This document shows positions 1 through 64,000 of a DNA stretch of 64,000 nt, piece by piece. Position 1 is the first letter of the stretch; the number at the start of each line of letters is the position of its first letter. Origin of the DNA: an uncultured Jannaschia sp. (lineage in GTDB: Bacteria; Pseudomonadota; Alphaproteobacteria; Rhodobacterales; Rhodobacteraceae); the NCBI RefSeq assembly GCF_947503795.1, contig NZ_CANNEZ010000001.1:549001-613000 (forward strand). Direction: 5' to 3'. Position numbers and translations under genes: made by a program. Below the pieces are notes generated by a model. It was not told the DNA's origin. It did not search any database and worked only from the letters and a program-made list of their open reading frames with translations.

Positions 1-142
1 TCGTCGACAGCTCGCGCGTGAGCTGCTGCAACTCGACGTTCAGGACGCTCAGCTGCTGGCGGATATCGGCCAGCGTGTCGCCCTCCTGCGCCCAGGCGGG
101 CGCAGCCGCCAGCCCGAGCGCCAGCGCCAGCGCCAGCCGCAT
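1..142 (-). CDS. cpoB: Tol-Pal coordinator CpoB/YbgF, N-terminal fragment
   Basis: Only the first 47 residues lie in the window. They form an Ala/Leu-rich signal peptide ending APAWA, then a helix rich in Gln and Leu (DIRQQLSVLNVELQQLTREL). That helix matches the N-terminal trimerisation coiled coil of YbgF/CpoB, the periplasmic TPR protein that links Tol-Pal to septal peptidoglycan synthesis. The start ATG overlaps the pal stop by one base (TGATG), so it is probably translationally coupled. Gene order after pal agrees with the family. The TPR part lies outside the window, so the name rests on the coiled coil and position. Confidence 0.85.
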   Translation of the reverse strand, partial: MRLALALALGLAAAPAWAQEGDTLADIRQQLSVLNVELQQLTRELST

Positions 143-648
143 CAGACGCCCGCCCCCGCGGCGAGCACCGTCACCGCACGGCGGTTCTGGCTGTAGCACG
201 CCTCGGTCGAGCAGACCTGGAGCGGACGCTCCTTGCCGTAGCTGATGGTGCGCATCCGGGTCGCCGAGACGCCCTGGCTCACAAGGTAGTCGCGGGCCGC
301 ATTGGCGCGGCGCCCTCCGAGTGCCAGGTTGTATTCCCGCGTACCCTGCTCGTCCGCATGGCCTTCGATCAGCGCGGTATAGGCCGGGTTGGCGTTGAGC
401 CACTGGGCCTGGGCGGCCAGCGTGGCGCGCCCTTCGGGCGTGATCGTCGACTGGTCGACGGCAAACAGGACGCGGTCGCCCACGGTCTGCTGGAAATACG
501 CGACCGAACTGGGGTCGTTCGCGCTGCCGGCGACGACGCCGCCGGCGCCCGCGTTCAGGTCCACCGCGCCGTCGCCCGCGCCGCCAAGCCGGTTGGCGCA
601 GCCCGTCAGGGCAAGCCCGGCCACAAGGATGAGTGCAATCGTTCTCAT
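142..648 (-). CDS. pal: peptidoglycan-associated lipoprotein Pal
   Basis: A 168-residue outer-membrane lipoprotein. The lipobox LTGC ends at Cys17, the lipidated residue. A short linker is followed by an OmpA-like peptidoglycan-binding domain (about 55-165) with the typical segment IEGHADEQGTREYNLALGGR, which binds meso-diaminopimelate. Pal tethers the outer membrane to the wall and is the partner of TolB and TolA during constriction. It starts 12 bases after the tolB stop and overlaps cpoB by one base. Length and order are those of standard Pal. Confidence 0.97.
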   Translation of the reverse strand: MRTIALILVAGLALTGCANRLGGAGDGAVDLNAGAGGVVAGSANDPSSVAYFQQTVGDRVLFAVDQSTITPEGRATLAAQAQWLNANPAYTALIEGHADEQGTREYNLALGGRRANAARDYLVSQGVSATRMRTISYGKERPLQVCSTEACYSQNRRAVTVLAAGAGV

Positions 649-660
649 AGGTCCTGTCCT

Positions 661-1983
661 CTAGTTCAGGAGCGGGCCCCACGAGGGGTCCGAAGCGGCC
701 GCGGGTGTCGCGGCGCGTTGAAGGTTTCGTCCCGTGATGTCCACGGTATAGAGCGCCGGGGCACCCGCCGCACCCGCCGTCTCGCGCGTGAACATCACAA
801 CCCTGCCATTGGGCGCCCAGGTCGGACCCTCGTCGAGGAACGCGCCGGTCAGCAGACGCTCCTCGCTGCCGTCCTCGCGCATCACGCCGATATGGAAGCG
901 GCCCGCATTCTGCTTGGTGAAGGCGATGTAGTCGCCCTTGGGGGACCAGACGGGCGTGCCGTAGCGGCCCTCGCCGAAGCTGATCCGCGTGCCCTCGCCG
1001 CCCGAGGACGGCATGACGTAGAGCTGCGGCGCACCCGAGCGGTCGCTCTCGAAGACGACGCGGCTGCCATCGGGCGAGAAGCTGGGCGCGGTCTCGATCG
1101 AGGGGGCGGTCGTCAGGCGCGTCTGCGCCCCGGTGGCGATGTCGAGCGCGTAGAGGTCGGTATTGCCCGCCACTTCGGCCGAATAGACCACGCGGCTGCC
1201 ATCGGGCGAGAAGCGGGGCGCGAAGCTCATGTTCTGGTCGACCCCGCCGATCGTCTGCCGCTGGAGGCTGGCCACGTCGATGACGGTGACGCGGGGAAAG
1301 CCGCTCTCGTAGCCGGTATAGATGATGCGCGAGCCGTCGGGCGAGAAGCGCGGCGCCAGCACGATCGCGTCAGACGAGGTCAGATAGCTGACATTGGCGC
1401 CGTCGTAATCCATCACCGCGATCCGCTTCTGGCGGGCGTCCTTGGGTCCGGTCTCGGAGACGAAGACCACGCGGCTGTCGAAATACGGACCTTCGCCCGT
1501 GATCCGCGAATAGGCGGCATCGGCGACCTTGTGCGCCATGCGGCGCCAGCCATCGACGGTCCCGACAAATTGCAGCCCGTCGCCCAGCGGCGCCTCCGAG
1601 AAGATGTCGAAGAGCCGGAATTGCACAACGATGCGCCCATCGCCCTCAACCAGCACCGAACCGGTGATCAGCGCCTGCGCGTTCACCGCCTTCCAGTCGG
1701 ACCATTGCACGGGGCTGTCGAAATTCCCGATGCGGGAGATATGCGCGTCCTGCGGGATTTCGCGGAAGAGGCCGGTGTTCACGAGGTCGGCGGCGATGAC
1801 ACGGGTGATGTCCTGCGACAGATCCGCGGCGGCCGCGTTGCGCGCCACGAAGGTCGGGATGGCGACCGGCAGCGGTTCGATCACGCCGTCGGTGATCGTG
1901 ATCCGCAGGGGGCCGTCCTGCGCGGTCGCGGGGGCCGCGATCAACAGGGTCAGCAGGGTCAGGAGGGTCGTCAGAACGCGCAT
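661..1983 (-). CDS. tolB: Tol-Pal periplasmic protein TolB
   Basis: 440 residues: a signal peptide (about 1-21, ending APATAQ), an N-terminal alpha/beta domain that includes [10 protein letters not shown], and a six-bladed beta-propeller marked by repeated FSPDGSR motifs. TolB shuttles between Pal and the C-terminal domain of TolA. The start ATG lies 142 bases after tolA, the widest gap in this operon, so an internal promoter is possible, though none was recognised. Length matches the family. Confidence 0.97.
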
Positions 1984-2125
1984 GGCGTGGGCCTCTCGGG
2001 GTCGGTCAGGTTCCGTATCGCGGAGCGGGCCGCGTTTCTCAATGGGTCACGCCGGGCTGACCGTCGAGGGGCAAAGGTTTGCCCGTCCGGTATCGCGCGC
2101 GGACGCGTGGTCATGCGATAGCATC

Positions 2126-3268
2126 TCACCGCGCGCGCATCTGTTCCGGATCGAAGGTCATCTCGATCTCGCGCCATTGCTCGAATTTCTCGTCCGGCAG
2201 ATCGAACCCGCCCTGGCCGCAGCGGATGATCGCGCGGCGTCCGGCCTCGTAGGCCTGGTTCGCGGCGGCCTGGCTGCCGCCCTCGAACCCGGTCAGGCGG
2301 ATGGTGTTGGTCAGCGGCGTGCCGTCGCGGTTCATCTCCATGAAGATCGTCACGCGCGTCCGCATCGCTTCGGTCGAAAGCGAGCCGAGGTTCCAGCAGC
2401 GGCTGACCGAGACGCGCAGGCCGTCGCGCTCGCCTTGGGTCAACGGCGGGCCCGCGGGGGCCGAGGGCGCCGGGGCGGGCTGGCTGACGGCTTCGGCGAC
2501 CGCGCCGGCGATGGCCGCCGCAAGCGGGTCTTCGGCCGGGGCCGGATCGGCGGCGGGGGCGGCCGGTTCGTCCGACGCCGTCTCGACGGGTTGCGAGACC
2601 GGTTCGGGACGCGCGGGCTTTCGGCCGGGCCGCAGCGAGGTCTCGGGTGCGGCCGACGGCGTATCGGCCTCGGTCACGATGACGGGCGCGGCCTCCTCGG
2701 GGGCGGCGGGCGTGTCGGCGGGCTCGACCGGGTCGGCGGTTTCGGCGGGGGCGGGGGGCGACTCGACCGTGGGCGCGGTTTCGGTCATCGGCGGCGGCGC
2801 GGGGGCCGGGGTCGGGGCGACGCGCGGCGCAGCCTCGGGGGCGGGCGCATCGCTGACGGGGCGGTCGGGCGCCTCGGCGGGCGAGGCGAGCGGGTCCGGC
2901 GTCTCGGGCGCCACCTCGGTCGGGGGCGGCGGGCTCAGGGCCGCGACGTCCGGGTTCGCGTCGGGCGGGGTCGGCGCGGGCTGATCGGGGCGCGCGGGCG
3001 GGGGCGTGCTGTCATCGGGCGGCGCGGGCGCGGCGGCCGGTTCGGCCGGGGTGTCGGGCGGGGTCGGCGCGGCGGGGGTCGGCGGCTCGGGGCTGTCGGG
3101 GGCGTTCGAGACCAGAGCGTCGAATTCCGACGCCGAGATCACCGAGACGGCGGCGACCGAGATGCTGTCCTCGGGCGGCGGCGCGTGGAACAGCCCCGCG
3201 ACCAGCGCATAGGCGATCAGGCCCGCATGGGCCGTCCCCGAGATCGCGAGCGCCGTGCGCCGCTCCAT
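2126..3268 (-). CDS. tolA: Tol-Pal inner-membrane linker TolA
   Basis: 380 residues from the ATG (MERRTALAIS) one base after the tolR stop; an in-frame upstream extension would overlap tolR. One N-terminal membrane segment (about 8-27) is followed by a very long Pro/Ala-rich stretch (about 50-270) and a C-terminal globular domain beginning near LTQGERDGLRVSVSRCWN. In enterobacteria the middle of TolA is an Ala/Lys-rich helix. Here it is proline-rich and likely extended, so identity rests on operon position, the single anchor and the C-terminal domain. Confidence 0.9.
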   Translation of the reverse strand: MERRTALAISGTAHAGLIAYALVAGLFHAPPPEDSISVAAVSVISASEFDALVSNAPDSPEPPTPAAPTPPDTPAEPAAAPAPPDDSTPPPARPDQPAPTPPDANPDVAALSPPPPTEVAPETPDPLASPAEAPDRPVSDAPAPEAAPRVAPTPAPAPPPMTETAPTVESPPAPAETADPVEPADTPAAPEEAAPVIVTEADTPSAAPETSLRPGRKPARPEPVSQPVETASDEPAAPAADPAPAEDPLAAAIAGAVAEAVSQPAPAPSAPAGPPLTQGERDGLRVSVSRCWNLGSLSTEAMRTRVTIFMEMNRDGTPLTNTIRLTGFEGGSQAAANQAYEAGRRAIIRCGQGGFDLPDEKFEQWREIEMTFDPEQMRAR

Positions 3269-3269
3269 G

Positions 3270-3758
3270 TCAGTTGCCGTCCGGGTCGTCCGACGTCCCG
3301 TCCAGCGACGGCCCACCCGGATCGGTCACGAGCCCGATATCGCGGAAGCCGCCCGCGTTGAGCGCGCCCATCACGACCATGATGTCGCCATAGGGCACCA
3401 CGCCGTCGGCGCGCAGGAAGACCTTGTCGCCCTGCCGTTCGCCCGCGATGGCCTGCAGGCGCGGCAGAAGTTCGTTCCGCGGCACCTCCGTCGAGCCGAT
3501 CAGGATGCGACCGTCGGCGGCGACCGTGACGGCCAGCGGCTCCTCCTGCTCCTGCGGGAGCGGGGCGGCGGCGGTCTCGGGCAGCTCGATCGGGACGCCC
3601 GCCGTCAGGAGGGGCGCCGCGACCATGAAGATGATCAGAAGCACCAGCATCACGTCCACGAAGGGCGTGACGTTGATCTCGGACATCGGCGCGCTGGCGC
3701 GCGAACGCCTGCGCCGTCCGCCCGCCGCGCCGCCGGGCTGGATGAGGCCGCCGGCCAT
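3270..3758 (-). CDS. tolR: Tol-Pal proton-channel subunit TolR
   Basis: 162 residues of the ExbD/TolR family. The basic N-terminus leads to SEINVTPFVDVMLVLLIIF, with the conserved membrane aspartate near residue 35 that carries protons with TolQ. A periplasmic domain follows (DGRILIGSTEVPRNEL through DKVFLRADGVVPYGDI). The start ATG directly abuts the tolQ stop (TGAATG), and one base separates it from tolA. Confidence 0.97.
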   Translation of the reverse strand: MAGGLIQPGGAAGGRRRRSRASAPMSEINVTPFVDVMLVLLIIFMVAAPLLTAGVPIELPETAAAPLPQEQEEPLAVTVAADGRILIGSTEVPRNELLPRLQAIAGERQGDKVFLRADGVVPYGDIMVVMGALNAGGFRDIGLVTDPGGPSLDGTSDDPDGN

Positions 3759-4457
3759 TCAGGCGGCGTCCAGCTGCCGCGACAGGATGGTCGCGAATTC
3801 GTCCGCGAAGGCTTCGAAATTGCCGGTGATGCGGTCGGCGTCGCGGCTGAGCTTGTTGTAGAACACCACCGCCGGGATGGCGGCCACGAGGCCGATCCCC
3901 GTCGCCAGCAGGGCCTCGGCGATGCCGGGGGCCACGACGGCGAGGTTGGTCGAGCCCGAGAGCGCGATCTGCTCGAACGCGTGCTTGATGCCCCAGACCG
4001 TTCCGAACAGCCCGACGAAGGGCGCGGTCGAGCCGACCGTGGCGAGGAAGGTCAGACCGCCTGCAAGGCGGTCGCGCTCCTTCGAGATGGCGACGTCCAT
4101 GGTGCGGTCGATGCGCGCCTGCGTCCCCGCGATCAGGCCACCATCGTCGCGGTGGCTTCGGTTCCATTCGCCCATGGCGGCGACGAAGATGCGCTCCGAG
4201 GCGGATCGCGGCGTGTCGCCGATCTTTTCGTAGAGCTCGTCCAGCGGCTCGCCCGACCAGAAGGCGCGGTCGAAGGCGGCGGCGTTGCCGCGTGCGCGCC
4301 GGAACTGCACGACCTTCTGGAACAGGATCGCCCAGACCCAGATCGAGGCCGCGAACAGCATGATCATGACGATCTTCACGACGAAGGTCGCCCGCCAGAA
4401 CAGCGCCCAGAGCGAGAAGTCGATCTCGCTGGCGGCTGCCAGTACTTCCGTTTCCAT
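3759..4457 (-). CDS. tolQ: Tol-Pal proton-channel subunit TolQ
   Basis: 232 residues of the MotA/TolQ/ExbB family, with three membrane segments near 22-47, 136-160 (TFLATVGSTAPFVGLFGTVW) and 170-200 (EALLATGIGLVAAIPAVVFY). These enclose the conserved GLFGTVWGI loop. TolQ forms the pentameric stator around the TolR dimer. The start METEVLAAAS gives the usual length of about 230 residues; an open frame extends far upstream but has no family features. The neighbour upstream is an unusual VasI-like gene instead of ybgC itself. Confidence 0.97.
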   Translation of the reverse strand: METEVLAAASEIDFSLWALFWRATFVVKIVMIMLFAASIWVWAILFQKVVQFRRARGNAAAFDRAFWSGEPLDELYEKIGDTPRSASERIFVAAMGEWNRSHRDDGGLIAGTQARIDRTMDVAISKERDRLAGGLTFLATVGSTAPFVGLFGTVWGIKHAFEQIALSGSTNLAVVAPGIAEALLATGIGLVAAIPAVVFYNKLSRDADRITGNFEAFADEFATILSRQLDAA

Positions 4458-4530
4458 GTGGACTGCCCGTCCCAGTGTTTGCGTCGTTCTCGACGGCGTA
4501 ATTGGGGCCGGTATTAACAGATGTGAAGCG

Positions 4531-5379
4531 TCATGGCGAGTGGGATCGGCCTCCGGGCGAAATCCCGCGTGTCCCGCGTGATATCGCGACCGGCCAGGTG
4601 AGCGGCGGGCGCGCCGACGCGGATGCGGCGCGAATGACGCGGTCCGGCCCGGCATGCGCCGGGTGTTCGGGCCAGGCGAGCGATGACGCGGTCGGGGCCC
4701 CGGAGCCGCGCCCCTGCGACACCGCCCAAGGCGGCGTCTCGGACCAGTGGCAGGCCGCGCTGAGCGCATCGAGATGCAGGGCGAGGCCGGAAATCGGAAA
4801 GGACAGCTGCTCGATGCGGCCATTCTGATCGGTGAAGCGTGCGTGGAGCGTCCTGCGTCCGGCGAGGTCTTCGATGAAGGTTCGCGCCCCTTCGTAGGTC
4901 CAGTAGCCGAGGCTTTCGCCCCGGTCGTCGACCTGCATCCGGGTGGCGGTCGCGGGCCCGTCGTCGAGGCGCAGTTCGACGGGCCAGCCGTCCGCGTCGC
5001 GGGCGGGGGTCTGGCAGTCATGCGCGATATAGGCGGCGGTGCGGTCGCGGACGTACCGCAGGAACAACGTCGCACGCCGCCGTGCACCGCAGGTCAGCGG
5101 CGCGTCCGACGGAGTGGAGAGGTAGACGTTCGCGAACCCGTCGAAGGTCGAATCCTCGGTCAGGACGGTCCAGGGCGAGGGCGCTGGCTTAGGTATCGCG
5201 GGCGGCGTGGCGGGGGCGGCGACAATCTCGGCCGCGACGTCCACCGGCGGGGCCAGCTGCGGACCGGGCATCGCAGGCGCCGCGGCCGCCCCGGCCATCA
5301 CCGCATCCCCCGCCCGCCCGAGTGCATAGCCCGAGGCGAGCGCGAGCAGCAGGGCCAGGGACCGCAGGATGATGGACAT
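4531..5379 (-). CDS. secreted VasI-like protein inserted in the tol operon
   Basis: 282 residues. An N-terminal signal or anchor sequence (LRSLALLLALASGYALG) and a Pro/Ala linker precede a domain (about 68-225) that reads like the VasI/TagO-type T6SS-associated family: SPWTVLTEDSTFDGFANVYL, RATLFLRYVRDRTAAYIAHD, VELRLDD, GYWTYEGARTFIEDLAGR, ISGLALHLDALSAACHW. Two Cys pairs could form disulfides. The last 55 residues are low-complexity and Pro/Ser/Arg-rich. It sits between ybgC and tolQ on the same strand. No type VI genes are in the window, so a cell-envelope role is only inferred from position. Confidence 0.75.
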   Translation of the reverse strand: MSIILRSLALLLALASGYALGRAGDAVMAGAAAAPAMPGPQLAPPVDVAAEIVAAPATPPAIPKPAPSPWTVLTEDSTFDGFANVYLSTPSDAPLTCGARRRATLFLRYVRDRTAAYIAHDCQTPARDADGWPVELRLDDGPATATRMQVDDRGESLGYWTYEGARTFIEDLAGRRTLHARFTDQNGRIEQLSFPISGLALHLDALSAACHWSETPPWAVSQGRGSGAPTASSLAWPEHPAHAGPDRVIRAASASARPPLTWPVAISRGTRGISPGGRSHSP

Positions 5380-5422
5380 CGCACACCTCGAATCGCGTCG
5401 GGCGAGCATGGCGGACGGGGCG

Positions 5423-5827
5423 TTAAGGCGAGGTTTCAGCCAGCGCCATGTCGGCGATCTGCGCAGGCAGGCGCTTCGGGCGACCCGCGACGGTCATACA
5501 GACGATGGTGACCTCCGCCACAAACAGGAGATCCGCGTCCCGCAACACGCGCTGCGACATCACGAAGCGCGCCGGGCTGCGCGCGGTCAGGCGGGTCTCG
5601 ACCACGAGCGCGTCGTCGTAGCGGGCGGGCCGCCGGTAATCCGCCTCGATCCGCGACACGGCGAAGACGATGCCGTCGGCGCGCATCGCGGCCTGGTCGA
5701 TCCCGGCGGCCCGGACCATCTCGGAGCGGGCGCGTTCGATGAAGCGCAGGTAGTTGGCGTAATAGACGATCCCCGCCAGATCCACGTCCTCGTAATAGAC
5801 GCGGATGGGCCAGCTGTGGACGGTCAT
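5423..5827 (-). CDS. ybgC: Tol-Pal-associated acyl-CoA thioesterase YbgC
   Basis: 134 residues with a hot-dog fold. The 4HBT signature YYEDVDLAGIVYYANYLRF includes the catalytic Asp near residue 16. The family hydrolyses short or long acyl-CoA and is coupled to phospholipid synthesis. The start (MTVHSWPIRV) overlaps the stop of the upstream gene by four bases (ATGA), so the two are cotranslated. Longer upstream extensions of the frame belong to that neighbour's other frame. Position at the head of tol-pal is classic. Confidence 0.95.
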   Translation of the reverse strand: MTVHSWPIRVYYEDVDLAGIVYYANYLRFIERARSEMVRAAGIDQAAMRADGIVFAVSRIEADYRRPARYDDALVVETRLTARSPARFVMSQRVLRDADLLFVAEVTIVCMTVAGRPKRLPAQIADMALAETSP

Positions 5828-6456
5828 TGCATCCGCCCCAGCCGTGCCGCGAGGCGCAGCGCGTGGGCCGGATCGCGGTCCATCGCGGGCAGGACGGGAT
5901 CGTAACCCGCGCGGATCAGGTCGGCGATCTCGGGGCGGAGCACGGCCGTCCCGTCGATCACCACCAGCGGCGACGCGCCCGCAAAGGCCGTGTCCGACCA
6001 GAGGAGGATCGCCTGCACCATCTGGCTCAGCGCCAAGGTTTCGGCGGGCACGTCGGAAAGATGCGCATCCATGCGGATGAAGGCGAAGCAGGCCCGGATC
6101 GCGCCGGTCTCGTCGAAGCGGAAGATACGGTACTGATTGGCGTCGGCGGTCTTGAGGCGTGCGACGAGCGGGCCAAGCTCGGGGATCAGCCGGTCGAGAT
6201 TGGGCGTCTCGGGCAACTCCTCCCAGTCGCGCAGGAAGAACACCATCAGGTTCGCGCCGAGTTCGGGGTCGGTCTCGGCCATCCGGTGGCCCGACAGCAC
6301 GCAGAGTGCTTCGACTGCACCCTTGAGGACCGCGACCGTCGCATCGGTGACGCCGAAGACGACGGGCACGATAGGACGGCCCCAGCGGGCGAAGAGGAAT
6401 TGGCCGTCGGCGCGGGTGAAAAGCGCGGCGACGGCGTCGGGCGTGAGCGTCGTCAT
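5824..6456 (-). CDS. conserved protein of unknown function before ybgC
   Basis: 210 residues with no signal peptide or membrane segment, so probably cytoplasmic. Visible features are an N-terminal MTTLTPDAVAALFTRADG, a Gly/Val-rich stretch (RPIVPVVFGVTDATVAVLKG), and FRFDETGAIRACFAFIRMD near 113-130. No family was recognised. It is probably the first gene of the tol-pal transcription unit: it reads away from prmA across a 153-bp gap and overlaps ybgC by four bases. Codon use and composition match its neighbours. Confidence 0.8.
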   Translation of the reverse strand: MTTLTPDAVAALFTRADGQFLFARWGRPIVPVVFGVTDATVAVLKGAVEALCVLSGHRMAETDPELGANLMVFFLRDWEELPETPNLDRLIPELGPLVARLKTADANQYRIFRFDETGAIRACFAFIRMDAHLSDVPAETLALSQMVQAILLWSDTAFAGASPLVVIDGTAVLRPEIADLIRAGYDPVLPAMDRDPAHALRLAARLGRMQ

Positions 6457-6609
6457 GGCGCCGAAATGCCACGGGTCGGCGGGTTTCGAAAGGGCGAAGC
6501 GGTCGCGTTCGGGGCGGGGCGGCAGCAGCCGGCACGACGCGACGGGCTTGACCGGCGCGGGCGCGGGCATCATGGCCCTCGCGACCCCCGATGGACCGGA
6601 GTGCCCGCC

Positions 6610-7497
6610 ATGACCGACCCCCATATCACGCCCGCGTCCTGGACCGCGCTGACCACGCTGTCCGACAAGACCTCCGCCGAGGCGCTGGGCGCGGCGATGG
6701 ATGAGATGGATCCCGCGCCCGACGGGATCGGCGTCTTCGAGATGGAGGACGGCTCGGGCCTCTGGGAGGTGGGCGGCTATTTCTCGGCCGCGCCCGACAC
6801 GGTGGCACTGGCGCTGCTCGCGGCGGCCTTTGGTGCTCAGCCCTTCGCCGTCTCGGAGCTGCCGCCGACCGACTGGGTGGCCCATGTCCGGCGCGAATTG
6901 CAGCCCGTCGAGGCGGGCCGGTTCTTCGTCTATGGCAGCCACGATGCGGACCGCGTGCCCGAGGATCGCGTGGCCCTTCTGATCGAGGCGGCGATGGCCT
7001 TCGGGACCGGGCATCACGGCACCACGAAAGGCTGCCTTCTGGCCTTCGAGGCATTGCTCGAGGATGGCCTGACCCCCGGCCCGGTGGCCGATATCGGCGC
7101 GGGCACGGCGGTTCTGGCGATGGCGGCGGCGAAGGTCTGGCCGGACGCCCCGGTCGTGGCCTCGGATATCGACGCGGTCGCCGTCGAGGTGGCCGAGGCC
7201 AATCTCGAGGTGAACGACATGGCGGGCCGGGTCGCCTGCGTCGAGGCAGCCGGGTTCGATCATCCCGCGCTGGCCGGGCCATTCGATCTGATTTTCGCGA
7301 ACATTCTCAAGGGCCCGCTGATCGAGCTTGGGCCCGATATGGCACGGGCCTCGGCGCCCGGCGGTGCCGCGATCCTGTCTGGCATTCTGAACCAGCAGGC
7401 CGAGGACGTCGTGGCGGCCTATGGCGATGCGGGGTTCGATCTTGTCCGGCGCGAGGTGCTGGGCGACTGGACGACGCTGACCCTGCGCCGCAGCTGA
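6610..7497 (+). CDS. prmA: ribosomal protein L11 methyltransferase
   Basis: 295 residues. It trimethylates lysines of ribosomal protein L11 using S-adenosylmethionine. Visible are GTGHHGTTKGCL (the PrmA signature before the SAM site), the SAM motif VADIGAGTAVLAMAAAK, the acidic VASDIDAVAVEVAEAN, and FANILKGPLIEL in the catalytic NPPY-like position. The start MTDPHITPAS gives normal family length. It diverges from the tol operon leader gene and converges with a phosphatase gene 14 bases downstream. Confidence 0.95.
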   Translation: MTDPHITPASWTALTTLSDKTSAEALGAAMDEMDPAPDGIGVFEMEDGSGLWEVGGYFSAAPDTVALALLAAAFGAQPFAVSELPPTDWVAHVRRELQPVEAGRFFVYGSHDADRVPEDRVALLIEAAMAFGTGHHGTTKGCLLAFEALLEDGLTPGPVADIGAGTAVLAMAAAKVWPDAPVVASDIDAVAVEVAEANLEVNDMAGRVACVEAAGFDHPALAGPFDLIFANILKGPLIELGPDMARASAPGGAAILSGILNQQAEDVVAAYGDAGFDLVRREVLGDWTTLTLRRS

Positions 7498-7511
7498 GGA
7501 CGGATCGCGGC

Positions 7512-7979
7512 TCAGCCGACGGCCCAGCGGTACTGCGCGTCGGTTTCGACCGCGCCGGGTCGGATGGCGCGCAGCCGGGCGAGGGCGGCCTCGGGCAGCT
7601 CGCCCGCCCGGATCATCAGCCGCAGGGCGATCATGCCCGAGCGGCCCCGCCCGGCCTGGCAGTGGATCAGGAGGCCACCACCCCGGCCGAGCAGCTCCGT
7701 CAGCCCCGGCTCGAGCGTGGCCCAGTGCCCGGAGGCGGCGCGGTCCGGGGTGCAGAAGTCGACGATCGGGACGTGATTCCAGCCGATGCCGCGCGCGTCA
7801 CAGCCGTCGCGGATCGCGCCCAAATCCGCCTCGGGCCCGGCGGTGAGCGTCAGCACGCGCTCCGCGCCCCATTCCGCGATCCGGTCGAGATCGTCGCGGA
7901 CGGGCCCCGCACGGCCGGGACGCGGCGCGAGGCCGATGCGGCCGGGTCCGATCTCGAGGGACGCGATGGCGAAGGTCAT
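7512..7979 (-). CDS. dual-specificity/tyrosine phosphatase-like protein
   Basis: 155 residues with the cysteine-phosphatase signature HCQAGRGRSG (106-115): nucleophile Cys107, phosphate-binding Arg113. VDFCTPD near 73-79 may supply the general-acid Asp. The fold is small, like bacterial or archaeal dual-specificity phosphatases. The substrate could be a phosphoprotein or another phosphate ester and cannot be read from sequence. The start MTFAIASLEI was preferred over an in-frame codon nine residues upstream because it begins the conserved region. Confidence 0.85.
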   Translation of the reverse strand: MTFAIASLEIGPGRIGLAPRPGRAGPVRDDLDRIAEWGAERVLTLTAGPEADLGAIRDGCDARGIGWNHVPIVDFCTPDRAASGHWATLEPGLTELLGRGGGLLIHCQAGRGRSGMIALRLMIRAGELPEAALARLRAIRPGAVETDAQYRWAVG

Positions 7980-8007
7980 GGCCTGCGGTAGCGCGCGGCG
8001 CGGCAAA

Positions 8008-8040
8008 GAAAAAGGCCCGCCGGGTCGGGCGGGCCTTTGG
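8008..8040 (-). terminator. rho-independent terminator of the DUF1127 unit
   Basis: A strong GC hairpin (arms near 8011-8021 and 8028-8038, aaggcccgcc/ggcgggcctt) is followed on the minus strand by TTTTTCTTT. It lies seven bases after the stop of the 47-residue DUF1127 gene. Confidence 0.85.
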
Positions 8041-8046
8041 TGCGGG

Positions 8047-8190
8047 TCAGTGGAAGCGGATGTCCACGTCGGCGCGGTTCATTCCGATATCCTCGAGCGC
8101 GCGTTCGTCGAGGCGGTAGAGGTCGCGGCGGATGGCCCGGCGGGTGCGCCAATCGGCCAGGGTCTGGGAGAACTGGGTGATCGTCGTCAT
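8047..8190 (-). CDS. DUF1127 (YjiS-like) small protein, 47 aa
   Basis: 47 residues: [20 protein letters not shown], then [20 protein letters not shown]. The Arg-rich helix followed by L..L.DR.L.DIG(M/L)NR.D is the DUF1127/YjiS pattern. In other alphaproteobacteria, members are linked to RNA binding, sRNA turnover and phosphate metabolism. Start ATG at 8190; the ATG five bases upstream runs straight into a stop. A second, longer DUF1127 gene lies just upstream, so the two probably form a pair. Confidence 0.85.
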
Positions 8191-8224
8191 GTCATGGCTC
8201 CTTGGTCTTTGGTGTGGCGGGAGG

Positions 8225-8413
8225 TCAGCGGCGGGCGATGGCGTCGATGTCGCCGCGATCGAGGCCGATGTCGTTCAGCTCGCGGTCGGTCAGGTGCGAC
8301 AGCGCCTTGGTCGTGACGCGGCGGTCGTTCCAGGCGACGATGCGGCCGAGGACGTTGGCGAACAGGCCCGATGCGGGGGCGGCGGCGGGGCGGAAGGTGT
8401 CGAAGGTGGCCAT
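8225..8413 (-). CDS. DUF1127 small protein, 62 aa
   Basis: 62 residues. A hydrophobic N-terminal part ([20 protein letters not shown]) leads into [20 protein letters not shown], the DUF1127 core. It resembles the 47-residue neighbour downstream but has a longer N-terminus. The gap between them is 34 bases on the same strand, ending at one terminator. Upstream lie about 200 bases shared with the divergent ruvC promoter region. Confidence 0.88.
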
Positions 8414-8617
8414 GAACGGCTCCTGTGGTCAAAGATGGTCATTGGGGTGGGCGACCCTCTTTGGCCGTCCTCGGATGAGGGGCAGATAGGACCGGTTTTC
8501 ACTCCGCACAAATATCATGCGAACATGCCCGTCATGCGCGCATTGCATGGCGGCGCTGGTCTTGCGGTGGACCCCGTGCTAGGCCGAAACGAAGGAAGAA
8601 CATCCGGGGCAGGGCAG

Positions 8618-9112
8618 ATGCGCGTGATGGGGATCGATCCGGGGCTGAGGGCCTGCGGCTGGGGCGTGATCGACGTCGACGGCCCGCGCCTGCGCCACGT
8701 GGCCAACGGGACGGTGCGCCCGAGCGGTCAGGGGATGGGCGAGCGGCTGCTGTCGCTGCACCTGATGCTGAGTGCCGTGCTGGCCGAACACGCCCCCGAC
8801 GCCGCCGCGGTCGAGGAGACGTTCGTGAACGCGGGCGGGCAATCGACACTGAAGCTGGGCCAGGCGCGCGGGATCGCGGTGCTGGTGCCCGCGCAGGCCG
8901 GAATCGCGGTCGGCGAATACGCCGCAAACGCGGTCAAGAAGGCCGTGGTCGGCGTCGGCCACGCGCAGAAGGACCAGGTCCTCCACATGGTGAAGATGCA
9001 GCTTCCGGGCTGCGCGCCGGATTCGGCCGACGCCGCCGACGCGCTGGCGATCGCGCTCTGCCACGCGGCGCATCTCCAGACACGGGGTCGGCTGGCGGAG
9101 GCGCTGCGGTGA
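8618..9112 (+). CDS. ruvC: Holliday junction resolvase RuvC
   Basis: 164 residues. RuvC cuts Holliday junctions symmetrically in the RuvABC resolvasome. Acidic catalytic residues are in GIDPGL (Asp7), VEETFVN (the glutamates near 67) and [16 protein letters not shown] (two aspartates). The ATG at 8618 was chosen because the family begins MRVMGIDPG; the frame is open further upstream without homology. Its stop lies inside the GTG start of ruvA (GTGA). Confidence 0.97.
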
Positions 9113-9744
9113 TCGGACGGCTCCGGGGCGAGGTGGCGTGGCGGGCGGCCGATCACGTCATGTTGGATGTGGGCGGCGTGGGATATGTCGTCTTCTGCTC
9201 GGATCGGACCTTGGCCGCGATGCCGCAGGTCGGCGCGATGGCCTCGCTCTGGACCGAGATGGTCGTTCGCGAGGATCTGATGCAGCTCTTCGGGTTCCTC
9301 ACCGTGCAGGAAAGGGAATGGCACCGCCTCCTCACCAGCGTGCAGGGCGTCGGCGCGAAGGTGTCGCTCGCCATCCTCGGTGTGCTGGGCCCCGACGGGG
9401 TCGGACGCGCGATCGCACTTTCGGATGCGGCGGCTGTCAAGGCCGCGCCGGGCGTCGGGCCGAAGCTCGCGACGCGCGTGGTGAACGAACTGCAGGGAAA
9501 GGCGCCCGCGCTGATGGCAATGGGCGGCGGAGGGGACGACCCGCTGATCGAGGGCGCGGCGGCCCCCACGCTACAGGTTGCGACCCCGACGGGCGGCGCG
9601 CAGGCCGACGCGCTCTCGGCGCTGACGAATCTCGGCTACGCGCCCGTCGACGCGGCGCGCGCCGTGGCTGAAGTCGCCGACGACGCCGAGGATGCGGGCG
9701 AGCTGATCCGGCGGGCCCTCAAGCGCCTCGCGCCGGGGGGCTGA
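9109..9744 (+). CDS. ruvA: Holliday junction DNA helicase subunit RuvA
   Basis: 211 residues with a GTG start overlapping ruvC by four bases. The N-terminal OB fold begins [11 protein letters not shown]. Helix-hairpin-helix motifs ([14 protein letters not shown] and [16 protein letters not shown]) contact junction DNA. The C-terminal domain III ([16 protein letters not shown]) binds RuvB. RuvA holds the four-way junction square planar for branch migration. Confidence 0.97.
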
Positions 9745-9796
9745 TGATCGTGACCATCCGAACGCCATCGCGTGACGGGCCGGGGGGCGCAGGCCC

Positions 9797-10816
9797 ATGA
9801 CCGAGCGCGATCCCCTGCTCGACCCCGCCCAGCGCGACGAGGGCGACCGGGCGCTGCGGCCGCAGGTGCTCGACGAATTCATCGGCCAGGCCGAGGCACG
9901 GTCGAACCTGCGGATCTTCATCGAAAGCGCAAAGCGGCGCGGCGAGGCGATGGACCACGTGCTGTTCCACGGGCCGCCGGGCCTGGGCAAGACGACGCTG
10001 GCGCAGATCATGGCGCGCGAGCTGGGCGTCGGATTTCGGATGACCTCGGGGCCGGTGCTGGCCAAGGCGGGCGACCTCGCCGCGATCCTGACCAATCTGG
10101 AGCCGCGCGACGTGCTCTTCATCGACGAGATCCACCGCCTGAACCCGGCGGTCGAGGAGGTGCTCTACCCCGCGCTCGAGGATTTCGCGCTGGACCTCGT
10201 GATCGGCGAGGGGCCGGCGGCGCGGACCGTGCGGATCGACCTTCAGCCCTTCACGCTGGTCGGCGCGACGACCCGGCTGGGCCTGCTGACCACGCCGCTG
10301 CGCGACCGCTTCGGCATCCCCACGCGGCTGGTCTTCTACACCGAGGACGAACTCCATGAGATCGTCACCCGCGGCGCCCGCCTGATGGGCGCGCCCGCCA
10401 CCGATGACGGCGCCCGCGAGATCGCCAAGCGCGCGCGCGGCACGCCCCGGATCGCGGGCCGGCTGCTGCGCCGCGTGGTCGACTTCGCGGTGGTCGAAGG
10501 CGACGGGCGGGTGACGCAGGACGTGGCCGACGGGGCGCTGACGCGGCTCGGGGTGGACCATCTCGGGCTCGACGGCGCGGACCGGCGCTACCTGTCGCTC
10601 ATCGCCGAGAATTACGGCGGCGGGCCGGTGGGGATCGAGACGATCGCCGCGGCCCTTTCGGAGAGCCGCGACGCGCTCGAGGAGGTGATCGAGCCGTTCC
10701 TTCTGCAACAGGGACTGATCGCGCGCACGCCGCGCGGACGGATGCTGGCCCACAAGGGCTGGAGCCATCTGGGCCTGCCCGCGCCCGGCGGGCCGAATGG
10801 CGATCTCTTCGGCTGA
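9797..10816 (+). CDS. ruvB: Holliday junction branch-migration ATPase RuvB
   Basis: 339 residues of the AAA+ family. Walker [10 protein letters not shown], Walker [10 protein letters not shown], sensor GATTRLGLL and arginine finger region PLRDRFGI are visible, with the C-terminal winged helix ending in [13 protein letters not shown]. Hexameric rings pump DNA through the RuvA tetramer. It follows ruvA by 52 bases, completing the ruvCAB operon. Confidence 0.98.
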
Positions 10817-10817
10817 G

Positions 10818-10872
10818 GGCGGGGCGAGGGGTTCCACCCCTCGCGCACCCCGGCATATTTGACGAACATCGA
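10818..10872. repeat. intergenic hairpin plus CCCCGGCATATTT element
   Basis: Directly after ruvB there is a hairpin (gaggggt/acccctc), then GCGCACCCCGGCATATTTGA. A related element (hairpin ggggctctgcccc followed by ACCCCGAGGTATTT) occurs at 58296-58330. My recollection is that this class of element recurs between genes in Rhodobacteraceae genomes. It may act as a 3' end or transcript-stabilising element. Confidence 0.5.
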
Positions 10873-10897
10873 AGGGATTGGCATCGGGGGCCGGGTG

Positions 10898-12307
10898 ATG
10901 GGCGAGGAAACGGATCGGGCGGTGTTCAACCTCGCCGCCTACGTCCTGGCGGCAGGACGGACGCGGGCGGATCGGCCCGCGCTGATCGTGCCGGGCGTGC
11001 AGCGATGGACCCACGGCGCGCTGGCCGATGCGGTCGAGCGGCGGGCGGGGGGTCTGGCGGCGCGGGGCCTGAAGTCGGGCGACCGGGTGCTGCTTCGGCT
11101 GGGAAATTCGGGCGACTTCCCGGTGACCTTCCTCGCCTGCGCGCTGGCGGGGCTGGTACCGGTGCCGACGGCGGCGGGCCTGACGGAACGGGAGATCACC
11201 AGGATGGCCGCGTTGGTCGATCCCGCGCTGGTGGTCGCCGAAGCGGGCATCTCGCGACCCGCCGGGGCCGGCGCGGTCGCGCCCGAGGCGCTGGACGCCG
11301 TCCCCCTGCCGCCCGCGGACTGGTCGCGCGGGTCCGCCGACCGCCTCGGCTATATCGTGTTCACCAGCGGATCGGGCGGCACGCCCAAGGCAGTGGCTCA
11401 CGCGCATCGCGCGGTGCTGGCGCGGCGGGCGATGTGGGACGGCTGGTATGGCCTGCGTGCCGATGACCGGATGATGCATGCGGGGGCCTTCAACTGGACC
11501 TACACGCTGGGCACCGGGCTGCTCGACCCCTGGGCGATCGGCGCGACGGCGATCGTGCCACCTCCCGGTGCGGCGGACCTCGCGGGGCTGATCCGCGCCG
11601 AGGCAGCGACGATTTTCGCGGCGGCGCCGGGGATCTACCGGCGGCTCCTGCGCGGTGACCTGTCGGGGCTGGGTGCGCTGCGGCACGGGCTCTCGGCGGG
11701 CGAGCGTCTGCCCGAGGCGACCCGGACGGCCTGGTACGCGGCGACGGGTACCGATCTGCACGAGGCGCTGGGGATGTCGGAATGCTCGACCTTCGTATCG
11801 GGCTGCCCCGACCGCCCGGCGCCGTCTGGGACATCGGGCTACGCGCAGCCGGGCCGACGGGTCCGCGTGGTCGATGGCCGCCTGCAGGTCGCGACCGACG
11901 ATCCGGGGCTGATGCTCGGCTACTGGGTGGATGGCGCGCCGGTGCCGGTGGAGGGCGACTGGTTCGACACCGGCGACCGGGTGACGACGCGCGCGGACGG
12001 CGCGATCCGGCACGAGGGCCGCGCGGACGACCTGCTCAACCCCGGCGGCTTCCGCGTCTCGCCGCAGGAGGTCGAGGCCGCGCTGGCCGATCTGCCAGTG
12101 CATGAGATCGCGGTCGGCTGCACGCGGGTGGCCGGCGGCGCGGAAGTGCTGGCGGCCTATTATGTCGGCCCGTTGCTGGACGAAGGCATGGCGGACGCAC
12201 ACGCGACGGCCCGGTTGGCGGCCTACAAGCGCCCGCGGCTTTGGCTCCGGCGGGAGGCGCTGCCGCGAAACGCGAACGGCAAGCTGCGGCGGCGCGACCT
12301 GGCCTGA
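10898..12307 (+). CDS. AMP-dependent acyl-CoA synthetase/ligase
   Basis: 469 residues of the ANL superfamily, which makes acyl-AMP and then acyl-CoA from a carboxylic acid, ATP and CoA. The P-loop-like motif is YIVFTSGSGGTPKAVAHAHR; the late motifs are GDWFDTGDRV and the catalytic lysine in NANGKLRRRD near the C-terminus. Short N-terminus and overall layout suggest the benzoate-CoA ligase or short-chain branch, but the substrate is not readable. Start ATG (MGEETDRAVF) was preferred over an upstream in-frame codon inside the intergenic repeat. It follows ruvB without obvious functional link. Confidence 0.85.
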   Translation: MGEETDRAVFNLAAYVLAAGRTRADRPALIVPGVQRWTHGALADAVERRAGGLAARGLKSGDRVLLRLGNSGDFPVTFLACALAGLVPVPTAAGLTEREITRMAALVDPALVVAEAGISRPAGAGAVAPEALDAVPLPPADWSRGSADRLGYIVFTSGSGGTPKAVAHAHRAVLARRAMWDGWYGLRADDRMMHAGAFNWTYTLGTGLLDPWAIGATAIVPPPGAADLAGLIRAEAATIFAAAPGIYRRLLRGDLSGLGALRHGLSAGERLPEATRTAWYAATGTDLHEALGMSECSTFVSGCPDRPAPSGTSGYAQPGRRVRVVDGRLQVATDDPGLMLGYWVDGAPVPVEGDWFDTGDRVTTRADGAIRHEGRADDLLNPGGFRVSPQEVEAALADLPVHEIAVGCTRVAGGAEVLAAYYVGPLLDEGMADAHATARLAAYKRPRLWLRREALPRNANGKLRRRDLA

Positions 12308-12311
12308 GAGC

Positions 12312-13391
12312 TCAGCTGCCGCGGCTCTGCGCGGCGCGTACGGCCTGTTCGACGACCTGGTCGGCGTAGCGGTTGCCCTCGGAATAGGACATCTCGGCCG
12401 CCTTCCAGGTGCAGCGGAAGGTCAGGCCCGTCGGCGCCCAGTCGAATTCCGGGACGCCGTCGAAGGTGGCGACCGTCATCGACCGCAGCACCCGCATGCC
12501 GAACCCGGTGAGCTTCGCGGGCGGCGCGATCTCGTGCGGGGCGGTCTCGCGCCAGGTCAGCACGAAATCGCCGTCGGAGACGAGGATCGACAGCGCCACG
12601 CGCCCCTTGGGATCCGATAGCGCGCCGTGCTTGATCGCGTTGGTCAGAAGCTCGTTCAACGACAGCACGACGGTCTGCGCCGCCGTGCCGTTGAGCGCGA
12701 AATCATCCGTCAAATCGACGTCGATCTGGCCTGCCTCGACCAGCGCGCCCAGCGTCGTGTCCACCAGCGCCCGCAGTCGCACGAGGAGCCGGTTGCCGGA
12801 AAACGTCAGGCTGTTGACGTCCGAGAGGGCGCGCAGGCGGCCCTGGAAGCTCTCGATCAAGGCTTCGCGCGTGTCCGAGCTGCGCGCGGCCATGTTGAAC
12901 ATGCCCCCGACCAGCGCGAAGATGTTCTTGATGCGGTGCGCCATCTCGCCCGCCATCAGCTCGGCCCGCTCCTGCGCCTGGCGGAACTCGGTGACGTCGT
13001 GATTGATCCCGATCAGCAGCTTGCGCCCGTCGGCGGTGGTCATCGGGCGGCCGGCCCCGTCGATCCACATGATCTTGCCGCTGGGATGCGCGACCCGGTA
13101 CTCGACCGAGAAGGCGGCACCGGACGCGCGGCTCTCCTCGACGGCGGTCGCGACATGCGACCGATCCTCGGGCATGATGAATTCGAAGAAATCGACCATC
13201 GGGAACGCGGCCTCGATGTCGGGCAGGTCCATCATCCGTCGCCACGTCAGGTCGACGACGCAGAGCCCGCTGTCGAGATCGGCGACCCAGCGCCCGATCC
13301 CGCCCGCCGCGGGCGCGAGCGATTGCCAGTCGGTATCGATCTGCAACTGCGCCGACAGCATGGCCGTCTCGGTAGGGTTGCCGTCGCGCAT
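12312..13391 (-). CDS. PAS-HWE family sensor histidine kinase
   Basis: 359 residues, soluble. A PAS domain (about 25-138; FFEFIMPEDRSHV, VEYRVAHPSGKIMWIDG) precedes the H-box EMAHRIKNIFALVGGM with phospho-accepting His152. The N-box is LNELLTNAIKHGAL, and LTWRE (278-282) supplies the W-x-E signature that defines HWE kinases. HWE kinases often pass phosphate to orphan or PhyR-type regulators; none is adjacent. The start is uncertain: the ATG at 13391 has a weak ribosome site, and ATG 13361 or an upstream TTG are alternatives. Confidence 0.85.
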   Translation of the reverse strand: MRDGNPTETAMLSAQLQIDTDWQSLAPAAGGIGRWVADLDSGLCVVDLTWRRMMDLPDIEAAFPMVDFFEFIMPEDRSHVATAVEESRASGAAFSVEYRVAHPSGKIMWIDGAGRPMTTADGRKLLIGINHDVTEFRQAQERAELMAGEMAHRIKNIFALVGGMFNMAARSSDTREALIESFQGRLRALSDVNSLTFSGNRLLVRLRALVDTTLGALVEAGQIDVDLTDDFALNGTAAQTVVLSLNELLTNAIKHGALSDPKGRVALSILVSDGDFVLTWRETAPHEIAPPAKLTGFGMRVLRSMTVATFDGVPEFDWAPTGLTFRCTWKAAEMSYSEGNRYADQVVEQAVRAAQSRGS

Positions 13392-13515
13392 CTGGTCTGT
13401 CCGGGGTGGAAATCGAATGGCGGAGGCATTGTCATGAGACGTAGGTGATTGCAAGACGGGGGTTTCTTCGCCGCCGCGTCGCGCCTAGGGTCCGCTGGTT
13501 TCGTAGAGGTTCGGC

Positions 13516-14184
13516 ATGACGGTCAAACTCGATATTCTCTCCGACCCGATCTGTCCGTGGTGCCATATCGGCCGCGCCAACCTGTTCCGCGCGCTCGAGC
13601 GCCATCCCGATCATCCGTTCACGCTCGAATGGCATCCGTTCCAGCTCAACCCCGATATGCCCGCCGAGGGCATGGACCGCCGCGCCTATCTCGAAGCCAA
13701 GTTCGGCGGGCGCGACGGCGCCGTCCGGGCCTATGCGCCGGTGGTCGAGGCGGCCGAGGCGGCAGGCCTGTCGATCGATTTCGAGGCCATCGCGCGGACG
13801 CCCAACACGCTCGACGCGCATCGCCTGATCCATTGGGCCGGGCTTGAGGGGCGGCAGACGCCGGTCGCGACGGCGCTCTTCCAGGCGTATTTCGAGAAGG
13901 GACAGGATATCGGCGACGTGCCGACCCTGGTCGCCCTCGGCGCCGAGGCAGGGATGGATGCGGGCATGCTGGAGCGGCTCTTTGCCGGCGATGCCGATGC
14001 CGACGATATCCGCGCCCGCGACGCCCATGCACGCGAGCGTGGGGTGACCGGCGTGCCCACCTTCGTGCTCGCCAACCAGCATGTGCTGCGTGGCGCGCAG
14101 CCGCCCGAGCTTTGGGCGCAGGTCATCGAGGAGGTCGCGGGGCAACTTCGGGCCGAGCCCGCCGCGACCGATACGCGCGCGTGA
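13516..14184 (+). CDS. DsbA-family FrnE-like oxidoreductase
   Basis: 222 residues, no signal peptide. The thioredoxin-like active site DPICPWCHIGRANL (CPWC, residues near 13-16) and the cis-proline region RGVTGVPTFVLANQ mark the FrnE/2-hydroxychromene-2-carboxylate isomerase branch of the DsbA superfamily. Cytoplasmic members act as disulfide isomerases or in oxidative stress. The stop overlaps the GTG start of the exporter downstream by four bases, so the two are one operon. Confidence 0.9.
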   Translation: MTVKLDILSDPICPWCHIGRANLFRALERHPDHPFTLEWHPFQLNPDMPAEGMDRRAYLEAKFGGRDGAVRAYAPVVEAAEAAGLSIDFEAIARTPNTLDAHRLIHWAGLEGRQTPVATALFQAYFEKGQDIGDVPTLVALGAEAGMDAGMLERLFAGDADADDIRARDAHARERGVTGVPTFVLANQHVLRGAQPPELWAQVIEEVAGQLRAEPAATDTRA

Positions 14185-15452
14185 CCGACGCGGCGTCGTC
14201 CGAGGCCGCTCCGATCACGAAGCCTGCGCTGTCCATGGTGGAGTTCGTGGCGCTGATGGCGATGCTGTCGGCGACCATCGCGTTCTCGATCGACGCGATG
14301 CTGCCGGCGCTTCCTGATATCGGCGCGGCCCTGTCGCCGCTGAACCCCAACGCGGCCCAGCTTGTGATCGTGGCCTTCGTCTTCGGGATGGGCGCGGGGA
14401 CGATCTTCGCAGGGCCGATGTCGGACGCCTTCGGCCGCAAGCGCGTGATGCTGTCGGGCGCGGTGCTCTATTGCGCCGGCGCCGTCGGGGCCGCTTTTGC
14501 GCCCACGCTCGAGACGATCATCGTGGCGCGTGTGATCCAGGGCCTCGGCGCCGCGGGACCACGGGTCGCGGCACAGGCGATGATCCGCGACCTCTACATG
14601 GGGCGCGGCATGGCCAAGGTCGCCAGCTTCGTGATGATGACCTTCACATTGGTCCCCGCGATGGCGCCGCTGATCGGTTCGCTCATCATCGCGGGCTTCG
14701 GCTGGCGCGCGGTCTTCTGGGCCTTCGTCGTGTTCTCGGTGATCTCGGGGGGCTGGCTCGCGCTGCGGCAGCCCGAAACGCTGCCGCTCGCCCGTCGCCG
14801 CCCGCTGCGGCTCCGACCGCTGGCCGCTGCCTTCCGCGAGGTGCTCGGCCATCGCAACGTGCGACTGGCGATCTTCATTCAAACCATGGTGTTCGGCCTT
14901 CTCTTCTCGACGATCACTAGCGTGCAGCCGATCTACCAGGACGTGTTCGACCGGGCCGAAAGCTTTCCGCTCTGGTTCGGCCTCGTCGCCCTCCTATCGG
15001 GCGGCGCGAGCTTCCTGAACGCGCGGGTCGTCGGACGGGTCGGGATGCTCTGGATGCTGCGCCGGGCGCTGGCGGGGCATCTGGTGCTGTCGCTGATGCT
15101 GGCGTTGGTCTGGGTGGCGGGACTCCTGTCGGGCGAGTCGGCGTTCTGGGCCTTCTTCGGCTTTCAGGTGTCGAGCTTCGCGCTCGCGGGTCTCACCATC
15201 GGTAACCTGCAGGCCATCGCCATGCAGCCGATGGGCCATATCGCGGGCATGGCGTCCTCGGTGATCTCGTCGATGTCGACGATCCTGGCCGTGGCGGTGG
15301 CCGTGCCGATCGGCCTCGCCTTCGACGGCACGCCCGTGCCGCTGATCGTGGGGTCGGGGCTCTGCGCAGGCGTCGCTTTCCTGATGGCGCTGGCGCTGCG
15401 GGACGGCTCCGGCGCGCTGGAGGAGCCCTTCGCGGGCCAGAAGCTCCGCTAG
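14181..15452 (+). CDS. Bcr/CflA-type MFS drug exporter
   Basis: 423 residues with twelve predicted membrane segments. The motif between helices 2 and 3, GPMSDAFGRKRVM, and the helix-4/5 region GLGAAGPRVAAQAMIRDLY are those of the Bcr/CflA group of proton-driven exporters. The GTG start (VTDAASSEAAP) overlaps the stop of the DsbA-family gene; the frame extends upstream only inside that gene. The substrate is unknown. Confidence 0.9.
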   Translation: MTDAASSEAAPITKPALSMVEFVALMAMLSATIAFSIDAMLPALPDIGAALSPLNPNAAQLVIVAFVFGMGAGTIFAGPMSDAFGRKRVMLSGAVLYCAGAVGAAFAPTLETIIVARVIQGLGAAGPRVAAQAMIRDLYMGRGMAKVASFVMMTFTLVPAMAPLIGSLIIAGFGWRAVFWAFVVFSVISGGWLALRQPETLPLARRRPLRLRPLAAAFREVLGHRNVRLAIFIQTMVFGLLFSTITSVQPIYQDVFDRAESFPLWFGLVALLSGGASFLNARVVGRVGMLWMLRRALAGHLVLSLMLALVWVAGLLSGESAFWAFFGFQVSSFALAGLTIGNLQAIAMQPMGHIAGMASSVISSMSTILAVAVAVPIGLAFDGTPVPLIVGSGLCAGVAFLMALALRDGSGALEEPFAGQKLR

Positions 15453-15462
15453 GCGCGCGCTG

Positions 15463-16773
15463 TCACTCGGCGGGCTTGCGCGTCGCCTCCTCCGAGTCCT
15501 CGGCATAGGGATGCACGTCGCCGATCTCGGGGTCTTGGGACAGGAAGAAATTGGCGGCGTAGCCGTGCACCACGATCGATACGACGATGGTGACCACGGC
15601 CACCCGCCAGACGCCTTCGATGTCGGCGAACTCGGCGTGGTTCTGGGCATAGGCGATGTAGAAGACCGACCCCATGCCGCGAATGCCGAAGAAGGCCACG
15701 TTGCGACGGGACATCTGATCGCAGGGATGGCCGATCATCGCCAGCAGGCCCGCGATCGGGCGGATCAGGAAGACGAGGGCGAGCGCGAAAGCCACCTCCT
15801 GCCAACGAAGCCCGGACAGGGCCCCGCCGACAAGGAAGGTGCCCAGCCAGAGCAGCAGGATCGCGAGCAGGATCGCCTCGAGCTGTTCGGCACCGTGATG
15901 GACGTATTTCTCGTAACCCTCGTTCTCGGTGCCGCGCGTGTTCGACCGGCCCGCGCGGACCGCGACGAAGACCGCGAGGAAGCCGTAGCCATCCACTGCT
16001 TCGGTCACGCCGTAGGAGATCATCGTCGCCGAGAGGATCACAAGCACCGCATTCCACGCGCCCTGCGCGCCGTCGCCCCAGGGCGAGAAGACGACGCGGC
16101 TGATCGCCCAGCCGGTCGCGTAGCCGACGACGATGCCCATCGCGACCCGGTAGGCGAAATCGAAGGTCAGCCAGTCCCAGAGCCAGGCCTCGCCCGAGGT
16201 GGCTTCTGCCACGCCGAGCGTGGCGGCATGGATCGCGAGATAGACGAAGGGAAAGGCGAGCCCGTCATTGAGGCCCGCCTCGGCCGTCAGCGCGACCTCC
16301 ATCGGTTCCTCGTCCTGACCGGGCGGCGAGACCTGCACCGACCGCGCCAGCACCGGATCCGTGGGCGCGAGCGAGGCGGCCAGCAGGAGGGCCGCGGGCA
16401 GCGACAGTCCAAGCCAGCCATGACCGAGGAGCGCGACCGCCCCGATGGTCAGCGGCATCGCCACGATCAACAGCCGCCAGGTCGGGTTCCAGCTGCGCCA
16501 GGACATCGGCGTGTCGATGGCAAGCCCGGCGCCCGCCAGCGAGATGATGACGATCAGCTCGGAGGCGTGTTCGATCACCATCGACTGCCACCCGCCCTCG
16601 AGCGGGTCGATCAGCGCCATGCCGACCCCGGCGAAGAGCGCCCCGAAGACGAGATAGAAGGCCGGAAGGTTGAAGAGCTTGTAGCGCGCGAGCGCCGGTT
16701 GCAGCGTTAGCCCGAACAGCGCGAGCCCGAGCACCGTGTAGATCAGGTCGCGTGGATCGATCGTGCCCCACAT
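15463..16773 (-). CDS. CPA1-type sodium/proton antiporter
   Basis: 436 residues with about twelve membrane segments. Hallmarks of the Na+/H+ exchanger family are LAPTDPVLARSVQVSPPG and EAGLNDGLAFPFVYLAIH, whose Asp residues bind the ion, and the later NVAFFGIRGMGSVFYIAYA. The C-terminal cytosolic tail is short (DPEIGDVHPYAEDSEEATRK). It probably maintains pH and sodium balance in a marine-type cell. It converges with the exporter gene 10 bases away. Confidence 0.92.
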   Translation of the reverse strand: MWGTIDPRDLIYTVLGLALFGLTLQPALARYKLFNLPAFYLVFGALFAGVGMALIDPLEGGWQSMVIEHASELIVIISLAGAGLAIDTPMSWRSWNPTWRLLIVAMPLTIGAVALLGHGWLGLSLPAALLLAASLAPTDPVLARSVQVSPPGQDEEPMEVALTAEAGLNDGLAFPFVYLAIHAATLGVAEATSGEAWLWDWLTFDFAYRVAMGIVVGYATGWAISRVVFSPWGDGAQGAWNAVLVILSATMISYGVTEAVDGYGFLAVFVAVRAGRSNTRGTENEGYEKYVHHGAEQLEAILLAILLLWLGTFLVGGALSGLRWQEVAFALALVFLIRPIAGLLAMIGHPCDQMSRRNVAFFGIRGMGSVFYIAYAQNHAEFADIEGVWRVAVVTIVVSIVVHGYAANFFLSQDPEIGDVHPYAEDSEEATRKPAE

Positions 16774-16833
16774 CCGCGACGCCCCTCCGTTTCAGCCCCA
16801 ACACGGGGCGCGGTCGCCCGGTTCCCCGAAGGC

Positions 16834-19800
16834 TCAGCCGCCCCTGACCTTCACGGCCCCTGCATGGACCGCGAGGTCGCGCGCGACCGAGAAGGCGCCC
16901 TTGATGCGATCGGCCTCGGCGGGGAACTCCTGCGCGAGGACGAGCTTGTCGCCCTTGATCTTCGCGGCACCGTTCTTCGACTTGATATAGTCCACCAGCC
17001 CCTCGGGGCGAGCGAAGCGGTTGCCGTGGAATTCGACCGTCGCGCCCCTGGCGCCGACGTTCAGTTTCTCGATCCCGGCCGACTTGCAGAGCGACTTGAT
17101 GCGGACGACGCGCAGAAGGACGTTCACCTCGCGGGGGAGGGGGCCGAACCGGTCGATCAACTCGGCCGCGAACCCCTCCAGCTCCACCTTGCGGTCGAGC
17201 CCCGAGAGGCGACGATAAAGGCCCAGCCGGGTGTCGAGGTCGGGCACGTAGTCCTCGGGGATGAGAACCGGCACACCCAGCGCAATCTGAGGCGACCAGT
17301 CATCGGAGAGCGCGTCGGGCAAGTCCGCCTTGCCCGATTTCAGCGACTCGATCGTCTCCTGCAGCATCGACTGGTACAATTCGAACCCCACCTCCTTCAT
17401 GTGGCCCGATTGTTCCTCGCCGATGATGTTGCCTCCGCCCCTGAGATCAAGGTCTTGGCTGGCGATGTTGAAGCCCGCGCCCAGCGCGTCGATGCTGCCA
17501 AGCGCCTTCAGGCGTCGCGTGGCCGCCGTGGTCAGCTTCGATTTGGGCTTGGTTGTCAGATAAGCATAAGCACGGGTCTTGGATCGGCCAACGCGGCCCC
17601 TGATCTGGTAGAGCTGAGACAAGCCGAACATGTCCGCGCGCCAGATGACCATCGTGTTCGCGGTCGGGATGTCGATGCCGGATTCGATGATGGTTGTTGA
17701 GAGAAGGACATCGTACTTGCCGTCGTAGAACGCGTTCATGCGCTCGTCGAGGTCACCGGCCGCGAGTTGTCCATGTGCGATCACATAGGTCAATTCCGGC
17801 AGCTGTTCGCGCAGGAACTGCTCCATTTCCGACAAATCGCTGATCCGGGGCACAACCATGAAGGACTGTCCGCCACGGTAATGCTCGCGCAGAAGCGCCT
17901 CGCGGACGGTCACGGCATCGAACTCCGAGACGTAGGTCCGGATCGCGAGGCGGTCGACCGGCGGCGTGCCGATGATCGACAGGTCCCGCACCCCCGTCAG
18001 CGACATCTGGAGTGTCCGCGGGATAGGCGTCGCGGAGAGCGTCAGCACATGAACGTCGGTCCGCATCTCCTTGAGACGCTCCTTATGTGTGACGCCGAAA
18101 TGCTGTTCCTCGTCGATGACGAGAAGCCCGAGATCGCGGAACTTCACCTGCTTGGCCAGCAGCGCATGGGTGCCGATGGCGATGTCGACGGTGCCGTCGG
18201 CGATGCCCGCGCGGGTTTCGGCCGCGACCTTGGGCGTCACGAAGCGCGACAGTTGCCGGACCTTGACGGGAAATCCGCGGAACCGGTCCATGAAAGACTT
18301 GGCGTGCTGGCGCGCCAAAAGGGTCGTGGGCGCGATGACCGCGACCTGTTTGCCCGAGGTTGCGGCGATGAAGGCGGCGCGCATCGCGACCTCAGTCTTG
18401 CCGAAGCCGACGTCACCGACCACGAGCCGGTCCATCGGATTGCCCGACGCGAGGTCGGCCGCGACGTCCTCGATGGCCTGCATCTGGTCGTCCGTTTCCT
18501 CGTAGGGGAACCGGGCGGCGAAGGCTTCGGCCATGTCGCCAGGCGGCGTCAGGATCGGGGCCTGGCGCAGCGCGCGTTCGGCCGCGATCCGCATCAGGCG
18601 TTCGGCGATCTGGCGGATGCGCTCCTTCAGACGGGCCTTGCGGGTCTGCCACGCGCCGCCCCCAAGCTTGTCGAGGAGGCCTTCTTCCGAACCATAGCGG
18701 CTGAGGAGCTCGATATTCTCGACGGGCAGGAACAGCCGGTCGCCGCCCGCATATTCCAGCGCCAGGCATTCGTGGGGCGCACCCGCGGCGGTGACGGTCT
18801 CCATCCCGATGAAACGCCCGACGCCGTGATCCACATGCACCACCAGATCCCCGACCGAAAGCGCCTGCGCCTCGGTCAGGAAGTTCTCGGCGCGGCGCTT
18901 CTTCTTCTTGCCCCGGATCAGCCGTTCGCCGAGCACGTCCTGCTCGGAGATGACGGTCAGTCGATGCTGACCGAAGGGCCCATCGAAGCCGCGATCAAGG
19001 GCCCAGATCGCCAGGCCGACGTCGCCGCGCGCGACCTCCTCGAGGCGCTTCACGGATTTCAACCGCTCCACACCATGATCCTCGAGCAGGCCCTCCAGAC
19101 GCTCGCGCGCGCCGCCGGAATAGGAGGCGATGACCACTCCACCTTCGGTCCGCTTCTCGGCAATGTACGCGGCCAGCGTCTCAAAGAGATTGACGTCCTC
19201 GAGCTGCCGCTCCGGCGCGAAGCTGCGCCCGATGCGCCCGCCCGCGTCGATCACGTTCGGCCCGGGTGCCGCAGGGAAGGGTGACAGGTGCAACGTGCGG
19301 CGGCCCGCCATGACGGTCTCGAACGCGTCCGGCGCGAGATAGAGCCCGTCGGGCTGCGCGGGCTTGTAGACGCTGTCGACGCGGCCCTTGGCGGTCATCG
19401 CCTCGCGCCGATTGTCATACATGTCGGTGATCTGGGTCCAGCGCTCCGCGTGCTGCGCGGGTAGTCCGTCATCGAGAACGAAGCTCGCCTCGGGCAGGTA
19501 GTCTGGCAGCGTCTCCAGCGTCTCGTGGAAAAACGGGAGCCAGTGTTCGGCGCCCTGCGCCTTCTTGCCCGCCGTGACGGCCTCGTAAAGCGGGTCATCG
19601 GTGCCCGCTGCGCCGAACTCGATTCGGTAGGTTTGGCGAAAGCGGGTGATCGCCGGGCCGTCGAGGATGACCTCCGAGACGGGCGCAAGCTCGATCAGCT
19701 CCAATGTATCGGTCGTGCGCTGGGAAACGGGATCGAACCGGCGCAGCCCGTCCAGCGTGTCGCCGAAGAGGTCGAGGCGGATCGGCGCGGGCTGACCGGG

Positions 19801-20331
19801 CGGCCAGATGTCGATGATGCCGCCGCGGGGCGACCAGTCGCCCGGCTCCATCACGGTGGGCGTCTGGGTGAAGCCCATGCGGACGAGGAAGTTGCGCATC
19901 GCCTTCTCGTCGATGCGCTGGTCGACGCGGGCCGCGAAACCCGCACCCTTGAGCGTGTCGCGGGCCGGGATGCGCTGGGTGATGGCCGCGAGCGTCGTCA
20001 GGAGGACGAACCTGCCCGTGAAGCCGTGCGCCAGCGCGGTCAGCGTCGCCATGCGCGTGGCCGAGATCTCGGCGGCGGGCGAGATGCGGTCGTAGGGCAG
20101 CACGTCCCAGGCCGGGAACCGCAGCACCGTGACGCCCGCGCGGTGGGCGCGAAGCGCGGCGGCCATCGCCTCCATCCGCTTGTCGTCGCGGGCAACATGG
20201 ACGACGGGATGGCCTTGCTCCAGCTCGCGCAGCAGGACCGCGGCGTCGAACCCCTCGGGCGCGCCGCCGACGCGGATATGCCCGTCGGGCAGGGGGCGGG
20301 TCTGGTGGTCGGAGGTGGCGCTGTCGGGCAT
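16834..20331 (-). CDS. mfd: transcription-repair coupling factor Mfd
   Basis: 1165 residues. Mfd removes RNA polymerase stalled at lesions and recruits UvrA. From the N-terminus: a UvrB-like region, the CarD-like polymerase-interacting domain near 490-550 (GDLVVHVDHGVGRFIGME), a RecG-like motor with Walker A VVGDVGFGKTEVAMRAAF near 640 and the DEEQ box VIDEEQHFGVTHKERL near 740, the helicase C part (STTIIESGIDIPTANTMV), and a C-terminal D7 domain. It starts at MPDSATSDHQ. No frameshift was seen. Confidence 0.98.
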   Translation of the reverse strand: MPDSATSDHQTRPLPDGHIRVGGAPEGFDAAVLLRELEQGHPVVHVARDDKRMEAMAAALRAHRAGVTVLRFPAWDVLPYDRISPAAEISATRMATLTALAHGFTGRFVLLTTLAAITQRIPARDTLKGAGFAARVDQRIDEKAMRNFLVRMGFTQTPTVMEPGDWSPRGGIIDIWPPGQPAPIRLDLFGDTLDGLRRFDPVSQRTTDTLELIELAPVSEVILDGPAITRFRQTYRIEFGAAGTDDPLYEAVTAGKKAQGAEHWLPFFHETLETLPDYLPEASFVLDDGLPAQHAERWTQITDMYDNRREAMTAKGRVDSVYKPAQPDGLYLAPDAFETVMAGRRTLHLSPFPAAPGPNVIDAGGRIGRSFAPERQLEDVNLFETLAAYIAEKRTEGGVVIASYSGGARERLEGLLEDHGVERLKSVKRLEEVARGDVGLAIWALDRGFDGPFGQHRLTVISEQDVLGERLIRGKKKKRRAENFLTEAQALSVGDLVVHVDHGVGRFIGMETVTAAGAPHECLALEYAGGDRLFLPVENIELLSRYGSEEGLLDKLGGGAWQTRKARLKERIRQIAERLMRIAAERALRQAPILTPPGDMAEAFAARFPYEETDDQMQAIEDVAADLASGNPMDRLVVGDVGFGKTEVAMRAAFIAATSGKQVAVIAPTTLLARQHAKSFMDRFRGFPVKVRQLSRFVTPKVAAETRAGIADGTVDIAIGTHALLAKQVKFRDLGLLVIDEEQHFGVTHKERLKEMRTDVHVLTLSATPIPRTLQMSLTGVRDLSIIGTPPVDRLAIRTYVSEFDAVTVREALLREHYRGGQSFMVVPRISDLSEMEQFLREQLPELTYVIAHGQLAAGDLDERMNAFYDGKYDVLLSTTIIESGIDIPTANTMVIWRADMFGLSQLYQIRGRVGRSKTRAYAYLTTKPKSKLTTAATRRLKALGSIDALGAGFNIASQDLDLRGGGNIIGEEQSGHMKEVGFELYQSMLQETIESLKSGKADLPDALSDDWSPQIALGVPVLIPEDYVPDLDTRLGLYRRLSGLDRKVELEGFAAELIDRFGPLPREVNVLLRVVRIKSLCKSAGIEKLNVGARGATVEFHGNRFARPEGLVDYIKSKNGAAKIKGDKLVLAQEFPAEADRIKGAFSVARDLAVHAGAVKVRGG

Positions 20332-20411
20332 CGGGGTCAGGTAACCGGTGGCGGGTCGGTGTCAACCGGCGGCTGGCATGGGCCGATGCCTGTCCGCCCT
20401 GCGATGCGCCG

Positions 20412-22077
<1,666 letters not shown>

Positions 22078-22266
22078 CGCGGGGGAATCCCGCCGATCCG
22101 GCCCGCTTCGAACACAGCCCTTGCATTATGCGCGGCGGAGGCCCACATGGGGATCGCGACGTTGTGACTGTCGATGGCTCTCCCTTTGTGGCTCAGTGTC
22201 TCGATCCTGCACTGTACTAGCCGACCTGCCGCATCCCGCGGGCAGACGAACTAAAGGAGACCGACG

Positions 22267-22473
22267 ATGGCAACTGGCACCGTCAAATGGTTCAATTCCA
22301 CCAAAGGCTTCGGCTTTATCGCGCCCGATGGCGGCAGCAAGGACGTGTTCGTGCACATCTCTGCCGTCGAGCGCGCGGGTCTGACCGACCTCGCCGACAA
22401 CCAGAAGGTGACGTTCGACATCGAGCCCGGCCGTGACGGCCGCGAAAGCGCGACGAACATCCAGCTCGCCTGA
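22267..22473 (+). CDS. cold-shock protein (CspA family)
   Basis: 68 residues forming one cold-shock domain: [20 protein letters not shown] carries the RNP1 motif KGFGFI, and VFVHISAVE carries RNP2. It binds single-stranded RNA or DNA and acts as an RNA chaperone. A good ribosome site (AAAGGAG) lies seven bases upstream. The leader after hemB is about 190 bases, a common place for cold-responsive RNA structure, and a clear terminator follows. The gene is monocistronic. Confidence 0.95.
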
Positions 22474-22496
22474 GGCGACGCTGACCCGCGACACGG

Positions 22497-22523
22497 AAGG
22501 GCGCCCCTCGGGGCGCCCTTTTG
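22497..22523 (+). terminator. rho-independent terminator after the cold-shock gene
   Basis: A perfect ten-base-pair stem (22497-22506 with 22511-22520, loop ctcg) runs into TTTTG. It lies 24 bases after the stop codon. Confidence 0.9.
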
Positions 22524-22540
22524 CGTTGGGTTGGGTGCTA

Positions 22541-23203
22541 CTACTCGGCCGCGACCCCTACGCTGTCCGGATATCCTGTCGCTGACCTCCGACGGGAGGC
22601 GGGACGGCCATGTCTTGTCCCCACGGCGATATCGATCTGGCGACCAAGGTCATTGGCGTCGAAGCCTTTAGACACCACGATCAGCGGCAGGCCAGCTTGC
22701 GAAAACGCCTCCGCTTTCGCTGCATCGCGACGCGCAGCGTTGCCGGAGTTGTGGCCCGAGCCGTGATACTCCACACCGCAAATGGGCCGGTGGTCCGCGT
22801 CGGTGATGAGGAAATCCACGTACTTCTGACGGATCGACGCGAAAGCGCGGTATGCGTCTTTCGGATTTCCAGGGTTCGTCACGCGGAAGACCGCGGACAG
22901 GCTGACTTCGGGGTTCACATGCAGTCCTCGCCCCGACAGGTGGCACCGGATCACGCGGTCGACTCCGAGCTGCTCGCGGCTCATTATCTGTACTGCCTTG
23001 ACCTCGCTGTCGCGAAGTGCCTGCCGTGCGCCGTCTTGCGATGCGGATCGCTCAGACGTTCGCGCGGCGCGCGTCCGCTTGCCCGTCGTCAGACCGACCA
23101 GTAGGATGACCAACGCAAGAAACGCCACTGCAAGCGTGAGACTCGTCGCCGCCATCGCAGGGAGGCCGCTAAGGAGCGCGGCGGTGGCAAGAAGCGTCGT
23201 CAT
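22541..23203 (-). CDS. membrane-anchored DUF2726-type protein
   Basis: 220 residues. A hydrophobic N-terminus (LTLAVAFLALVILLVGL, about 22-38) and a charged linker precede a domain (about 70-195) typical of DUF2726: DFLITDADHRPICGVEYHGS, then RDAAKAEAFSQAGLPLIVVS. The D...E...K spacing resembles the restriction-endonuclease fold seen in related domains. The family is often found in mobile or defence contexts, but no such genes are adjacent. The start at MTTLLATAAL gives a membrane anchor. Its activity is unknown. Confidence 0.75.
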   Translation of the reverse strand: MTTLLATAALLSGLPAMAATSLTLAVAFLALVILLVGLTTGKRTRAARTSERSASQDGARQALRDSEVKAVQIMSREQLGVDRVIRCHLSGRGLHVNPEVSLSAVFRVTNPGNPKDAYRAFASIRQKYVDFLITDADHRPICGVEYHGSGHNSGNAARRDAAKAEAFSQAGLPLIVVSKGFDANDLGRQIDIAVGTRHGRPASRRRSATGYPDSVGVAAE

Positions 23204-23286
23204 TCCAATCTCCGCACATCTGACAAGACCTCAATCGGGGGTCCTTGCGGCGAATGAATGACCGAAGCGCGGCGACCGCGGTCCCC

Positions 23287-23937
<651 letters not shown>

Positions 23938-23976
23938 CAAAGGGCTCCTTCGTCGGTTGGCCCTTATGTAGGTGCG

Positions 23977-25194
23977 CTACTCGGCCGCGGCGAGGGGGCG
24001 GGCGAAGCGGGTCTCGTGGCCGGGCACCGGATGGCGGGGCACGAGCGTCGAGAGCGCGAAGGACAGCCCCGCCATCCCGGCCGCCAGGAGGTAGACCGAG
24101 ACCGGCGAGGTCAGCCAGAGATAGCCCAGCGCCGCAGGCAGGAAGACCGCCGCGATATGGTTGATCGTGAAGGCCACGGCCGCCGTGGGGGCGATGTCGC
24201 CGGGGGCCGCGATCTTCTGGAAGTAGGTCTTGATGGCCAGCGCCAGCGAGAAGAACACGTTGTTGACCATGAAGAGCGCGGCGGCCATCCAAACGCCCCA
24301 GTCGAACACGTAGAGCCCGGCATAGAGCAGGAAGACGAGGAAGAGACCCGCGTATTCGATCATCAGCGCGACCCGCTCGCCGAAATGGCCGACGGCCCGG
24401 CCGACAAGCGGGGCCGAGACCATGTTGACGACCAGCGTCGACATGAAGAGCGCCGTGATCTGATGGACGTCGAGGCCGAAGCGCTCGACCATCATGAAGC
24501 CCGCGAAGACGATGAAGATCTGGCGACGGGCGCCCGACATGAACTGCAGCAGGTAGTAGAGCCAGTAGCGGCGGCGCAGGATCATGCGCTTGGTCTGCGG
24601 GTGCGGGGCCTCGAATTGCGGAAAGAGGAGGAAGCACGCGGCGGCGACAGTCGCGGTCAGGCCGCCCGCGAGCCAGTAGACGAGGTCGTAGCTGAGGTCG
24701 AAGGCGCGCCAGGTCAGGACGATGCAGGCATAGGCGAGAAAGGTCGCGCCGGACCCGACGGCCAGCAGGGTGCCGAGCATGCGGGGCGCTTCGGCCTTCG
24801 ACAGCCATTGGAGCTGAAGACTCTGGTTGACCGTTTCGTAGTAATGATAGCCGATCGAGCTGAGCATCGTGATCGTGAGGATGCCCGCGAGGCTGGGGAA
24901 TTGCGCGGTGAGCGCGGTGGCGACGCCCAGCAGGATGAGCGAGACGAGCGCGAGAGTCTGTTCGCGCACGAAGATGATGATCGCGATGACGCCGACGGCG
25001 AAGAAGCCCGGGATCTCGCGCACCGTGTGCAGCCAGCCGATATCGGCGCCATCGAAGCCCGCAACCTCGATCGTGAAGTTGTTCAGGAGCGCCGACCACG
25101 TCGCGAAGGCCACCGGCATGATCGCCGCCATCAGCATCAACAGCGCCTTGGGGCGGCGCCAGACGGGCAGGCTGGTTGTGTCGGCGAGGCGCAT
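23977..25194 (-). CDS. MFS transporter of unknown substrate
   Basis: 405 residues with about twelve membrane segments. Visible are the first helix LMLMAAIMPVAFATWSALLN, the loop FVREQTLALVSLILLGVATA, and a conserved SSIGYHYYETVNQSLQLQWL segment in the fourth to fifth helices. No classical drug-exporter motif A was seen, so it belongs to a less characterised MFS group. It lies 39 bases upstream of msrA on the same strand, and the two may be cotranscribed. Confidence 0.85.
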   Translation of the reverse strand: MRLADTTSLPVWRRPKALLMLMAAIMPVAFATWSALLNNFTIEVAGFDGADIGWLHTVREIPGFFAVGVIAIIIFVREQTLALVSLILLGVATALTAQFPSLAGILTITMLSSIGYHYYETVNQSLQLQWLSKAEAPRMLGTLLAVGSGATFLAYACIVLTWRAFDLSYDLVYWLAGGLTATVAAACFLLFPQFEAPHPQTKRMILRRRYWLYYLLQFMSGARRQIFIVFAGFMMVERFGLDVHQITALFMSTLVVNMVSAPLVGRAVGHFGERVALMIEYAGLFLVFLLYAGLYVFDWGVWMAAALFMVNNVFFSLALAIKTYFQKIAAPGDIAPTAAVAFTINHIAAVFLPAALGYLWLTSPVSVYLLAAGMAGLSFALSTLVPRHPVPGHETRFARPLAAAE

Positions 25195-25345
25195 GGGTTC
25201 GGGCTACGCCTCGGGGGCAGGTGTGTCCAGCGGGGGCGGGGTGCGCGCTGGCGGACCGGGGCTGTGCGCGGACGGTAACACAGGCGGTGCGCTTGTCATC
25301 CCGGCCCGCCGCGCCCATCCTTTGAGGCTGACAGGGGGACCGCGA

Positions 25346-26617
25346 ATGACACGGGATACCAAGGGCCTGCGCCACGCGCGGGAGGTCGAGGGCCATCTCG
25401 ACTGGCTGGGCAGCTTCACCTCCGCGGCGCTGGGCGTGCTCGCCGTGGCCTCGGGGATCTACACCTATCTCGGGGTGCGGGGTCTCCTCGACGATGGCGG
25501 CGCGCTCTCGCTCTTTGCCGCGATGGCCTATTCGGCGGCGGTCTCGACGGGGATCTTCGTCTTCTGGTCCTACATGCTGCGGCTGCTGCCCGCGATGCGG
25601 ACGGCGGCGACGCGGCTCTGGCTGGTGGCCGCGATGGTCCTCGGCTCGGCGGCGATCGTCGCGATGTCATCCTGGCTGAACGCGGCGGCGCTGGCGGGCT
25701 CCGCGGCGGTCGAGCAGCATCTGGCGCGGACCGTTCAGGACTACCAGGCCGCGCTGGAGCGGACCCACGAGGTGACGTTGCAGGCGCAGGCGCTGGGCCT
25801 CGATGTCGGGCGCACACGGCAAGGCTTCGAGGACCTCTCCGAGCAGGAGGCCGATGGCGATCTCTCGGGGCTGGCCGGGCGCGGCGCGGTGTTCCGGGTG
25901 CTGGTCCAGAAGTCCGACGAGCTCGCCGTGCTCGACGCCCAGATCGCCGCGCAGGACCCGCTGGTCGAAGCCGCCTTCATCGAGGGCAACGCGATCCTGT
26001 CGCGGATGCGCGCGCTGACCGTGGCTCCCGGCGCGGTCGAGGACCGGTCGGTCGAGTTCTCGGAGGAGGCCGTGCGGCTGGCTGGCGTCATCACCACGCT
26101 GCGGCAGCTCTCGGTGGCCCCGCTGGTGGACCGCGCGGCGCGGGACTTGGCGCAATCGGTTGTCCTGCCGCGCCTCGATGCGGGCGACGCGGGCGGGCAG
26201 GCGGCGCAGGCCGCGACGATCACGTCCCTGCTCGAGGTGCTGGGCCGCCGGGCCGAGACGTTGCAGGCGGCGGCCGCCGAGGTGCTGGCGCTCGAACCCG
26301 CGCCCGAGGTGGTCTACACGCCGATCTCGACCGCGGACGCGGTGATCCTCTACGCGCGCAACTTCGCGCCGTCTTGGGCGGGTGCCATCGCGATCGACCT
26401 CTTGCCGGCGGTGCTCGTCCTGATCGTCGCCGTCGCGCAGGCCGCGATCCGCGCGGGTCGCGAACCCGCAAGCGCCGAAGACGCGATGACCGTGGCCGAA
26501 CTGCGCGCCGCCGTCCTCGCCTTGCGCGAGGTCGAGGCCGCCGAAGGGCTGGGCGGACCCGCGGCGCGCGTGCTGTCGGACGGGCCCGCGCCCGTGCCCC
26601 GAGAGGCCGCCGAATGA
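25346..26617 (+). CDS. four-segment membrane protein with periplasmic helical domain
   Basis: 423 residues of no recognised family. Three N-terminal membrane segments (about 22-45 SFTSAALGVLAVASGIYTYL; 55-80; 86-106 LWLVAAMVLGSAAIVAMSSW) are followed by about 230 residues rich in Ala, Gln and Glu that read as helical or coiled-coil (HLARTVQDYQAALERTHEVT). A fourth membrane segment lies near 345-370 (AIAIDLLPAVLVLIVAVAQA), then a short charged tail. The stop overlaps the ATG of the ClpP-like gene by four bases, so the proteins are probably partners. Start: the ATG after an AGGGGG ribosome site. Confidence 0.8.
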   Translation: MTRDTKGLRHAREVEGHLDWLGSFTSAALGVLAVASGIYTYLGVRGLLDDGGALSLFAAMAYSAAVSTGIFVFWSYMLRLLPAMRTAATRLWLVAAMVLGSAAIVAMSSWLNAAALAGSAAVEQHLARTVQDYQAALERTHEVTLQAQALGLDVGRTRQGFEDLSEQEADGDLSGLAGRGAVFRVLVQKSDELAVLDAQIAAQDPLVEAAFIEGNAILSRMRALTVAPGAVEDRSVEFSEEAVRLAGVITTLRQLSVAPLVDRAARDLAQSVVLPRLDAGDAGGQAAQAATITSLLEVLGRRAETLQAAAAEVLALEPAPEVVYTPISTADAVILYARNFAPSWAGAIAIDLLPAVLVLIVAVAQAAIRAGREPASAEDAMTVAELRAAVLALREVEAAEGLGGPAARVLSDGPAPVPREAAE

Positions 26618-27366
26618 CCGAGGAGGCTGCCCCCGCCGCCAAGACCCATCCCGAGCGCCGGACGCTGCGCTGGCTGCTGGGGGGGCAGATCGCCATCGCG
26701 GCGGTGCTGGTCCTGATCGACCTCGCGCCCGCGGTGCCGGGGCTGATGTCGCCCTCGGACGCGCCCGCGCTCGACCGGCCGACCCGGCCCGGCGATCAGA
26801 CCCGGCGCTATCGCCCGCGCGATCCCGCGCATCCGGGGCCGGGGGTCGATCCCGACATGCCCCGTCGCCTGATCCTGAGCACGGTCGAGGGCGATCGCCC
26901 GACGGTCCTGCTGCGCGGCGCGGTCGAGCCGGGCGACGGCGAGCGCATCGTCCGCGCGCTCGAGGCCGAAGCGGCCGAACTGGTCCAGCTGGACAGCCCC
27001 GGCGGCAGCGTGTCCGACGCGCTGGATATCGGGCGCACCATCCGCGCGCTGGGCCTCGACACTGCGCTGGCTCCGGGCGCGGTGTGCTTCTCGGCCTGCC
27101 CCTACATGTTCACCGGCGGCGTCGCACGCACCGTCTCGGAGGATGCGCGGCTGGGCGTCCATCAGCATTCCTTCGGGGAATCGACGTTGCTGCCGGCCTT
27201 CCTTGCCGTCGAGGACGTCCAGCGCGGCCAGGCCGAGGTGCTGGCGCATCTGGATGCCATGGGCATCGACCTCGGCATCATGGGCCCTGCCATGGCGACT
27301 CCGGCGGACGAAATCTACATCCTGACCGGCGAGGAGCTGGTAGATTGGGACGTGGTGACGGAGTGA
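26614..27366 (+). CDS. membrane-anchored ClpP-like serine protease homologue
   Basis: 250 residues. One N-terminal membrane segment (about 19-40, RWLLGGQIAIAAVLVLIDLA) and a Pro/Arg-rich linker precede a ClpP/crotonase-type domain from about residue 85. It shows LVQLDSPGGSVSDALDIG (oxyanion region), VCFSACPYMFTGG with candidate nucleophile Ser160, and RLGVHQHSF with candidate His183, the 23-residue spacing close to ClpP. An Asp in MATPADEIYIL may complete the triad. The domain would lie in the periplasm. It is translationally coupled to the membrane gene before it. Substrate unknown. Confidence 0.8.
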   Translation: MTEEAAPAAKTHPERRTLRWLLGGQIAIAAVLVLIDLAPAVPGLMSPSDAPALDRPTRPGDQTRRYRPRDPAHPGPGVDPDMPRRLILSTVEGDRPTVLLRGAVEPGDGERIVRALEAEAAELVQLDSPGGSVSDALDIGRTIRALGLDTALAPGAVCFSACPYMFTGGVARTVSEDARLGVHQHSFGESTLLPAFLAVEDVQRGQAEVLAHLDAMGIDLGIMGPAMATPADEIYILTGEELVDWDVVTE

Positions 27367-27491
27367 GAGGGCCGACCTCGGTTGGGGGTTACAAGATCGC
27401 GTGAGCTCGCCTCTGCGTGGCTGGCATTACGTTGTTTGCCCGAAGCTACACCTCTATGCCGGCCTAAGAACCAATGTGGGCGGACGCAGAA

Positions 27492-27965
27492 ATGCGAGGC
27501 GAGATAACATTCACGCGGCTGCCCGCGATTGATCCCGGCGACATCAGGGATCACATGTCCGACCCCCGCGTCGCGGAACACATGCCCCTCCTGACATCAG
27601 AATGGGATGACGCCGCCGTCACCAAATTCGTCGCCATGAAGGAGGCATCCTGGCGCCGCGATGGGCTCGGGCATTGGGCCTTCCTGATCGACCAAGCGTA
27701 TGTCGGCTGGGGTGGCTTCCAGAAGGAAGGAGATGAATGGGATTACGGTCTCGTTCTCAAGCCCGAATTCTTCGGCCTGGGCGTGCGCATCTCGAAGAAG
27801 GCGATCGCTTTCGCCAATTCGGATCCGCGCATTCCGTTCGTCACCTTCATGCTGCCGCCGACGCGCAGGCACCTTGGTGCGCTCGGCAGGCTCGGGGCCC
27901 TTTTCGTCGGCGAGGTCGATTATGACGGATCGACCTTTCTCAAGTACCGGCTGAATACCGAATGA
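27492..27965 (+). CDS. GNAT-family acetyltransferase-like protein
   Basis: 157 residues. The layout is that of RimJ/RimL-like GNAT enzymes: an N-terminal FTRLPAIDPGDIRDHMSDPR, a central FLIDQAYVGWGGFQKEGDEW (beta strands 4-5), YGLVLKPEFFGLGVRISKKA where acetyl-CoA would bind, and a C-terminal VTFMLPPTRRHLGALGRLGA. The Q/RxxGxG/A pyrophosphate loop is only weakly kept (FFGLGVRI). Start ATG 27492 was preferred; ATG 27474 adds six residues. It converges with homospermidine synthase. Confidence 0.75.
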   Translation: MRGEITFTRLPAIDPGDIRDHMSDPRVAEHMPLLTSEWDDAAVTKFVAMKEASWRRDGLGHWAFLIDQAYVGWGGFQKEGDEWDYGLVLKPEFFGLGVRISKKAIAFANSDPRIPFVTFMLPPTRRHLGALGRLGALFVGEVDYDGSTFLKYRLNTE

Positions 27966-27989
27966 TGACAGGCGTCTGCGTGGCCGCCC

Positions 27990-29411
27990 TCAACTCGCCA
28001 GCACGTTCCTGAACTGCCACGGGTCGCTTTCGTCGATATCCTCGGGGAAGTGCTGCCAGCGGTCCTGAAGGGGCGTCCAGTCGGTGTAGTGCGCCTCGAC
28101 GGGACCGAGATACGGGGTCTGGATCTCGAGGCAGCGGGCGTGGTCCATCTCGTCGGTCTCGACGATGCCGGCATTCGGGTTCTCGAGCGCCCAGACCATC
28201 CCGGCGAGGACGGCGGAGGTGACCTGAAGGCCGGTGGCGTTCTGGTCCGGGGCGAGGCGCTTGGTTTCCTCGTTCGACAGCCGTGATCCGTACCAGAGCG
28301 CGTTCTTTTCGTGCCCGAAGAGGAGGACGCCCAGCTCGTCGATGCCGGTCACGATCTCGTCCTCGGAGAGGATGTGATGCGCCTCCTGTTGGCGGCCGGA
28401 GCCGAACATCTCGTGAAGGCTGAGCACCGCATCGTCGCAGGGATGGTAGGCGTAGTGGCAGGTCGGGCGGTAGTCGGGCGAGGCCCCCGCGCCGACGGTG
28501 TAGTAGTCGGAGATGCTGATCGCCTCGTTATGGGTGACCAGGAAGCCGAATTGCGGGCCCGGCGTCGGGCACCAGGTATGGACCCGCGTGATCGCGCCGG
28601 GCCGGTTCAGCCAGATCGCCGCCTGCGAGCCGGTGCCGTGGCGACGGGCGTTCTCGGGGAACCAGGTCTCGTGCGTGCCCCAGCCCAGCTCGGCGGGCTG
28701 GAAGCCTTCGGCGATGAAGCCCTCGACGGACCAGGTGTTGACGAAGACGTCGCGTGGGCGGGGCGTGTCGCGGGCCTGGGTGTCGCGCTCGGCGATATGG
28801 ATGCCCTTCACGCCGAGCGTCTGCATCAGCCGCGCCCAGCCGTCGCGGTCGGCGGGGGCCGAGGCCTCCGCGCCGGTTTCCTCGGCCAGCCGCAGGAGCG
28901 CCGCCTTGACGAACCAGGACACCATGCCGGGATTGGCGCCGCAGCACGACACGGCGGTCGTCCCGCCCGGGTTCGCCGCCTTCTCGTCGCGGACCTTCTG
29001 GCGGAGCGCGTAATTCGTCCGCTCGGCATTCTCGAGATCGTCGAAATAAAAGCCCGCCCATGGCTCCACGACCGTGTCGATATAGGGCACGCCGATCTCG
29101 CGGCAGAAGCGCATCAGATGGAGCGACGAGGTGTCGACCGAGAGGTTCACGCAGAACCCTGCGCCGGGCGTCAGCACCTCGCCCAGCACCTCGCGGTAGT
29201 TGTCGGGCGTCAACGCGACCTGCCGATGCGCGATGCCGCGGGCGGCCAGATCGGCACATCCGGCCTCGGCGGGCTCGATGACGAGCAGGCGGGAGCGGTC
29301 GAACTCGAAATGACGCTCGATCAGGGGCAGCGTCCCGCGACCGATGGAGCCGAAGCCGATCATGACGATCGCGCCGTCGATCCGCGCGTGAATGGGATGG
29401 TCGCTTGGCAT
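27990..29411 (-). CDS. hss: homospermidine synthase
   Basis: 473 residues. It makes sym-homospermidine from putrescine (or spermidine) by an NAD-dependent transfer of an aminobutyl group. The dinucleotide-binding start is VMIGFGSIGRGTLPLIERHF. Conserved blocks are FCVNLSVDTSSLHLMRFCRE, YIDTVVEPWAGFYFDD, AVSCCGANPGMVSWFVKAAL and HNEAISISDYYTVG. The ATG at 29411 follows GAGGAG and was preferred to an upstream in-frame start. Homospermidine is the usual long polyamine of many alphaproteobacteria. Confidence 0.95.
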   Translation of the reverse strand: MPSDHPIHARIDGAIVMIGFGSIGRGTLPLIERHFEFDRSRLLVIEPAEAGCADLAARGIAHRQVALTPDNYREVLGEVLTPGAGFCVNLSVDTSSLHLMRFCREIGVPYIDTVVEPWAGFYFDDLENAERTNYALRQKVRDEKAANPGGTTAVSCCGANPGMVSWFVKAALLRLAEETGAEASAPADRDGWARLMQTLGVKGIHIAERDTQARDTPRPRDVFVNTWSVEGFIAEGFQPAELGWGTHETWFPENARRHGTGSQAAIWLNRPGAITRVHTWCPTPGPQFGFLVTHNEAISISDYYTVGAGASPDYRPTCHYAYHPCDDAVLSLHEMFGSGRQQEAHHILSEDEIVTGIDELGVLLFGHEKNALWYGSRLSNEETKRLAPDQNATGLQVTSAVLAGMVWALENPNAGIVETDEMDHARCLEIQTPYLGPVEAHYTDWTPLQDRWQHFPEDIDESDPWQFRNVLAS

Positions 29412-29804
29412 CTCGATAGCTCCTCTGATCGCAGGCCGAGACATAGGACCCGCGCCCGAAGATGAAAACCGATACCGGGTCGGCTTGGGCCGTGGGATGG
29501 GACAGGGACGGGGATGCTCGGGATCCTCGCCCTTATGACGAAACGCTCCTTCTGCTCGGGTTGCTCTGCGATGTCCTTCTGACGACGATCGGCGCGATCG
29601 CCCCGATCCTGTCCGGTCTCAGGATGCGCGCGGTTCACGATGGAGCCGCCGCCGCGCGAAGCACCCAACGCGACAGCAAAATGGGACCGCCTCCCCCGGT
29701 GGGAGACGGTCCCGCACTCGTTACGCACGTCGCCGCGTGGGTCTCGCGGGCGCTTGGAGGACCTGCAGTCCGGCTTAGGCGCCGGGCGATCGAAGGCTCA
29801 ACGG
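29412..29804. other. 393-bp gap with leader sequence and one terminator
   Basis: No open frame here has family features. The left end must hold the promoter of homospermidine synthase. The right end holds the terminator of the lipoprotein gene (29676-29713). A plus-strand frame from 29462 has one hydrophobic stretch but runs antisense through the lipoprotein gene and is not called. Confidence 0.5.
29676..29713 (-). terminator. terminator downstream of the small lipoprotein gene
   Basis: A stem of 13 positions (29683-29695 with 29701-29713, gggaccgcctccc/gggagacggtccc) is followed on the minus strand by ATTTTG. It lies about 90 bases beyond the stop. Confidence 0.75.
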
Positions 29805-30191
29805 CTAGCGGATGTCGAAGACGCCGCGGTTGCCCTCGCCCCGGTTGCGCGTCAGCGCGACCTGGCCGACCGCCAGTTCCGCAAGCTGACAGTCGCTGCC
29901 GAGCGATTCCGGCTTCAGGCCCGCCGTCCAGGTCCGGCACCAGTAACCGTCCTCGAAGCTCCAGGACCCTTGAAGGGCGCCGCGGCCATAGTTGCCCGAG
30001 ACCGACCCGTCCGCGTTCAGCCGGAAGAAGTTGCCGTTGCCGCCATTCGCGTTGACGAGATCGCGCCCGACGACGGCGGCCCGGAAGGCGGCTTCGTCTG
30101 TGACGCGGACGAAGCCGTCGGAGCCCGCGTCGGTCTCGACGCAGCCGGCCAGGAGGAGTGCGGCTCCCGCGAGCGTGGATATCAGTTTCAT
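29805..30191 (-). CDS. small outer-membrane or periplasmic lipoprotein, unknown function
   Basis: 128 residues. Signal peptide with lipobox LLAGC (Cys17), then VETDAGSDGFVRVTDEAAFR and a compact domain with many Gly/Asn/Trp (GNFFRLNADGSVSGNYGRGA, LQGSWSFEDGYWCRTW) and a second Cys pair. The pattern suggests a small beta-sheet domain that keeps a bound surface near the membrane. A ribosome site AAGGGAA precedes the ATG. Family not recognised. Confidence 0.8.
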   Translation of the reverse strand: MKLISTLAGAALLLAGCVETDAGSDGFVRVTDEAAFRAAVVGRDLVNANGGNGNFFRLNADGSVSGNYGRGALQGSWSFEDGYWCRTWTAGLKPESLGSDCQLAELAVGQVALTRNRGEGNRGVFDIR

Positions 30192-30269
30192 CGTATTCCC
30201 TTCGTAATCTGCCGACCTCGGACGGGTCGTTCTGCGGCGATCATCGAGGGGGAGGGCCGGGGTGAAAAC

Positions 30270-30285
30270 CTATCGAATCCGATAG
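30270..30285 (-). terminator. short hairpin just after the luxR-type stop
   Basis: The inverted repeat ctatcg-aatc-cgatag begins two bases after the stop of the LuxR gene, and on the minus strand runs into GGTTTTC. It is a weak terminator candidate; it also resembles a regulator-binding palindrome. Confidence 0.4.
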
Positions 30286-30287
30286 CT

Positions 30288-31028
30288 TCAGAGCCGAAGC
30301 TGACCCGAGCGGATGGCCAGCGCGATGGCCTGTTCTCGGGTAGCGGCGCCGAGCTTGCGGCGGGCTTGGGCGGCGTGGGCGCGGACGGTAACCTCGGCGA
30401 TCTTCATGCGGAACGCGATCGCGTCGTTGCGATGCCCGGCGGCGAGATAGCGCAGCACGTCGCGCTCGCGGGTGCTGAGCGCGGGGTCCATCAGCGGCGT
30501 GGCGCCGGGGCTGTCGCGCGTCTCGGGCGGGCCGATCGCGGCGGCGATGACGGCGGCGCGGAGCTGTGCCCGACGGTCCGGCGCGGGGGCATCCGCGGCC
30601 CTCGCGATGGCAATGGCCTTGAAGCTGCCCGGTTCGGGGGCCGTGTAGGTGCAGAAGTCGATGACACGGTAGTCCCAGCTTACGATCTGATCGCACAAGG
30701 CCCGCTCGGGTGCCGTGTCGCCGACGATGCCGTCAATACGGCCATCGGTCATCCGCAGGACCCGTTCGCCGCGGCAGCCCGCCAGCAGGAGCGGGTCGAT
30801 ATGGTGAAATGTCTGGTCGAAATAGTCATTGAGCCAAGCCTCCGACATCGAGCTGCGGAACCAGACCGGGGTCCCGTCGGCCATGCATTCGGCGATGTTC
30901 AGGGCATTTGCATCTTCGTCTTCGACCAACGCCACGGCGCGCCGCCACGCGTCGTCGCCATCGGTCGCGGCGGCGAAGGTATCGACCGCGTCGATCAACC
31001 CGTTCAACGTGCCGCCGCTGTCCTCCAT
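30288..31028 (-). CDS. LuxR-type regulator with autoinducer-binding-like domain (solo)
   Basis: 246 residues. The N-terminal domain keeps residues typical of acyl-homoserine-lactone binding: WLNDYFDQTFHHIDPLLLAG contains Trp65, Tyr69, Asp78 and Pro79. The C-terminal HTH is LSTRERDVLRYLAAGHRNDA followed by VRAHAAQARRKLGAATREQA. No luxI-type synthase gene is in the window, so it is a solo or distant-partner regulator that may sense an exogenous signal. A GGGAGG ribosome site lies seven bases before the ATG. It lies 133 bases downstream of rpsD, beyond the rpsD terminator. Confidence 0.88.
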   Translation of the reverse strand: MEDSGGTLNGLIDAVDTFAAATDGDDAWRRAVALVEDEDANALNIAECMADGTPVWFRSSMSEAWLNDYFDQTFHHIDPLLLAGCRGERVLRMTDGRIDGIVGDTAPERALCDQIVSWDYRVIDFCTYTAPEPGSFKAIAIARAADAPAPDRRAQLRAAVIAAAIGPPETRDSPGATPLMDPALSTRERDVLRYLAAGHRNDAIAFRMKIAEVTVRAHAAQARRKLGAATREQAIALAIRSGQLRL

Positions 31029-31087
31029 CCATACCTCCCGTACCGCGCCAGGGCGTGACCACGATGCACCGAGTCCGAGGCGCCGCG

Positions 31088-31117
31088 CAAAAAGAAAACG
31101 CGCCCCTGGGGGCGCGT
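31088..31117 (-). terminator. rho-independent terminator of rpsD
   Basis: Stem acgcgcccc/ggggcgcgt (31098-31117), followed on the minus strand by TTTTCTTTTT. It lies 44 bases after the rpsD stop and separates it from the LuxR gene. Confidence 0.92.
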
Positions 31118-31161
31118 CCTTTGCTTGCCGATATGCGCGACGGGGCGGGCCCCCCGGCGGA

Positions 31162-31782
31162 TCAGTTCTGAGCGTAGTATTCGATGACGAGGTTCGGCTC
31201 CATCATCACCGGGTAGGGCACGTCGCCGAGGCCCGGCGTGCGCACGAAGGTCGCGGTGAGCTTGCCGTGGTCGGCATCGAGGTAGTCGGGCACGTCACGC
31301 TCGGCCAACTGGGTGGCCTCGAGGACGAGCGCCAGCTGCTTGGACTTGTCGCGGACCGAGACGACATCGCCTTCCTTGACGCGGTAGGACGGGATATTGA
31401 CGCGCTTGCCATTCACGAGGACGTGGCCGTGGTTCACGAACTGGCGGGCGGCGAAGACGGTCGGCACGAACTTGGCGCGGTAGACGACGGCGTCGAGACG
31501 ACGCTCGAGCAGGCCGATCAGGTTCTCGCCGGTGTCGCCCTTGACGCGGGCGGCTTCGGCGAAGATGCGCTTGAATTGCTTCTCGGTCAGGTCGCCGTAA
31601 TAGCCCTTCAGCTTCTGCTTGGCGCGAAGCTGCAGGCCGAAATCGGACAGCTTGCCCTTGCGGCGCTGACCGTGCTGGCCCGGGCCGTATTCGCGGCGAT
31701 TGACCGGGGACTTCGAGCGACCCCAGATGTTCTCGCCCATGCGGCGGTCGAGCTTGTACTTGGCAGACGTGCGTTTGGTCAC
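31162..31782 (-). CDS. rpsD: 30S ribosomal protein S4
   Basis: 206 residues. S4 binds the 5' domain of 16S rRNA and starts small-subunit assembly. The GTG start ([20 protein letters not shown]) is preceded by AAGGAGA; upstream in-frame codons were rejected. The S4 RNA-binding domain reads [20 protein letters not shown], then [20 protein letters not shown]. In other bacteria S4 can repress its own messenger. The leader here is about 110 bases. Confidence 0.98.
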
Positions 31783-31896
31783 GGCTGATCTCCTTCGATA
31801 GAGCGCGCCCGGCGGGGCGCTATGAAGGGCGTTGTCCTCTGGCCGAAGCCTGACAGGCATCCCCTCGCGGGGGCCACCAACACCAATGGAAGCCGC

Positions 31897-31925
31897 GCTT
31901 TATGACGCGCCGCTCAGGGTGTCAA
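31897..31925 (-). promoter_or_regulatory. sigma-70-type promoter of rpsD
   Basis: On the minus strand there is a perfect -35 box TTGACA (31925-31920), then 17 bases, then TAAAGC (31902-31897); CATAAA two bases earlier is an alternative -10. The -35 box overlaps the stop codon of the Hint-domain gene upstream. The start would lie about 105 bases before rpsD. Confidence 0.55.
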
Positions 31926-32959
31926 GAAAGGTGCCGCGGCGCCCCGTCATGTCGCAGGATCGCGGCCTCGGCCGGGGTCAGGATGCGGCGCGCGGCGGGG
32001 CCATAGGCCTCGGGCGCACAGATCTCGGCCAGTTCCTCGCGTTCGACCGGGTTCAGATGCTCCAGATCCGCCTCGGCGGGATGGAAGCTCTCGGTCGGGG
32101 CGCCGTTGGCATAGATCACCTGGTGGCGCGCAAAGAGGAGATGAACGTAGATCACCTCGCGCCGGCCGCGTTCCGGAAGGATGGCGACATGGTCCACGAG
32201 GTCGCGCGCCCGCACGAGCACCTCCGCCTCGCCCCAGAGCGCGCGGGGCTTCGGGCCGTCCACGAGCAACTGGTGCCCCGGCGAGACGAGCAGGTCCGCG
32301 CCATGATCCGCCCCGAGCATGCCCGCGCGGATGCGGATCGGGCGCAGCGACGGCATGGCATAGAGCCGCGCGCCGGAAATCCGGCGAAGACCCATCCAGA
32401 GGATCTCCTGCGGGCCGTCGTCGCGGGTCAGGACGCGGTCGCCGGGATAGAGGGCCTCGATCGCGCGGGGGCCATCCTCGGTGTCGATCACTGTGCCTTC
32501 GGTGAAGCAGATCGGATCGCGGGCGGGGGCGGGGACGCGCAGAACCGGTGTCTGCGCCACGCGGAGTTCGGTGTTCGGCGGCGGCAGGTCGTCCGCGAAA
32601 TGCAGAAGGGTGTCGCCCGACGCGGTCTCGATCAGGTGGGCGGACCAATGCTGCTCGCCATCCGAAAGGATCAGCGTTTCAGGATCATCCCAGGGGTCGA
32701 GTTGGATCGCCGGCGCCGTCGCATCACCGCGAGAACGCGAGAGCTTGGCGATGGCGGCCGGAAGGTGGGTGCGGAGTTCGGCGAGGCCGGTCGCCTGTGG
32801 CAAAAGGAGCGCGGATCGGTCGCCGTCGAGCCGCAAGGGCGGGCCGAACCAGCGAAAGGACGCGCCCTTCGGAAACGGGTTGCGGGCGGACGGAAAACCT
32901 CCGTCCACCCGCGCCTGTACGGTGGATATGACCTGTGCCCCAGCACATGTCCCCGACAT
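31922..32959 (-). CDS. Hint-domain protein
   Basis: 345 residues. A variable N-terminal part (about 1-145) is followed by a Hint (hedgehog/intein) fold: CFTEGTVIDTEDGPRAIEAL starts with the Cys-1 position, then YPGDRVLTRDDG, and the block VSPGHQLLVDG that resembles intein block B/F histidines. Many Rhodobacterales proteins pair a Hint domain with secreted or structural modules, and self-cleavage is plausible but not shown. A conserved ATG (MSGTCAGAQ) was used; the frame is open 29 residues further upstream. Confidence 0.82.
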   Translation of the reverse strand: MSGTCAGAQVISTVQARVDGGFPSARNPFPKGASFRWFGPPLRLDGDRSALLLPQATGLAELRTHLPAAIAKLSRSRGDATAPAIQLDPWDDPETLILSDGEQHWSAHLIETASGDTLLHFADDLPPPNTELRVAQTPVLRVPAPARDPICFTEGTVIDTEDGPRAIEALYPGDRVLTRDDGPQEILWMGLRRISGARLYAMPSLRPIRIRAGMLGADHGADLLVSPGHQLLVDGPKPRALWGEAEVLVRARDLVDHVAILPERGRREVIYVHLLFARHQVIYANGAPTESFHPAEADLEHLNPVEREELAEICAPEAYGPAARRILTPAEAAILRHDGAPRHLS

Positions 32960-33054
32960 GATTGCCTGCCCCAACGTCTTAATATTGTTATGTTTCCCGC
33001 CACTTCCGGGCTGGTAGGGATGTTCTACCCCACCGGTGATTCGCACGTCAAATA

Positions 33055-33070
33055 CCGATTCGCGAATCGG
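33055..33070. promoter_or_regulatory. perfect 16-bp palindrome between lipocalin and Hint genes
   Basis: CCGATTCGCGAATCGG reads the same on both strands. It lies 96 bases upstream of the Hint start and 28 bases past the lipocalin stop. It could be an operator or a weak terminator stem (six pairs, loop CGCG); no T-run follows. Confidence 0.45.
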
Positions 33071-33097
33071 GCGAAGAAAATCACAAACGATTCAAAA

Positions 33098-33640
33098 TTA
33101 ACGCAAACGATTCGGGGGTGCGTAGCGGAGTTGCGTCGTGTCGTAGCCATTGAAGTCGAGCACCGTCAGCGCGGAGCGCAAACGGTCCTCGGGAATGGCC
33201 GGATCGCGGTTCAGGATCCAGCCCGCACGCCCGTTGGGCTGACCCAGCACGGCCGTGCGGTAATCCGCGTCCGCCCAGAGAACCCAGAGCGGTGCGGCGA
33301 AGGGCACGCCCGACAGCTCGACCCGCAGACGGCCCGGTCCGATCACGGTGGCATCGCCGGTGATGGCGCGGATGGCCGTGCCGTCCGCCGTCCGGCAGGT
33401 GTTGCGCAGACGCAACCGGTCGCCCGTGGGCGCGGCGTATTCTGCTGTCGCGCGGGGACAGTCGGATTGGAAAGCGACGGGAAAGCGCGCGACCTCGTGC
33501 CATAGGCCGGCGAAGCGGGACGGATCGAAATCGGCCTTGGACGCGATGGCGACCGTGGTGTCGCGATAGGACGGCAGGAGTGGTGCCACCGCGGCGGCGC
33601 ATCCCGTGAGGGTCAGGGCGAGGGCGAGGGCGCGGATCAT
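33098..33640 (-). CDS. lipocalin-family lipoprotein (Blc-like)
   Basis: 180 residues. A lipobox LTGC at the N-terminus (Cys14) would anchor it in the outer membrane. The lipocalin signature FDPSRFAGLWHEVARFPVAF holds the G-x-W motif. Later strands include LRVELSGVPFAAPLWVLWAD and a C-terminal DFNGYDTTQLRY. Bacterial lipocalins bind fatty acids or lysophospholipids during envelope stress. It lies nine bases after pdeM, so is probably cotranscribed with the two repair genes. Confidence 0.9.
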   Translation of the reverse strand: MIRALALALTLTGCAAAVAPLLPSYRDTTVAIASKADFDPSRFAGLWHEVARFPVAFQSDCPRATAEYAAPTGDRLRLRNTCRTADGTAIRAITGDATVIGPGRLRVELSGVPFAAPLWVLWADADYRTAVLGQPNGRAGWILNRDPAIPEDRLRSALTVLDFNGYDTTQLRYAPPNRLR

Positions 33641-33649
33641 CGGGCGAGC

Positions 33650-34315
33650 CTAGCGCGGCATCGGGATCTCGACCATGGGCGACCCCGCGAGGATCGCGCG
33701 GGCCTGCGCACCCATCAGGTCGGTCAACGCCCGGTCGCGGGAGCGCAGCCCGCCGGTATAGGTCCCGTAGGCCGGCATGATGAGGCGGTTGCCGTCATGG
33801 AGAAAGCAGGGCCGCGAGATGTTGCGCCCCTTCACGCAAAGCGCGGCCTTCGGGTGGTAATGGCCTGACACCTCGTGGCGTCCGTGCTCGGTGGCGATGT
33901 GGCGGAAGGTCAGGGGGCCGCAAGTCACGCCCTCGGCCGCGTGACCGCCGAGGCCGGTGGGCGCGGGGTCGTGGTTGCCCGTGATCCAGGTCCAGTCGCG
34001 CCCGGCCATCAACCCTTCGATCCACGCGATGTCGGACGGGTCGAGCGCATCCGCCGCCGCCATGTCGTCGAAGCTGTCGCCGAGCGAGATGACGACCGCC
34101 GGGTCGGTTGCCGCGATGTCGTCCTGCAGCCGCGTCAGCGTGTCGATCGTCTCGTAGGGCGGGACGAGCATGCCGGAGCGGCGGGCGATGCGTTCGGACT
34201 TGCCCAGATGCAGGTCGCTGACCACCAGAAGGCGCGCCGCCGGCCAGTGCAGGGCCCCGGACGGGCGCGCGACGAGGTGTTCGCCGGCGAAGCTGAAGGC
34301 ATGGGCGTTCCGCAT
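33650..34315 (-). CDS. pdeM: ligase-associated phosphoesterase PdeM
   Basis: 221 residues of the calcineurin-like metallophosphoesterase fold. The metal-binding motifs are VVSDLHLGKSERIARR, SLGDSFDD, ITGNHDPAP and SGHYHPKAAL. This length and motif set fit the ligase-associated DNA damage response endonuclease PdeM. It lies 52 bases after the helicase gene that normally accompanies it. The usual ATP-dependent ligase and exonuclease partners are not adjacent here. Confidence 0.9.
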   Translation of the reverse strand: MRNAHAFSFAGEHLVARPSGALHWPAARLLVVSDLHLGKSERIARRSGMLVPPYETIDTLTRLQDDIAATDPAVVISLGDSFDDMAAADALDPSDIAWIEGLMAGRDWTWITGNHDPAPTGLGGHAAEGVTCGPLTFRHIATEHGRHEVSGHYHPKAALCVKGRNISRPCFLHDGNRLIMPAYGTYTGGLRSRDRALTDLMGAQARAILAGSPMVEIPMPR

Positions 34316-34367
34316 TTGTCCGGTGAATCACGGCGCGGCGGCGAGGGCAAGGGGACGGGGCGTCGCG

Positions 34368-36770
34368 TCACTCGAGCGAGAGGCCGGCTTCGGCCATCAG
34401 CTTCTCTGCCTCCTCGAGCATCAGCTTGCCTTCGCCGCGGCCCTTGATCGGCACGATGCCGCGTTCGAGGAACATCGGCGCGGCCAGGGGCGTCACGCGA
34501 TCGAGCTTCACCTGGTCGATGCGGTCGCCCACCGTGTTCAGGAGGAGTTCGACCCGGCCGAAGTCGATATGGCCGCGCATCGCCTCCTCCTCGGTGATCT
34601 TGAGCATCAGGTGGTCGGGGTCGTAGCGGTGGAGCGTGTCGTAGAGAATGTCCGACGAGAAGGCGGCCTGTCGCCCGGTGCTGCGCTTGCCGGGATAGTT
34701 GCGGTCGATCAGGCCCGCGATGATCGCCGCATTGCGGAAGGTCCGCTTCATCACCGCGTTGCCGTTCAGCCAGCTTTCGAGTGCCGCGTGGACGCCGTCA
34801 TGTTGCAGATAGGGGCGGATGTCGCCGACGGGCTTCAGCCCCCAGATCAGCGTCGCGTAGTCGTTCGAGACGAAGCCCAGCGGGTCGAGGCCGTTCTCCT
34901 CCATCCCCTTGGTCACGAGGAGGGCGAGGGTCTGGTGCGCGTTGATGCCCGCGAAGCCGTAGATGCAGACATGGTGGCGGCCGTCGCGCGGGAACTGCTC
35001 GACCAGCAGGCGACCGGGTTCGGGCATGGTCGAGACCTCGGCCTGAAGCTCGAGCCAGGTGCGGGTGTGATCGGGCAGCGCGTCGAAGCGCTGCTCGTGG
35101 AGCATGTCCTGGATGCGGGCGGCCAGTTGGACCGATGTGGTCCATTTGTAGCCGATATAGGTCGCGATCCGGGGCTCCTTGTTGGGGCGGGGCGAAACCT
35201 CGACGGTCAGCTCGCGCATGTTCTCGTAGCGGACGATCTGGCCGCCCATCAGGAAGGTATCGCCGGGCGACAGGGTCGACGCGAAGCCTTCCTCGATCTC
35301 GCCCAGGGGCATGCCGCCACGACCCTTGAAGCGGACCTTGAGCTTGTCCGTGTCGATGATCGTGCCGAGGTTCATGCGGATCTGACGCGCCGCGCGGGGA
35401 TCGCGCAGGCCCCATACGCCGGGGCTTCGTTCCTTGAGGCGTTGGTAGCGGTCATAGGCGCGAAGCGCGTAGCCGCCGGTCGCCACGAATTCGAGGCATT
35501 CGTCGAAGGCGGCGCGGCTGAGGGTGGAATACGGACCGACGGAGCGGATCTCGGCGAAGAGCGTGTCCTCATGGAAGTCGGCCGCGCAGGCGACGCAGGC
35601 GATGTGCTGGCAGAGGACATCGCGCGGCCCGTCGAGCCGCAGGTCGCCGTCCAGCTCGCCCGCGCGGACGGCTTCGAGGGCGGCGTGGCACTCGATCACC
35701 TCGAAGCGGTTCGCGGGGACGAGTCGGGCCTTCGAGGGCGCGTTGTAGCGGTGGTTGGCGCGGCCGATGCGCTGGACAAGTGACTTGACCTTCTTCGGGG
35801 CACCGATCTGGATCACCAGGTCGACATCGCCCCAGTCGATCCCGAGGTCGAGCGACCCGGTGGCGACGATCGCCTTCAGCTCGCCCGCGACCATCGCCTG
35901 CTCGACTCGCAGGCGCGCTTCCTTGGCCAGCGCGCCGTGGTGGATGCCGATGGGCAGGTCGTCCTCGTTGGCGAGCCAGAGATTGTGAAAGAAGATCTCG
36001 GCCTGCGCACGGGTGTTGTGGAAGATCAGCGTGGTGGCGTGCTGGCGGACCTGCTCCAGCACGGCCGGAATGGCATAGCGCCCGCCCGCGCCGGCCCAGG
36101 GCGGTGCCTCCTCGGTGTCGAGGATCGCGATGTCGGGGGGCGGGCCGGGATCGGCATGAACGATGGGGCAGGGGTCGGGATGGCGCGCGAGGTAATGCGC
36201 GATCACGCCGGGATCGTCGACGGTGGCCGAGAGGCCGACGCGGCGCAGGCCCGGCGCGAGGGTCTGAAGGCGCGAGAGGGCGAGCATCAACTGATCGCCG
36301 CGCTTGTTGTCGGCCAGCGCGTGGATCTCGTCGACGATGACGCGTTGTAGGCCCGCGAAGGTGCGGGCGGCATCGGGGTAGGAGATCATCAGCGCGAGGG
36401 ATTCGGGCGTCGTCAGGAGGACATGGGGCGGGTCGGCGCGCTGGCGCTGCCGCTTGGTATAGGAGGTGTCGCCGGTGCGGTCCTCGACGCGGATGGGCAG
36501 GCCCGCCTCCTCGATCGGGGTCGCGAGGTTGCGGCGGATGTCATTGGCCAGCGCCTTCAGGGGCGAGACGTAGAGCGTGTGGAGACCGTCATGGCCCTCC
36601 GCGCATTCCACGAGGGTCGGCAGGAAGCCTGCAAGCGTCTTGCCGCCGCCGGTGGGCGCGATGAGCAGGAGGCTGGGCGCATCCTTTCGCTCGAGCATGT
36701 CGCGCTGATGCGGATGCAGGCGCCAGTGGCGGCGTTCGAAGAAGGCGGAGAGGGCGGGGGGCAGGTCCAT
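34368..36770 (-). CDS. ligase-associated DExH-box helicase (Lhr-like)
   Basis: 800 residues. Motor motifs are Walker A LIAPTGGGKTLAGFL, the DEIH box VIVDEIHALADNKRGDQLML, LSATVDDPGVIAHYL, and helicase C elements such as IATGSLDLGIDWGDVDLVIQ and LVQRIGRANHR. A long C-terminal Lhr-core part follows. It is the helicase of the ligase-associated DNA damage response group, expected to load on 3' single-stranded DNA. The ATG used (MDLPPALSAFFERRHWRL) is the family start; nine extra in-frame residues lie upstream. Confidence 0.93.
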   Translation of the reverse strand: MDLPPALSAFFERRHWRLHPHQRDMLERKDAPSLLLIAPTGGGKTLAGFLPTLVECAEGHDGLHTLYVSPLKALANDIRRNLATPIEEAGLPIRVEDRTGDTSYTKRQRQRADPPHVLLTTPESLALMISYPDAARTFAGLQRVIVDEIHALADNKRGDQLMLALSRLQTLAPGLRRVGLSATVDDPGVIAHYLARHPDPCPIVHADPGPPPDIAILDTEEAPPWAGAGGRYAIPAVLEQVRQHATTLIFHNTRAQAEIFFHNLWLANEDDLPIGIHHGALAKEARLRVEQAMVAGELKAIVATGSLDLGIDWGDVDLVIQIGAPKKVKSLVQRIGRANHRYNAPSKARLVPANRFEVIECHAALEAVRAGELDGDLRLDGPRDVLCQHIACVACAADFHEDTLFAEIRSVGPYSTLSRAAFDECLEFVATGGYALRAYDRYQRLKERSPGVWGLRDPRAARQIRMNLGTIIDTDKLKVRFKGRGGMPLGEIEEGFASTLSPGDTFLMGGQIVRYENMRELTVEVSPRPNKEPRIATYIGYKWTTSVQLAARIQDMLHEQRFDALPDHTRTWLELQAEVSTMPEPGRLLVEQFPRDGRHHVCIYGFAGINAHQTLALLVTKGMEENGLDPLGFVSNDYATLIWGLKPVGDIRPYLQHDGVHAALESWLNGNAVMKRTFRNAAIIAGLIDRNYPGKRSTGRQAAFSSDILYDTLHRYDPDHLMLKITEEEAMRGHIDFGRVELLLNTVGDRIDQVKLDRVTPLAAPMFLERGIVPIKGRGEGKLMLEEAEKLMAEAGLSLE

Positions 36771-36798
36771 GGGTCGGAGATAACCTTGGCGACCCAAA

Positions 36799-36828
36799 GA
36801 GAAAGGGCGCCCCGCGGGACGCCCTTTC
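36799..36828 (-). terminator. terminator after the long Flp-like gene
   Basis: Stem aaagggcg...cgcccttt with inner cccgcggg (36802-36827), followed on the minus strand by TCTCTTT. It lies between the Flp-like stop and the helicase start. Confidence 0.8.
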
Positions 36829-36848
36829 GATCGATGACGGAGCGGGGA

Positions 36849-37439
36849 TTAGATGCCGCGCTCGGTCGCCTCGTTCTGGTAGGCCGTGGCGCGGCCCGCG
36901 TCGTAGGTGGCCTGCGCGCCGAGGGTGTCGGCCGTGGTCTGGACGCCCGAGACGTCGCTGTAGGTCTGGCCGCCATAGGAGAAGGTGTTGGCGGTTGTCG
37001 TCGTGACGTCCTGATCGAGGATCGGGTCATACGTCGTCGTCGTCGTCTGCCAGCCGGTGCCGGATTCGAAGGCGGCGTAGGCGGCGCCGAAATCGTCGAG
37101 GGCGGCCTGGCTCATCGCGGCGGCACTGGCGGTGGATGCGACGGCCGTGCCGATCTGCTCGTTGGTCAGGTTCGTCATGCCCGCGATCTCGGCCGACGGG
37201 TCGAGGCCCAGAGCGGCGGCGGCGGCTTCGAAGCTCGCGGCGCCGTCCGTGAAGGCGACCTGGATGATGTCGTCGGACTTCAGCTGGCCGTCGATGTCGC
37301 CGGAGATGTCCTGCACGCCGGTGGACACGACGCCCATGACGGCGAGGCCGAGACCGACGAGGGCGGCGGTAAGAACGACCCAGTCGACGGTCACGGCGCC
37401 GGAATCGTCAGAGAGGAAGGTCTGGGGCTTGAAGGTCAT
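36849..37439 (-). CDS. Flp-type pilin-like protein with long C-terminal extension
   Basis: 196 residues, against about 50-75 for normal Flp pilins. The N-terminus (DDSGAVTVDWVVLTAALVGL) is nearly the same as in the two flp genes of this locus, with the expected prepilin cleavage after Gly14 and Asp at mature position 5 where Flp has Glu. After residue 50 the sequence becomes Ala-rich (about 62-120), then Thr/Tyr-rich (TTTTTYDPILDQDVTTTTAN) and ends acidic. No known fold was recognised. It could be a minor pilin or surface tip. Start ATG 37439 has AGGA eight bases upstream; ATG 37445 is the alternative. Confidence 0.75.
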   Translation of the reverse strand: MTFKPQTFLSDDSGAVTVDWVVLTAALVGLGLAVMGVVSTGVQDISGDIDGQLKSDDIIQVAFTDGAASFEAAAAALGLDPSAEIAGMTNLTNEQIGTAVASTASAAAMSQAALDDFGAAYAAFESGTGWQTTTTTYDPILDQDVTTTTANTFSYGGQTYSDVSGVQTTADTLGAQATYDAGRATAYQNEATERGI

Positions 37440-37591
37440 GTTCATTGTCCTGTGTTCGCGGTGTTTTCGGAGTGGGGGACCTGCGTCCTTGGCGGTTAAC
37501 CTGACGGGGGATTCGGGCACCTATGTGGCCCGATACCGTTCGGATTGGTGCGATTTCGGGAAATGTAGGTGGCTTTGGAGCCTAAAACGCA

Positions 37592-37622
37592 GACGGCCCC
37601 GCCCTTTGTGGGCAGGGCCGTC
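37592..37622 (-). terminator. terminator after the small tad-associated membrane gene
   Basis: Stem gacggcccc-gccc/gggc-agggccgtc (37592-37622, loop tttgt), followed on the minus strand by TGCGTTTT. It sits 24 bases after the stop, so the Flp-like gene downstream needs its own promoter. Confidence 0.75.
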
Positions 37623-37645
37623 ATCGGCACGGTGCGGTGCGGGGA

Positions 37646-38089
37646 TCAGCGGCGGCGCAGCTCGGCGCGGTAGAGCGACGCAATCAGGAGTTCGGCCTCG
37701 GTTTCGGCACGGATCGTGGCGCGCGCGGCCTCGGTCATCCCTGCGGCGTCGAGCTTGCGCCCGTTCTCGGCCAGGGTCATGGCCTGCAGCCGGAGCGCTT
37801 CGCGAAGGTCGCCTTCGGACATCGCGGCCGCACCGGCGGAGATCACGGCGGACAGATCCTCGGGAAGGCATCCGGTGGCGTTGCAGGCCGTCGCGATGGC
37901 ATCCTCGGCCTGGGACATGAACTCGACCGAGTGGATCGTTTCGGCGTCGAGCGTGTGCATGTCGTTGCCGCGCATGTCCATCATAACGGTCGATCCCGCG
38001 GCGATCACACCGGCCACCAACGCGCCGGGGACGGCGATACCCGTCAGGTTCACGATACGGGTGAAGCGGGTCTTGGCTGTGGTGGTCAT
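37646..38089 (-). CDS. small membrane protein of unknown function in the tad locus
   Basis: 147 residues. A basic N-terminus (TTTAKTRFTRIVNL) and one membrane segment (about 15-36, TGIAVPGALVAGVIAAGSTVMM) are followed by an Ala/Glu-rich helical part with two Cys in ATACNATGC. It does not look like TadE, TadF or TadG. Between an AAA ATPase gene and the long Flp-like gene it may be an accessory of pilus assembly; this is inferred from position only. Confidence 0.7.
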   Translation of the reverse strand: MTTTAKTRFTRIVNLTGIAVPGALVAGVIAAGSTVMMDMRGNDMHTLDAETIHSVEFMSQAEDAIATACNATGCLPEDLSAVISAGAAAMSEGDLREALRLQAMTLAENGRKLDAAGMTEAARATIRAETEAELLIASLYRAELRRR

Positions 38090-38233
38090 CTGAAGGTCTC
38101 TCCCGGTGCTGTCGTCTTGTTCGTTGGAATCGTGATTAACGAGGCAGTCGGGCAGGATTCGGGCGGGGTGCAGCGTCGATTGTGGCAATCGGTGGGTTTT
38201 GTGGAGTCGTGCAGGACAGGCAGGCGGCGCGCG

Positions 38234-39553
38234 TCAGTGGACGATATCGCCCTCCTCGACGAAGAGATTGGCCCATGCGCGGTCCACGAGCTCAGGGGTC
38301 ATGCGGTATTCCATGCCCTCGAAGTTGCAGGTCGCGATCATCTGGTCGATCAGGAACGGCGCGTGGTAATTCGCGTAGATGTTATCGATCTCGGGGTATT
38401 TCGACTTCAGGAGGTGGACGAGCGCCTGCTCGTCGAGGGCGAACTTCTTCTTCTTGGCGACCATGGCGAGGATCTTGAGGAACTCGCCCTGGGTCGGGCC
38501 GTCGATCAGAACCTTGAAGAAGATCCGGCGCAACGCCGCGACGTCGAAGATCTTGTTGGGATGGAAGTTGGTCGAGAAGACCACGAGCGTGTCGAACGGC
38601 ACCTCGAATTTCTCGCCCGATTGCAGCGCGAGGATGTCGTAGCCCATCTCCATCGGAACGATCCAGCGGTTGACGAGCTTCTGCGGCGGCTCCTCCTGGC
38701 GGCCGAGGTCGTCGACGATGAACACCCCGCCGGACGATTTGAGCTGCAGCGACGCCTGGTAGGTGCGCGCGACCGAGTTGTAGTTCAGATCGAGCATGTT
38801 CAGCATGAGCTCGCCGCCGGTCATCACCGTCGGCCGGTTGCAGAGCACGTAGCGCGGATCGACCCGCACGTTCGACTTCCTGAGCGCGTTCTCGTCATTC
38901 ACCTGCTCGACCGCGGTGTGGACGATTGGGTCGAAGACCGTGATGACCTGGCCCGCGTACTCGATGGCGGACGGCACCCAGATGTTGTCGCCCAGGGCTG
39001 CGCGTATGCCCTCGGCGATGGACGATTTCCCGTTGCCGGGGGGACCGTACATCAGAACCGACTTGCCCGATCCGACGGCCGGTCCGAGCTGGTCGATCAG
39101 CCCGTCGGGCAGGATCAGATGGCCCATCGCGGCGATCAGCCGCTCGCGGTTGATGTGGATGTTCTTGATCGACTGCGCCTTGACCTGCGTCTTGTAGGCC
39201 TCGAGCGGGACGGGCAGCGCGCCGTAGTATTCCGACTGCGTCAGGGCATCGAGCGCACGGGCCTTGCCCGCCTCGGTCAGCGTGAACCCCATCTCGGAGG
39301 AGGCGCCGGCATGCATCGTGCCGGTGGCCTGCATCAGCCCGGCCTCGCGCGCGTTGTCGACGAGTTGCTGCGTCAGCGCCGGCGGCAGCGCGATGGCGGC
39401 CGCGATCTCGCGCGTTGTGTCGACGGATTTGCGAAAGCACGTCTTCAGCATGATGTCGCGCAGCATGACCGGCGTCAGGCCGGTATCGGCCAGCGTCTTG
39501 GGCTGGGCCGGGGCGGGAACGCCCGTGATGCTCGGATCGGGCTGCATGTTCAT
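38234..39553 (-). CDS. MoxR-like AAA ATPase of the tad locus
   Basis: 439 residues. Walker A is LMYGPPGNGKSSIAEGIRAA (about 167-186) and Walker B GGVFIVDDLGRQ. Segments such as YVLCNRPTVMTGGELMLNML and FSTNFHPNKIFDVAALRRIF resemble sensor and arginine-finger regions of AAA modules. The N-terminal part (about 20-130) contains helix-turn segments and no membrane helix. Such ATPases accompany tad loci in alphaproteobacteria. It may remodel or extract pilus components; this is an inference. It follows the prepilin peptidase by 60 bases. Confidence 0.8.
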   Translation of the reverse strand: MNMQPDPSITGVPAPAQPKTLADTGLTPVMLRDIMLKTCFRKSVDTTREIAAAIALPPALTQQLVDNAREAGLMQATGTMHAGASSEMGFTLTEAGKARALDALTQSEYYGALPVPLEAYKTQVKAQSIKNIHINRERLIAAMGHLILPDGLIDQLGPAVGSGKSVLMYGPPGNGKSSIAEGIRAALGDNIWVPSAIEYAGQVITVFDPIVHTAVEQVNDENALRKSNVRVDPRYVLCNRPTVMTGGELMLNMLDLNYNSVARTYQASLQLKSSGGVFIVDDLGRQEEPPQKLVNRWIVPMEMGYDILALQSGEKFEVPFDTLVVFSTNFHPNKIFDVAALRRIFFKVLIDGPTQGEFLKILAMVAKKKKFALDEQALVHLLKSKYPEIDNIYANYHAPFLIDQMIATCNFEGMEYRMTPELVDRAWANLFVEEGDIVH

Positions 39554-39613
39554 GGCATCGTCCTCTCGTGCGTCGCGGCCCGGAAGTGTCGCACCCGGCC
39601 CGTTGAGACTGTC

Positions 39614-40132
39614 TTAACCGGGGCCAGCGGCGGCAAGGCCGAGATAGGTCAGGTGCGTCGCGGCCAGCGTGATCCCCATCGGGAAGTCCTTCTTCTCGGA
39701 CCAGCTCCGCCAGTCCGGCGCGAGGTTGCGGATCGCGGGAATCGACCGGATGATGCGGTGCCCGACCCAAGTGACGACCAGCAGGATCGCGAACAGGATC
39801 AGCACCTCGGGAAGGTCGGGCAGGGCCACGAAGGGCGCCATGGCGGCCGCAAACTTCGCGTCGCCCGCCCCGACGGCGCGGATCATCGTCAGGACGAACC
39901 CCGCCGCGAGCACCACCGCGAGATGGACGAAGCGCCACAGGTATTCGACGAGCGGCGTGATAACGAAGAGACCGGCCACCACGAAAACCACGAAGAGCGC
40001 CAGCACCGCGGTGTTGCGGATCTTCATCTGCGACAGGTCGGTATAAGCGACGTAGACGCAGATCGGGAGCGAGAGGAGCCCGAGGACGAGCCCCTCGAGC
40101 GGCGTGGCGGCAAGCATCGTCAGTCCGTCCAT
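39614..40132 (-). CDS. cpaA: prepilin peptidase TadV/CpaA
   Basis: 172 residues of the type IV prepilin peptidase family A24 without the N-terminal methylase part. The two catalytic Asp motifs are YVAYTDLSQMKIRNTAVLAL (Asp32) and AVGAGDAKFAAAMAP. About five membrane segments. It cleaves Flp leaders after Gly and possibly those of minor pilins. It lies four bases after the TPR gene. Confidence 0.92.
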   Translation of the reverse strand: MDGLTMLAATPLEGLVLGLLSLPICVYVAYTDLSQMKIRNTAVLALFVVFVVAGLFVITPLVEYLWRFVHLAVVLAAGFVLTMIRAVGAGDAKFAAAMAPFVALPDLPEVLILFAILLVVTWVGHRIIRSIPAIRNLAPDWRSWSEKKDFPMGITLAATHLTYLGLAAAGPG

Positions 40133-40136
40133 GCCG

Positions 40137-40976
40137 TCAGGCGTCCAGCGCCTGCAGCGCGCGGACCGCAGGCTCGAAGTGACGCGGATGCGTGTCGATC
40201 GCGTCCTGCAGCAGGTTGCGGCCGATATCTACATCGCCCTGCTTGATCGCGGCGAGCCCGGCGGTGTGCAGAAGCTGTGCGCGCTGTTCCTGGTTCATGC
40301 GGATGCCGGGCAGGGCGTAGCTGCGCCGCGCCGCGCGCGCGAGAACGAGGTTGTTCTTCGCGGTGAAAAGATCGTCGTCATAGGTGATCGCTTCGGTGAA
40401 GAGCCGTTCGGCCGCCTCGCTGTCGCCGCGCGTCAGTTTCGAGAAGCCCCAGTTGTTGAGCACGCCCGCGGGCGTCGTCGTCAGGCCGACGGCGGTCTCG
40501 TAGAAGCTGTCGGATTTCGACCATTGCTGCTGGCTGTCGGCGACCATGGCCTCGAGGCGGTAGCGCTTGAAGGTCTCGTGGGTCGGCGGGATCGTGTCGA
40601 GCACGGCCTTCGCCTCGGTCCAGTCCGACGTCCGGATCAGCGCGTCGGCCAGATCGACCCGGTCGTCATGGGTCGCGCCCTCCATCTCGAGGACGTCGCG
40701 CCAGACGAGGATAGCCTCGGTCGGGCGACCGGCGCGGATCAGGCTCTGGGCGAGGCCGCGATGCGCTTCGACGTCGTCGGGTCCGGCCGCCGTCTCGCGC
40801 TTGAAGAAGGCCACCGCCTCGGTCGGCTGGGCGACGGTCAGCATGACGTCGCGCATGCCGCCCTGCTCGTTGCGCACGCTGTCGATCGCGCGGGTGACGT
40901 CGCCATCGGTGGAATTGCAGGCCGACAGGGCCAGGCTGCCCCCGAGAGCGAGGGTCAGGAAGATCGGGTGGCGCAT
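40137..40976 (-). CDS. Tad-associated TPR lipoprotein, TadD-like
   Basis: 279 residues. Lipobox LALSAC (Cys20), then tetratricopeptide-like helices: AVAFFKRETAAGPDDVEAHR, GRPTEAILVWRDVLEMEGAT, and GVLNNWGFSKLTRGDSEAAE. This layout resembles TadD, the lipoprotein that helps the secretin reach the outer membrane. Two adjacent genes carry such repeats, so the name is shared between them. It follows the other TPR gene on the same strand. Confidence 0.8.
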   Translation of the reverse strand: MRHPIFLTLALGGSLALSACNSTDGDVTRAIDSVRNEQGGMRDVMLTVAQPTEAVAFFKRETAAGPDDVEAHRGLAQSLIRAGRPTEAILVWRDVLEMEGATHDDRVDLADALIRTSDWTEAKAVLDTIPPTHETFKRYRLEAMVADSQQQWSKSDSFYETAVGLTTTPAGVLNNWGFSKLTRGDSEAAERLFTEAITYDDDLFTAKNNLVLARAARRSYALPGIRMNQEQRAQLLHTAGLAAIKQGDVDIGRNLLQDAIDTHPRHFEPAVRALQALDA

Positions 40977-41013
40977 TTTTGCGTCCTTTTCTGCTCGATA
41001 CCTTCGGTTTTTG

Positions 41014-41583
41014 TTATCCGCCGCGCGGTGGGCTGAGACCCCAGGTCCCGTTCGTCCGCCGCGTCAGCGTGAAGGTGTCATCTTGGCCGTCATCGTAGAC
41101 GGGGATCACCATACGGGAAGAGGAAACGCGCAGATTCTCCCGGATTTCCGGCGAGGGTTGCAACGCGAACGCAGTCTTGAAGACGCGATGGGCCTCGCCG
41201 GTCTCACCCTGTTCGAGAAGGACGACGCCCAGATTGTTGAGCGCTCGGGCATTGCGCGGCTCGGCGGCGACGAGGGTGCGCAGTTGTGCTTCGGCCTGTC
41301 CGAGGCGGCCCAGTTCAATATTGGCGGTCGCCATCGCGAGCTGCACCTCGGGGGTGAGGCCGTCGCCTTCGATCCCGGCGCGGATGTAGCTTTCGAGGGC
41401 GAGCTCGGGCTCGCCGGCGGCAAGAAGGCGGTCGCCGACAATGAGCGGATCGACCCCCGGACCCTTGGCGGTGCCCGGCGGCAGGAGCCCGTCCTCGGGC
41501 ACCGCGCCGCGTCCGCTGACACCCTGCACGCAGCCAGAGGCCAGTGCGGCCACGAGAAGGAGGGGGAGCGCCGCGCGGCGCAT
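41014..41583 (-). CDS. second Tad-associated TPR lipoprotein, TadD-like
   Basis: 189 residues. Lipobox LASGC (Cys18), then TPR-like repeats (GEPELALESYIRAGIEGDGL; LGRLGQAEAQLRTLVAAEPR; NARALNNLGVVLLEQGETGE). A C-terminal 30-residue beta-like end (MVIPVYDDGQDDTFTLTRRT) follows. It overlaps tadC by one base, so is tightly coupled. Either this or its neighbour is likely the true TadD pilotin. Confidence 0.8.
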   Translation of the reverse strand: MRRAALPLLLVAALASGCVQGVSGRGAVPEDGLLPPGTAKGPGVDPLIVGDRLLAAGEPELALESYIRAGIEGDGLTPEVQLAMATANIELGRLGQAEAQLRTLVAAEPRNARALNNLGVVLLEQGETGEAHRVFKTAFALQPSPEIRENLRVSSSRMVIPVYDDGQDDTFTLTRRTNGTWGLSPPRGG

Positions 41584-42557
41584 CAGAACCCGACCCCGCC
41601 GCCGCCGAGGGTATCGGCGATGCCGTGGAGCGACGGCCCGATCAGGATGATAAGGAGAGGGGGAACACAGAACATCATCGTGCCCACGGTCAGCTTGGTC
41701 GGCAGCACGTTGGCCTTTTCCTCGGCGCGCATGACCCGCTTGTCGCGCATCTCGTTGGCGTAGACGCGCAAGGCGTCGGCGATCGAGGTGCCGAAGGTGG
41801 CGGACTGGATCAGAACGGTCACGAAGCTGGTGATATCGTTGATGTCGCAGCGCTCGGCCATGGCGCGCAGCACGTCGGGCTTGTCCTTGCCGGCCTTCAT
41901 CTCCTGCGCGACCATCAGGAATTCGCCGGCCAGCGCGGGGTAGGACGGCTCGATCTCGGTGGCCATGCGGATGATGGACTGATCGAGCGACTGGCCCGCC
42001 TCAACGCAGACCAGAAGGAGGTCGAGCGCGTCGGGGAAGCCCTGCTGGATCTCTTCCTGACGCTTGGCGACGCGCTTCTGCACCCAGTATTTCGGGGCGT
42101 AGTAGCCGACCGCGCCGGGGATGAGCGTGTAGCTGATCTGTTTCACGAGGGTCAGGTCGCCCGCCAGAAGGAAGCTGTAGAGCACGCCGAGCACCAGCAG
42201 GCCGAGGCCCAGCAGAAGCTGTGCGGCGGTCAGCGTCCGCACGGCGTCGCGATGGGTATAGCCCGCCTGGATCAGGAGCTTGCGCGCCTTCGTCATCTCC
42301 TCGGCGTCCTGCGGATCGAGGAGCTGCGCGTATTTCGCGAGATGCTCGTTCCGGGTGCCGTGACGGTTCAGCATCTCGGGCGCGCCTTCGAGCGCCTGTT
42401 CCTTGCGTTCGCGCGCGATGCGGTCGAGCGGATCGGTCTTCTTGGTCAGCAGCATCGGCAGCGCGAGCAGCACGAGGAGAACCCCGGCGGCGCCCGCAAC
42501 GTACATCATGCCGTCCGGTCCAAGCATGCCCTCGATGACGGATGTGATCATGTCCAT
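41583..42557 (-). CDS. tadC: Tad inner-membrane platform protein TadC
   Basis: 324 residues, GspF/TadC family. Membrane segments at the N-terminus (MYVAGAAGVLLVLLALPMLL) and after the cytosolic loops (LLLGLGLLVLGVLYSFLLAG, near the C-terminus). Conserved GFPDALDLLLVCVEAGQSLD and ALAGEFLMVAQEMKAGKDKP mark this family. It forms the platform with TadB on which the pilus is built. Eleven bases separate it from tadB. Confidence 0.92.
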   Translation of the reverse strand: MDMITSVIEGMLGPDGMMYVAGAAGVLLVLLALPMLLTKKTDPLDRIARERKEQALEGAPEMLNRHGTRNEHLAKYAQLLDPQDAEEMTKARKLLIQAGYTHRDAVRTLTAAQLLLGLGLLVLGVLYSFLLAGDLTLVKQISYTLIPGAVGYYAPKYWVQKRVAKRQEEIQQGFPDALDLLLVCVEAGQSLDQSIIRMATEIEPSYPALAGEFLMVAQEMKAGKDKPDVLRAMAERCDINDITSFVTVLIQSATFGTSIADALRVYANEMRDKRVMRAEEKANVLPTKLTVGTMMFCVPPLLIILIGPSLHGIADTLGGGGVGF

Positions 42558-42567
42558 GGCGGGCCCC

Positions 42568-43536
42568 TCAGACCTTGATGTTGACCATCATCCGCATGAA
42601 CACGACGTTCACGAGGAGGAAGACGCAGACGACCGCGGCGGCCGGGATGAAATAGGCGGTGTCCTTCACGTCCGTGTAGTAGTCGGGCTTCATGACGTTG
42701 ATGCCCACGAGCGCGAGGATCGGGAAGGCCGAAAGGAACACGCCCGACCAGCGCGCCTCGGCGGTGATCGCCTTGACCTTGCGAAAGAGCTTGAACCGCG
42801 CCCGGACGACGTTCGACAGGCCCTCGAGGATCTCGGCCAGGTTGCCGCCGGATTTCTGCTGGATGGCGACGGCCACCGCGAGGAAGCGCAGATCCTGCAG
42901 CTCGACCCGCTCGGCCAGCGCGCGCAGCGCTTCGGGGATGTCGCGGCCATAGGCGGCCTCGTCGGCGATGAACCCCATCTCGGAGCCCAGCGGGTCGGCG
43001 ATTTCCTTGGCGACGATTCCGATGGCGGAGTTCAGCGGGTGGCCGACGCGCAAGCTGCGGACGATCAGTTCGACCGCGTCGGGAAGCTGTTCCTCCATCA
43101 GGGCGAGGCGCTTCTTGGCCTTGCCGTTGACCCAGACATAGACCGCGCCGATGCCGAACACGATCGACATCAGGATCCGGATCGGAAGCGAGGCGCCGGT
43201 GAATAGCGTCATCATCAGGAAGGACAGCACGACCAGCAGGGCCATGATCCCCATCAGCATGCCGGGCGTGAAGGCGAGGTTGGCCTTCTGCGCCTTCTCG
43301 GCAATCAGCGAATAGAGCGGGATCTGCTTGGCGCCGTCGTGCTGCGACATCTCCTTGCGGAGCTGGGCCATGACCTCGTCGCGGGTGGCGCCCTTCTCCA
43401 TCAGAGCCAGGCGCCGGTTGACGCGATTGTTGAGCTTGATGCTCTCGCCGAAGATCAGAAGATAGATGCCGCCGATGACCAGCAGCATGGACCCGAAGAT
43501 CGCGATATAGATAAGTGGTTCGATCGACAGTTGCAT
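42568..43536 (-). CDS. tadB: Tad inner-membrane platform protein TadB
   Basis: 322 residues, same family as TadC. An N-terminal membrane segment (PLIYIAIFGSMLLVIGGIYL), central segments (GMLMGIMALLVVLSFLMMTL), and the conserved cytosolic stretch QLPDAVELIVRSLRVGHPLN are visible. It ends in a C-terminal membrane pair. It lies one base after tadA, and the overlap of signals suggests translational coupling. Confidence 0.93.
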   Translation of the reverse strand: MQLSIEPLIYIAIFGSMLLVIGGIYLLIFGESIKLNNRVNRRLALMEKGATRDEVMAQLRKEMSQHDGAKQIPLYSLIAEKAQKANLAFTPGMLMGIMALLVVLSFLMMTLFTGASLPIRILMSIVFGIGAVYVWVNGKAKKRLALMEEQLPDAVELIVRSLRVGHPLNSAIGIVAKEIADPLGSEMGFIADEAAYGRDIPEALRALAERVELQDLRFLAVAVAIQQKSGGNLAEILEGLSNVVRARFKLFRKVKAITAEARWSGVFLSAFPILALVGINVMKPDYYTDVKDTAYFIPAAAVVCVFLLVNVVFMRMMVNIKV

Positions 43537-43537
43537 G

Positions 43538-44989
43538 TCAGCGGCCCTCGGCAGGTTCGTAGATGTTGGAGGGCAGGTCGTAGCCCCAGGCCTTGAATCG
43601 GTCGGCGTAGTGGCTGCGGATCCCGGTCGCGGTGAAGCGGCCGATGATGGTGCCGTCAGGCTCCAGCCCGAGGCGCTCGTAGCGGAAGATTTCCTGCAGC
43701 GTGATGACTTCGCCTTCCATGCCGGTCACCTCGGTGATCGACACCATGCGGCGCGAGCCGTCCTGCAGGCGCGAGGCCTGCACGATCAGGTTCACGGCCG
43801 AGGCGATCTGGGCGCGGACGGCCTTGAGCGGCATCTCGATCCCGGCCATCGCGATCATGTTCTCGAGCCGGCTGATGGCGTCGCGGGCGTTGTTGGCGTG
43901 GATCGTCGTCATCGAGCCGTCATGGCCGGTGTTCATGGCCTGAAGCATGTCGATGACTTCCTCGCCGCGCGTCTCGCCGACGATGATGCGGTCGGGGCGC
44001 ATCCGGAGCGCGTTGCGCAGGCAATCGCGCTGGGTGACGGCGCCCTTGCCCTCGACGTTCGGGGGGCGGCTTTCCATCCGGCCGACATGGTCCTGCTGGA
44101 GCTGGAGTTCCGCGGTATCCTCGATCGTCAGCACGCGCTCGGCCTGTCCGATGAAGGACGACAGCGCATTCAGCGTGGTCGTCTTGCCCGAGCCGGTTCC
44201 GCCCGAGACGATGACATTCAGGCGGCAGGCGCAGGCGGCCTGGAGGTACATCGCCATCTCTTCGGTGAAGGCGCCGAACTCGACCAGCTTGTCGATGCCC
44301 AGCTTCTCCTTCTTGAACTTCCGGATGGAGACGAGCGAGCCATCGACCGCCACCGGCGGCACCATCGCGTTGAAGCGCGAGCCGTCCTTGAGGCGGGCGT
44401 CGACGTAGGGGTTCGATTCATCGACGCGGCGGCCCACGGCGGACACGATCTTGTCGATGATACGCAGAAGATGCCGCTCGTCCTTGAAGCGTATTTCGGA
44501 CTTCGAAAGCTTGCCCGCGCGCTCGACATAGATGTTGTGGGGACCGTTCACGAGGATGTCGTTGACGTCCGGGTCCTTCAAGAGCGGCTCGAGCGGGCCG
44601 AGGCCCGTGACTTCGTCGAAGAGTTCGCCGTTGAGGATGTCGCGATCTTCGCGCCCTAGGACGACGCCCATCTCGGCGAGCTCCTCGGTGGTGATCGCGA
44701 CGATCTCGGCGCGCAGCGCGTTCGGATCGGCCTTGTCGAGCGCGGCGAGGTTCAGGTTGTCGAGCAACCGGTGATGCATCTCGGTCTTGAGGCCCTCGAT
44801 CCGCTCGCGCCGCTTGAGATCCTTGTTCTCGGGCGCGGGGGCGGCGTCCTTCGGCGGGGCGGTCTTGGCGGATGCGGCAGCGGGGGCGGCATCGGCGGCC
44901 GCGGAATCGGGGGACGCATCGGGCTTGGCCGCGGCGGCGCCGATGGGCTTGGCGCCCTCGATCTGCGGCTTCTTGTAGCGTGAAAACAT
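43538..44989 (-). CDS. tadA: Tad assembly ATPase TadA/CpaF
   Basis: 483 residues, GspE/VirB11-type secretion ATPase. A Pro/Ala-rich N-terminal extension (about 10-55) precedes the N-terminal domain. Walker A is [20 protein letters not shown] (near 266), with an Asp box ([14 protein letters not shown]), [20 protein letters not shown] for Walker B, and a His box [20 protein letters not shown]. It powers pilus extension, and in CpaF relatives also retraction. It is the core motor of the locus. Confidence 0.96.
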
Positions 44990-45011
44990 GGTCTGCCCTT
45001 ACGTTCTGTAT

Positions 45012-46370
45012 TCAGCCGAAGGAGAGGCCGAAGATGGCCCGCTTCTTGGACCGCGCCTTTGCCGACACGACGTCGTCGCCGGCTTCGATGCGCTCGCGCG
45101 CTTCGTGCAGGCCCTGGGCGAGCTTCTGGATTTCCTTGGTGAGCGCGTTGCGCGGCGCAAGTTCGCTCAGCGGCGCGGCCTGGTCATTGACCTCGGTGAC
45201 CTGCTTGCCGCCATCGGGCAGCACGGCGTGGAACTTGACGCCGAGGCTTTCGGCCATCTTCTCGATCCGGCTGCGGCCGCCCATGTCCATCTTGCCGGGT
45301 GCCCGGTTCAATAGGTGGCTGAGCCGCTCGGTCGAGACGCCTTCGGCTTGCAGAAGATTCTGGAACCGCAGGGCGTTCTGGGCCGATCGCACCTCCATTT
45401 CGGAGACGACGAAGAACAGCTCGGCCTGCGAAATCACCGTGTCGGTCCAACCGGTTACGGTGCAGGGCATGTCAACGATGACGATGTCGAAACAGTCCCG
45501 CGCGAGGGTCAGAAGGCCGGTCACGTCCTCGGGGCCGATCAGGTCGAGCGGGAGCACGTCGGCGGGGGCCGTGAAGACCGACAACACGTCCTTGTAGGTG
45601 CCCAGCGCCTGGCGGAACGCCTGTTCGTCCATGCTGGAGACGTCGCTCAGCACCTCGTAGATCATCGGCTTCCGGGGCAGGTCGAGATAGGTCGCGACCG
45701 ATCCGAACTGCAGGTTCAGGTCCACGACGCAGACGCGCGGCGCGCCGGTCTTGGAGATATTGGCCAGCTCCCATCCGAGATTGACGGCGATGGTCGTGGC
45801 CCCGTTGCCGCCCGCGGCCGACTGGATCGCGAAGACCGCGCCTTCGGTCGCCCCCGTGCGGCCGCCGGTTGTGGCCGGCAGCGCCGGGGCGGTCGTGCCG
45901 TCCACGGTCTGGGGAAGGTCGGCGCCCGCGCGGCGCATCATGTCGTCGCCACCGGCGCGGCCGGGCGTGCGGATGCGGGCGACGGCTTCGGAGAGCGCGT
46001 TCTCGGGAAGAGGGTAGGGGGCGAAATCGTCGGCGCCCGCGCGCAACAGCTCGTGCAGGGCCATCGGACCCAGCCCTTCGGCGACGAGGATGACGCGGAG
46101 CGTGGCGCGCTTGGCCAGCGAGATCAGCTCGATCACCTGCGACAGGCGCGGCTCGTCCTCCTGGTCCATGGCGAGCACGAGGAATTCCAGCTTCTGCGCC
46201 TCATCCTGACGCAGGAAGGCCGCGGCCTCGGCGAAGTCGAGATCGCCCCAGGCCTCGCCCAGTTCGGCTTCCATATCCTCGATCAGCAGGTCGAATTCCT
46301 GCACATCGCGCGATACCGTAACCGCGCGGAGCGGTTCGGGTTCGGGTAGGATCGCGAGACTGCTCGACAT
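45012..46370 (-). CDS. tadZ: Tad localisation ATPase TadZ/CpaE
   Basis: 452 residues, MinD/ParA-related. An atypical receiver-like N-terminal domain (about 15-150) is followed by the ParA fold. The P-loop IQSAAGGNGATTIAVNLGWE has Ala where the Walker A lysine normally follows Gly, the degenerate form known in this family. VCVVDLNLQFGSVATYLDLP is the Walker A' region. TadZ marks the pole and positions TadA. A 137-base leader with a small hairpin precedes it. Confidence 0.92.
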   Translation of the reverse strand: MSSSLAILPEPEPLRAVTVSRDVQEFDLLIEDMEAELGEAWGDLDFAEAAAFLRQDEAQKLEFLVLAMDQEDEPRLSQVIELISLAKRATLRVILVAEGLGPMALHELLRAGADDFAPYPLPENALSEAVARIRTPGRAGGDDMMRRAGADLPQTVDGTTAPALPATTGGRTGATEGAVFAIQSAAGGNGATTIAVNLGWELANISKTGAPRVCVVDLNLQFGSVATYLDLPRKPMIYEVLSDVSSMDEQAFRQALGTYKDVLSVFTAPADVLPLDLIGPEDVTGLLTLARDCFDIVIVDMPCTVTGWTDTVISQAELFFVVSEMEVRSAQNALRFQNLLQAEGVSTERLSHLLNRAPGKMDMGGRSRIEKMAESLGVKFHAVLPDGGKQVTEVNDQAAPLSELAPRNALTKEIQKLAQGLHEARERIEAGDDVVSAKARSKKRAIFGLSFG

Positions 46371-46392
46371 ATTCGATCACCGCTTTCGACAT

Positions 46393-46409
46393 CCCCGGAC
46401 AGTCCGGGG
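46393..46409. promoter_or_regulatory. hairpin in the tadZ leader
   Basis: A perfect seven-base-pair repeat ccccgga-cag-tccgggg lies 23 bases upstream of the tadZ start, close to its ribosome site. It may modulate translation. There is no T-run, so it is not a terminator. Confidence 0.4.
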
Positions 46410-46513
46410 TGAAACATCACTGTCGACCCCTGCGGGCCGAAGCGGGGAGAGATTGCGCCCCGCACCTCGGTCTTGCTCCGCAATTCGGGCAACAATTGGA
46501 CGCAAGAAGTGAA

Positions 46514-46519
46514 ATTATA
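46514..46519 (-). promoter_or_regulatory. candidate -10 box of the tadZ operon
   Basis: TATAAT on the minus strand (46519-46514) stands out in an otherwise GC-rich gap. The -35 region at the proper distance (ACGCTT or CGCTTT) is poor. It lies downstream of the ompA terminator, so a promoter for tadZABC is expected here. Confidence 0.45.
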
Positions 46520-46562
46520 GGAAACACCGGGGACAAAGCGTGTCGCATTTGCCGGACCCCCG

Positions 46563-46599
46563 AAAACGCGAGACGCCCCGTGCGGGGCACGGGGCGTCT
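46563..46599 (-). terminator. rho-independent terminator of rcpA-ompA
   Basis: A perfect 13-base-pair stem (46571-46583 with 46587-46599, agacgccccgtgc/gcacggggcgtct) is followed on the minus strand by CGCGTTTTC. It lies 22 bases after the OmpA-like stop. Confidence 0.9.
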
Positions 46600-46620
46600 G
46601 GCCTCAAGAATGTGGTCCGT

Positions 46621-47238
46621 TCAGCCGGTAGGGCCGGCGCTTGCGACATAGCGGCGATACACGATCTGCGCGTATTTCCCGTCCAGAACCAAGGGGTTGC
46701 CATCGACGAAGCCCGCAACCTCGGTGACCGTGCGGCGGTTCGCGCGCTCGCGCGTCTGGGTCGGCACGAGGGGCCGCGTCTCGCCGAAGGAGACGAGCGC
46801 CTCGAGCCGCGAGAGCGACACGCCGCGCTGCGCGAGGTAGTTGACGGCGGCCTGCGCACGACGTCGGCCGAGACGCTCGTTATAGGCGTTCGATCCGACC
46901 TTGTCCGTGTGGCCATAGACGCTGAAGCGGACCTCGGGGAACTGGCGCATGAAATGCGCCTGCTGGTCGAGAACCGAGCGGGCCGTCGCGTCGAGCGCCG
47001 CCGAGTTGAAGGCGAAGTTGATCGTCGTCGGCACCGAGCTTGCGAAGCGCTGGCCCAGATGGCTGACCGCGGGGGCCTCGCCGTTCATGACCAGCATGTT
47101 CTGCATCGTCGGGTTGCCGAAGGCGCCTTCGTCGACCTCGCCGCCCGCGAGGCGATTGCCGCCGGTGCAGGCCCCGAGGGTGGCGAGGCCGAGGCCAGAC
47201 AGGAGCGTGCGTCGGGTGAATTGGAGCGTTTTCATCAT
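46621..47238 (-). CDS. OmpA-domain lipoprotein of the tad locus
   Basis: 205 residues. A Tat-like TRRTLLSGLGLATLGAC N-terminus combines an RR pair with a lipobox (Cys24). The OmpA-like domain (about 90-190) has INFAFNSAALDATARSVLDQ and FSVYGHTDKVGSNAYNERLG. It probably anchors the secretin complex to peptidoglycan. It starts one base before the rcpA stop and is cotranscribed with rcpA. Confidence 0.88.
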   Translation of the reverse strand: MMKTLQFTRRTLLSGLGLATLGACTGGNRLAGGEVDEGAFGNPTMQNMLVMNGEAPAVSHLGQRFASSVPTTINFAFNSAALDATARSVLDQQAHFMRQFPEVRFSVYGHTDKVGSNAYNERLGRRRAQAAVNYLAQRGVSLSRLEALVSFGETRPLVPTQTRERANRRTVTEVAGFVDGNPLVLDGKYAQIVYRRYVASAGPTG

Positions 47239-47239
47239 C

Positions 47240-48628
47240 TCACTCCATCACGTAGCCGTAATTTCCGGAAAAGTCCTGCGCCGCGGCCTCGCCGCCGCGC
47301 GTCGAGGCGCGGGTGCCGTTGGGCGCCCCACCGGACACGCGGCCGTAGAGGAACAGCTCGTTCTCGGTCGGTGGGCGGATCCGGTCGGTCGGCAGCGCCA
47401 GCGCGTCGCCGGAGACCGGCGAGACGAGATTTGCCGTGACGATGATCACGAGTTCGGTCTGCGCGCGACGATAGTTCGAGGAGCGGAACAGCGCCCCGAG
47501 GATCGGAACATCGCCCAGCCACGGCACCTGGCTGGTGCCGTCCCGGAACTCATCCTGCAGGATCCCGGCGATCGCGAAGGACTGGCCGTCGCGCAACTCG
47601 ACCGTGGTCGAGGACTGGCGCTGGCTGAAGGCCGGCACGACCGCGCCGCCGATCGTCGCGTTGTTGGCGGTGTCGATGGCCGAGACCGAGGCGTCCATCA
47701 CGAGGTTGATGATGTCGTCATCGACGACGGTCGGCGTGAACTGCAACTCGACGCCGAAGGGGCGGTACTGGACCGAGACCTGGCCTTCCGCGCCTTGGAC
47801 GGGGAGGGGGAACTCGCCGCCCGCGAGGAACCGCGCCGGCTGGCCCGAGAGCGCCGTCAGGTTCGGCTCGGCCAGCGTGCGGACGAGACCGTTATTCTCC
47901 AGCGCCTGAAGCGTCAGGGCCACGTTGTAGTTGCCGCCGCCGAACGCGAAGGTCGCGGTGCCGACGGCCGTGCCGGTCAGGCCGGGCGTGGAGTTCGTCG
48001 TCAGGTTCGGGTTCGGCGCGGGGCCGTCATTGGCGTTGAACGTGAGGTTCGCGCCGAGCTCCTTGCTGATGGAGCGCGACATCTCGGCGAACCGGACCTT
48101 GAGCTGCACCTGCTGCACGCCGCCGACGACCATCAGGTTCAGCACGGCGTCGGGCGCGTAGCGGTTGGCGATCTCGAGGGCCTGGTCGAGCTTCTGCGAC
48201 GAGGACACCGTGCCCGACAGGACGATCCCGTCATTGGCGGTGCGCACCTCGATATGCTCCGACGGCAGCAGCTGGCGCAGCCGCTCCTTGAATTCGGCGA
48301 TGTCGGGGATGACCTGCACCTCGACATTGGTGATGAGGCGTCCGTCCGGCCCCAGAAGCGTCAGGGTGGTCCGGCCGGGCGCCTTGCCCAGCACGTAGAC
48401 GGTGCGCTCCGACAGGGTCGCGATATCCGCGATCAGCGGGTTCGCGACCGACAGTTCCGCGAAGGGAACGTCGGATTCCAGCACGAGGGCGCGGTTCAGC
48501 GGCACCTGCAATGCCGTCTGCGCGCGACCCTGCGCGATCCGGAGGGTTTCGGCATAGGCATCGGCCACGGGGGTACCGGAAATCAGCACCCCGAGCATCG
48601 ACGCCCGAAGGATGGTACGAAACTTCAT
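47240..48628 (-). CDS. rcpA: Tad outer-membrane secretin RcpA/CpaC
   Basis: 462 residues. A signal peptide (MKFRTILRASMLGVLISGTP) and a pilus-associated N-terminal domain (LRIAQGRAQTALQVPLNRAL) are followed by a BON-like domain and the secretin core. Hallmarks are VGGVQQVQLKVRFAEMSRSI, LAEPNLTALSGQPARFLAGG and VPWLGDVPILGALFRSSNYR. It forms the outer-membrane gate for the Flp pilus. A terminator for rcpC lies upstream, so a separate promoter must precede it. Confidence 0.95.
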   Translation of the reverse strand: MKFRTILRASMLGVLISGTPVADAYAETLRIAQGRAQTALQVPLNRALVLESDVPFAELSVANPLIADIATLSERTVYVLGKAPGRTTLTLLGPDGRLITNVEVQVIPDIAEFKERLRQLLPSEHIEVRTANDGIVLSGTVSSSQKLDQALEIANRYAPDAVLNLMVVGGVQQVQLKVRFAEMSRSISKELGANLTFNANDGPAPNPNLTTNSTPGLTGTAVGTATFAFGGGNYNVALTLQALENNGLVRTLAEPNLTALSGQPARFLAGGEFPLPVQGAEGQVSVQYRPFGVELQFTPTVVDDDIINLVMDASVSAIDTANNATIGGAVVPAFSQRQSSTTVELRDGQSFAIAGILQDEFRDGTSQVPWLGDVPILGALFRSSNYRRAQTELVIIVTANLVSPVSGDALALPTDRIRPPTENELFLYGRVSGGAPNGTRASTRGGEAAAQDFSGNYGYVME

Positions 48629-48795
48629 TGTGACCTGCCTCTCTGATCACGCTGCTCTGTTGCGGATCTGACGTCCGCATCGCGTTCACCATGGCGAAAG
48701 CCCTTCAAAAAGCAATCCAGCATGTGATTCGCAGAAGGTCGGGCATGCGCGAGGGCCACACTTCGCCACCTTTCGGACATATTGACGAAACGGAA

Positions 48796-48832
48796 ACGGG
48801 GGCCGCGATCCCGATCGGATCGCGGCCCCCGT
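48796..48832 (-). terminator. strong terminator after rcpC
   Basis: A perfect 15-base-pair stem (48796-48810 with 48818-48832, acgggggccgcgatc and complement), followed on the minus strand by TTCCGTTTC. It lies 19 bases after the rcpC stop and uncouples rcpC from rcpA. Confidence 0.88.
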
Positions 48833-48851
48833 GCCCCGTCATGCGGGTCGA

Positions 48852-49670
48852 TCATTCGTCCGGGCAGGGGACGCGGATCATCACCACTTCGGCGCCCTTG
48901 CGGGTGCGGACGGTACAGATCTTGCCGGCCTCCTGGGTCTGCTGCGCCCCGAGGATGGCCTCGAGCGTCGCTTCGACGGGTGCGCTCTCGGTCTCGTCGC
49001 GGACACCGACCAGCGCGAGCGAGAGACGGCCCGTGGCCTGCGCCTGCGCCAGCTTGGCGACGACATCGGGCGCCACCTCGACGGTGATGTTGCGCGCGAT
49101 CGTGGGGGCGTTGCGCTCCTCGTCGGTCTGCTGGTCGATCGCGATCAGCGGCAGGTTCGCGTGGATCAGCCGGGTGACGCCACCGCCCGCGCCTGAACCC
49201 GTCCAGTAGACATCGACACGGTCGCCGGGGCGCAGGAAGCCCGAGACACCGGAATTGACGTCCGTCTGGAGCGTGAAGGCGCGCATGCCGGGGGTCAGGC
49301 TGGCGGCGACGCCGCCCTCTTCGCCAGGCTTGGTCACCTTGACCGAGAGCAGCGGCTCGTCGCGCTCCATCACGCGCAGGACGGTGCGGAACTCCTCCTC
49401 GCCTTCGGGGAAGACCTCCTCGATCTTGGTGAAGGCGCCGATCGGCACGGCGTCGGCGGGCCAGGCTACCGGCCGCACATCGTTGCGGCGCAGCTGGTCG
49501 CCGTAGCGAAGCTGACGGCGCACCACCAGGACCTCGGTCGTGGTGATGATCTGCTGCTGGGTCGAGGCCAGCGCGTTCTGGTACTGGGCGAAGCGGCCCT
49601 GGGCGGTGTGAATGGCAAATCCTGCGAGGCCGAGACCGGCGAGCAGGACGAGACCGAAAATGAGACGCAT
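48852..49670 (-). CDS. rcpC: Tad periplasmic assembly protein RcpC/CpaB
   Basis: 272 residues from MRLIFGLVLLAGLGLAGFAI, an N-terminal membrane anchor. An SAF-type domain (RQLRYGDQLRRNDVRPVAWP) and a C-terminal domain follow (MRAFTLQTDVNSGVSGFLRP). RcpC binds the secretin and modifies its gating. The coding frame runs upstream without homology, so this ATG was chosen. A degenerate copy of the flp upstream element lies before it. Confidence 0.9.
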   Translation of the reverse strand: MRLIFGLVLLAGLGLAGFAIHTAQGRFAQYQNALASTQQQIITTTEVLVVRRQLRYGDQLRRNDVRPVAWPADAVPIGAFTKIEEVFPEGEEEFRTVLRVMERDEPLLSVKVTKPGEEGGVAASLTPGMRAFTLQTDVNSGVSGFLRPGDRVDVYWTGSGAGGGVTRLIHANLPLIAIDQQTDEERNAPTIARNITVEVAPDVVAKLAQAQATGRLSLALVGVRDETESAPVEATLEAILGAQQTQEAGKICTVRTRKGAEVVMIRVPCPDE

Positions 49671-49801
49671 GGGACGGGGTCCTCGTTGGAAAATCGAGCT
49701 GCTTTGCAGCGGTTCGTTTCCGGTTTGGCGTCGGATTGCGGCGAATCCGTGGAGGGGACGGGGAGTCTCGCGGACGGTTCGGTGGCCGGTTCCGAACAAT
49801 T

Positions 49802-49837
49802 GAAAAGGCGCCCCGGACCGATCTGGTCCGGAGCGCC
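49802..49837 (-). terminator. terminator after flp copy 1
   Basis: Near-perfect stem of 13 positions (49807-49819 with 49825-49837, ggcgccccggacc/ggtccggagcgcc), followed on the minus strand by TTTTC. It is repeated with slight change after copy 2. Confidence 0.92.
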
Positions 49838-50208
49838 CTGTCTCGCCTGGGGAAAGGCGATTGAGACGATTACTTCGTCAGGTCGAGGCCGGTACCGGCG
49901 GCGCCGAAGCCCGCGCCGATCATGTCGGTCTTGAGCTGGGTCTCGATGTCGCCCGAGATGTCCTGGACGCCCTGCGAGACGACGCCCATGACGGCGAGGC
50001 CGAGGCCGACGAGGGCGGCGGTCAGGACGACCCAGTCGACGGTCACGGCGCCGGATTCGTCATTCTTGAAGGTGTTGATCGCGTTCAGCATTGGAGTGTT
50101 CCTTGAGGTTCGGTGGCTGGTCTTCACGGTTCGGATCGTCGGGCGGCATGCCCTTTCGATGCCACCGGTATCGCGGCGAATCCGGGCGGGAATGGGACGG
50201 GCGCGGGG
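49803..50208. repeat. tandem flp repeat unit 1
   Basis: A unit of about 407 bp holding terminator, flp gene, ribosome site and an upstream element (gatgccaccggtatcgcggc...gggcgcgggg). It is directly repeated at 50282-50689 with high identity, separated by about 73 bases of unique sequence. Confidence 0.88.
49870..50091 (-). CDS. flp: Flp-type pilin, copy 1
   Basis: 73 residues: a short leader MLNAINTFKNDESG and the mature helix AVTVDWVVLTAALVGLGLAV. Prepilin peptidase should cut after Gly14. Mature position 5 is Asp where Flp pilins normally have Glu. The tail ends FGAAGTGLDLTK. It differs from copy 2 only near residues 50-55 (ETQLK against KGQLE). A ribosome site GGAAC lies before the ATG. 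Confidence 0.92.
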   Translation of the reverse strand: MLNAINTFKNDESGAVTVDWVVLTAALVGLGLAVMGVVSQGVQDISGDIETQLKTDMIGAGFGAAGTGLDLTK

Positions 50209-50281
50209 TTTGTTTCGGATGATCGCATGGCAAGGCATGTATTTCGCGCAACAGATCAGCCCGATCCGGGGCATTGGCACG

Positions 50282-50319
50282 AAAAAGGCGCCCCGGACCG
50301 ATCTGTGGTCCGGAGCGCC
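50282..50319 (-). terminator. terminator after flp copy 2
   Basis: The same near-perfect 13-position stem as after copy 1 (50287-50299 with 50307-50319), with a loop two bases longer, and TTTTTC on the minus strand. Each flp gene thus ends in its own terminator. Confidence 0.92.
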
Positions 50320-50351
50320 CTGTCTCGCCTGGGGAAAGGCGATTGAGACGA

Positions 50352-50573
50352 TTACTTCGTCAGGTCGAGGCCGGTACCGGCGGCGCCGAAGCCCGCACCG
50401 ATCATGTCGGTCTCGAGCTGGCCCTTGATGTCGCCCGAGATGTCCTGGACGCCCTGCGAGACGACGCCCATGACGGCGAGGCCGAGGCCGACGAGGGCGG
50501 CGGTCAGGACGACCCAGTCGACGGTCACGGCGCCGGATTCATCATTCTTGAAGGTGTTGATCGCGTTCAGCAT
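50352..50573 (-). CDS. flp: Flp-type pilin, copy 2
   Basis: 73 residues, nearly identical to copy 1. The cleavage site is ESG-AVTVDW, the same Asp at mature position 5, and the tail FGAAGTGLDLTK. The residues after 49 are KGQLETDMIG instead of ETQLKTDMIG. As the upstream copy, it may be the main pilin. Its promoter lies in the 638-base gap that also serves the transglycosylase gene. Confidence 0.92.
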   Translation of the reverse strand: MLNAINTFKNDESGAVTVDWVVLTAALVGLGLAVMGVVSQGVQDISGDIKGQLETDMIGAGFGAAGTGLDLTK

Positions 50574-51211
50574 TGGAGTGTTCCTTGAGCTTCGGTGGCA
50601 AGTCTTACGGTTCAGATCGTCGGGCGGCTTGCCCTTTCGATGCCACCGGTATCGCGGCGAATCCGGGCATGAATGGGACGGGCGCGGGGAAAAGACATGA
50701 AAGTTCTGCGTGGTTAATGCGCCGATTCCGCCCGTGACGGCCGTCTGTTGAACGAGTGAGGGCCGCGCCTGCCAGCACGGCCCTCTGTCCCTCGGTCCGT
50801 ACCGATGGAGATGTGACACGACCCTCTTGATCCCCTTCCGCCTGCCAACGAAAGGGCGGGGACTGCTCGATTGTCACGTCTTGCCCGAGTGTCTCGGTGC
50901 CTTTTGTTGATCGGGCTGCGGAAGCGGTCTGCCGTCGCCGCCACAACCCGATGAAGCCGGTATGGGAGGGAAATGGGGCGGAAACGTGTCTTATTCGGAT
51001 CGAATTGGGGACAATAGCGGCTTTACGGGGAATTGACCGTGCTCCGGCAACGATAGCGTGGCCGCAAAGCGTCTGGCCGGGGGTGCGATCCGACGAAAGA
51101 CGGCCCCGGCACGACGAATGTCACACAGGGGCCACGCCCGCCTGCCCGACCCATGACAGATGGGGCGCCCGCGTGGCAAGATACCTCAAAACAAGAACCG
51201 AGCAGTTCATC
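50574..51211. other. 638-bp divergent regulatory region between flp and a lytic transglycosylase
   Basis: No gene was recognised. The left 115 bases belong to the flp repeat unit. The rest (50690-51211) is less GC-rich in places and has no convincing promoter pair, though it must drive flp leftward and the transglycosylase rightward. A frame running through it from 50897 is only an in-frame extension of the transglycosylase gene. Confidence 0.55.
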
Positions 51212-52045
51212 ATGATGAGATCCGTACCCCTCGCCCTTGCGGCGGCGCTGGCCTGTGCCGTGCCCGAAGCTCCGGCCTTGGCCGACTTCACGTTCAAGCG
51301 CGTGCGCCCGCCCGCGGCCGGCACGACGAAGTTCATCAACATCCAGATCGAGCCGCCTGCGCCGGAAGCCGCGCCGCGCCCGTCCCAGCCCGAGTTGCCC
51401 GAGGACATGGTCGCCCGCACCGCGCCGTCCGAGCCCGCGTCGCGCAATCGCGAGCAGGCGTGGTTCTGGTCCGCCGTCTCACCCGAGATTGGCGACGTGC
51501 CGGGCCGGTTCCGGACGGCGGCCCGGGTCGCCGCGCGTCCTCCGCAGGGCAGCGGCGTCGCGGCCCCGGCGCTGGCCCATCTGCGCGACATCGCCAAGCA
51601 TCACGGCTCGGACATCCTGCGACATTCGGTCGGGACGCGGGTCTCGCCCGCGCTGGTCCTGGCGCTGATTTCGGTCGAGTCGGCAGGACGGACGGACGCG
51701 ATGTCCCACAAGGGCGCGAGCGGTCTGATGCAGCTCATCCCGGCGACGGCGGAGCGGTTCGGCGTCTCCGACACCCGCGATCCCGAACAGAACATCCGCG
51801 GCGGCGTCGCCTATCTCGACTGGCTGATGAGGGAGTTCGGCGGCGATCCCGTTCTGGCGCTCGCGGGATACAATGCAGGCGAGGGCGCGGTGCGCCGCCA
51901 CGAGGGCGTGCCGCCCTATGGCGAGACGCGCGCCTATGTGCCGAAGGTCATGGCGGCGTGGAACGTGGCGCGGACGATGTGCACGACCCCGCCCGAGCTG
52001 CCCGGCGACGGCTGCGTCTTCGATGCGACGCTGATGGGCGGCTAG
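51212..52045 (+). CDS. lytic transglycosylase (SLT domain)
   Basis: 277 residues. A signal peptide (MRSVPLALAAALACAV, ending APALA) and a Pro/Ala-rich stretch precede the SLT domain (about 143-255): LISVESAGRTDAMSHKGASG with catalytic Glu156, LMQLIPATAERFGVSDTRDP and LALAGYNAGEGAVRRHEGVP. It cuts glycan strands to 1,6-anhydromuramic ends. It may open peptidoglycan for the pilus machine, but this is inferred from position beside flp. The start ATG (51212) has a weak ribosome site; ATG 51215 is possible. Confidence 0.9.
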   Translation: MMRSVPLALAAALACAVPEAPALADFTFKRVRPPAAGTTKFINIQIEPPAPEAAPRPSQPELPEDMVARTAPSEPASRNREQAWFWSAVSPEIGDVPGRFRTAARVAARPPQGSGVAAPALAHLRDIAKHHGSDILRHSVGTRVSPALVLALISVESAGRTDAMSHKGASGLMQLIPATAERFGVSDTRDPEQNIRGGVAYLDWLMREFGGDPVLALAGYNAGEGAVRRHEGVPPYGETRAYVPKVMAAWNVARTMCTTPPELPGDGCVFDATLMGG

Positions 52046-52064
52046 AAACGCCGCCTGAAGGACC

Positions 52065-52352
52065 TCACTCGATCACGTCGGCCCATTCGGGATGCTTGCG
52101 CGCCTGCGCCTTCACGAAAGGGCAGAGCGCGATCACGCCCTTCCCTTCGGCCCGCATGTCCGCGACCATCCGTTCGGCCAAGGCGAGCCCCGCACCCGAG
52201 CCGCGCAGGCCGTCGGGCACGCCGGTGTGGTCGACGATGATCTTGCTGTCACCCAGCCGCGAATAGGTCATCTCGGCCTCGTGGCCATCTGACGTCAGGA
52301 GCCAGCGGCCGCCGCTCTCGCCATCCTCGCGGGTAATCTCGAATGCGGCCAA
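52065..52352 (-). CDS. small GNAT (YjdJ-type) acetyltransferase
   Basis: 95 residues with the short GNAT fold: DGHEAEMTYSRLGDSKIIVD, VPDGLRGSGAGLALAERMVA (acetyl-CoA loop GLRGSGAG), and ALCPFVKAQARKHPEWADVI at the C-terminus. The start is probably TTG (52352), since no ATG is available before residue 28. It begins four bases after the scoB stop and ends the CoA-transferase operon. The substrate is unknown. Confidence 0.85.
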   Translation of the reverse strand: MAAFEITREDGESGGRWLLTSDGHEAEMTYSRLGDSKIIVDHTGVPDGLRGSGAGLALAERMVADMRAEGKGVIALCPFVKAQARKHPEWADVIE

Positions 52353-52356
52353 GGCG

Positions 52357-52986
52357 TCAGGCGACCAGCGTGGCTTCGGTCAGATCGCGCAGCTCGTCCT
52401 CGGTGACGCCGTCGGCCAGCTCCACCAGTTTCAATCCGCCCTCCACGACGTCGAGCACGCCGAGATTGGTGATGATCCGGTCCACGACCGCCTTGCCGGT
52501 CAGCGGAAGGGTGCAATCCTTAAGAAGCTTCGACTCGCCGTGTTTGTTGGCGTGATCCATCACGACGACCACGCGCCCGACGCCCGCCACGAGGTCCATG
52601 GCCCCGCCCATGCCCTTCACGAGCTTGCCGGGGATCATCCAGTTGGCGAGGTCGCCGTTCTCGGCCACTTCCATCGCGCCGAGGATCGCCATCGCGATCT
52701 TGCCGCCCCGGATCATGCCGAAGCTCTGCGCGCTGTCGAAATAGGCCGAGTGCGGCAGCTCGGTGATCGTCTGCTTGCCCGCGTTGATGAGGTCGGGATC
52801 TTCCTCGCCCTCGTAGGGGAAGGGGCCCATTCCGAGCATCCCGTTCTCGGATTGCAGCGTCACCTCGATCCCCTCGGGGATGTAGTTGGACACCAGCGTC
52901 GGAATCCCGATCCCGAGATTGACGTACCAGCCGTCCTGAAGTTCCTGCGCGGCGCGCGCGGCCATCTGGTTGCGGTCCCAGGGCAT
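52357..52986 (-). CDS. scoB: 3-oxoacid CoA-transferase subunit B
   Basis: 209 residues of CoA-transferase family I. It carries the catalytic Glu in [20 protein letters not shown], and conserved [17 protein letters not shown] and [20 protein letters not shown]. With subunit A it moves CoA between succinyl-CoA and acetoacetate. Its ribosome site AGGAGAG overlaps the TAG stop of the LOV kinase gene, so translation is probably coupled to that gene. Confidence 0.94.
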
Positions 52987-52995
52987 GGCTCTCTC

Positions 52996-54090
52996 CTAGA
53001 GTTCGACGATGTCGACGGGCACGTCGATCATCACCACGGTGCCGGCGGCGCCGCGGACGGGGGTCAGGGTCGCCTCCAGCCCGTCGAGCAGCGTCGCCAT
53101 CAGGCGGCCCCCGACGGTCTCGGGGTTCGGGAACGGCTCGTTGGCGGGCAGGCCGACGCCGTCATCGCCGATCGTCAGCCGCAGGCCACCCGCCGCAAGC
53201 TTGGTCATCCGCAGCTCGACCACGCCCTCGTCGACCCGCTCGAAGGCGTGGCGGAACGCGTTAGAGAGCACTTCGGACATCAGGAGCGAGATCCGGACCG
53301 CCGCGTCGAGATTGACGTCGATCGGGTCGATATCCTGGACGTAGCGGATGCCCGGACGCCCCTCGTGATGGGCGATGGCCGCGGCGGCACGGCTGAGGAG
53401 CGAGCCGAGGTCGATGCCTGGATGGATGTCCTGCTGGCGGTCGGCCAACTGCATGCTCTCGTAGGCCAGTTGGAGGCATTCGAGCCGGCGGTTCATGTCC
53501 TCGGCGGCGCGGGTGTCGTAGCCCGAGACCTCCTGGCCCAGTTGCTTGAGGACCATGGCGAGATCGCCCTGCACCCGCTCGTGCAGCATCCGCAGTAGGC
53601 CGTGGGCTTGCTCCTCCTCGGCCTCGGAGGCGTAGATTTCCTTCTGGATGCCAAGAAAGAAGATCGGCTTTCCGTTGCTGTCGCTGATCGGCGCGATGAT
53701 CAGCCGGTTCATGAAGGGCGAGCCGTCGGCGCGGTAGTTCAGCAGATCGACCGTGACGTCGCGCCCGTCCGCGACCGCGTGCCGGATGCGGTCGACGGCG
53801 TCCTTGTCGGTGTCCTCGCCCTGCAGGAACCGGCAGTTGCGTCCGATGGCCGCCGAGCGCGAATAGCCCGTCGTCCGCTCGAAGGCCGAGTTGACGTAGA
53901 CGATCGGGTGATCCTCGGCGCGGGCATCGGCCAGCACGACGGCGACACGGACGCGGCTGAAGCCTTCGAGCGCGGCGCTGTCCTCCATCACGGCGGCCAA
54001 TTTGCGACTGCCGGAGGCGCCGGATGCGCGTGCGCGATTGGCCTCGGGTTGGGCCGTGCCGTGTGCAGGAAACTCGCGATCAGGTGCCAT
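52996..54090 (-). CDS. LOV-domain histidine kinase inside the CoA-transferase operon
   Basis: 364 residues, soluble. The LOV domain (about 33-150) keeps the photoactive Cys86 in AIGRNCRFLQGEDTDKDAVD and the flavin contacts NYRADGSPFMNRLIIAPI and FFLGIQKE, so blue-light sensing by FMN is expected. The kinase part has LRMLHERVQGDLAMVLKQLG (phospho-accepting His170), the N-box MSEVLSNAFRHAF (Asn277) and the G-box IGDDGVGLP. The start follows GAGGAGG and overlaps scoA by 11 bases. No response regulator is in the window. Confidence 0.92.
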   Translation of the reverse strand: MAPDREFPAHGTAQPEANRARASGASGSRKLAAVMEDSAALEGFSRVRVAVVLADARAEDHPIVYVNSAFERTTGYSRSAAIGRNCRFLQGEDTDKDAVDRIRHAVADGRDVTVDLLNYRADGSPFMNRLIIAPISDSNGKPIFFLGIQKEIYASEAEEEQAHGLLRMLHERVQGDLAMVLKQLGQEVSGYDTRAAEDMNRRLECLQLAYESMQLADRQQDIHPGIDLGSLLSRAAAAIAHHEGRPGIRYVQDIDPIDVNLDAAVRISLLMSEVLSNAFRHAFERVDEGVVELRMTKLAAGGLRLTIGDDGVGLPANEPFPNPETVGGRLMATLLDGLEATLTPVRGAAGTVVMIDVPVDIVEL

Positions 54091-54793
54091 CAGCCCCTCC
54101 TCTCGGTCGTGTCGTGCGTTGTTCGATGCGTTTCTCGTGCGTGCCCTGGACGATGCGATGCACGTAGATGCCGGGCAGGTGGATGTGATCGGGATCGAGC
54201 GCGCCGGCCTCGACGATCTCCTCGACCTCGACGACACAGACCTTGCCGCACATCGCAGCCGGCGGATTGAAGTTGCGGGCGGTCTTGCGGAACACGAGGT
54301 TGCCCGTGGTGTCGGCCTTCCACGCCTTCACGATCGACAGGTCCGCCACGATCCCCCGCTCGAGGATGTAGGTCTCGCCGTCGAACTCCTTGTGCTCCTT
54401 GCCCTCGGCGATGACCGTGCCGACGCCGGTCTTGGTGTAGAAGCCGGGGATGCCGCAGCCGCCCGCGCGCATCCGTTCGGCCAGCGTGCCCTGCGGGTTG
54501 AACTCCAGCTCCAGCTCGCCCCCGAGATACTGGCGCATGAACTCCTTGTTCTCGCCCACGTAGCTCGAGATCATCTTCTTGACCTGCCGGGTCTGCAGCA
54601 GGATGCCGATGCCGAAATCGTCCACGCCCGCATTGTTGGATGCGAAGGTCATGTCCTTGGTGCCCGCATCCTTGATCGCCTGCAGCAGGAGTTCGGGGAT
54701 GCCCGACAGGCCGAACCCGCCCGCGGCGATCAGCATGCCGTCGAACAACACGCCGTCCAGCGCCTCCGCGGCGGACCCGTAGACCTTCTTCAT
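54080..54793 (-). CDS. scoA: 3-oxoacid CoA-transferase subunit A
   Basis: 237 residues from MKKVYGSAAEALDGVLFDGM. Family I motifs are MLIAAGGFGLSGIPELLLQA, FASNNAGVDDFGIGILLQTR, GGCGIPGFYTKTGVGTVIAE and LVFRKTARNFNPPAAMCGKV. It forms the heterodimer with subunit B, whose gene is separated from it by the LOV kinase. A frame of 18 residues upstream was rejected for lack of a conserved start. It overlaps the kinase by 11 bases. Confidence 0.94.
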   Translation of the reverse strand: MKKVYGSAAEALDGVLFDGMLIAAGGFGLSGIPELLLQAIKDAGTKDMTFASNNAGVDDFGIGILLQTRQVKKMISSYVGENKEFMRQYLGGELELEFNPQGTLAERMRAGGCGIPGFYTKTGVGTVIAEGKEHKEFDGETYILERGIVADLSIVKAWKADTTGNLVFRKTARNFNPPAAMCGKVCVVEVEEIVEAGALDPDHIHLPGIYVHRIVQGTHEKRIEQRTTRPRGGADGT

Positions 54794-54883
54794 TGGCAGC
54801 GCCCCCCCGGCGGAATTCCATCGTATGCGAAGTGATAGACGACACACGGTTTCGTTACAATCACGGCTCCGACGGCTGCGACA

Positions 54884-55987
54884 TCATTGGTGGCGCGCCG
54901 CTCGCGCCTCGACCATTTCGGCGATCCGACCGGCGGCGAAGGCGTCGAATGAAGAGTCGGGCTGACGCCGCGCGAAGGTCTCGGCGAAGGGGTCGGGGGC
55001 GACAGTCGCGCTTCCGGCCATCGTGGACAGGACGGCGTGGCCACAAAACGGCACGTAGACCTCGGAGTAGCCGCCCTCGTGGGCCATCACGAGCCGTCCG
55101 TCGCAAATGTCGCCTGCGAGTTCCATGACCTGCGCGGTCATCGCGGCGAAGGTCTCGGCGGTGGCCATCATCCGGCCCAGCGGGTCGAGCACGCAGGCAT
55201 CCAGCCCACAGGCCACGATGACGACGTCCGGCGCGTGGGCCCGGATCGCGGGCAGGACGAGCCGCTCCATTGCCTGGAGATAGGTGGCGTGGCCCGCGCC
55301 GGGCGGCAGGGGCACGTTGAGATTGGAGACGGCATCGGTGTCGAACTGCCCGGTGTCGAGCGGGTAGTTGTTCTCCTGGTGGATCGAGACGGTCAGGATA
55401 TCGGCGTCATTGGCGAAGATCGCCTCGGTGCCGTTGCCGTGATGCACGTCCCAGTCGAGCACCGCGACCCGGAGGCCGGGGCGGGTGGCACGGGCCCGTT
55501 CGATCGCCAGCGCAATATTGGCCAGCAGACAGAACCCGTTCGGCCGGTCCGGCAGGCAGTGATGCCCCGGCGGACGGCTGAGCGCGTAGGCGTTGGCAAG
55601 CTCGCCCGCGAGCACCGCGTCGAGCGCATCGCCCACCAGCCCCGCCGAAAGCCGCGCGATGTCGTAGCCGCCGGGACCGAATGGCGCGCGCATCCCGAGC
55701 TCGCCCCCGCCGGCCTTCGACGCCTCCTCGAAGGCATCGAGATACGCGGCCGGATGGACGCGCAGGAGGTCGGAGCGATCCATCGGAGGCGCGGTGCGCT
55801 CGGACATCTCGGCCATCAGCCCGGTGACACGCAGCAGATTGACGAGCCGACGCTTCGTTTCGGGGTCCTCGGGCAGGCCGCCGCCGCCGGCGATCGGCTG
55901 GACCAGCCCGCCCACCGGCGCCATCTGCGCGTAGTTGCCGCCGCCATGCCAGAGGCACCGCTCGTCGTGGAAGAATCCGGTCGTCAT
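54884..55987 (-). CDS. class II HDAC-like amidohydrolase
   Basis: 367 residues. The arginase-deacetylase fold shows [20 protein letters not shown], the zinc site [16 protein letters not shown] with [13 protein letters not shown], and [20 protein letters not shown]. It is closest to bacterial histone-deacetylase-like amidohydrolases and could remove acyl groups from polyamines or proteins. It starts [10 protein letters not shown]. It lies downstream of glyA and upstream of scoA on the same strand. Substrate unknown. Confidence 0.9.
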
Positions 55988-56012
55988 GGTGCCCAGCCTG
56001 CGCGCGGGGCAG

Positions 56013-56062
56013 CGAGATATTCAACGAATATCTCGCCCGAAAACTCTTCGCCGAAGAGTTTT
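56013..56062. repeat. two adjacent perfect hairpins between glyA and the HDAC-like gene
   Basis: First hairpin cgagatattc-aac-gaatatctcg (56013-56035, ten base pairs). Second hairpin aaaactcttcg-c-cgaagagtttt (56040-56062, eleven base pairs), beginning 11 bases after the glyA stop and running into CGGGC. The second may be the glyA terminator on the minus strand; the AT-rich sequence is unlike the surrounding DNA. Confidence 0.8.
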
Positions 56063-56072
56063 GCGCCCCGCG

Positions 56073-57368
56073 TCAGAGGTCCGGGTAGATCGGGAAGCGG
56101 TCGCAGAGCGCCTGGACGCGGGCCTTCACCGCATCCTCGACCGCGCCGTTCCCGTCCGCACCGTTCGCGGCCAGTCCGTCGACCACCTCGACGATGAAAT
56201 CGGCGATTTCGCGGAACTCGGGCTCGGCGAAGCCGCGCGTCGTACCCGCGGGCGTGCCCAGGCGGATGCCGCTCGTGACGGTGGGCTTCTCGTCGTCGAA
56301 GGGGATGCCGTTCTTGTTGCAGGTGATATGCGCGCGGCCCAGCGCGGCCTCGGTCGCGTTGCCCTTCACGCCCTTCGGCCTGAGATCGACCAGCATCAGA
56401 TGCGTGTCCGTACCACCGGTGACGATGTCGAGCCCGCCCTTCTGCAACTGGTCTGCCAGCGCCTTGGCATTGGCGATGACCTGCGCCTGGTAGTCCTTGA
56501 AGCCCGGACGCAGCGCTTCGCCGAAGGCGACGGCCTTGCCCGCGATGACATGCATCAGCGGCCCGCCCTGAATGCCGGGGAAGATCGCCGAATTGACCTT
56601 CTTCGCGATCGCCTCGTCATCGGTCAGGATCATGCCGCCACGCGGCCCCCGCAGGGTCTTGTGCGTCGTGGTGGTGGCGACGTGGGCGTGGGGGAAGGGC
56701 GACGGGTAATGGCCCGAGGCGACCAGCCCAGCGAAATGCGCCATGTCGACAAGGAGGATCGCGCCGACGCTGTCGGCGATCTCGCGCATGCGGGCGAAGT
56801 CGATGATCCGCGGGATGGCCGAGCCGCCGGCGATGATCATCTTCGGGTTATGCTCGGTCGCGAGGTCCTGCACCTGGTCGTAGTCGAGCAGCAGGTCCTG
56901 ACGGCGCACACCGTATTGCACCGCGTTGAACCACTTGCCCGACTGGTTCGGGCGCGCGCCGTGGGTCAGGTGACCGCCCGCGTCGAGCGACATGCCGAGG
57001 ATGGTGTCGCCGGGGGTCAGGAGCGCGGTGAAGACGCCCTGGTTGGCCTGGCTGCCGGAATTCGGCTGCACGTTGGCGAAGGCGCAGCCGAAAAGCTGCT
57101 TCGCGCGGTCGATGGCGAGGTCTTCGGCGATGTCCACGAACTGGCACCCGCCATAATACCGGCGGCCCGGATAGCCCTCGGCATACTTGTTGGTCATCAC
57201 GCCGCCCTGCGCTTCCATCACGGCGCGGCTGACGATGTTCTCGGAGGCGATCAGCTCGATCTCGTCGCGCTGGCGGCCGAGTTCGGAGACGGTGGCGGCG
57301 GCGATCTCGGGGTCGGTCTCGGACAGGCTCCGGGTGAAGAAGCCATCGTCGCGGAAGGGGGCGGTCAT
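56073..57368 (-). CDS. glyA: serine hydroxymethyltransferase
   Basis: 431 residues. It interconverts serine and glycine with tetrahydrofolate, supplying one-carbon units. The PLP lysine is in [20 protein letters not shown]. Conserved segments: [40 protein letters not shown], and [20 protein letters not shown]. The ATG at 57368 has a GGAGAG ribosome site; the frame is open upstream without family features. It diverges from the NAD kinase gene. Confidence 0.98.
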
Positions 57369-57512
57369 CGGGACTCTCCTCGGACTGGATGGCGCCTCAT
57401 ACGCAAGACGGGCGCGGACGAAAAGCGGCCAAAGCGGCGCATCGGCCCCGCCGCGCGACGCTTGCGTTTCCGATCGGCACCCCGCAACCCTTGCCGGAAA
57501 CCGGGGGACCCC

Positions 57513-58283
57513 ATGCCGAACCGCGCCCGCGCCATCGCCTTCGTGGCCTCGGACACGCCCGAGGCGCAGGACGCGCTCGACCGTCTGACGGACCGCTACG
57601 GCCAGTGCGTGCCGGATGCTGCAGACGTGATCGTGGCCCTGGGCGGCGACGGCTTCATGCTGCAGACGCTGCACGCGACGATGCATCTGGACGCGCCGAC
57701 CTACGGCATGAACCGCGGCACCGTCGGGTTCCTGATGAACGAACACGCCGAGACCGGGCTGACGGCGCGGCTGCGCGATGCCGAGGAGGCGGTGACCAAC
57801 CCGCTGAAGATGATCGCCACGCGGGCGGGGGGCGAGGTGGTCGAGGCGCTGGCGATCAACGAGGTCTCGATGCTGCGCGCGGGGCCGCAGGCCGCCCGGC
57901 TGCGGATCAGCGTTGACGGCCGGGTGCGGATGGAGGAGCTGGTCTGCGACGGTGCGCTGGTCGCGACGCCGGCCGGGTCCACGGCCTACAACTACTCGGC
58001 GCATGGGCCGATCCTGCCGATCGGGTCGGACGTGCTGGCGCTGACGGCGATGTCCGCTTTCCGGCCCCGGCGCTGGCGCGGCGCGCTGCTGCCCCGGACG
58101 GCGGCCGTGACCTTCGACGTGCTCGACCCCGACAAGCGCCCGATGATGGCCGAGGCCGACAGCCGGTCGGTCCGCGACGTGGTGCGGGTCGAAGTGGCGA
58201 GCGAGCCGTCGGTCTGCCACCGCCTGCTCTTCGATCCGGGTCACGGGCTGGAGGAGCGGCTGCTGCGCGAACAGTTCACCTGA
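57513..58283 (+). CDS. nadK: NAD kinase
   Basis: 256 residues. It makes NADP from NAD and ATP or polyphosphate. Motifs are [20 protein letters not shown] (GGDG), [34 protein letters not shown] and [20 protein letters not shown]. The start [18 protein letters not shown] gives the normal alphaproteobacterial length. Confidence 0.96.
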
Positions 58284-58345
58284 GCGCCCGCGGCGGGCGC
58301 CGGGGCTCTGCCCCGGACCCCGAGGTATTTCGGGCCAGAGGATCC
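58284..58345. repeat. intergenic hairpin plus CCCCGAGGTATTT element
   Basis: After nadK there are two GC hairpins (gcgcccgc/gcgggcgc and ggggc-tct-gcccc), then GGACCCCGAGGTATTTCGGG. It is related to the element after ruvB at 10818-10872. Confidence 0.55.
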
Positions 58346-58413
58346 GGGCGGGAGACGGCGCTTGCGAGGGGCAGGGCGGTTTCCTAGAAGCCAACGACCC
58401 TCCGGAGACGTAT

Positions 58414-60129
58414 ATGCCCCGCACCCTGATCACCTCCGCCATTCCGTATATCAACGGGATCAAGCATCTCGGGAACCTGATCGGCTCGCAGCTTCCGGCC
58501 GATCTCTACGCGCGCTACGCGCGGGCGCGCGGGCATGAGGTGATGTTCATCTGCGCGACCGACGAGCACGGGACCCCCGCCGAGCTGGCCGCGGCCAAGG
58601 CCGGCAAGCCGGTCGCCGAATACTGCGCCGAGATGTGGCAGGTTCAGAAGGACCTGGCAGACGGGTTCCGCCTGTCCTTCGATCATTTCGGGCGGTCCTC
58701 CAGTCCCCAGAACCACCGCTTGACGCAGCATTTCGCAGGTCGCCTCGATGATGCCGGGCTGATCGAGGAGCGGTCGTCGCGCCAGGTCTATTCCAACGCC
58801 GACGGGCGGTTCCTGCCCGACCGCTATGTCGAGGGGACCTGCCCGAACTGCGGCTACGACCGCGCGCGGGGGGACCAGTGCGAGAACTGCACCAAGCAGC
58901 TCGACCCCACCGACCTGATCGAGCCGCGCTCGGCCATCTCGGGCTCGACCGATCTCGAGGTGCGGGAGACCAAGCACCTGTTCCTGCTGCAATCGAAGCT
59001 GCGCGACCGGCTGGACGCCTGGATCGACGGACAGGTGGGCTGGCCCGTGCTGACCACGTCCATCGCGAAGAAATGGCTGCATGACGGCGACGGCCTGCAG
59101 GATCGGGGGATCACCCGCGATCTCGACTGGGGTGTGCCGGTGGCCAGGGGCGACGCGCCTTGGCCGGGCATGGAGGGCAAGGTCTTCTACGTCTGGTTCG
59201 ACGCGCCCATCGAGTACATCGCGGCGACGAACGAATGGGCCGATGCGGAGGGGCGCGACGATGCGGACTGGCGCCGCTGGTGGCGCACCGACGAGGGCGC
59301 GGACGACGTGCGCTACGTCCAGTTCATGGGCAAGGACAACGTGCCCTTCCACACGCTGAGCTTCCCGGCCACGCTGCTGGGATCGGGCGAGCCGTGGAAG
59401 ACGGTCGATTACCTGAAGTCCTTCAATTACCTCAATTACGACGGCGGGCAGTTCTCGACGAGCCAGGGCCGGGGCGTCTTCATGGACCAGGCGCTGGCCA
59501 TCCTGCCGCCGGATTACTGGCGCTGGTGGCTGCTGTCCCACGTCCCGGAGAACAACGACACTGAGTTCACGTGGGAGGCGTTCCAGACCGACGTGAACAA
59601 GGATCTCGCGGATGTGCTCGGTAATTTCGTCAGCCGGATCACCAAGTTCTGCCGTTCGAAGTTCGGCGAGGCGGTCCCGGAGGGCGGGACCCCAGGCGAG
59701 GCGGAGCAGGCGCTGGTCGCGCGGCTGGCCGAGGGGCTCGCGCGCTACGAGGGCCACATGGACGGGATCGAGATCCGCAAGGCCGCGACCGAGCTGCGGG
59801 CGCTCTGGGTCGCGGGCAACGAGTATTTGCAGGAGGCCGCGCCCTGGGCCACGTTCAAGACCGACCCCGAGCGGGCCGCGATGCAGGTCCGGACGGCGCT
59901 GAACCTGATCCCGCTCTACGCCAACCTGTCGGCGCCCTTCATCCCCGACGCGGCGGGCGCGATGCTCGACGCGATGGGCGCGGCGCCAGGCTGGCCGGAG
60001 GATGTCGCGACGGCCATGGGCGCGCTGCCGCCGGGCCACGGGTTCACCGTGCCGGACGTGCTTTTCGCGAAGATCACCGACGAGCAGCGCGAAGACTGGG
60101 CCGAGCGCTTCGCCGGAACCCGAACCTGA
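58414..60129 (+). CDS. metG: methionyl-tRNA synthetase
   Basis: 571 residues. Class I synthetase signatures: the HIGH-like [10 protein letters not shown] near 17-26, the zinc-binding [17 protein letters not shown], and [15 protein letters not shown] in the KMSKS position. The C-terminal anticodon domain is present. No appended C-terminal tRNA-binding domain is seen. The stop overlaps the ATG of the VOC gene by one base. Confidence 0.97.
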
Positions 60130-60497
60130 TGCGGCTGGGCGCGGTCGCGCTGATCGTGCCGGATTACGATCCCGCGATCGCGTTCTTCACGGCCATCGGT
60201 TTCGCGCTGACCGCCGACGAGGATCAGGGCCGCAAGCGCTGGGTCACCATGCGGGCCGGCGACGTCGAGATCGTCCTAGCCCGCGCGGACGGCGCGCGTC
60301 AGGTCGCGGCCATCGGCGATCAGTTCGCGGGCCGGGTGGGACTGTTCCTCCGGACCGCCGACTTCGCCCTCGACGCCGCCCGGATCGAGGCGGCCGGCGG
60401 CAGTTTCGAAGAGGCGCCGCGTCGCGAATCATACGGCACTGTCGCGGTCTGGCGCGATCCATGGGGGAACCGCTGGGACCTGATCCAGCCGAAATAG
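60129..60497 (+). CDS. VOC (glyoxalase-like) superfamily protein
   Basis: 122 residues with paired beta-alpha-beta-beta-beta modules: GAVALIVPDYDPAIAFFTAI, GFALTADEDQGRKRWVTMRA, and GTVAVWRDPWGNRWDLIQPK at the end. A metal-binding Glu or His set cannot be assigned with certainty. It may be a dioxygenase, lyase or resistance protein. Its one-base overlap with metG shows cotranslation. Confidence 0.85.
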   Translation: MRLGAVALIVPDYDPAIAFFTAIGFALTADEDQGRKRWVTMRAGDVEIVLARADGARQVAAIGDQFAGRVGLFLRTADFALDAARIEAAGGSFEEAPRRESYGTVAVWRDPWGNRWDLIQPK

Positions 60498-60504
60498 GCG
60501 GCCC

Positions 60505-60519
60505 TTAACCATTTCTTAA
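60505..60519. promoter_or_regulatory. CtrA-type site TTAA-N7-TTAA
   Basis: TTAACCATTTCTTAA has the exact TTAA-N7-TTAA spacing of the alphaproteobacterial cell-cycle regulator CtrA, 121 bases upstream of the RTX gene start. TTAA is rare in this GC-rich window, and a downstream AT-rich stretch may form the promoter. Confidence 0.6.
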
Positions 60520-60640
60520 GAAACGATCAGAGCGGCCCGTTCGCATTGTCCCTGCAAACCTCAATTATATCCCGAAAGACTTGCAATCATGGCAAAATTT
60601 GGATGGAGGTAAGGCGAATCTGTGTTTGGGGGAATCGGTC

Positions 60641-62200
60641 ATGGGTATCTTCGCGGCTCTCGCGATCCTGCTGTTTGGCGGGCTGGTCATCGGGCTCGAT
60701 GACGACGACGACAACACGGCCGCGCCGCCTGCCGGCCCCGGCGAAGGTGGCGAGGGCGGTGGCGAGGGGCCGCCGCCGGTCATCGATCCCGGTGCGCTCG
60801 ACGCGATCCTCGGGGACGCGGAGGCCAACACGCTCGACGGCACGCCGAATGGCGACTTCATCCGCGGCTTCGCAGGCAACGATGTCCTGAACGGCGTCGG
60901 CGGGAACGATTTCCTCAAGGGCGATCTCGGAGCCGACAGCCTCAATGGCGGGCTCGGCGACGACACGCTCGACGGCGGCTTCGGCGCGGATCGGCTGGCC
61001 GGTGGGAACGGCGACGACGATCTCGACGGGGGCGTCCAGAACGATTTCCTCAACGGCCAGCGCGGCGCGGACGAGCTTGTCGGCGGCGAGGGTGCGGACA
61101 CCTTGCTCGGCGGGATCGGCAACGACAGCCTCAACGGGATCGAAGTGCCCGACGGCAATGGCGCCTATGCCAACCGCGAGGGCGGCGGCGACAGCCTCGA
61201 CGGTGGATCGGGCGACGACGACATCCTGTTCGGCGATTTCGACACCGTCACCGGGGGCACTGGCGCGGACGCGTTCCGCACGGGCGATTATGTCGAGGCC
61301 GACCGCACCGGGACGATCACCGATTTCGATCCCGCGGCCGATACGCTGGAGCTGAGCTATGCGCCGCTCGGCGCGGGCGAGACGATCCCGACCGTGACGA
61401 CGACCGAGGTCGACGGCAATACCATCGTGGCGCTGGGCGGCGAGGCGATCGTGACGCTCCAGGGTGTGACCGGCTTCGACGGCTCGACCGTTTCCGTGGT
61501 CGAAGGTCCCGCCGTGGCGCCCGAGACCGGAGGGCCGCTGCCGCCGCCCGTCGTCAACCCGCAGACACTCGGCACCGCCGGGGACGACGCGATCAAGGGC
61601 GATACCGGCGACAACGACATCTTCGGGCTGGAGGGCAACGACCGCCTGACCGGCCGGGCCGGGGACGACACCCTGACCGGTGGAACCGGGGCGGACACGC
61701 TGGTCGGGGGCGTCGGCGACGACGTGATGATCGGCTTCGAGAATGTGGGCCCCGACGACGACGCCGAGAATGCCAACCTCTACGACCTGGATCTGAACGA
61801 GACGGGCGACGACGTGGGCGACCGGATGGTCGGCTTCGCGGGCGACGACATCTTCGTGATGGGCGACGCCGACCTCGCGGCGGGCGGGCCCGGCGCAGAT
61901 ATCTTCGCGGCGGGTGACTGGATCGAGACCGAGAACGCCACCACGGTGACCGATTTCGAGGCGGGCACGGACCTGATCAAGCTCTTCCATGAAGGCGGCA
62001 CCGCGCCCGCCGTGACGGCCAATGTGGTCGGCGCGGACGTGCAGGTGAGCTTCGGCGATCAGGTGGTCATGACCGTTCTCGGCACGACCGACACGGCCGC
62101 GGTGCTGGCCGCGATCGAGGTGATCGACGGGACCTCGGCGGCGGCCATGCCGACCGCCACGGCCTTTGCGCCGCCAGCGCCGGTCCTGCCGCTCCCCTGA
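60641..62200 (+). CDS. RTX-type calcium-binding repeat protein
   Basis: 519 residues. A hydrophobic N-terminus (MGIFAALAILLFGGLVIGLD) is followed by a run of aspartates and two blocks of RTX nonapeptides (GGLGDDTLDGGFGADRLAGG, later GRAGDDTLTGGTGADTLVGG) separated by beta-rich regions (about 225-300 and 430-500). Such repeats bind calcium in parallel beta-rolls. A membrane anchor at the N-terminus is unusual for type I secreted RTX proteins. The ATG used follows GGGGGAA; 20 further in-frame residues upstream lack a ribosome site. No export genes are adjacent. Confidence 0.85.
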   Translation: MGIFAALAILLFGGLVIGLDDDDDNTAAPPAGPGEGGEGGGEGPPPVIDPGALDAILGDAEANTLDGTPNGDFIRGFAGNDVLNGVGGNDFLKGDLGADSLNGGLGDDTLDGGFGADRLAGGNGDDDLDGGVQNDFLNGQRGADELVGGEGADTLLGGIGNDSLNGIEVPDGNGAYANREGGGDSLDGGSGDDDILFGDFDTVTGGTGADAFRTGDYVEADRTGTITDFDPAADTLELSYAPLGAGETIPTVTTTEVDGNTIVALGGEAIVTLQGVTGFDGSTVSVVEGPAVAPETGGPLPPPVVNPQTLGTAGDDAIKGDTGDNDIFGLEGNDRLTGRAGDDTLTGGTGADTLVGGVGDDVMIGFENVGPDDDAENANLYDLDLNETGDDVGDRMVGFAGDDIFVMGDADLAAGGPGADIFAAGDWIETENATTVTDFEAGTDLIKLFHEGGTAPAVTANVVGADVQVSFGDQVVMTVLGTTDTAAVLAAIEVIDGTSAAAMPTATAFAPPAPVLPLP

Positions 62201-62225
62201 CGGCCCGATCTCTGCTGCGCAGTCC

Positions 62226-62253
62226 ACGCCCCCGGCCCATATGCCGGGGGCGT
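62226..62253 (+). terminator. hairpin after the RTX gene
   Basis: A perfect eleven-base-pair stem acgcccccggc/gccgggggcgt with loop ccatat, 26 bases after the stop. No T-run follows, so it is a stem-only terminator candidate. Confidence 0.6.
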
Positions 62254-62318
62254 CGTGCGTTCGGGAACCGTCTGTCGCGCGGAACGTTACCGGAACATCC
62301 ACATCCGAGGAGGATCCG

Positions 62319-62540
62319 ATGACGCAGATGACCGACACCCCGAAGCAGGACGCGCCCGGCAACGCGGACAAGGATCCCGACGATTGGGTCACCGGCGACG
62401 AGGCGATGACCGGCGCGCAGGCCAGCTATCTCAAGACGCTGTCGGAAGAGGCGGGCGAGCCGTTCGATCCGGGTCTCAGCAAGGCCGATGCGTCCAAGCG
62501 GATCGACGCGCTGCAGGCCGAGACGGGGCGCGGCGCCTGA
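62319..62540 (+). CDS. DUF3072 small protein
   Basis: 73 residues: a charged, disordered start (QMTDTPKQDAPGNADKDPDD) then WVTGDEAMTGAQASYLKTLS, EEAGEPFDPGLSKADASKRI and a C-terminal helix. This matches the DUF3072 pattern, in which the Leu/Lys helix may form a small DNA- or RNA-associated fold. A GAGGAGG ribosome site lies seven bases before the ATG. Function unknown. It precedes the hsp20 heat-shock unit. Confidence 0.85.
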   Translation: MTQMTDTPKQDAPGNADKDPDDWVTGDEAMTGAQASYLKTLSEEAGEPFDPGLSKADASKRIDALQAETGRGA

Positions 62541-62616
62541 CAGCCGGCCCGCGTAGCGGGGTCGGTGGGCGATGTCCTGCCGACCCGTCCGCCACCGGTC
62601 CGCGGGGGCAGCGACG

Positions 62617-62648
62617 CCCCTTGAACGCGCGCCTTCCGGTTCCCAGAT
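62617..62648 (+). promoter_or_regulatory. sigma-32-like heat-shock promoter of hsp20
   Basis: CCCCTTGAA (62617-62625), a 16-base spacer, then CCCAGAT (62642-62648). The -35 box matches the heat-shock sigma consensus (CTTGAA), and the -10 box partly matches CCCATNT. It lies about 95 bases upstream of the hsp20 start. Confidence 0.55.
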
Positions 62649-62717
62649 CAGTCGCGTCGGAGGCCGGTTCCGGGTCCGACGTCGAACGCCCCGTCCGCGC
62701 ATCGGAGGGGCACAACC

Positions 62718-62741
62718 TGTATCGCTTCACGTGAGGATGCA
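62718..62741 (+). promoter_or_regulatory. ROSE-type RNA thermometer hairpin on the hsp20 ribosome site
   Basis: The RNA folds as UGUAUC-(G bulge)-CUU, loop CACGU, GAGGAUGCA. It contains UCGCU opposite AGGA, the conserved UYGCU/AGGA arrangement with a bulged G that defines ROSE thermometers. It hides the Shine-Dalgarno sequence GAGGA (62733-62737), five bases before the ATG at 62743. Several A-U and G-U pairs make it weak enough to melt on heating. Confidence 0.7.
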
Positions 62742-62742
62742 C

Positions 62743-63210
62743 ATGCGTACCTATGATTTCACCCCGCTCTACCGTGCCAGCGTCGGTTTCGACCGCATGG
62801 CCAATCTCGTCGACCGCGCCATGACGGCGGATACGGCGACGACCTATCCCCCCTACAATATCGAGAAGCTGGGCGACGACGCCTACCGCATCTCCATCGC
62901 CGTCGCGGGCTTCACCGCCGACGATCTGAACATCGAGGCGCGGGAAAACGCGCTGACGATCACCGCCAAGAAGGCGGGCGAGACCGATGGCCGCACCTAC
63001 CTGCATCGCGGCATCGCGACGCGCGCCTTCGAGAAGACCTTCCAGCTGGCCGATCATGTCCATGTGACCGGCGCCAGCCATGCCGACGGCATGCTGCATG
63101 TCGAGCTGGAGCGTCAGGTGCCCGAGGCGCTCAAGCCGCGCCGCATCGAGATCGCGCCCGGAGCCAAGTCCGACGCGATCGAAGGGACGTCCGAGACCGT
63201 CGAGGTGTAA
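62743..63210 (+). CDS. small heat-shock protein Hsp20
   Basis: 155 residues. The alpha-crystallin domain (about 38-130) has YNIEKLGDDAYRISIAVAGF, NALTITAKKAGETDGRTYLH and the closing ADGMLHVELERQVPEA. An IXI-like end (RRIEIAP) follows, then an acidic tail. It is an ATP-independent holdase, IbpA-like. The ATG at 62743 was chosen because GAGGA lies five bases away; the ATG at 62737 would leave no spacer. Heat control is suggested by its leader. Confidence 0.95.
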   Translation: MRTYDFTPLYRASVGFDRMANLVDRAMTADTATTYPPYNIEKLGDDAYRISIAVAGFTADDLNIEARENALTITAKKAGETDGRTYLHRGIATRAFEKTFQLADHVHVTGASHADGMLHVELERQVPEALKPRRIEIAPGAKSDAIEGTSETVEV

Positions 63211-63246
63211 TCCTTCCCCGAGACTGTGCCTTGAGGTTACGGACCG

Positions 63247-63279
63247 GCGCGCGCCCCCAGACGGGGGCGCGCGCTTTTT
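63247..63279 (+). terminator. rho-independent terminator of hsp20
   Basis: A perfect 12-base-pair stem (63247-63258 with 63263-63274, gcgcgcgccccc/gggggcgcgcgc) runs into TTTTT, 37 bases after the hsp20 stop. Confidence 0.93.
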
Positions 63280-63286
63280 CATGGGA

Positions 63287-63772
63287 TCAGGTGCGGCGGA
63301 GCATCTGCATCACGGCGACCATGACGATCCCGTAGACGACGTGCCCGACCAGCGCGACCCAGGTGATCCCCGTAAAGTTCAGGAAGAACGGCAGGCCCGC
63401 GATCGCGGTGATGCCGCCGATGGCGAAGACCCAGAGGCCGAAGCCGTAGATCGCCGACGGGACGAACCAGTGCATGTCGCCCACGATCCGCGTCCAGACC
63501 GGCTTGAAGATGAACAGCCATCCGATCGGGTAGCCGATCAGGCCGACGAGATAGAAATGCACGAAATAGCCCGCGAAGTCGCCATTGGGCAGGCCGAACG
63601 TGCCCAGGAGACTCTTGGCCAGGCCATGCGGCGACAGGTTCGCAAAGCCGAGCCCCGGACTGATGAGCTGCCCCCAGAGATCGAAGGCGCAGGTTGCGAC
63701 GAACCCGGATATGAACATCAGCCCGAGGGTCTGCGCGTTCAGCCCCGGCCGGGCAGGTGTGGTGTCGGTCAT
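63287..63772 (-). CDS. small polytopic membrane protein, unknown function
   Basis: 161 residues from MTDTTPARPGLNAQTLGLMF. About four membrane segments: LMFISGFVATCAFDLWG, YFVHFYLVGLIGYPIGWLFI, PSAIYGFGLWVFAIGGITAI and FLNFTGITWVALVGHVVYGI. The topology resembles small YagU/DUF1440-type proteins, but this is a guess. A CGGAGC site precedes the ATG. It converges with hsp20. Confidence 0.75.
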   Translation of the reverse strand: MTDTTPARPGLNAQTLGLMFISGFVATCAFDLWGQLISPGLGFANLSPHGLAKSLLGTFGLPNGDFAGYFVHFYLVGLIGYPIGWLFIFKPVWTRIVGDMHWFVPSAIYGFGLWVFAIGGITAIAGLPFFLNFTGITWVALVGHVVYGIVMVAVMQMLRRT

Positions 63773-63889
63773 GTCGTGCTCCGTGTGTTGCTGCGATCCG
63801 GGTGTGACACGTTGTCCCGCCGCGTGGCGACACACGTTCACCCCACGCGGCCTCACGAGATCGGGGGCAAATGTTTCAGTCGTTCGGCG

Positions 63890-64000
63890 TCAGAACCACT
63901 GGCCCGGCTCCATCAACCCGAGATCCATCATCTGCTGCGCCCGCCATTCGAAGCGGACCGATCCGTCCCAGCGAAAGCCCTTGATCGCGGCGCGCGAGCC
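63890..64000 (-). CDS. C-terminal fragment of an unidentified protein
   Basis: The last 36 residues and stop codon of a minus-strand gene that continues past the window edge (IKGFRWDGSVRFEWRAQQMM, then DLGLMEPGQWF). Too short to name. Composition is that of normal coding sequence here. Confidence 0.6.
   Translation of the reverse strand, partial: GSRAAIKGFRWDGSVRFEWRAQQMMDLGLMEPGQWF

Follow-up and report, generated by a model that had tools for sequence, protein, structure and literature searches.

The window (the whole 64,000-nucleotide stretch of DNA analysed here) carries on its minus strand the genes for both subunits of a 3-oxoacid CoA-transferase, with a third gene between them. These are scoA (subunit A, 237 aa; 54080..54793), the gene of a 364-aa LOV protein that is a probable orthologue of LdaP (52996..54090), and scoB (subunit B, 209 aa; 52357..52986). 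ScoA and ScoB both score above the curated NCBIfam cut-offs, at 237.5 bits against 128.5 for TIGR02429 and 333.2 bits against 243.55 for TIGR02428, and in 12 other genomes of the genus the scoA that precedes the LOV gene is 81-91% identical to that of the window. An earlier note on this DNA described the locus as a LOV histidine kinase gene lodged between scoA and scoB, and the coordinates bear out the gene order and its fine structure. The LOV gene starts with the ATG at 54090 and the scoA stop ends at 54080, an overlap of 11 nt (54080..54090, minus strand), with an AGGAGG ribosome site just upstream, within scoA. At the other end, the LOV stop codon TAG (52998-52996) overlaps the AGGAG ribosome site of scoB (52990..52998, minus strand), the ATG of which is at 52986. 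These exact overlaps are not conserved elsewhere; from the sequence, scoB may plausibly be coupled in translation to the LOV gene in the window strain.

Directly after scoB lies a gene for a small GCN5-related N-acetyltransferase (Acetyltransf_CG; 52065..52352, minus strand), a relative of which follows scoB in 5 of 18 other stretches compared. Directly upstream of scoA, and in the same direction, is a histone-deacetylase-fold protein (PF00850, 250 bits; 54884-55987, minus strand), with a relative upstream in two of five other genus stretches compared. In the subset of neighbouring ORFs that was scanned, no response regulator was recognised; the genes there have housekeeping or metabolic roles and encode TldD, DprA, topoisomerase I, the small acetyltransferase, a transglycosylase, the histone-deacetylase-fold protein and a few more. 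Further along the same strand, the neighbouring ORFs at 49870-50280 and 50352-50819 encode nearly identical small proteins (MLNAINTFKNDESGAVTVDW...), which we take to be Flp-pilin-like, the adjoining genes presumably resembling those of Flp/Tad pilus assembly.

The missing phosphoacceptor

The LOV protein comprises a LOV domain (residues ~46-154), DHp-like helices without a phosphoacceptor His (~158-225) and a GHKL ATP-binding domain (~226-360). Its predicted model (mean pLDDT 85.7) finds as best match 4r3a (Foldseek E 1.9e-31, 41% identity), that is, EL346 of Erythrobacter litoralis, the closest solved structure. EL346 and RT-HK of Rubellimicrobium thermophilum have the same domain order as the window protein (PMC12148442), and the fold, the N-box Glu and the ATP-site residues of EL346 are kept in it. 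Both of these kinases carry a phosphoacceptor His and autophosphorylate (PMC12148442), whereas the window protein, judged by its residues, would be unable to do so at that site. In an alignment anchored on RV(K/Q), Glu171 (LHERVQGDLA) stands where EL346 has its phosphoacceptor; the codons of residues 170-172 (His-Glu-Arg) lie at 53575..53583 on the minus strand.

Relatives were collected from two samples, one of 20 genomes of the genus, the window's own included, and one of 394 genomes from 393 genera of the family. In the family sample up to five candidates per genome were scored and matches at 1e-55 or better were taken, so that members that match more weakly or evolve faster could have escaped. 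At least 39 of the 394 family genomes have a match at this level, in at least 43 places, and all 43 were compared. Together with the genus proteins this gave 61 proteins, of which 31 bear the phosphoacceptor His and 30 do not, the latter divided between the genus (13) and other genera (17). Distant genus matches (L024-L028, L035-L038), L002 and weaker matches without a locus were excluded from this count; a distant locus from a scan of genome contigs (L039) also lies outside the counts, and for L054, L057, L060, L062 and L065, longer sequences covering those places (L106-L110) were used instead.

His occupies position 171 in 31/31 of the His-bearing relatives and in 0/30 of the others. The 30 proteins without the His group in a single clade (bootstrap/SH-aLRT 94/98), which persists when the H-box columns are left out of the alignment (96/93). 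The His state changes once on the tree; the 30 are descended from a single loss and are therefore not independent observations. At the acceptor position, the 13 sco-embedded genus proteins show Glu, Gly, Ala, Ser or Thr, and none has His. The HRVKNH motif is replaced, and clade markers are found in Phe44 (30/30) and Asp176 (28/30). Residue 286 is Arg in 28 of the 31 His-bearing relatives and Leu, Met or Ile in 27 of the 30 His-less proteins.

The remaining functional residues have fared differently. The window protein retains the LOV motifs NCRFLQ, with the adduct-forming photocycle Cys86 (codon at 53833..53835, minus strand), NYRADG and FFLGIQ, just as the earlier note had claimed, and Cys86, Asn118, Asn128 and Gln149 are kept in 30/30 proteins of the clade. 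So, too, are Asp309, Asp310, Gly311, Gly313 and the N-box Glu273, with Asn277 of the N box and Gly327 of the G2 box each present in 29/30; the window protein has them all. The claim that the H, N and G boxes of a kinase are all kept thus stands for the N box (Asn277) and the G boxes (Asp309-Asp310-Gly311, Gly327) and fails for the H box, where the acceptor position is Glu171. Judged by its residues, the LOV protein has the fold of a kinase and lacks the acceptor.

Could it nevertheless be an active LOV histidine kinase, with His170 or another residue as acceptor, signalling to an unlinked PhyR-like response regulator and with scoB expression tied to it? The intact ATP-site residues and the EL346 fold speak for such a kinase. 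His170, however, is one residue off the acceptor position and occurs in only 1 of the 30 proteins, and no alternative His between residues 155 and 232 is present in more than 3 of the 30. The replacement of HRVKNH by a sequence with Asp176, the neighbouring genes scanned, with no response regulator recognised in that subset, and the behaviour of the characterised member of the clade described below all point the same way. We regard this possibility as highly improbable. Because the phosphoacceptor is missing throughout the clade, a function as histidine kinase, which had been assumed for the window protein, appears very unlikely from its sequence, and a response regulator is therefore probably the wrong partner to seek.

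Probable orthology to LdaP and place in the sco operon

LdaP (Dshi_1135) of Dinoroseobacter shibae is a LOV protein of 338 aa in which Arg148 replaces the His (PMC10890935). It binds FMN, its photocycle requires Cys61, and autophosphorylation was not detectable; it contacts PpsR and acts as an antirepressor at a photosynthesis promoter in the dark only (PMC10890935). All four primer cores from that paper match one locus of our family sample (L053, genome G054), the frame of which has 338 aa with Cys61 and Arg148, in agreement with the published LdaP. This protein belongs to the His-less clade, and its gene lies between scoA and scoB. LdaP and the window protein thus share a clade, the combination of LOV, His-less DHp-like and ATP-binding domains, the place between scoA and scoB, and a genome with PpsR and photosynthesis genes. 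They differ at the acceptor position (Arg in LdaP, Glu in the window protein), are ~49% identical, and the window protein has a longer N terminus, with the 11-nt overlap with scoA. The literature searched (main texts, with supplementary files outside the search) yielded no report of the scoA-ldaP-scoB order, and the main text of PMC10890935 contains none of the terms oxoacid, succinyl, scoA or transferase. A subgroup of EL346-like LOV histidine kinases without the His is mentioned in one sentence of PMC10359499; it has the same phosphoacceptor loss, and its operon and function are not given in the section that mentions it.

We consider it probable, with good confidence, that the window gene is the orthologue of LdaP, a light-dependent PpsR antirepressor, and does not encode a functional histidine kinase. 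What the present comparison establishes is the common clade, the loss of the His and the association with photosynthesis genes; the dark antirepressor mechanism is carried over by analogy from D. shibae. On that model, the window protein would bind PpsR in the dark and free the promoters of photosynthesis genes, and blue light would form a Cys86-FMN adduct, upon which PpsR would be released. Its partner would be the PpsR encoded on another contig of the same genome (C3), close to pufM and the gene of a bacteriochlorophyll synthase, and by sharing an operon with scoAB the protein would be co-expressed with the CoA-transferase. If so, genes that are easily annotated as blue-light histidine kinases can be non-kinase regulators of photosynthesis. 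LdaP, which we found in the literature for one species, gains a clade of 30 proteins from 18 genera, marked by a sequence signature and, in 29/30, by a fixed genomic address.

Of the 20 genus genomes, 13 have a close orthologue of the LOV gene, counting the window's own (61-68% identity for the remaining 12), and in 13/13 of these the order is scoA-LOV-scoB. In all seven genomes that lack the gene, scoA and scoB are adjacent with nothing LOV-like between them, in keeping with the earlier remark that the two genes normally adjoin. Beyond the genus, the LOV gene is sandwiched between scoA and scoB in 25 other genera, as a His-less form in 16 and a His-bearing form in 9. An arrangement unique to one strain, which the earlier note had named as one outcome that would undo its reading, is therefore rejected by the 13 genus carriers and the 25 other genera. 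Both sco genes flank 29/30 of the His-less proteins and 9/31 of the His-bearing ones; an additional His-bearing protein, at a contig end (G178), has the scoA flank only. In the case of the one His-less exception (L148 in genome G206, 10123-11163), the LOV gene lies beside topA and dprA, and scoA and scoB are absent within the 19-kb stretch. Here the enzyme genes seem to have departed while the photoreceptor remained. In one genus genome (G018), the stretch also contains a further scoA that has no scoB.

The sco state needs six changes on the tree, and the His-bearing sco-embedded proteins fall on several branches outside the His-less clade. This suggests that the gene entered the sco operon before the His was lost, although the root of the tree is not fixed. 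The ancestor would have been an EL346-like LOV histidine kinase, probably already situated between scoA and scoB, and on one branch the phosphoacceptor was lost once, with the LOV photoswitch and the ATP-binding domain retained. A sensor kinase has apparently turned into a direct antirepressor, and its His-bearing relatives in the same operon provide natural controls.

The distance from the LOV stop to the scoB start ranges from -1 to 433 nt among the 29 His-less sco-flanked loci and is no greater than 30 nt in 21 of them; because of these short gaps, scoA, the LOV gene and scoB are likely to form one transcript. Such gaps, together with the frequency of the sandwich in His-less and His-bearing forms alike (six of the nine His-bearing cases being in genomes without pufM), would also fit a light-responsive regulator of the CoA-transferase itself, acting on enzyme assembly or on scoAB transcription. 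We think this improbable, given that scoA and scoB do without the gene in 7/7 genus non-carriers, that in G206 the gene persists beside topA with no scoA or scoB in its stretch, and that the His-less form tracks pufM. Control of scoAB by PpsR was considered and rejected. A search of the 300 nt before scoA at 44 loci for PpsR-type sites (TGT-N12-ACA) gave four, where shuffled sequences predict 1.3. They are spread over three loci, two of which carry the LOV gene (L042, L046) and one of which does not (L072); the window has none. As sites are not systematic before scoA, gene order is the sole basis of the suggested link between light and ketone-body metabolism.

As regards the place of the gene only, its embedding may be a frozen accident, an ancestral insertion into the operon without functional meaning, to which we give somewhat less than an even chance. 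The order tldD, dprA, topA and then scoA is often kept as well in other genera, and the region therefore changes slowly there; the widely varying gaps and the unsystematic PpsR sites are equally in line with an accident. The gene nevertheless sits inside the operon of a two-subunit enzyme in genomes of 26 genera, and within the genus the upstream neighbours differ, yet the sandwich is kept in 13/13. Nor does an accident sit well with the absence of the gene from 6/6 genus genomes that lack PpsR and pufM.

Co-occurrence with PpsR and photosynthesis genes

If the clade acts through PpsR, its members are expected in genomes that have PpsR and photosynthesis genes. The window's genome is such a case, encoding on contig C3 a PpsR (349 bits, cut-off 275.4) near a bacteriochlorophyll synthase gene, pufM (523 bits, cut-off 364.25) and pufC. 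Within the genus, PpsR and pufM each exceed their cut-offs in 14/20 genomes, and these are the identical 14. All 13 LOV carriers have both, and six of the seven non-carriers have neither over the cut-off (Fisher p 1.8e-4, uncorrected for kinship). On an rpoB tree of the genus, the LOV gene and the PpsR/pufM traits each change five times, and the three well-supported independent contrasts, which are too few for significance, give on average 2.7 as predicted, 0.3 with no difference and 0 in the opposite direction.

In the family sample, pufM occurs in 166/394 genomes and PpsR in 166 at threshold, 164 of them over the cut-off. The 19 family genomes with a His-less protein all have pufM (p 4e-8, uncorrected), and 18 of the 19 have PpsR. 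Counted over both samples, 30/30 His-less proteins are in genomes with pufM and 29/30 in genomes with PpsR, the PpsR exception being a 77% complete genome (G283) with no match at threshold. Among the sco-embedded genes, pufM accompanies the His-less form in 17/17 genera and the His-bearing form in 3/9 (p 3.6e-4, uncorrected). Counting against the LdaP reading are the identity to LdaP of only ~49% and G014 (scoA at L073), the only genus genome with PpsR and pufM and no LOV gene at the sco locus.

Other photoreceptors and PpsR-like proteins were seen in the same genomes. BLUF proteins occur in 132/394 family genomes and in 11/20 genus genomes; in the genus their frames are never longer than 236 aa, and none was found in the window's genome. 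A BLUF protein of the AppA type was considered as a possible substitute for the missing gene in G014, which is among the 11, with a short BLUF protein of 186 aa, and also has a His-bearing LOV kinase elsewhere (L023). Four genus genomes (G002, G003, G005 and G009) encode a second PpsR-like protein that scores below the PpsR cut-off, at 208-249 bits.

Conservation of the ATP-binding domain

The LdaP reading raises the question of why a non-kinase should keep an ATP-binding domain. The dN/dS of this (CA) domain is 0.02-0.17 in eight pairs. In the seven pairs for which they can be computed, the corresponding values are 0.07-0.27 (LOV domain) and 0.11-0.51 (helices). The CA value is below that of LOV in five of the seven and slightly above in two, with dS near saturation in several. 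By these values, the ATP-binding domain is under purifying selection. Were the LOV and helical parts all that mattered, it should have decayed; its conservation counts against the LdaP reading to the extent that an antirepressor needing no phosphorylation does not account for it.

NifL offers a possible precedent. It, too, combines flavin-PAS and GHKL domains and exerts its effect by contact with a transcription regulator, and it binds ATP and ADP without hydrolysis, ADP stabilising its complex (PMC9866876). It differs in having two PAS domains, in responding to redox and not to light, and in inhibiting an activator (PMC9866876), and is not an orthologue. By analogy, our hypothesis is that the ATP-binding domain of LdaP is kept for a nucleotide-dependent shape or for contact with PpsR. 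As an addition to the LdaP reading, the protein might then read both light and energy state, its direct contact with its partner being tuned by ATP/ADP, and the place at the CoA-transferase might reflect control of carbon and energy metabolism. We offer this tentatively. The low dN/dS of the domain and the presence of Asn277 in 29/30 are what it would predict, and the structural matches of the window protein include the NifL-NifA complex (9qq6, rank 37), although this match is weak (TM 0.28) and may reflect the PAS and GHKL folds alone. Against it stand the two pairs in which the CA value exceeds that of LOV, the near-saturated dS and a His-less protein that lacks both the N-box Asn and the G2 Gly (L064 in G249). 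Nucleotide effects on LdaP and PpsR also go without mention in the parts of PMC10890935 consulted.

Taken jointly, LdaP may be a two-input regulator in which blue light, through LOV, and adenylate, through a non-kinase GHKL domain, would together set the release of PpsR. Its place in the CoA-transferase operon would couple the control of photosynthesis to carbon status, and its origin would lie in one phosphoacceptor loss in a LOV kinase already belonging to the operon. This combination as a whole we rate as rather unlikely. The G249 protein (L064, 1516-2577), which is sco-embedded and keeps the LOV motif, forms the longest branch in the His-less clade.
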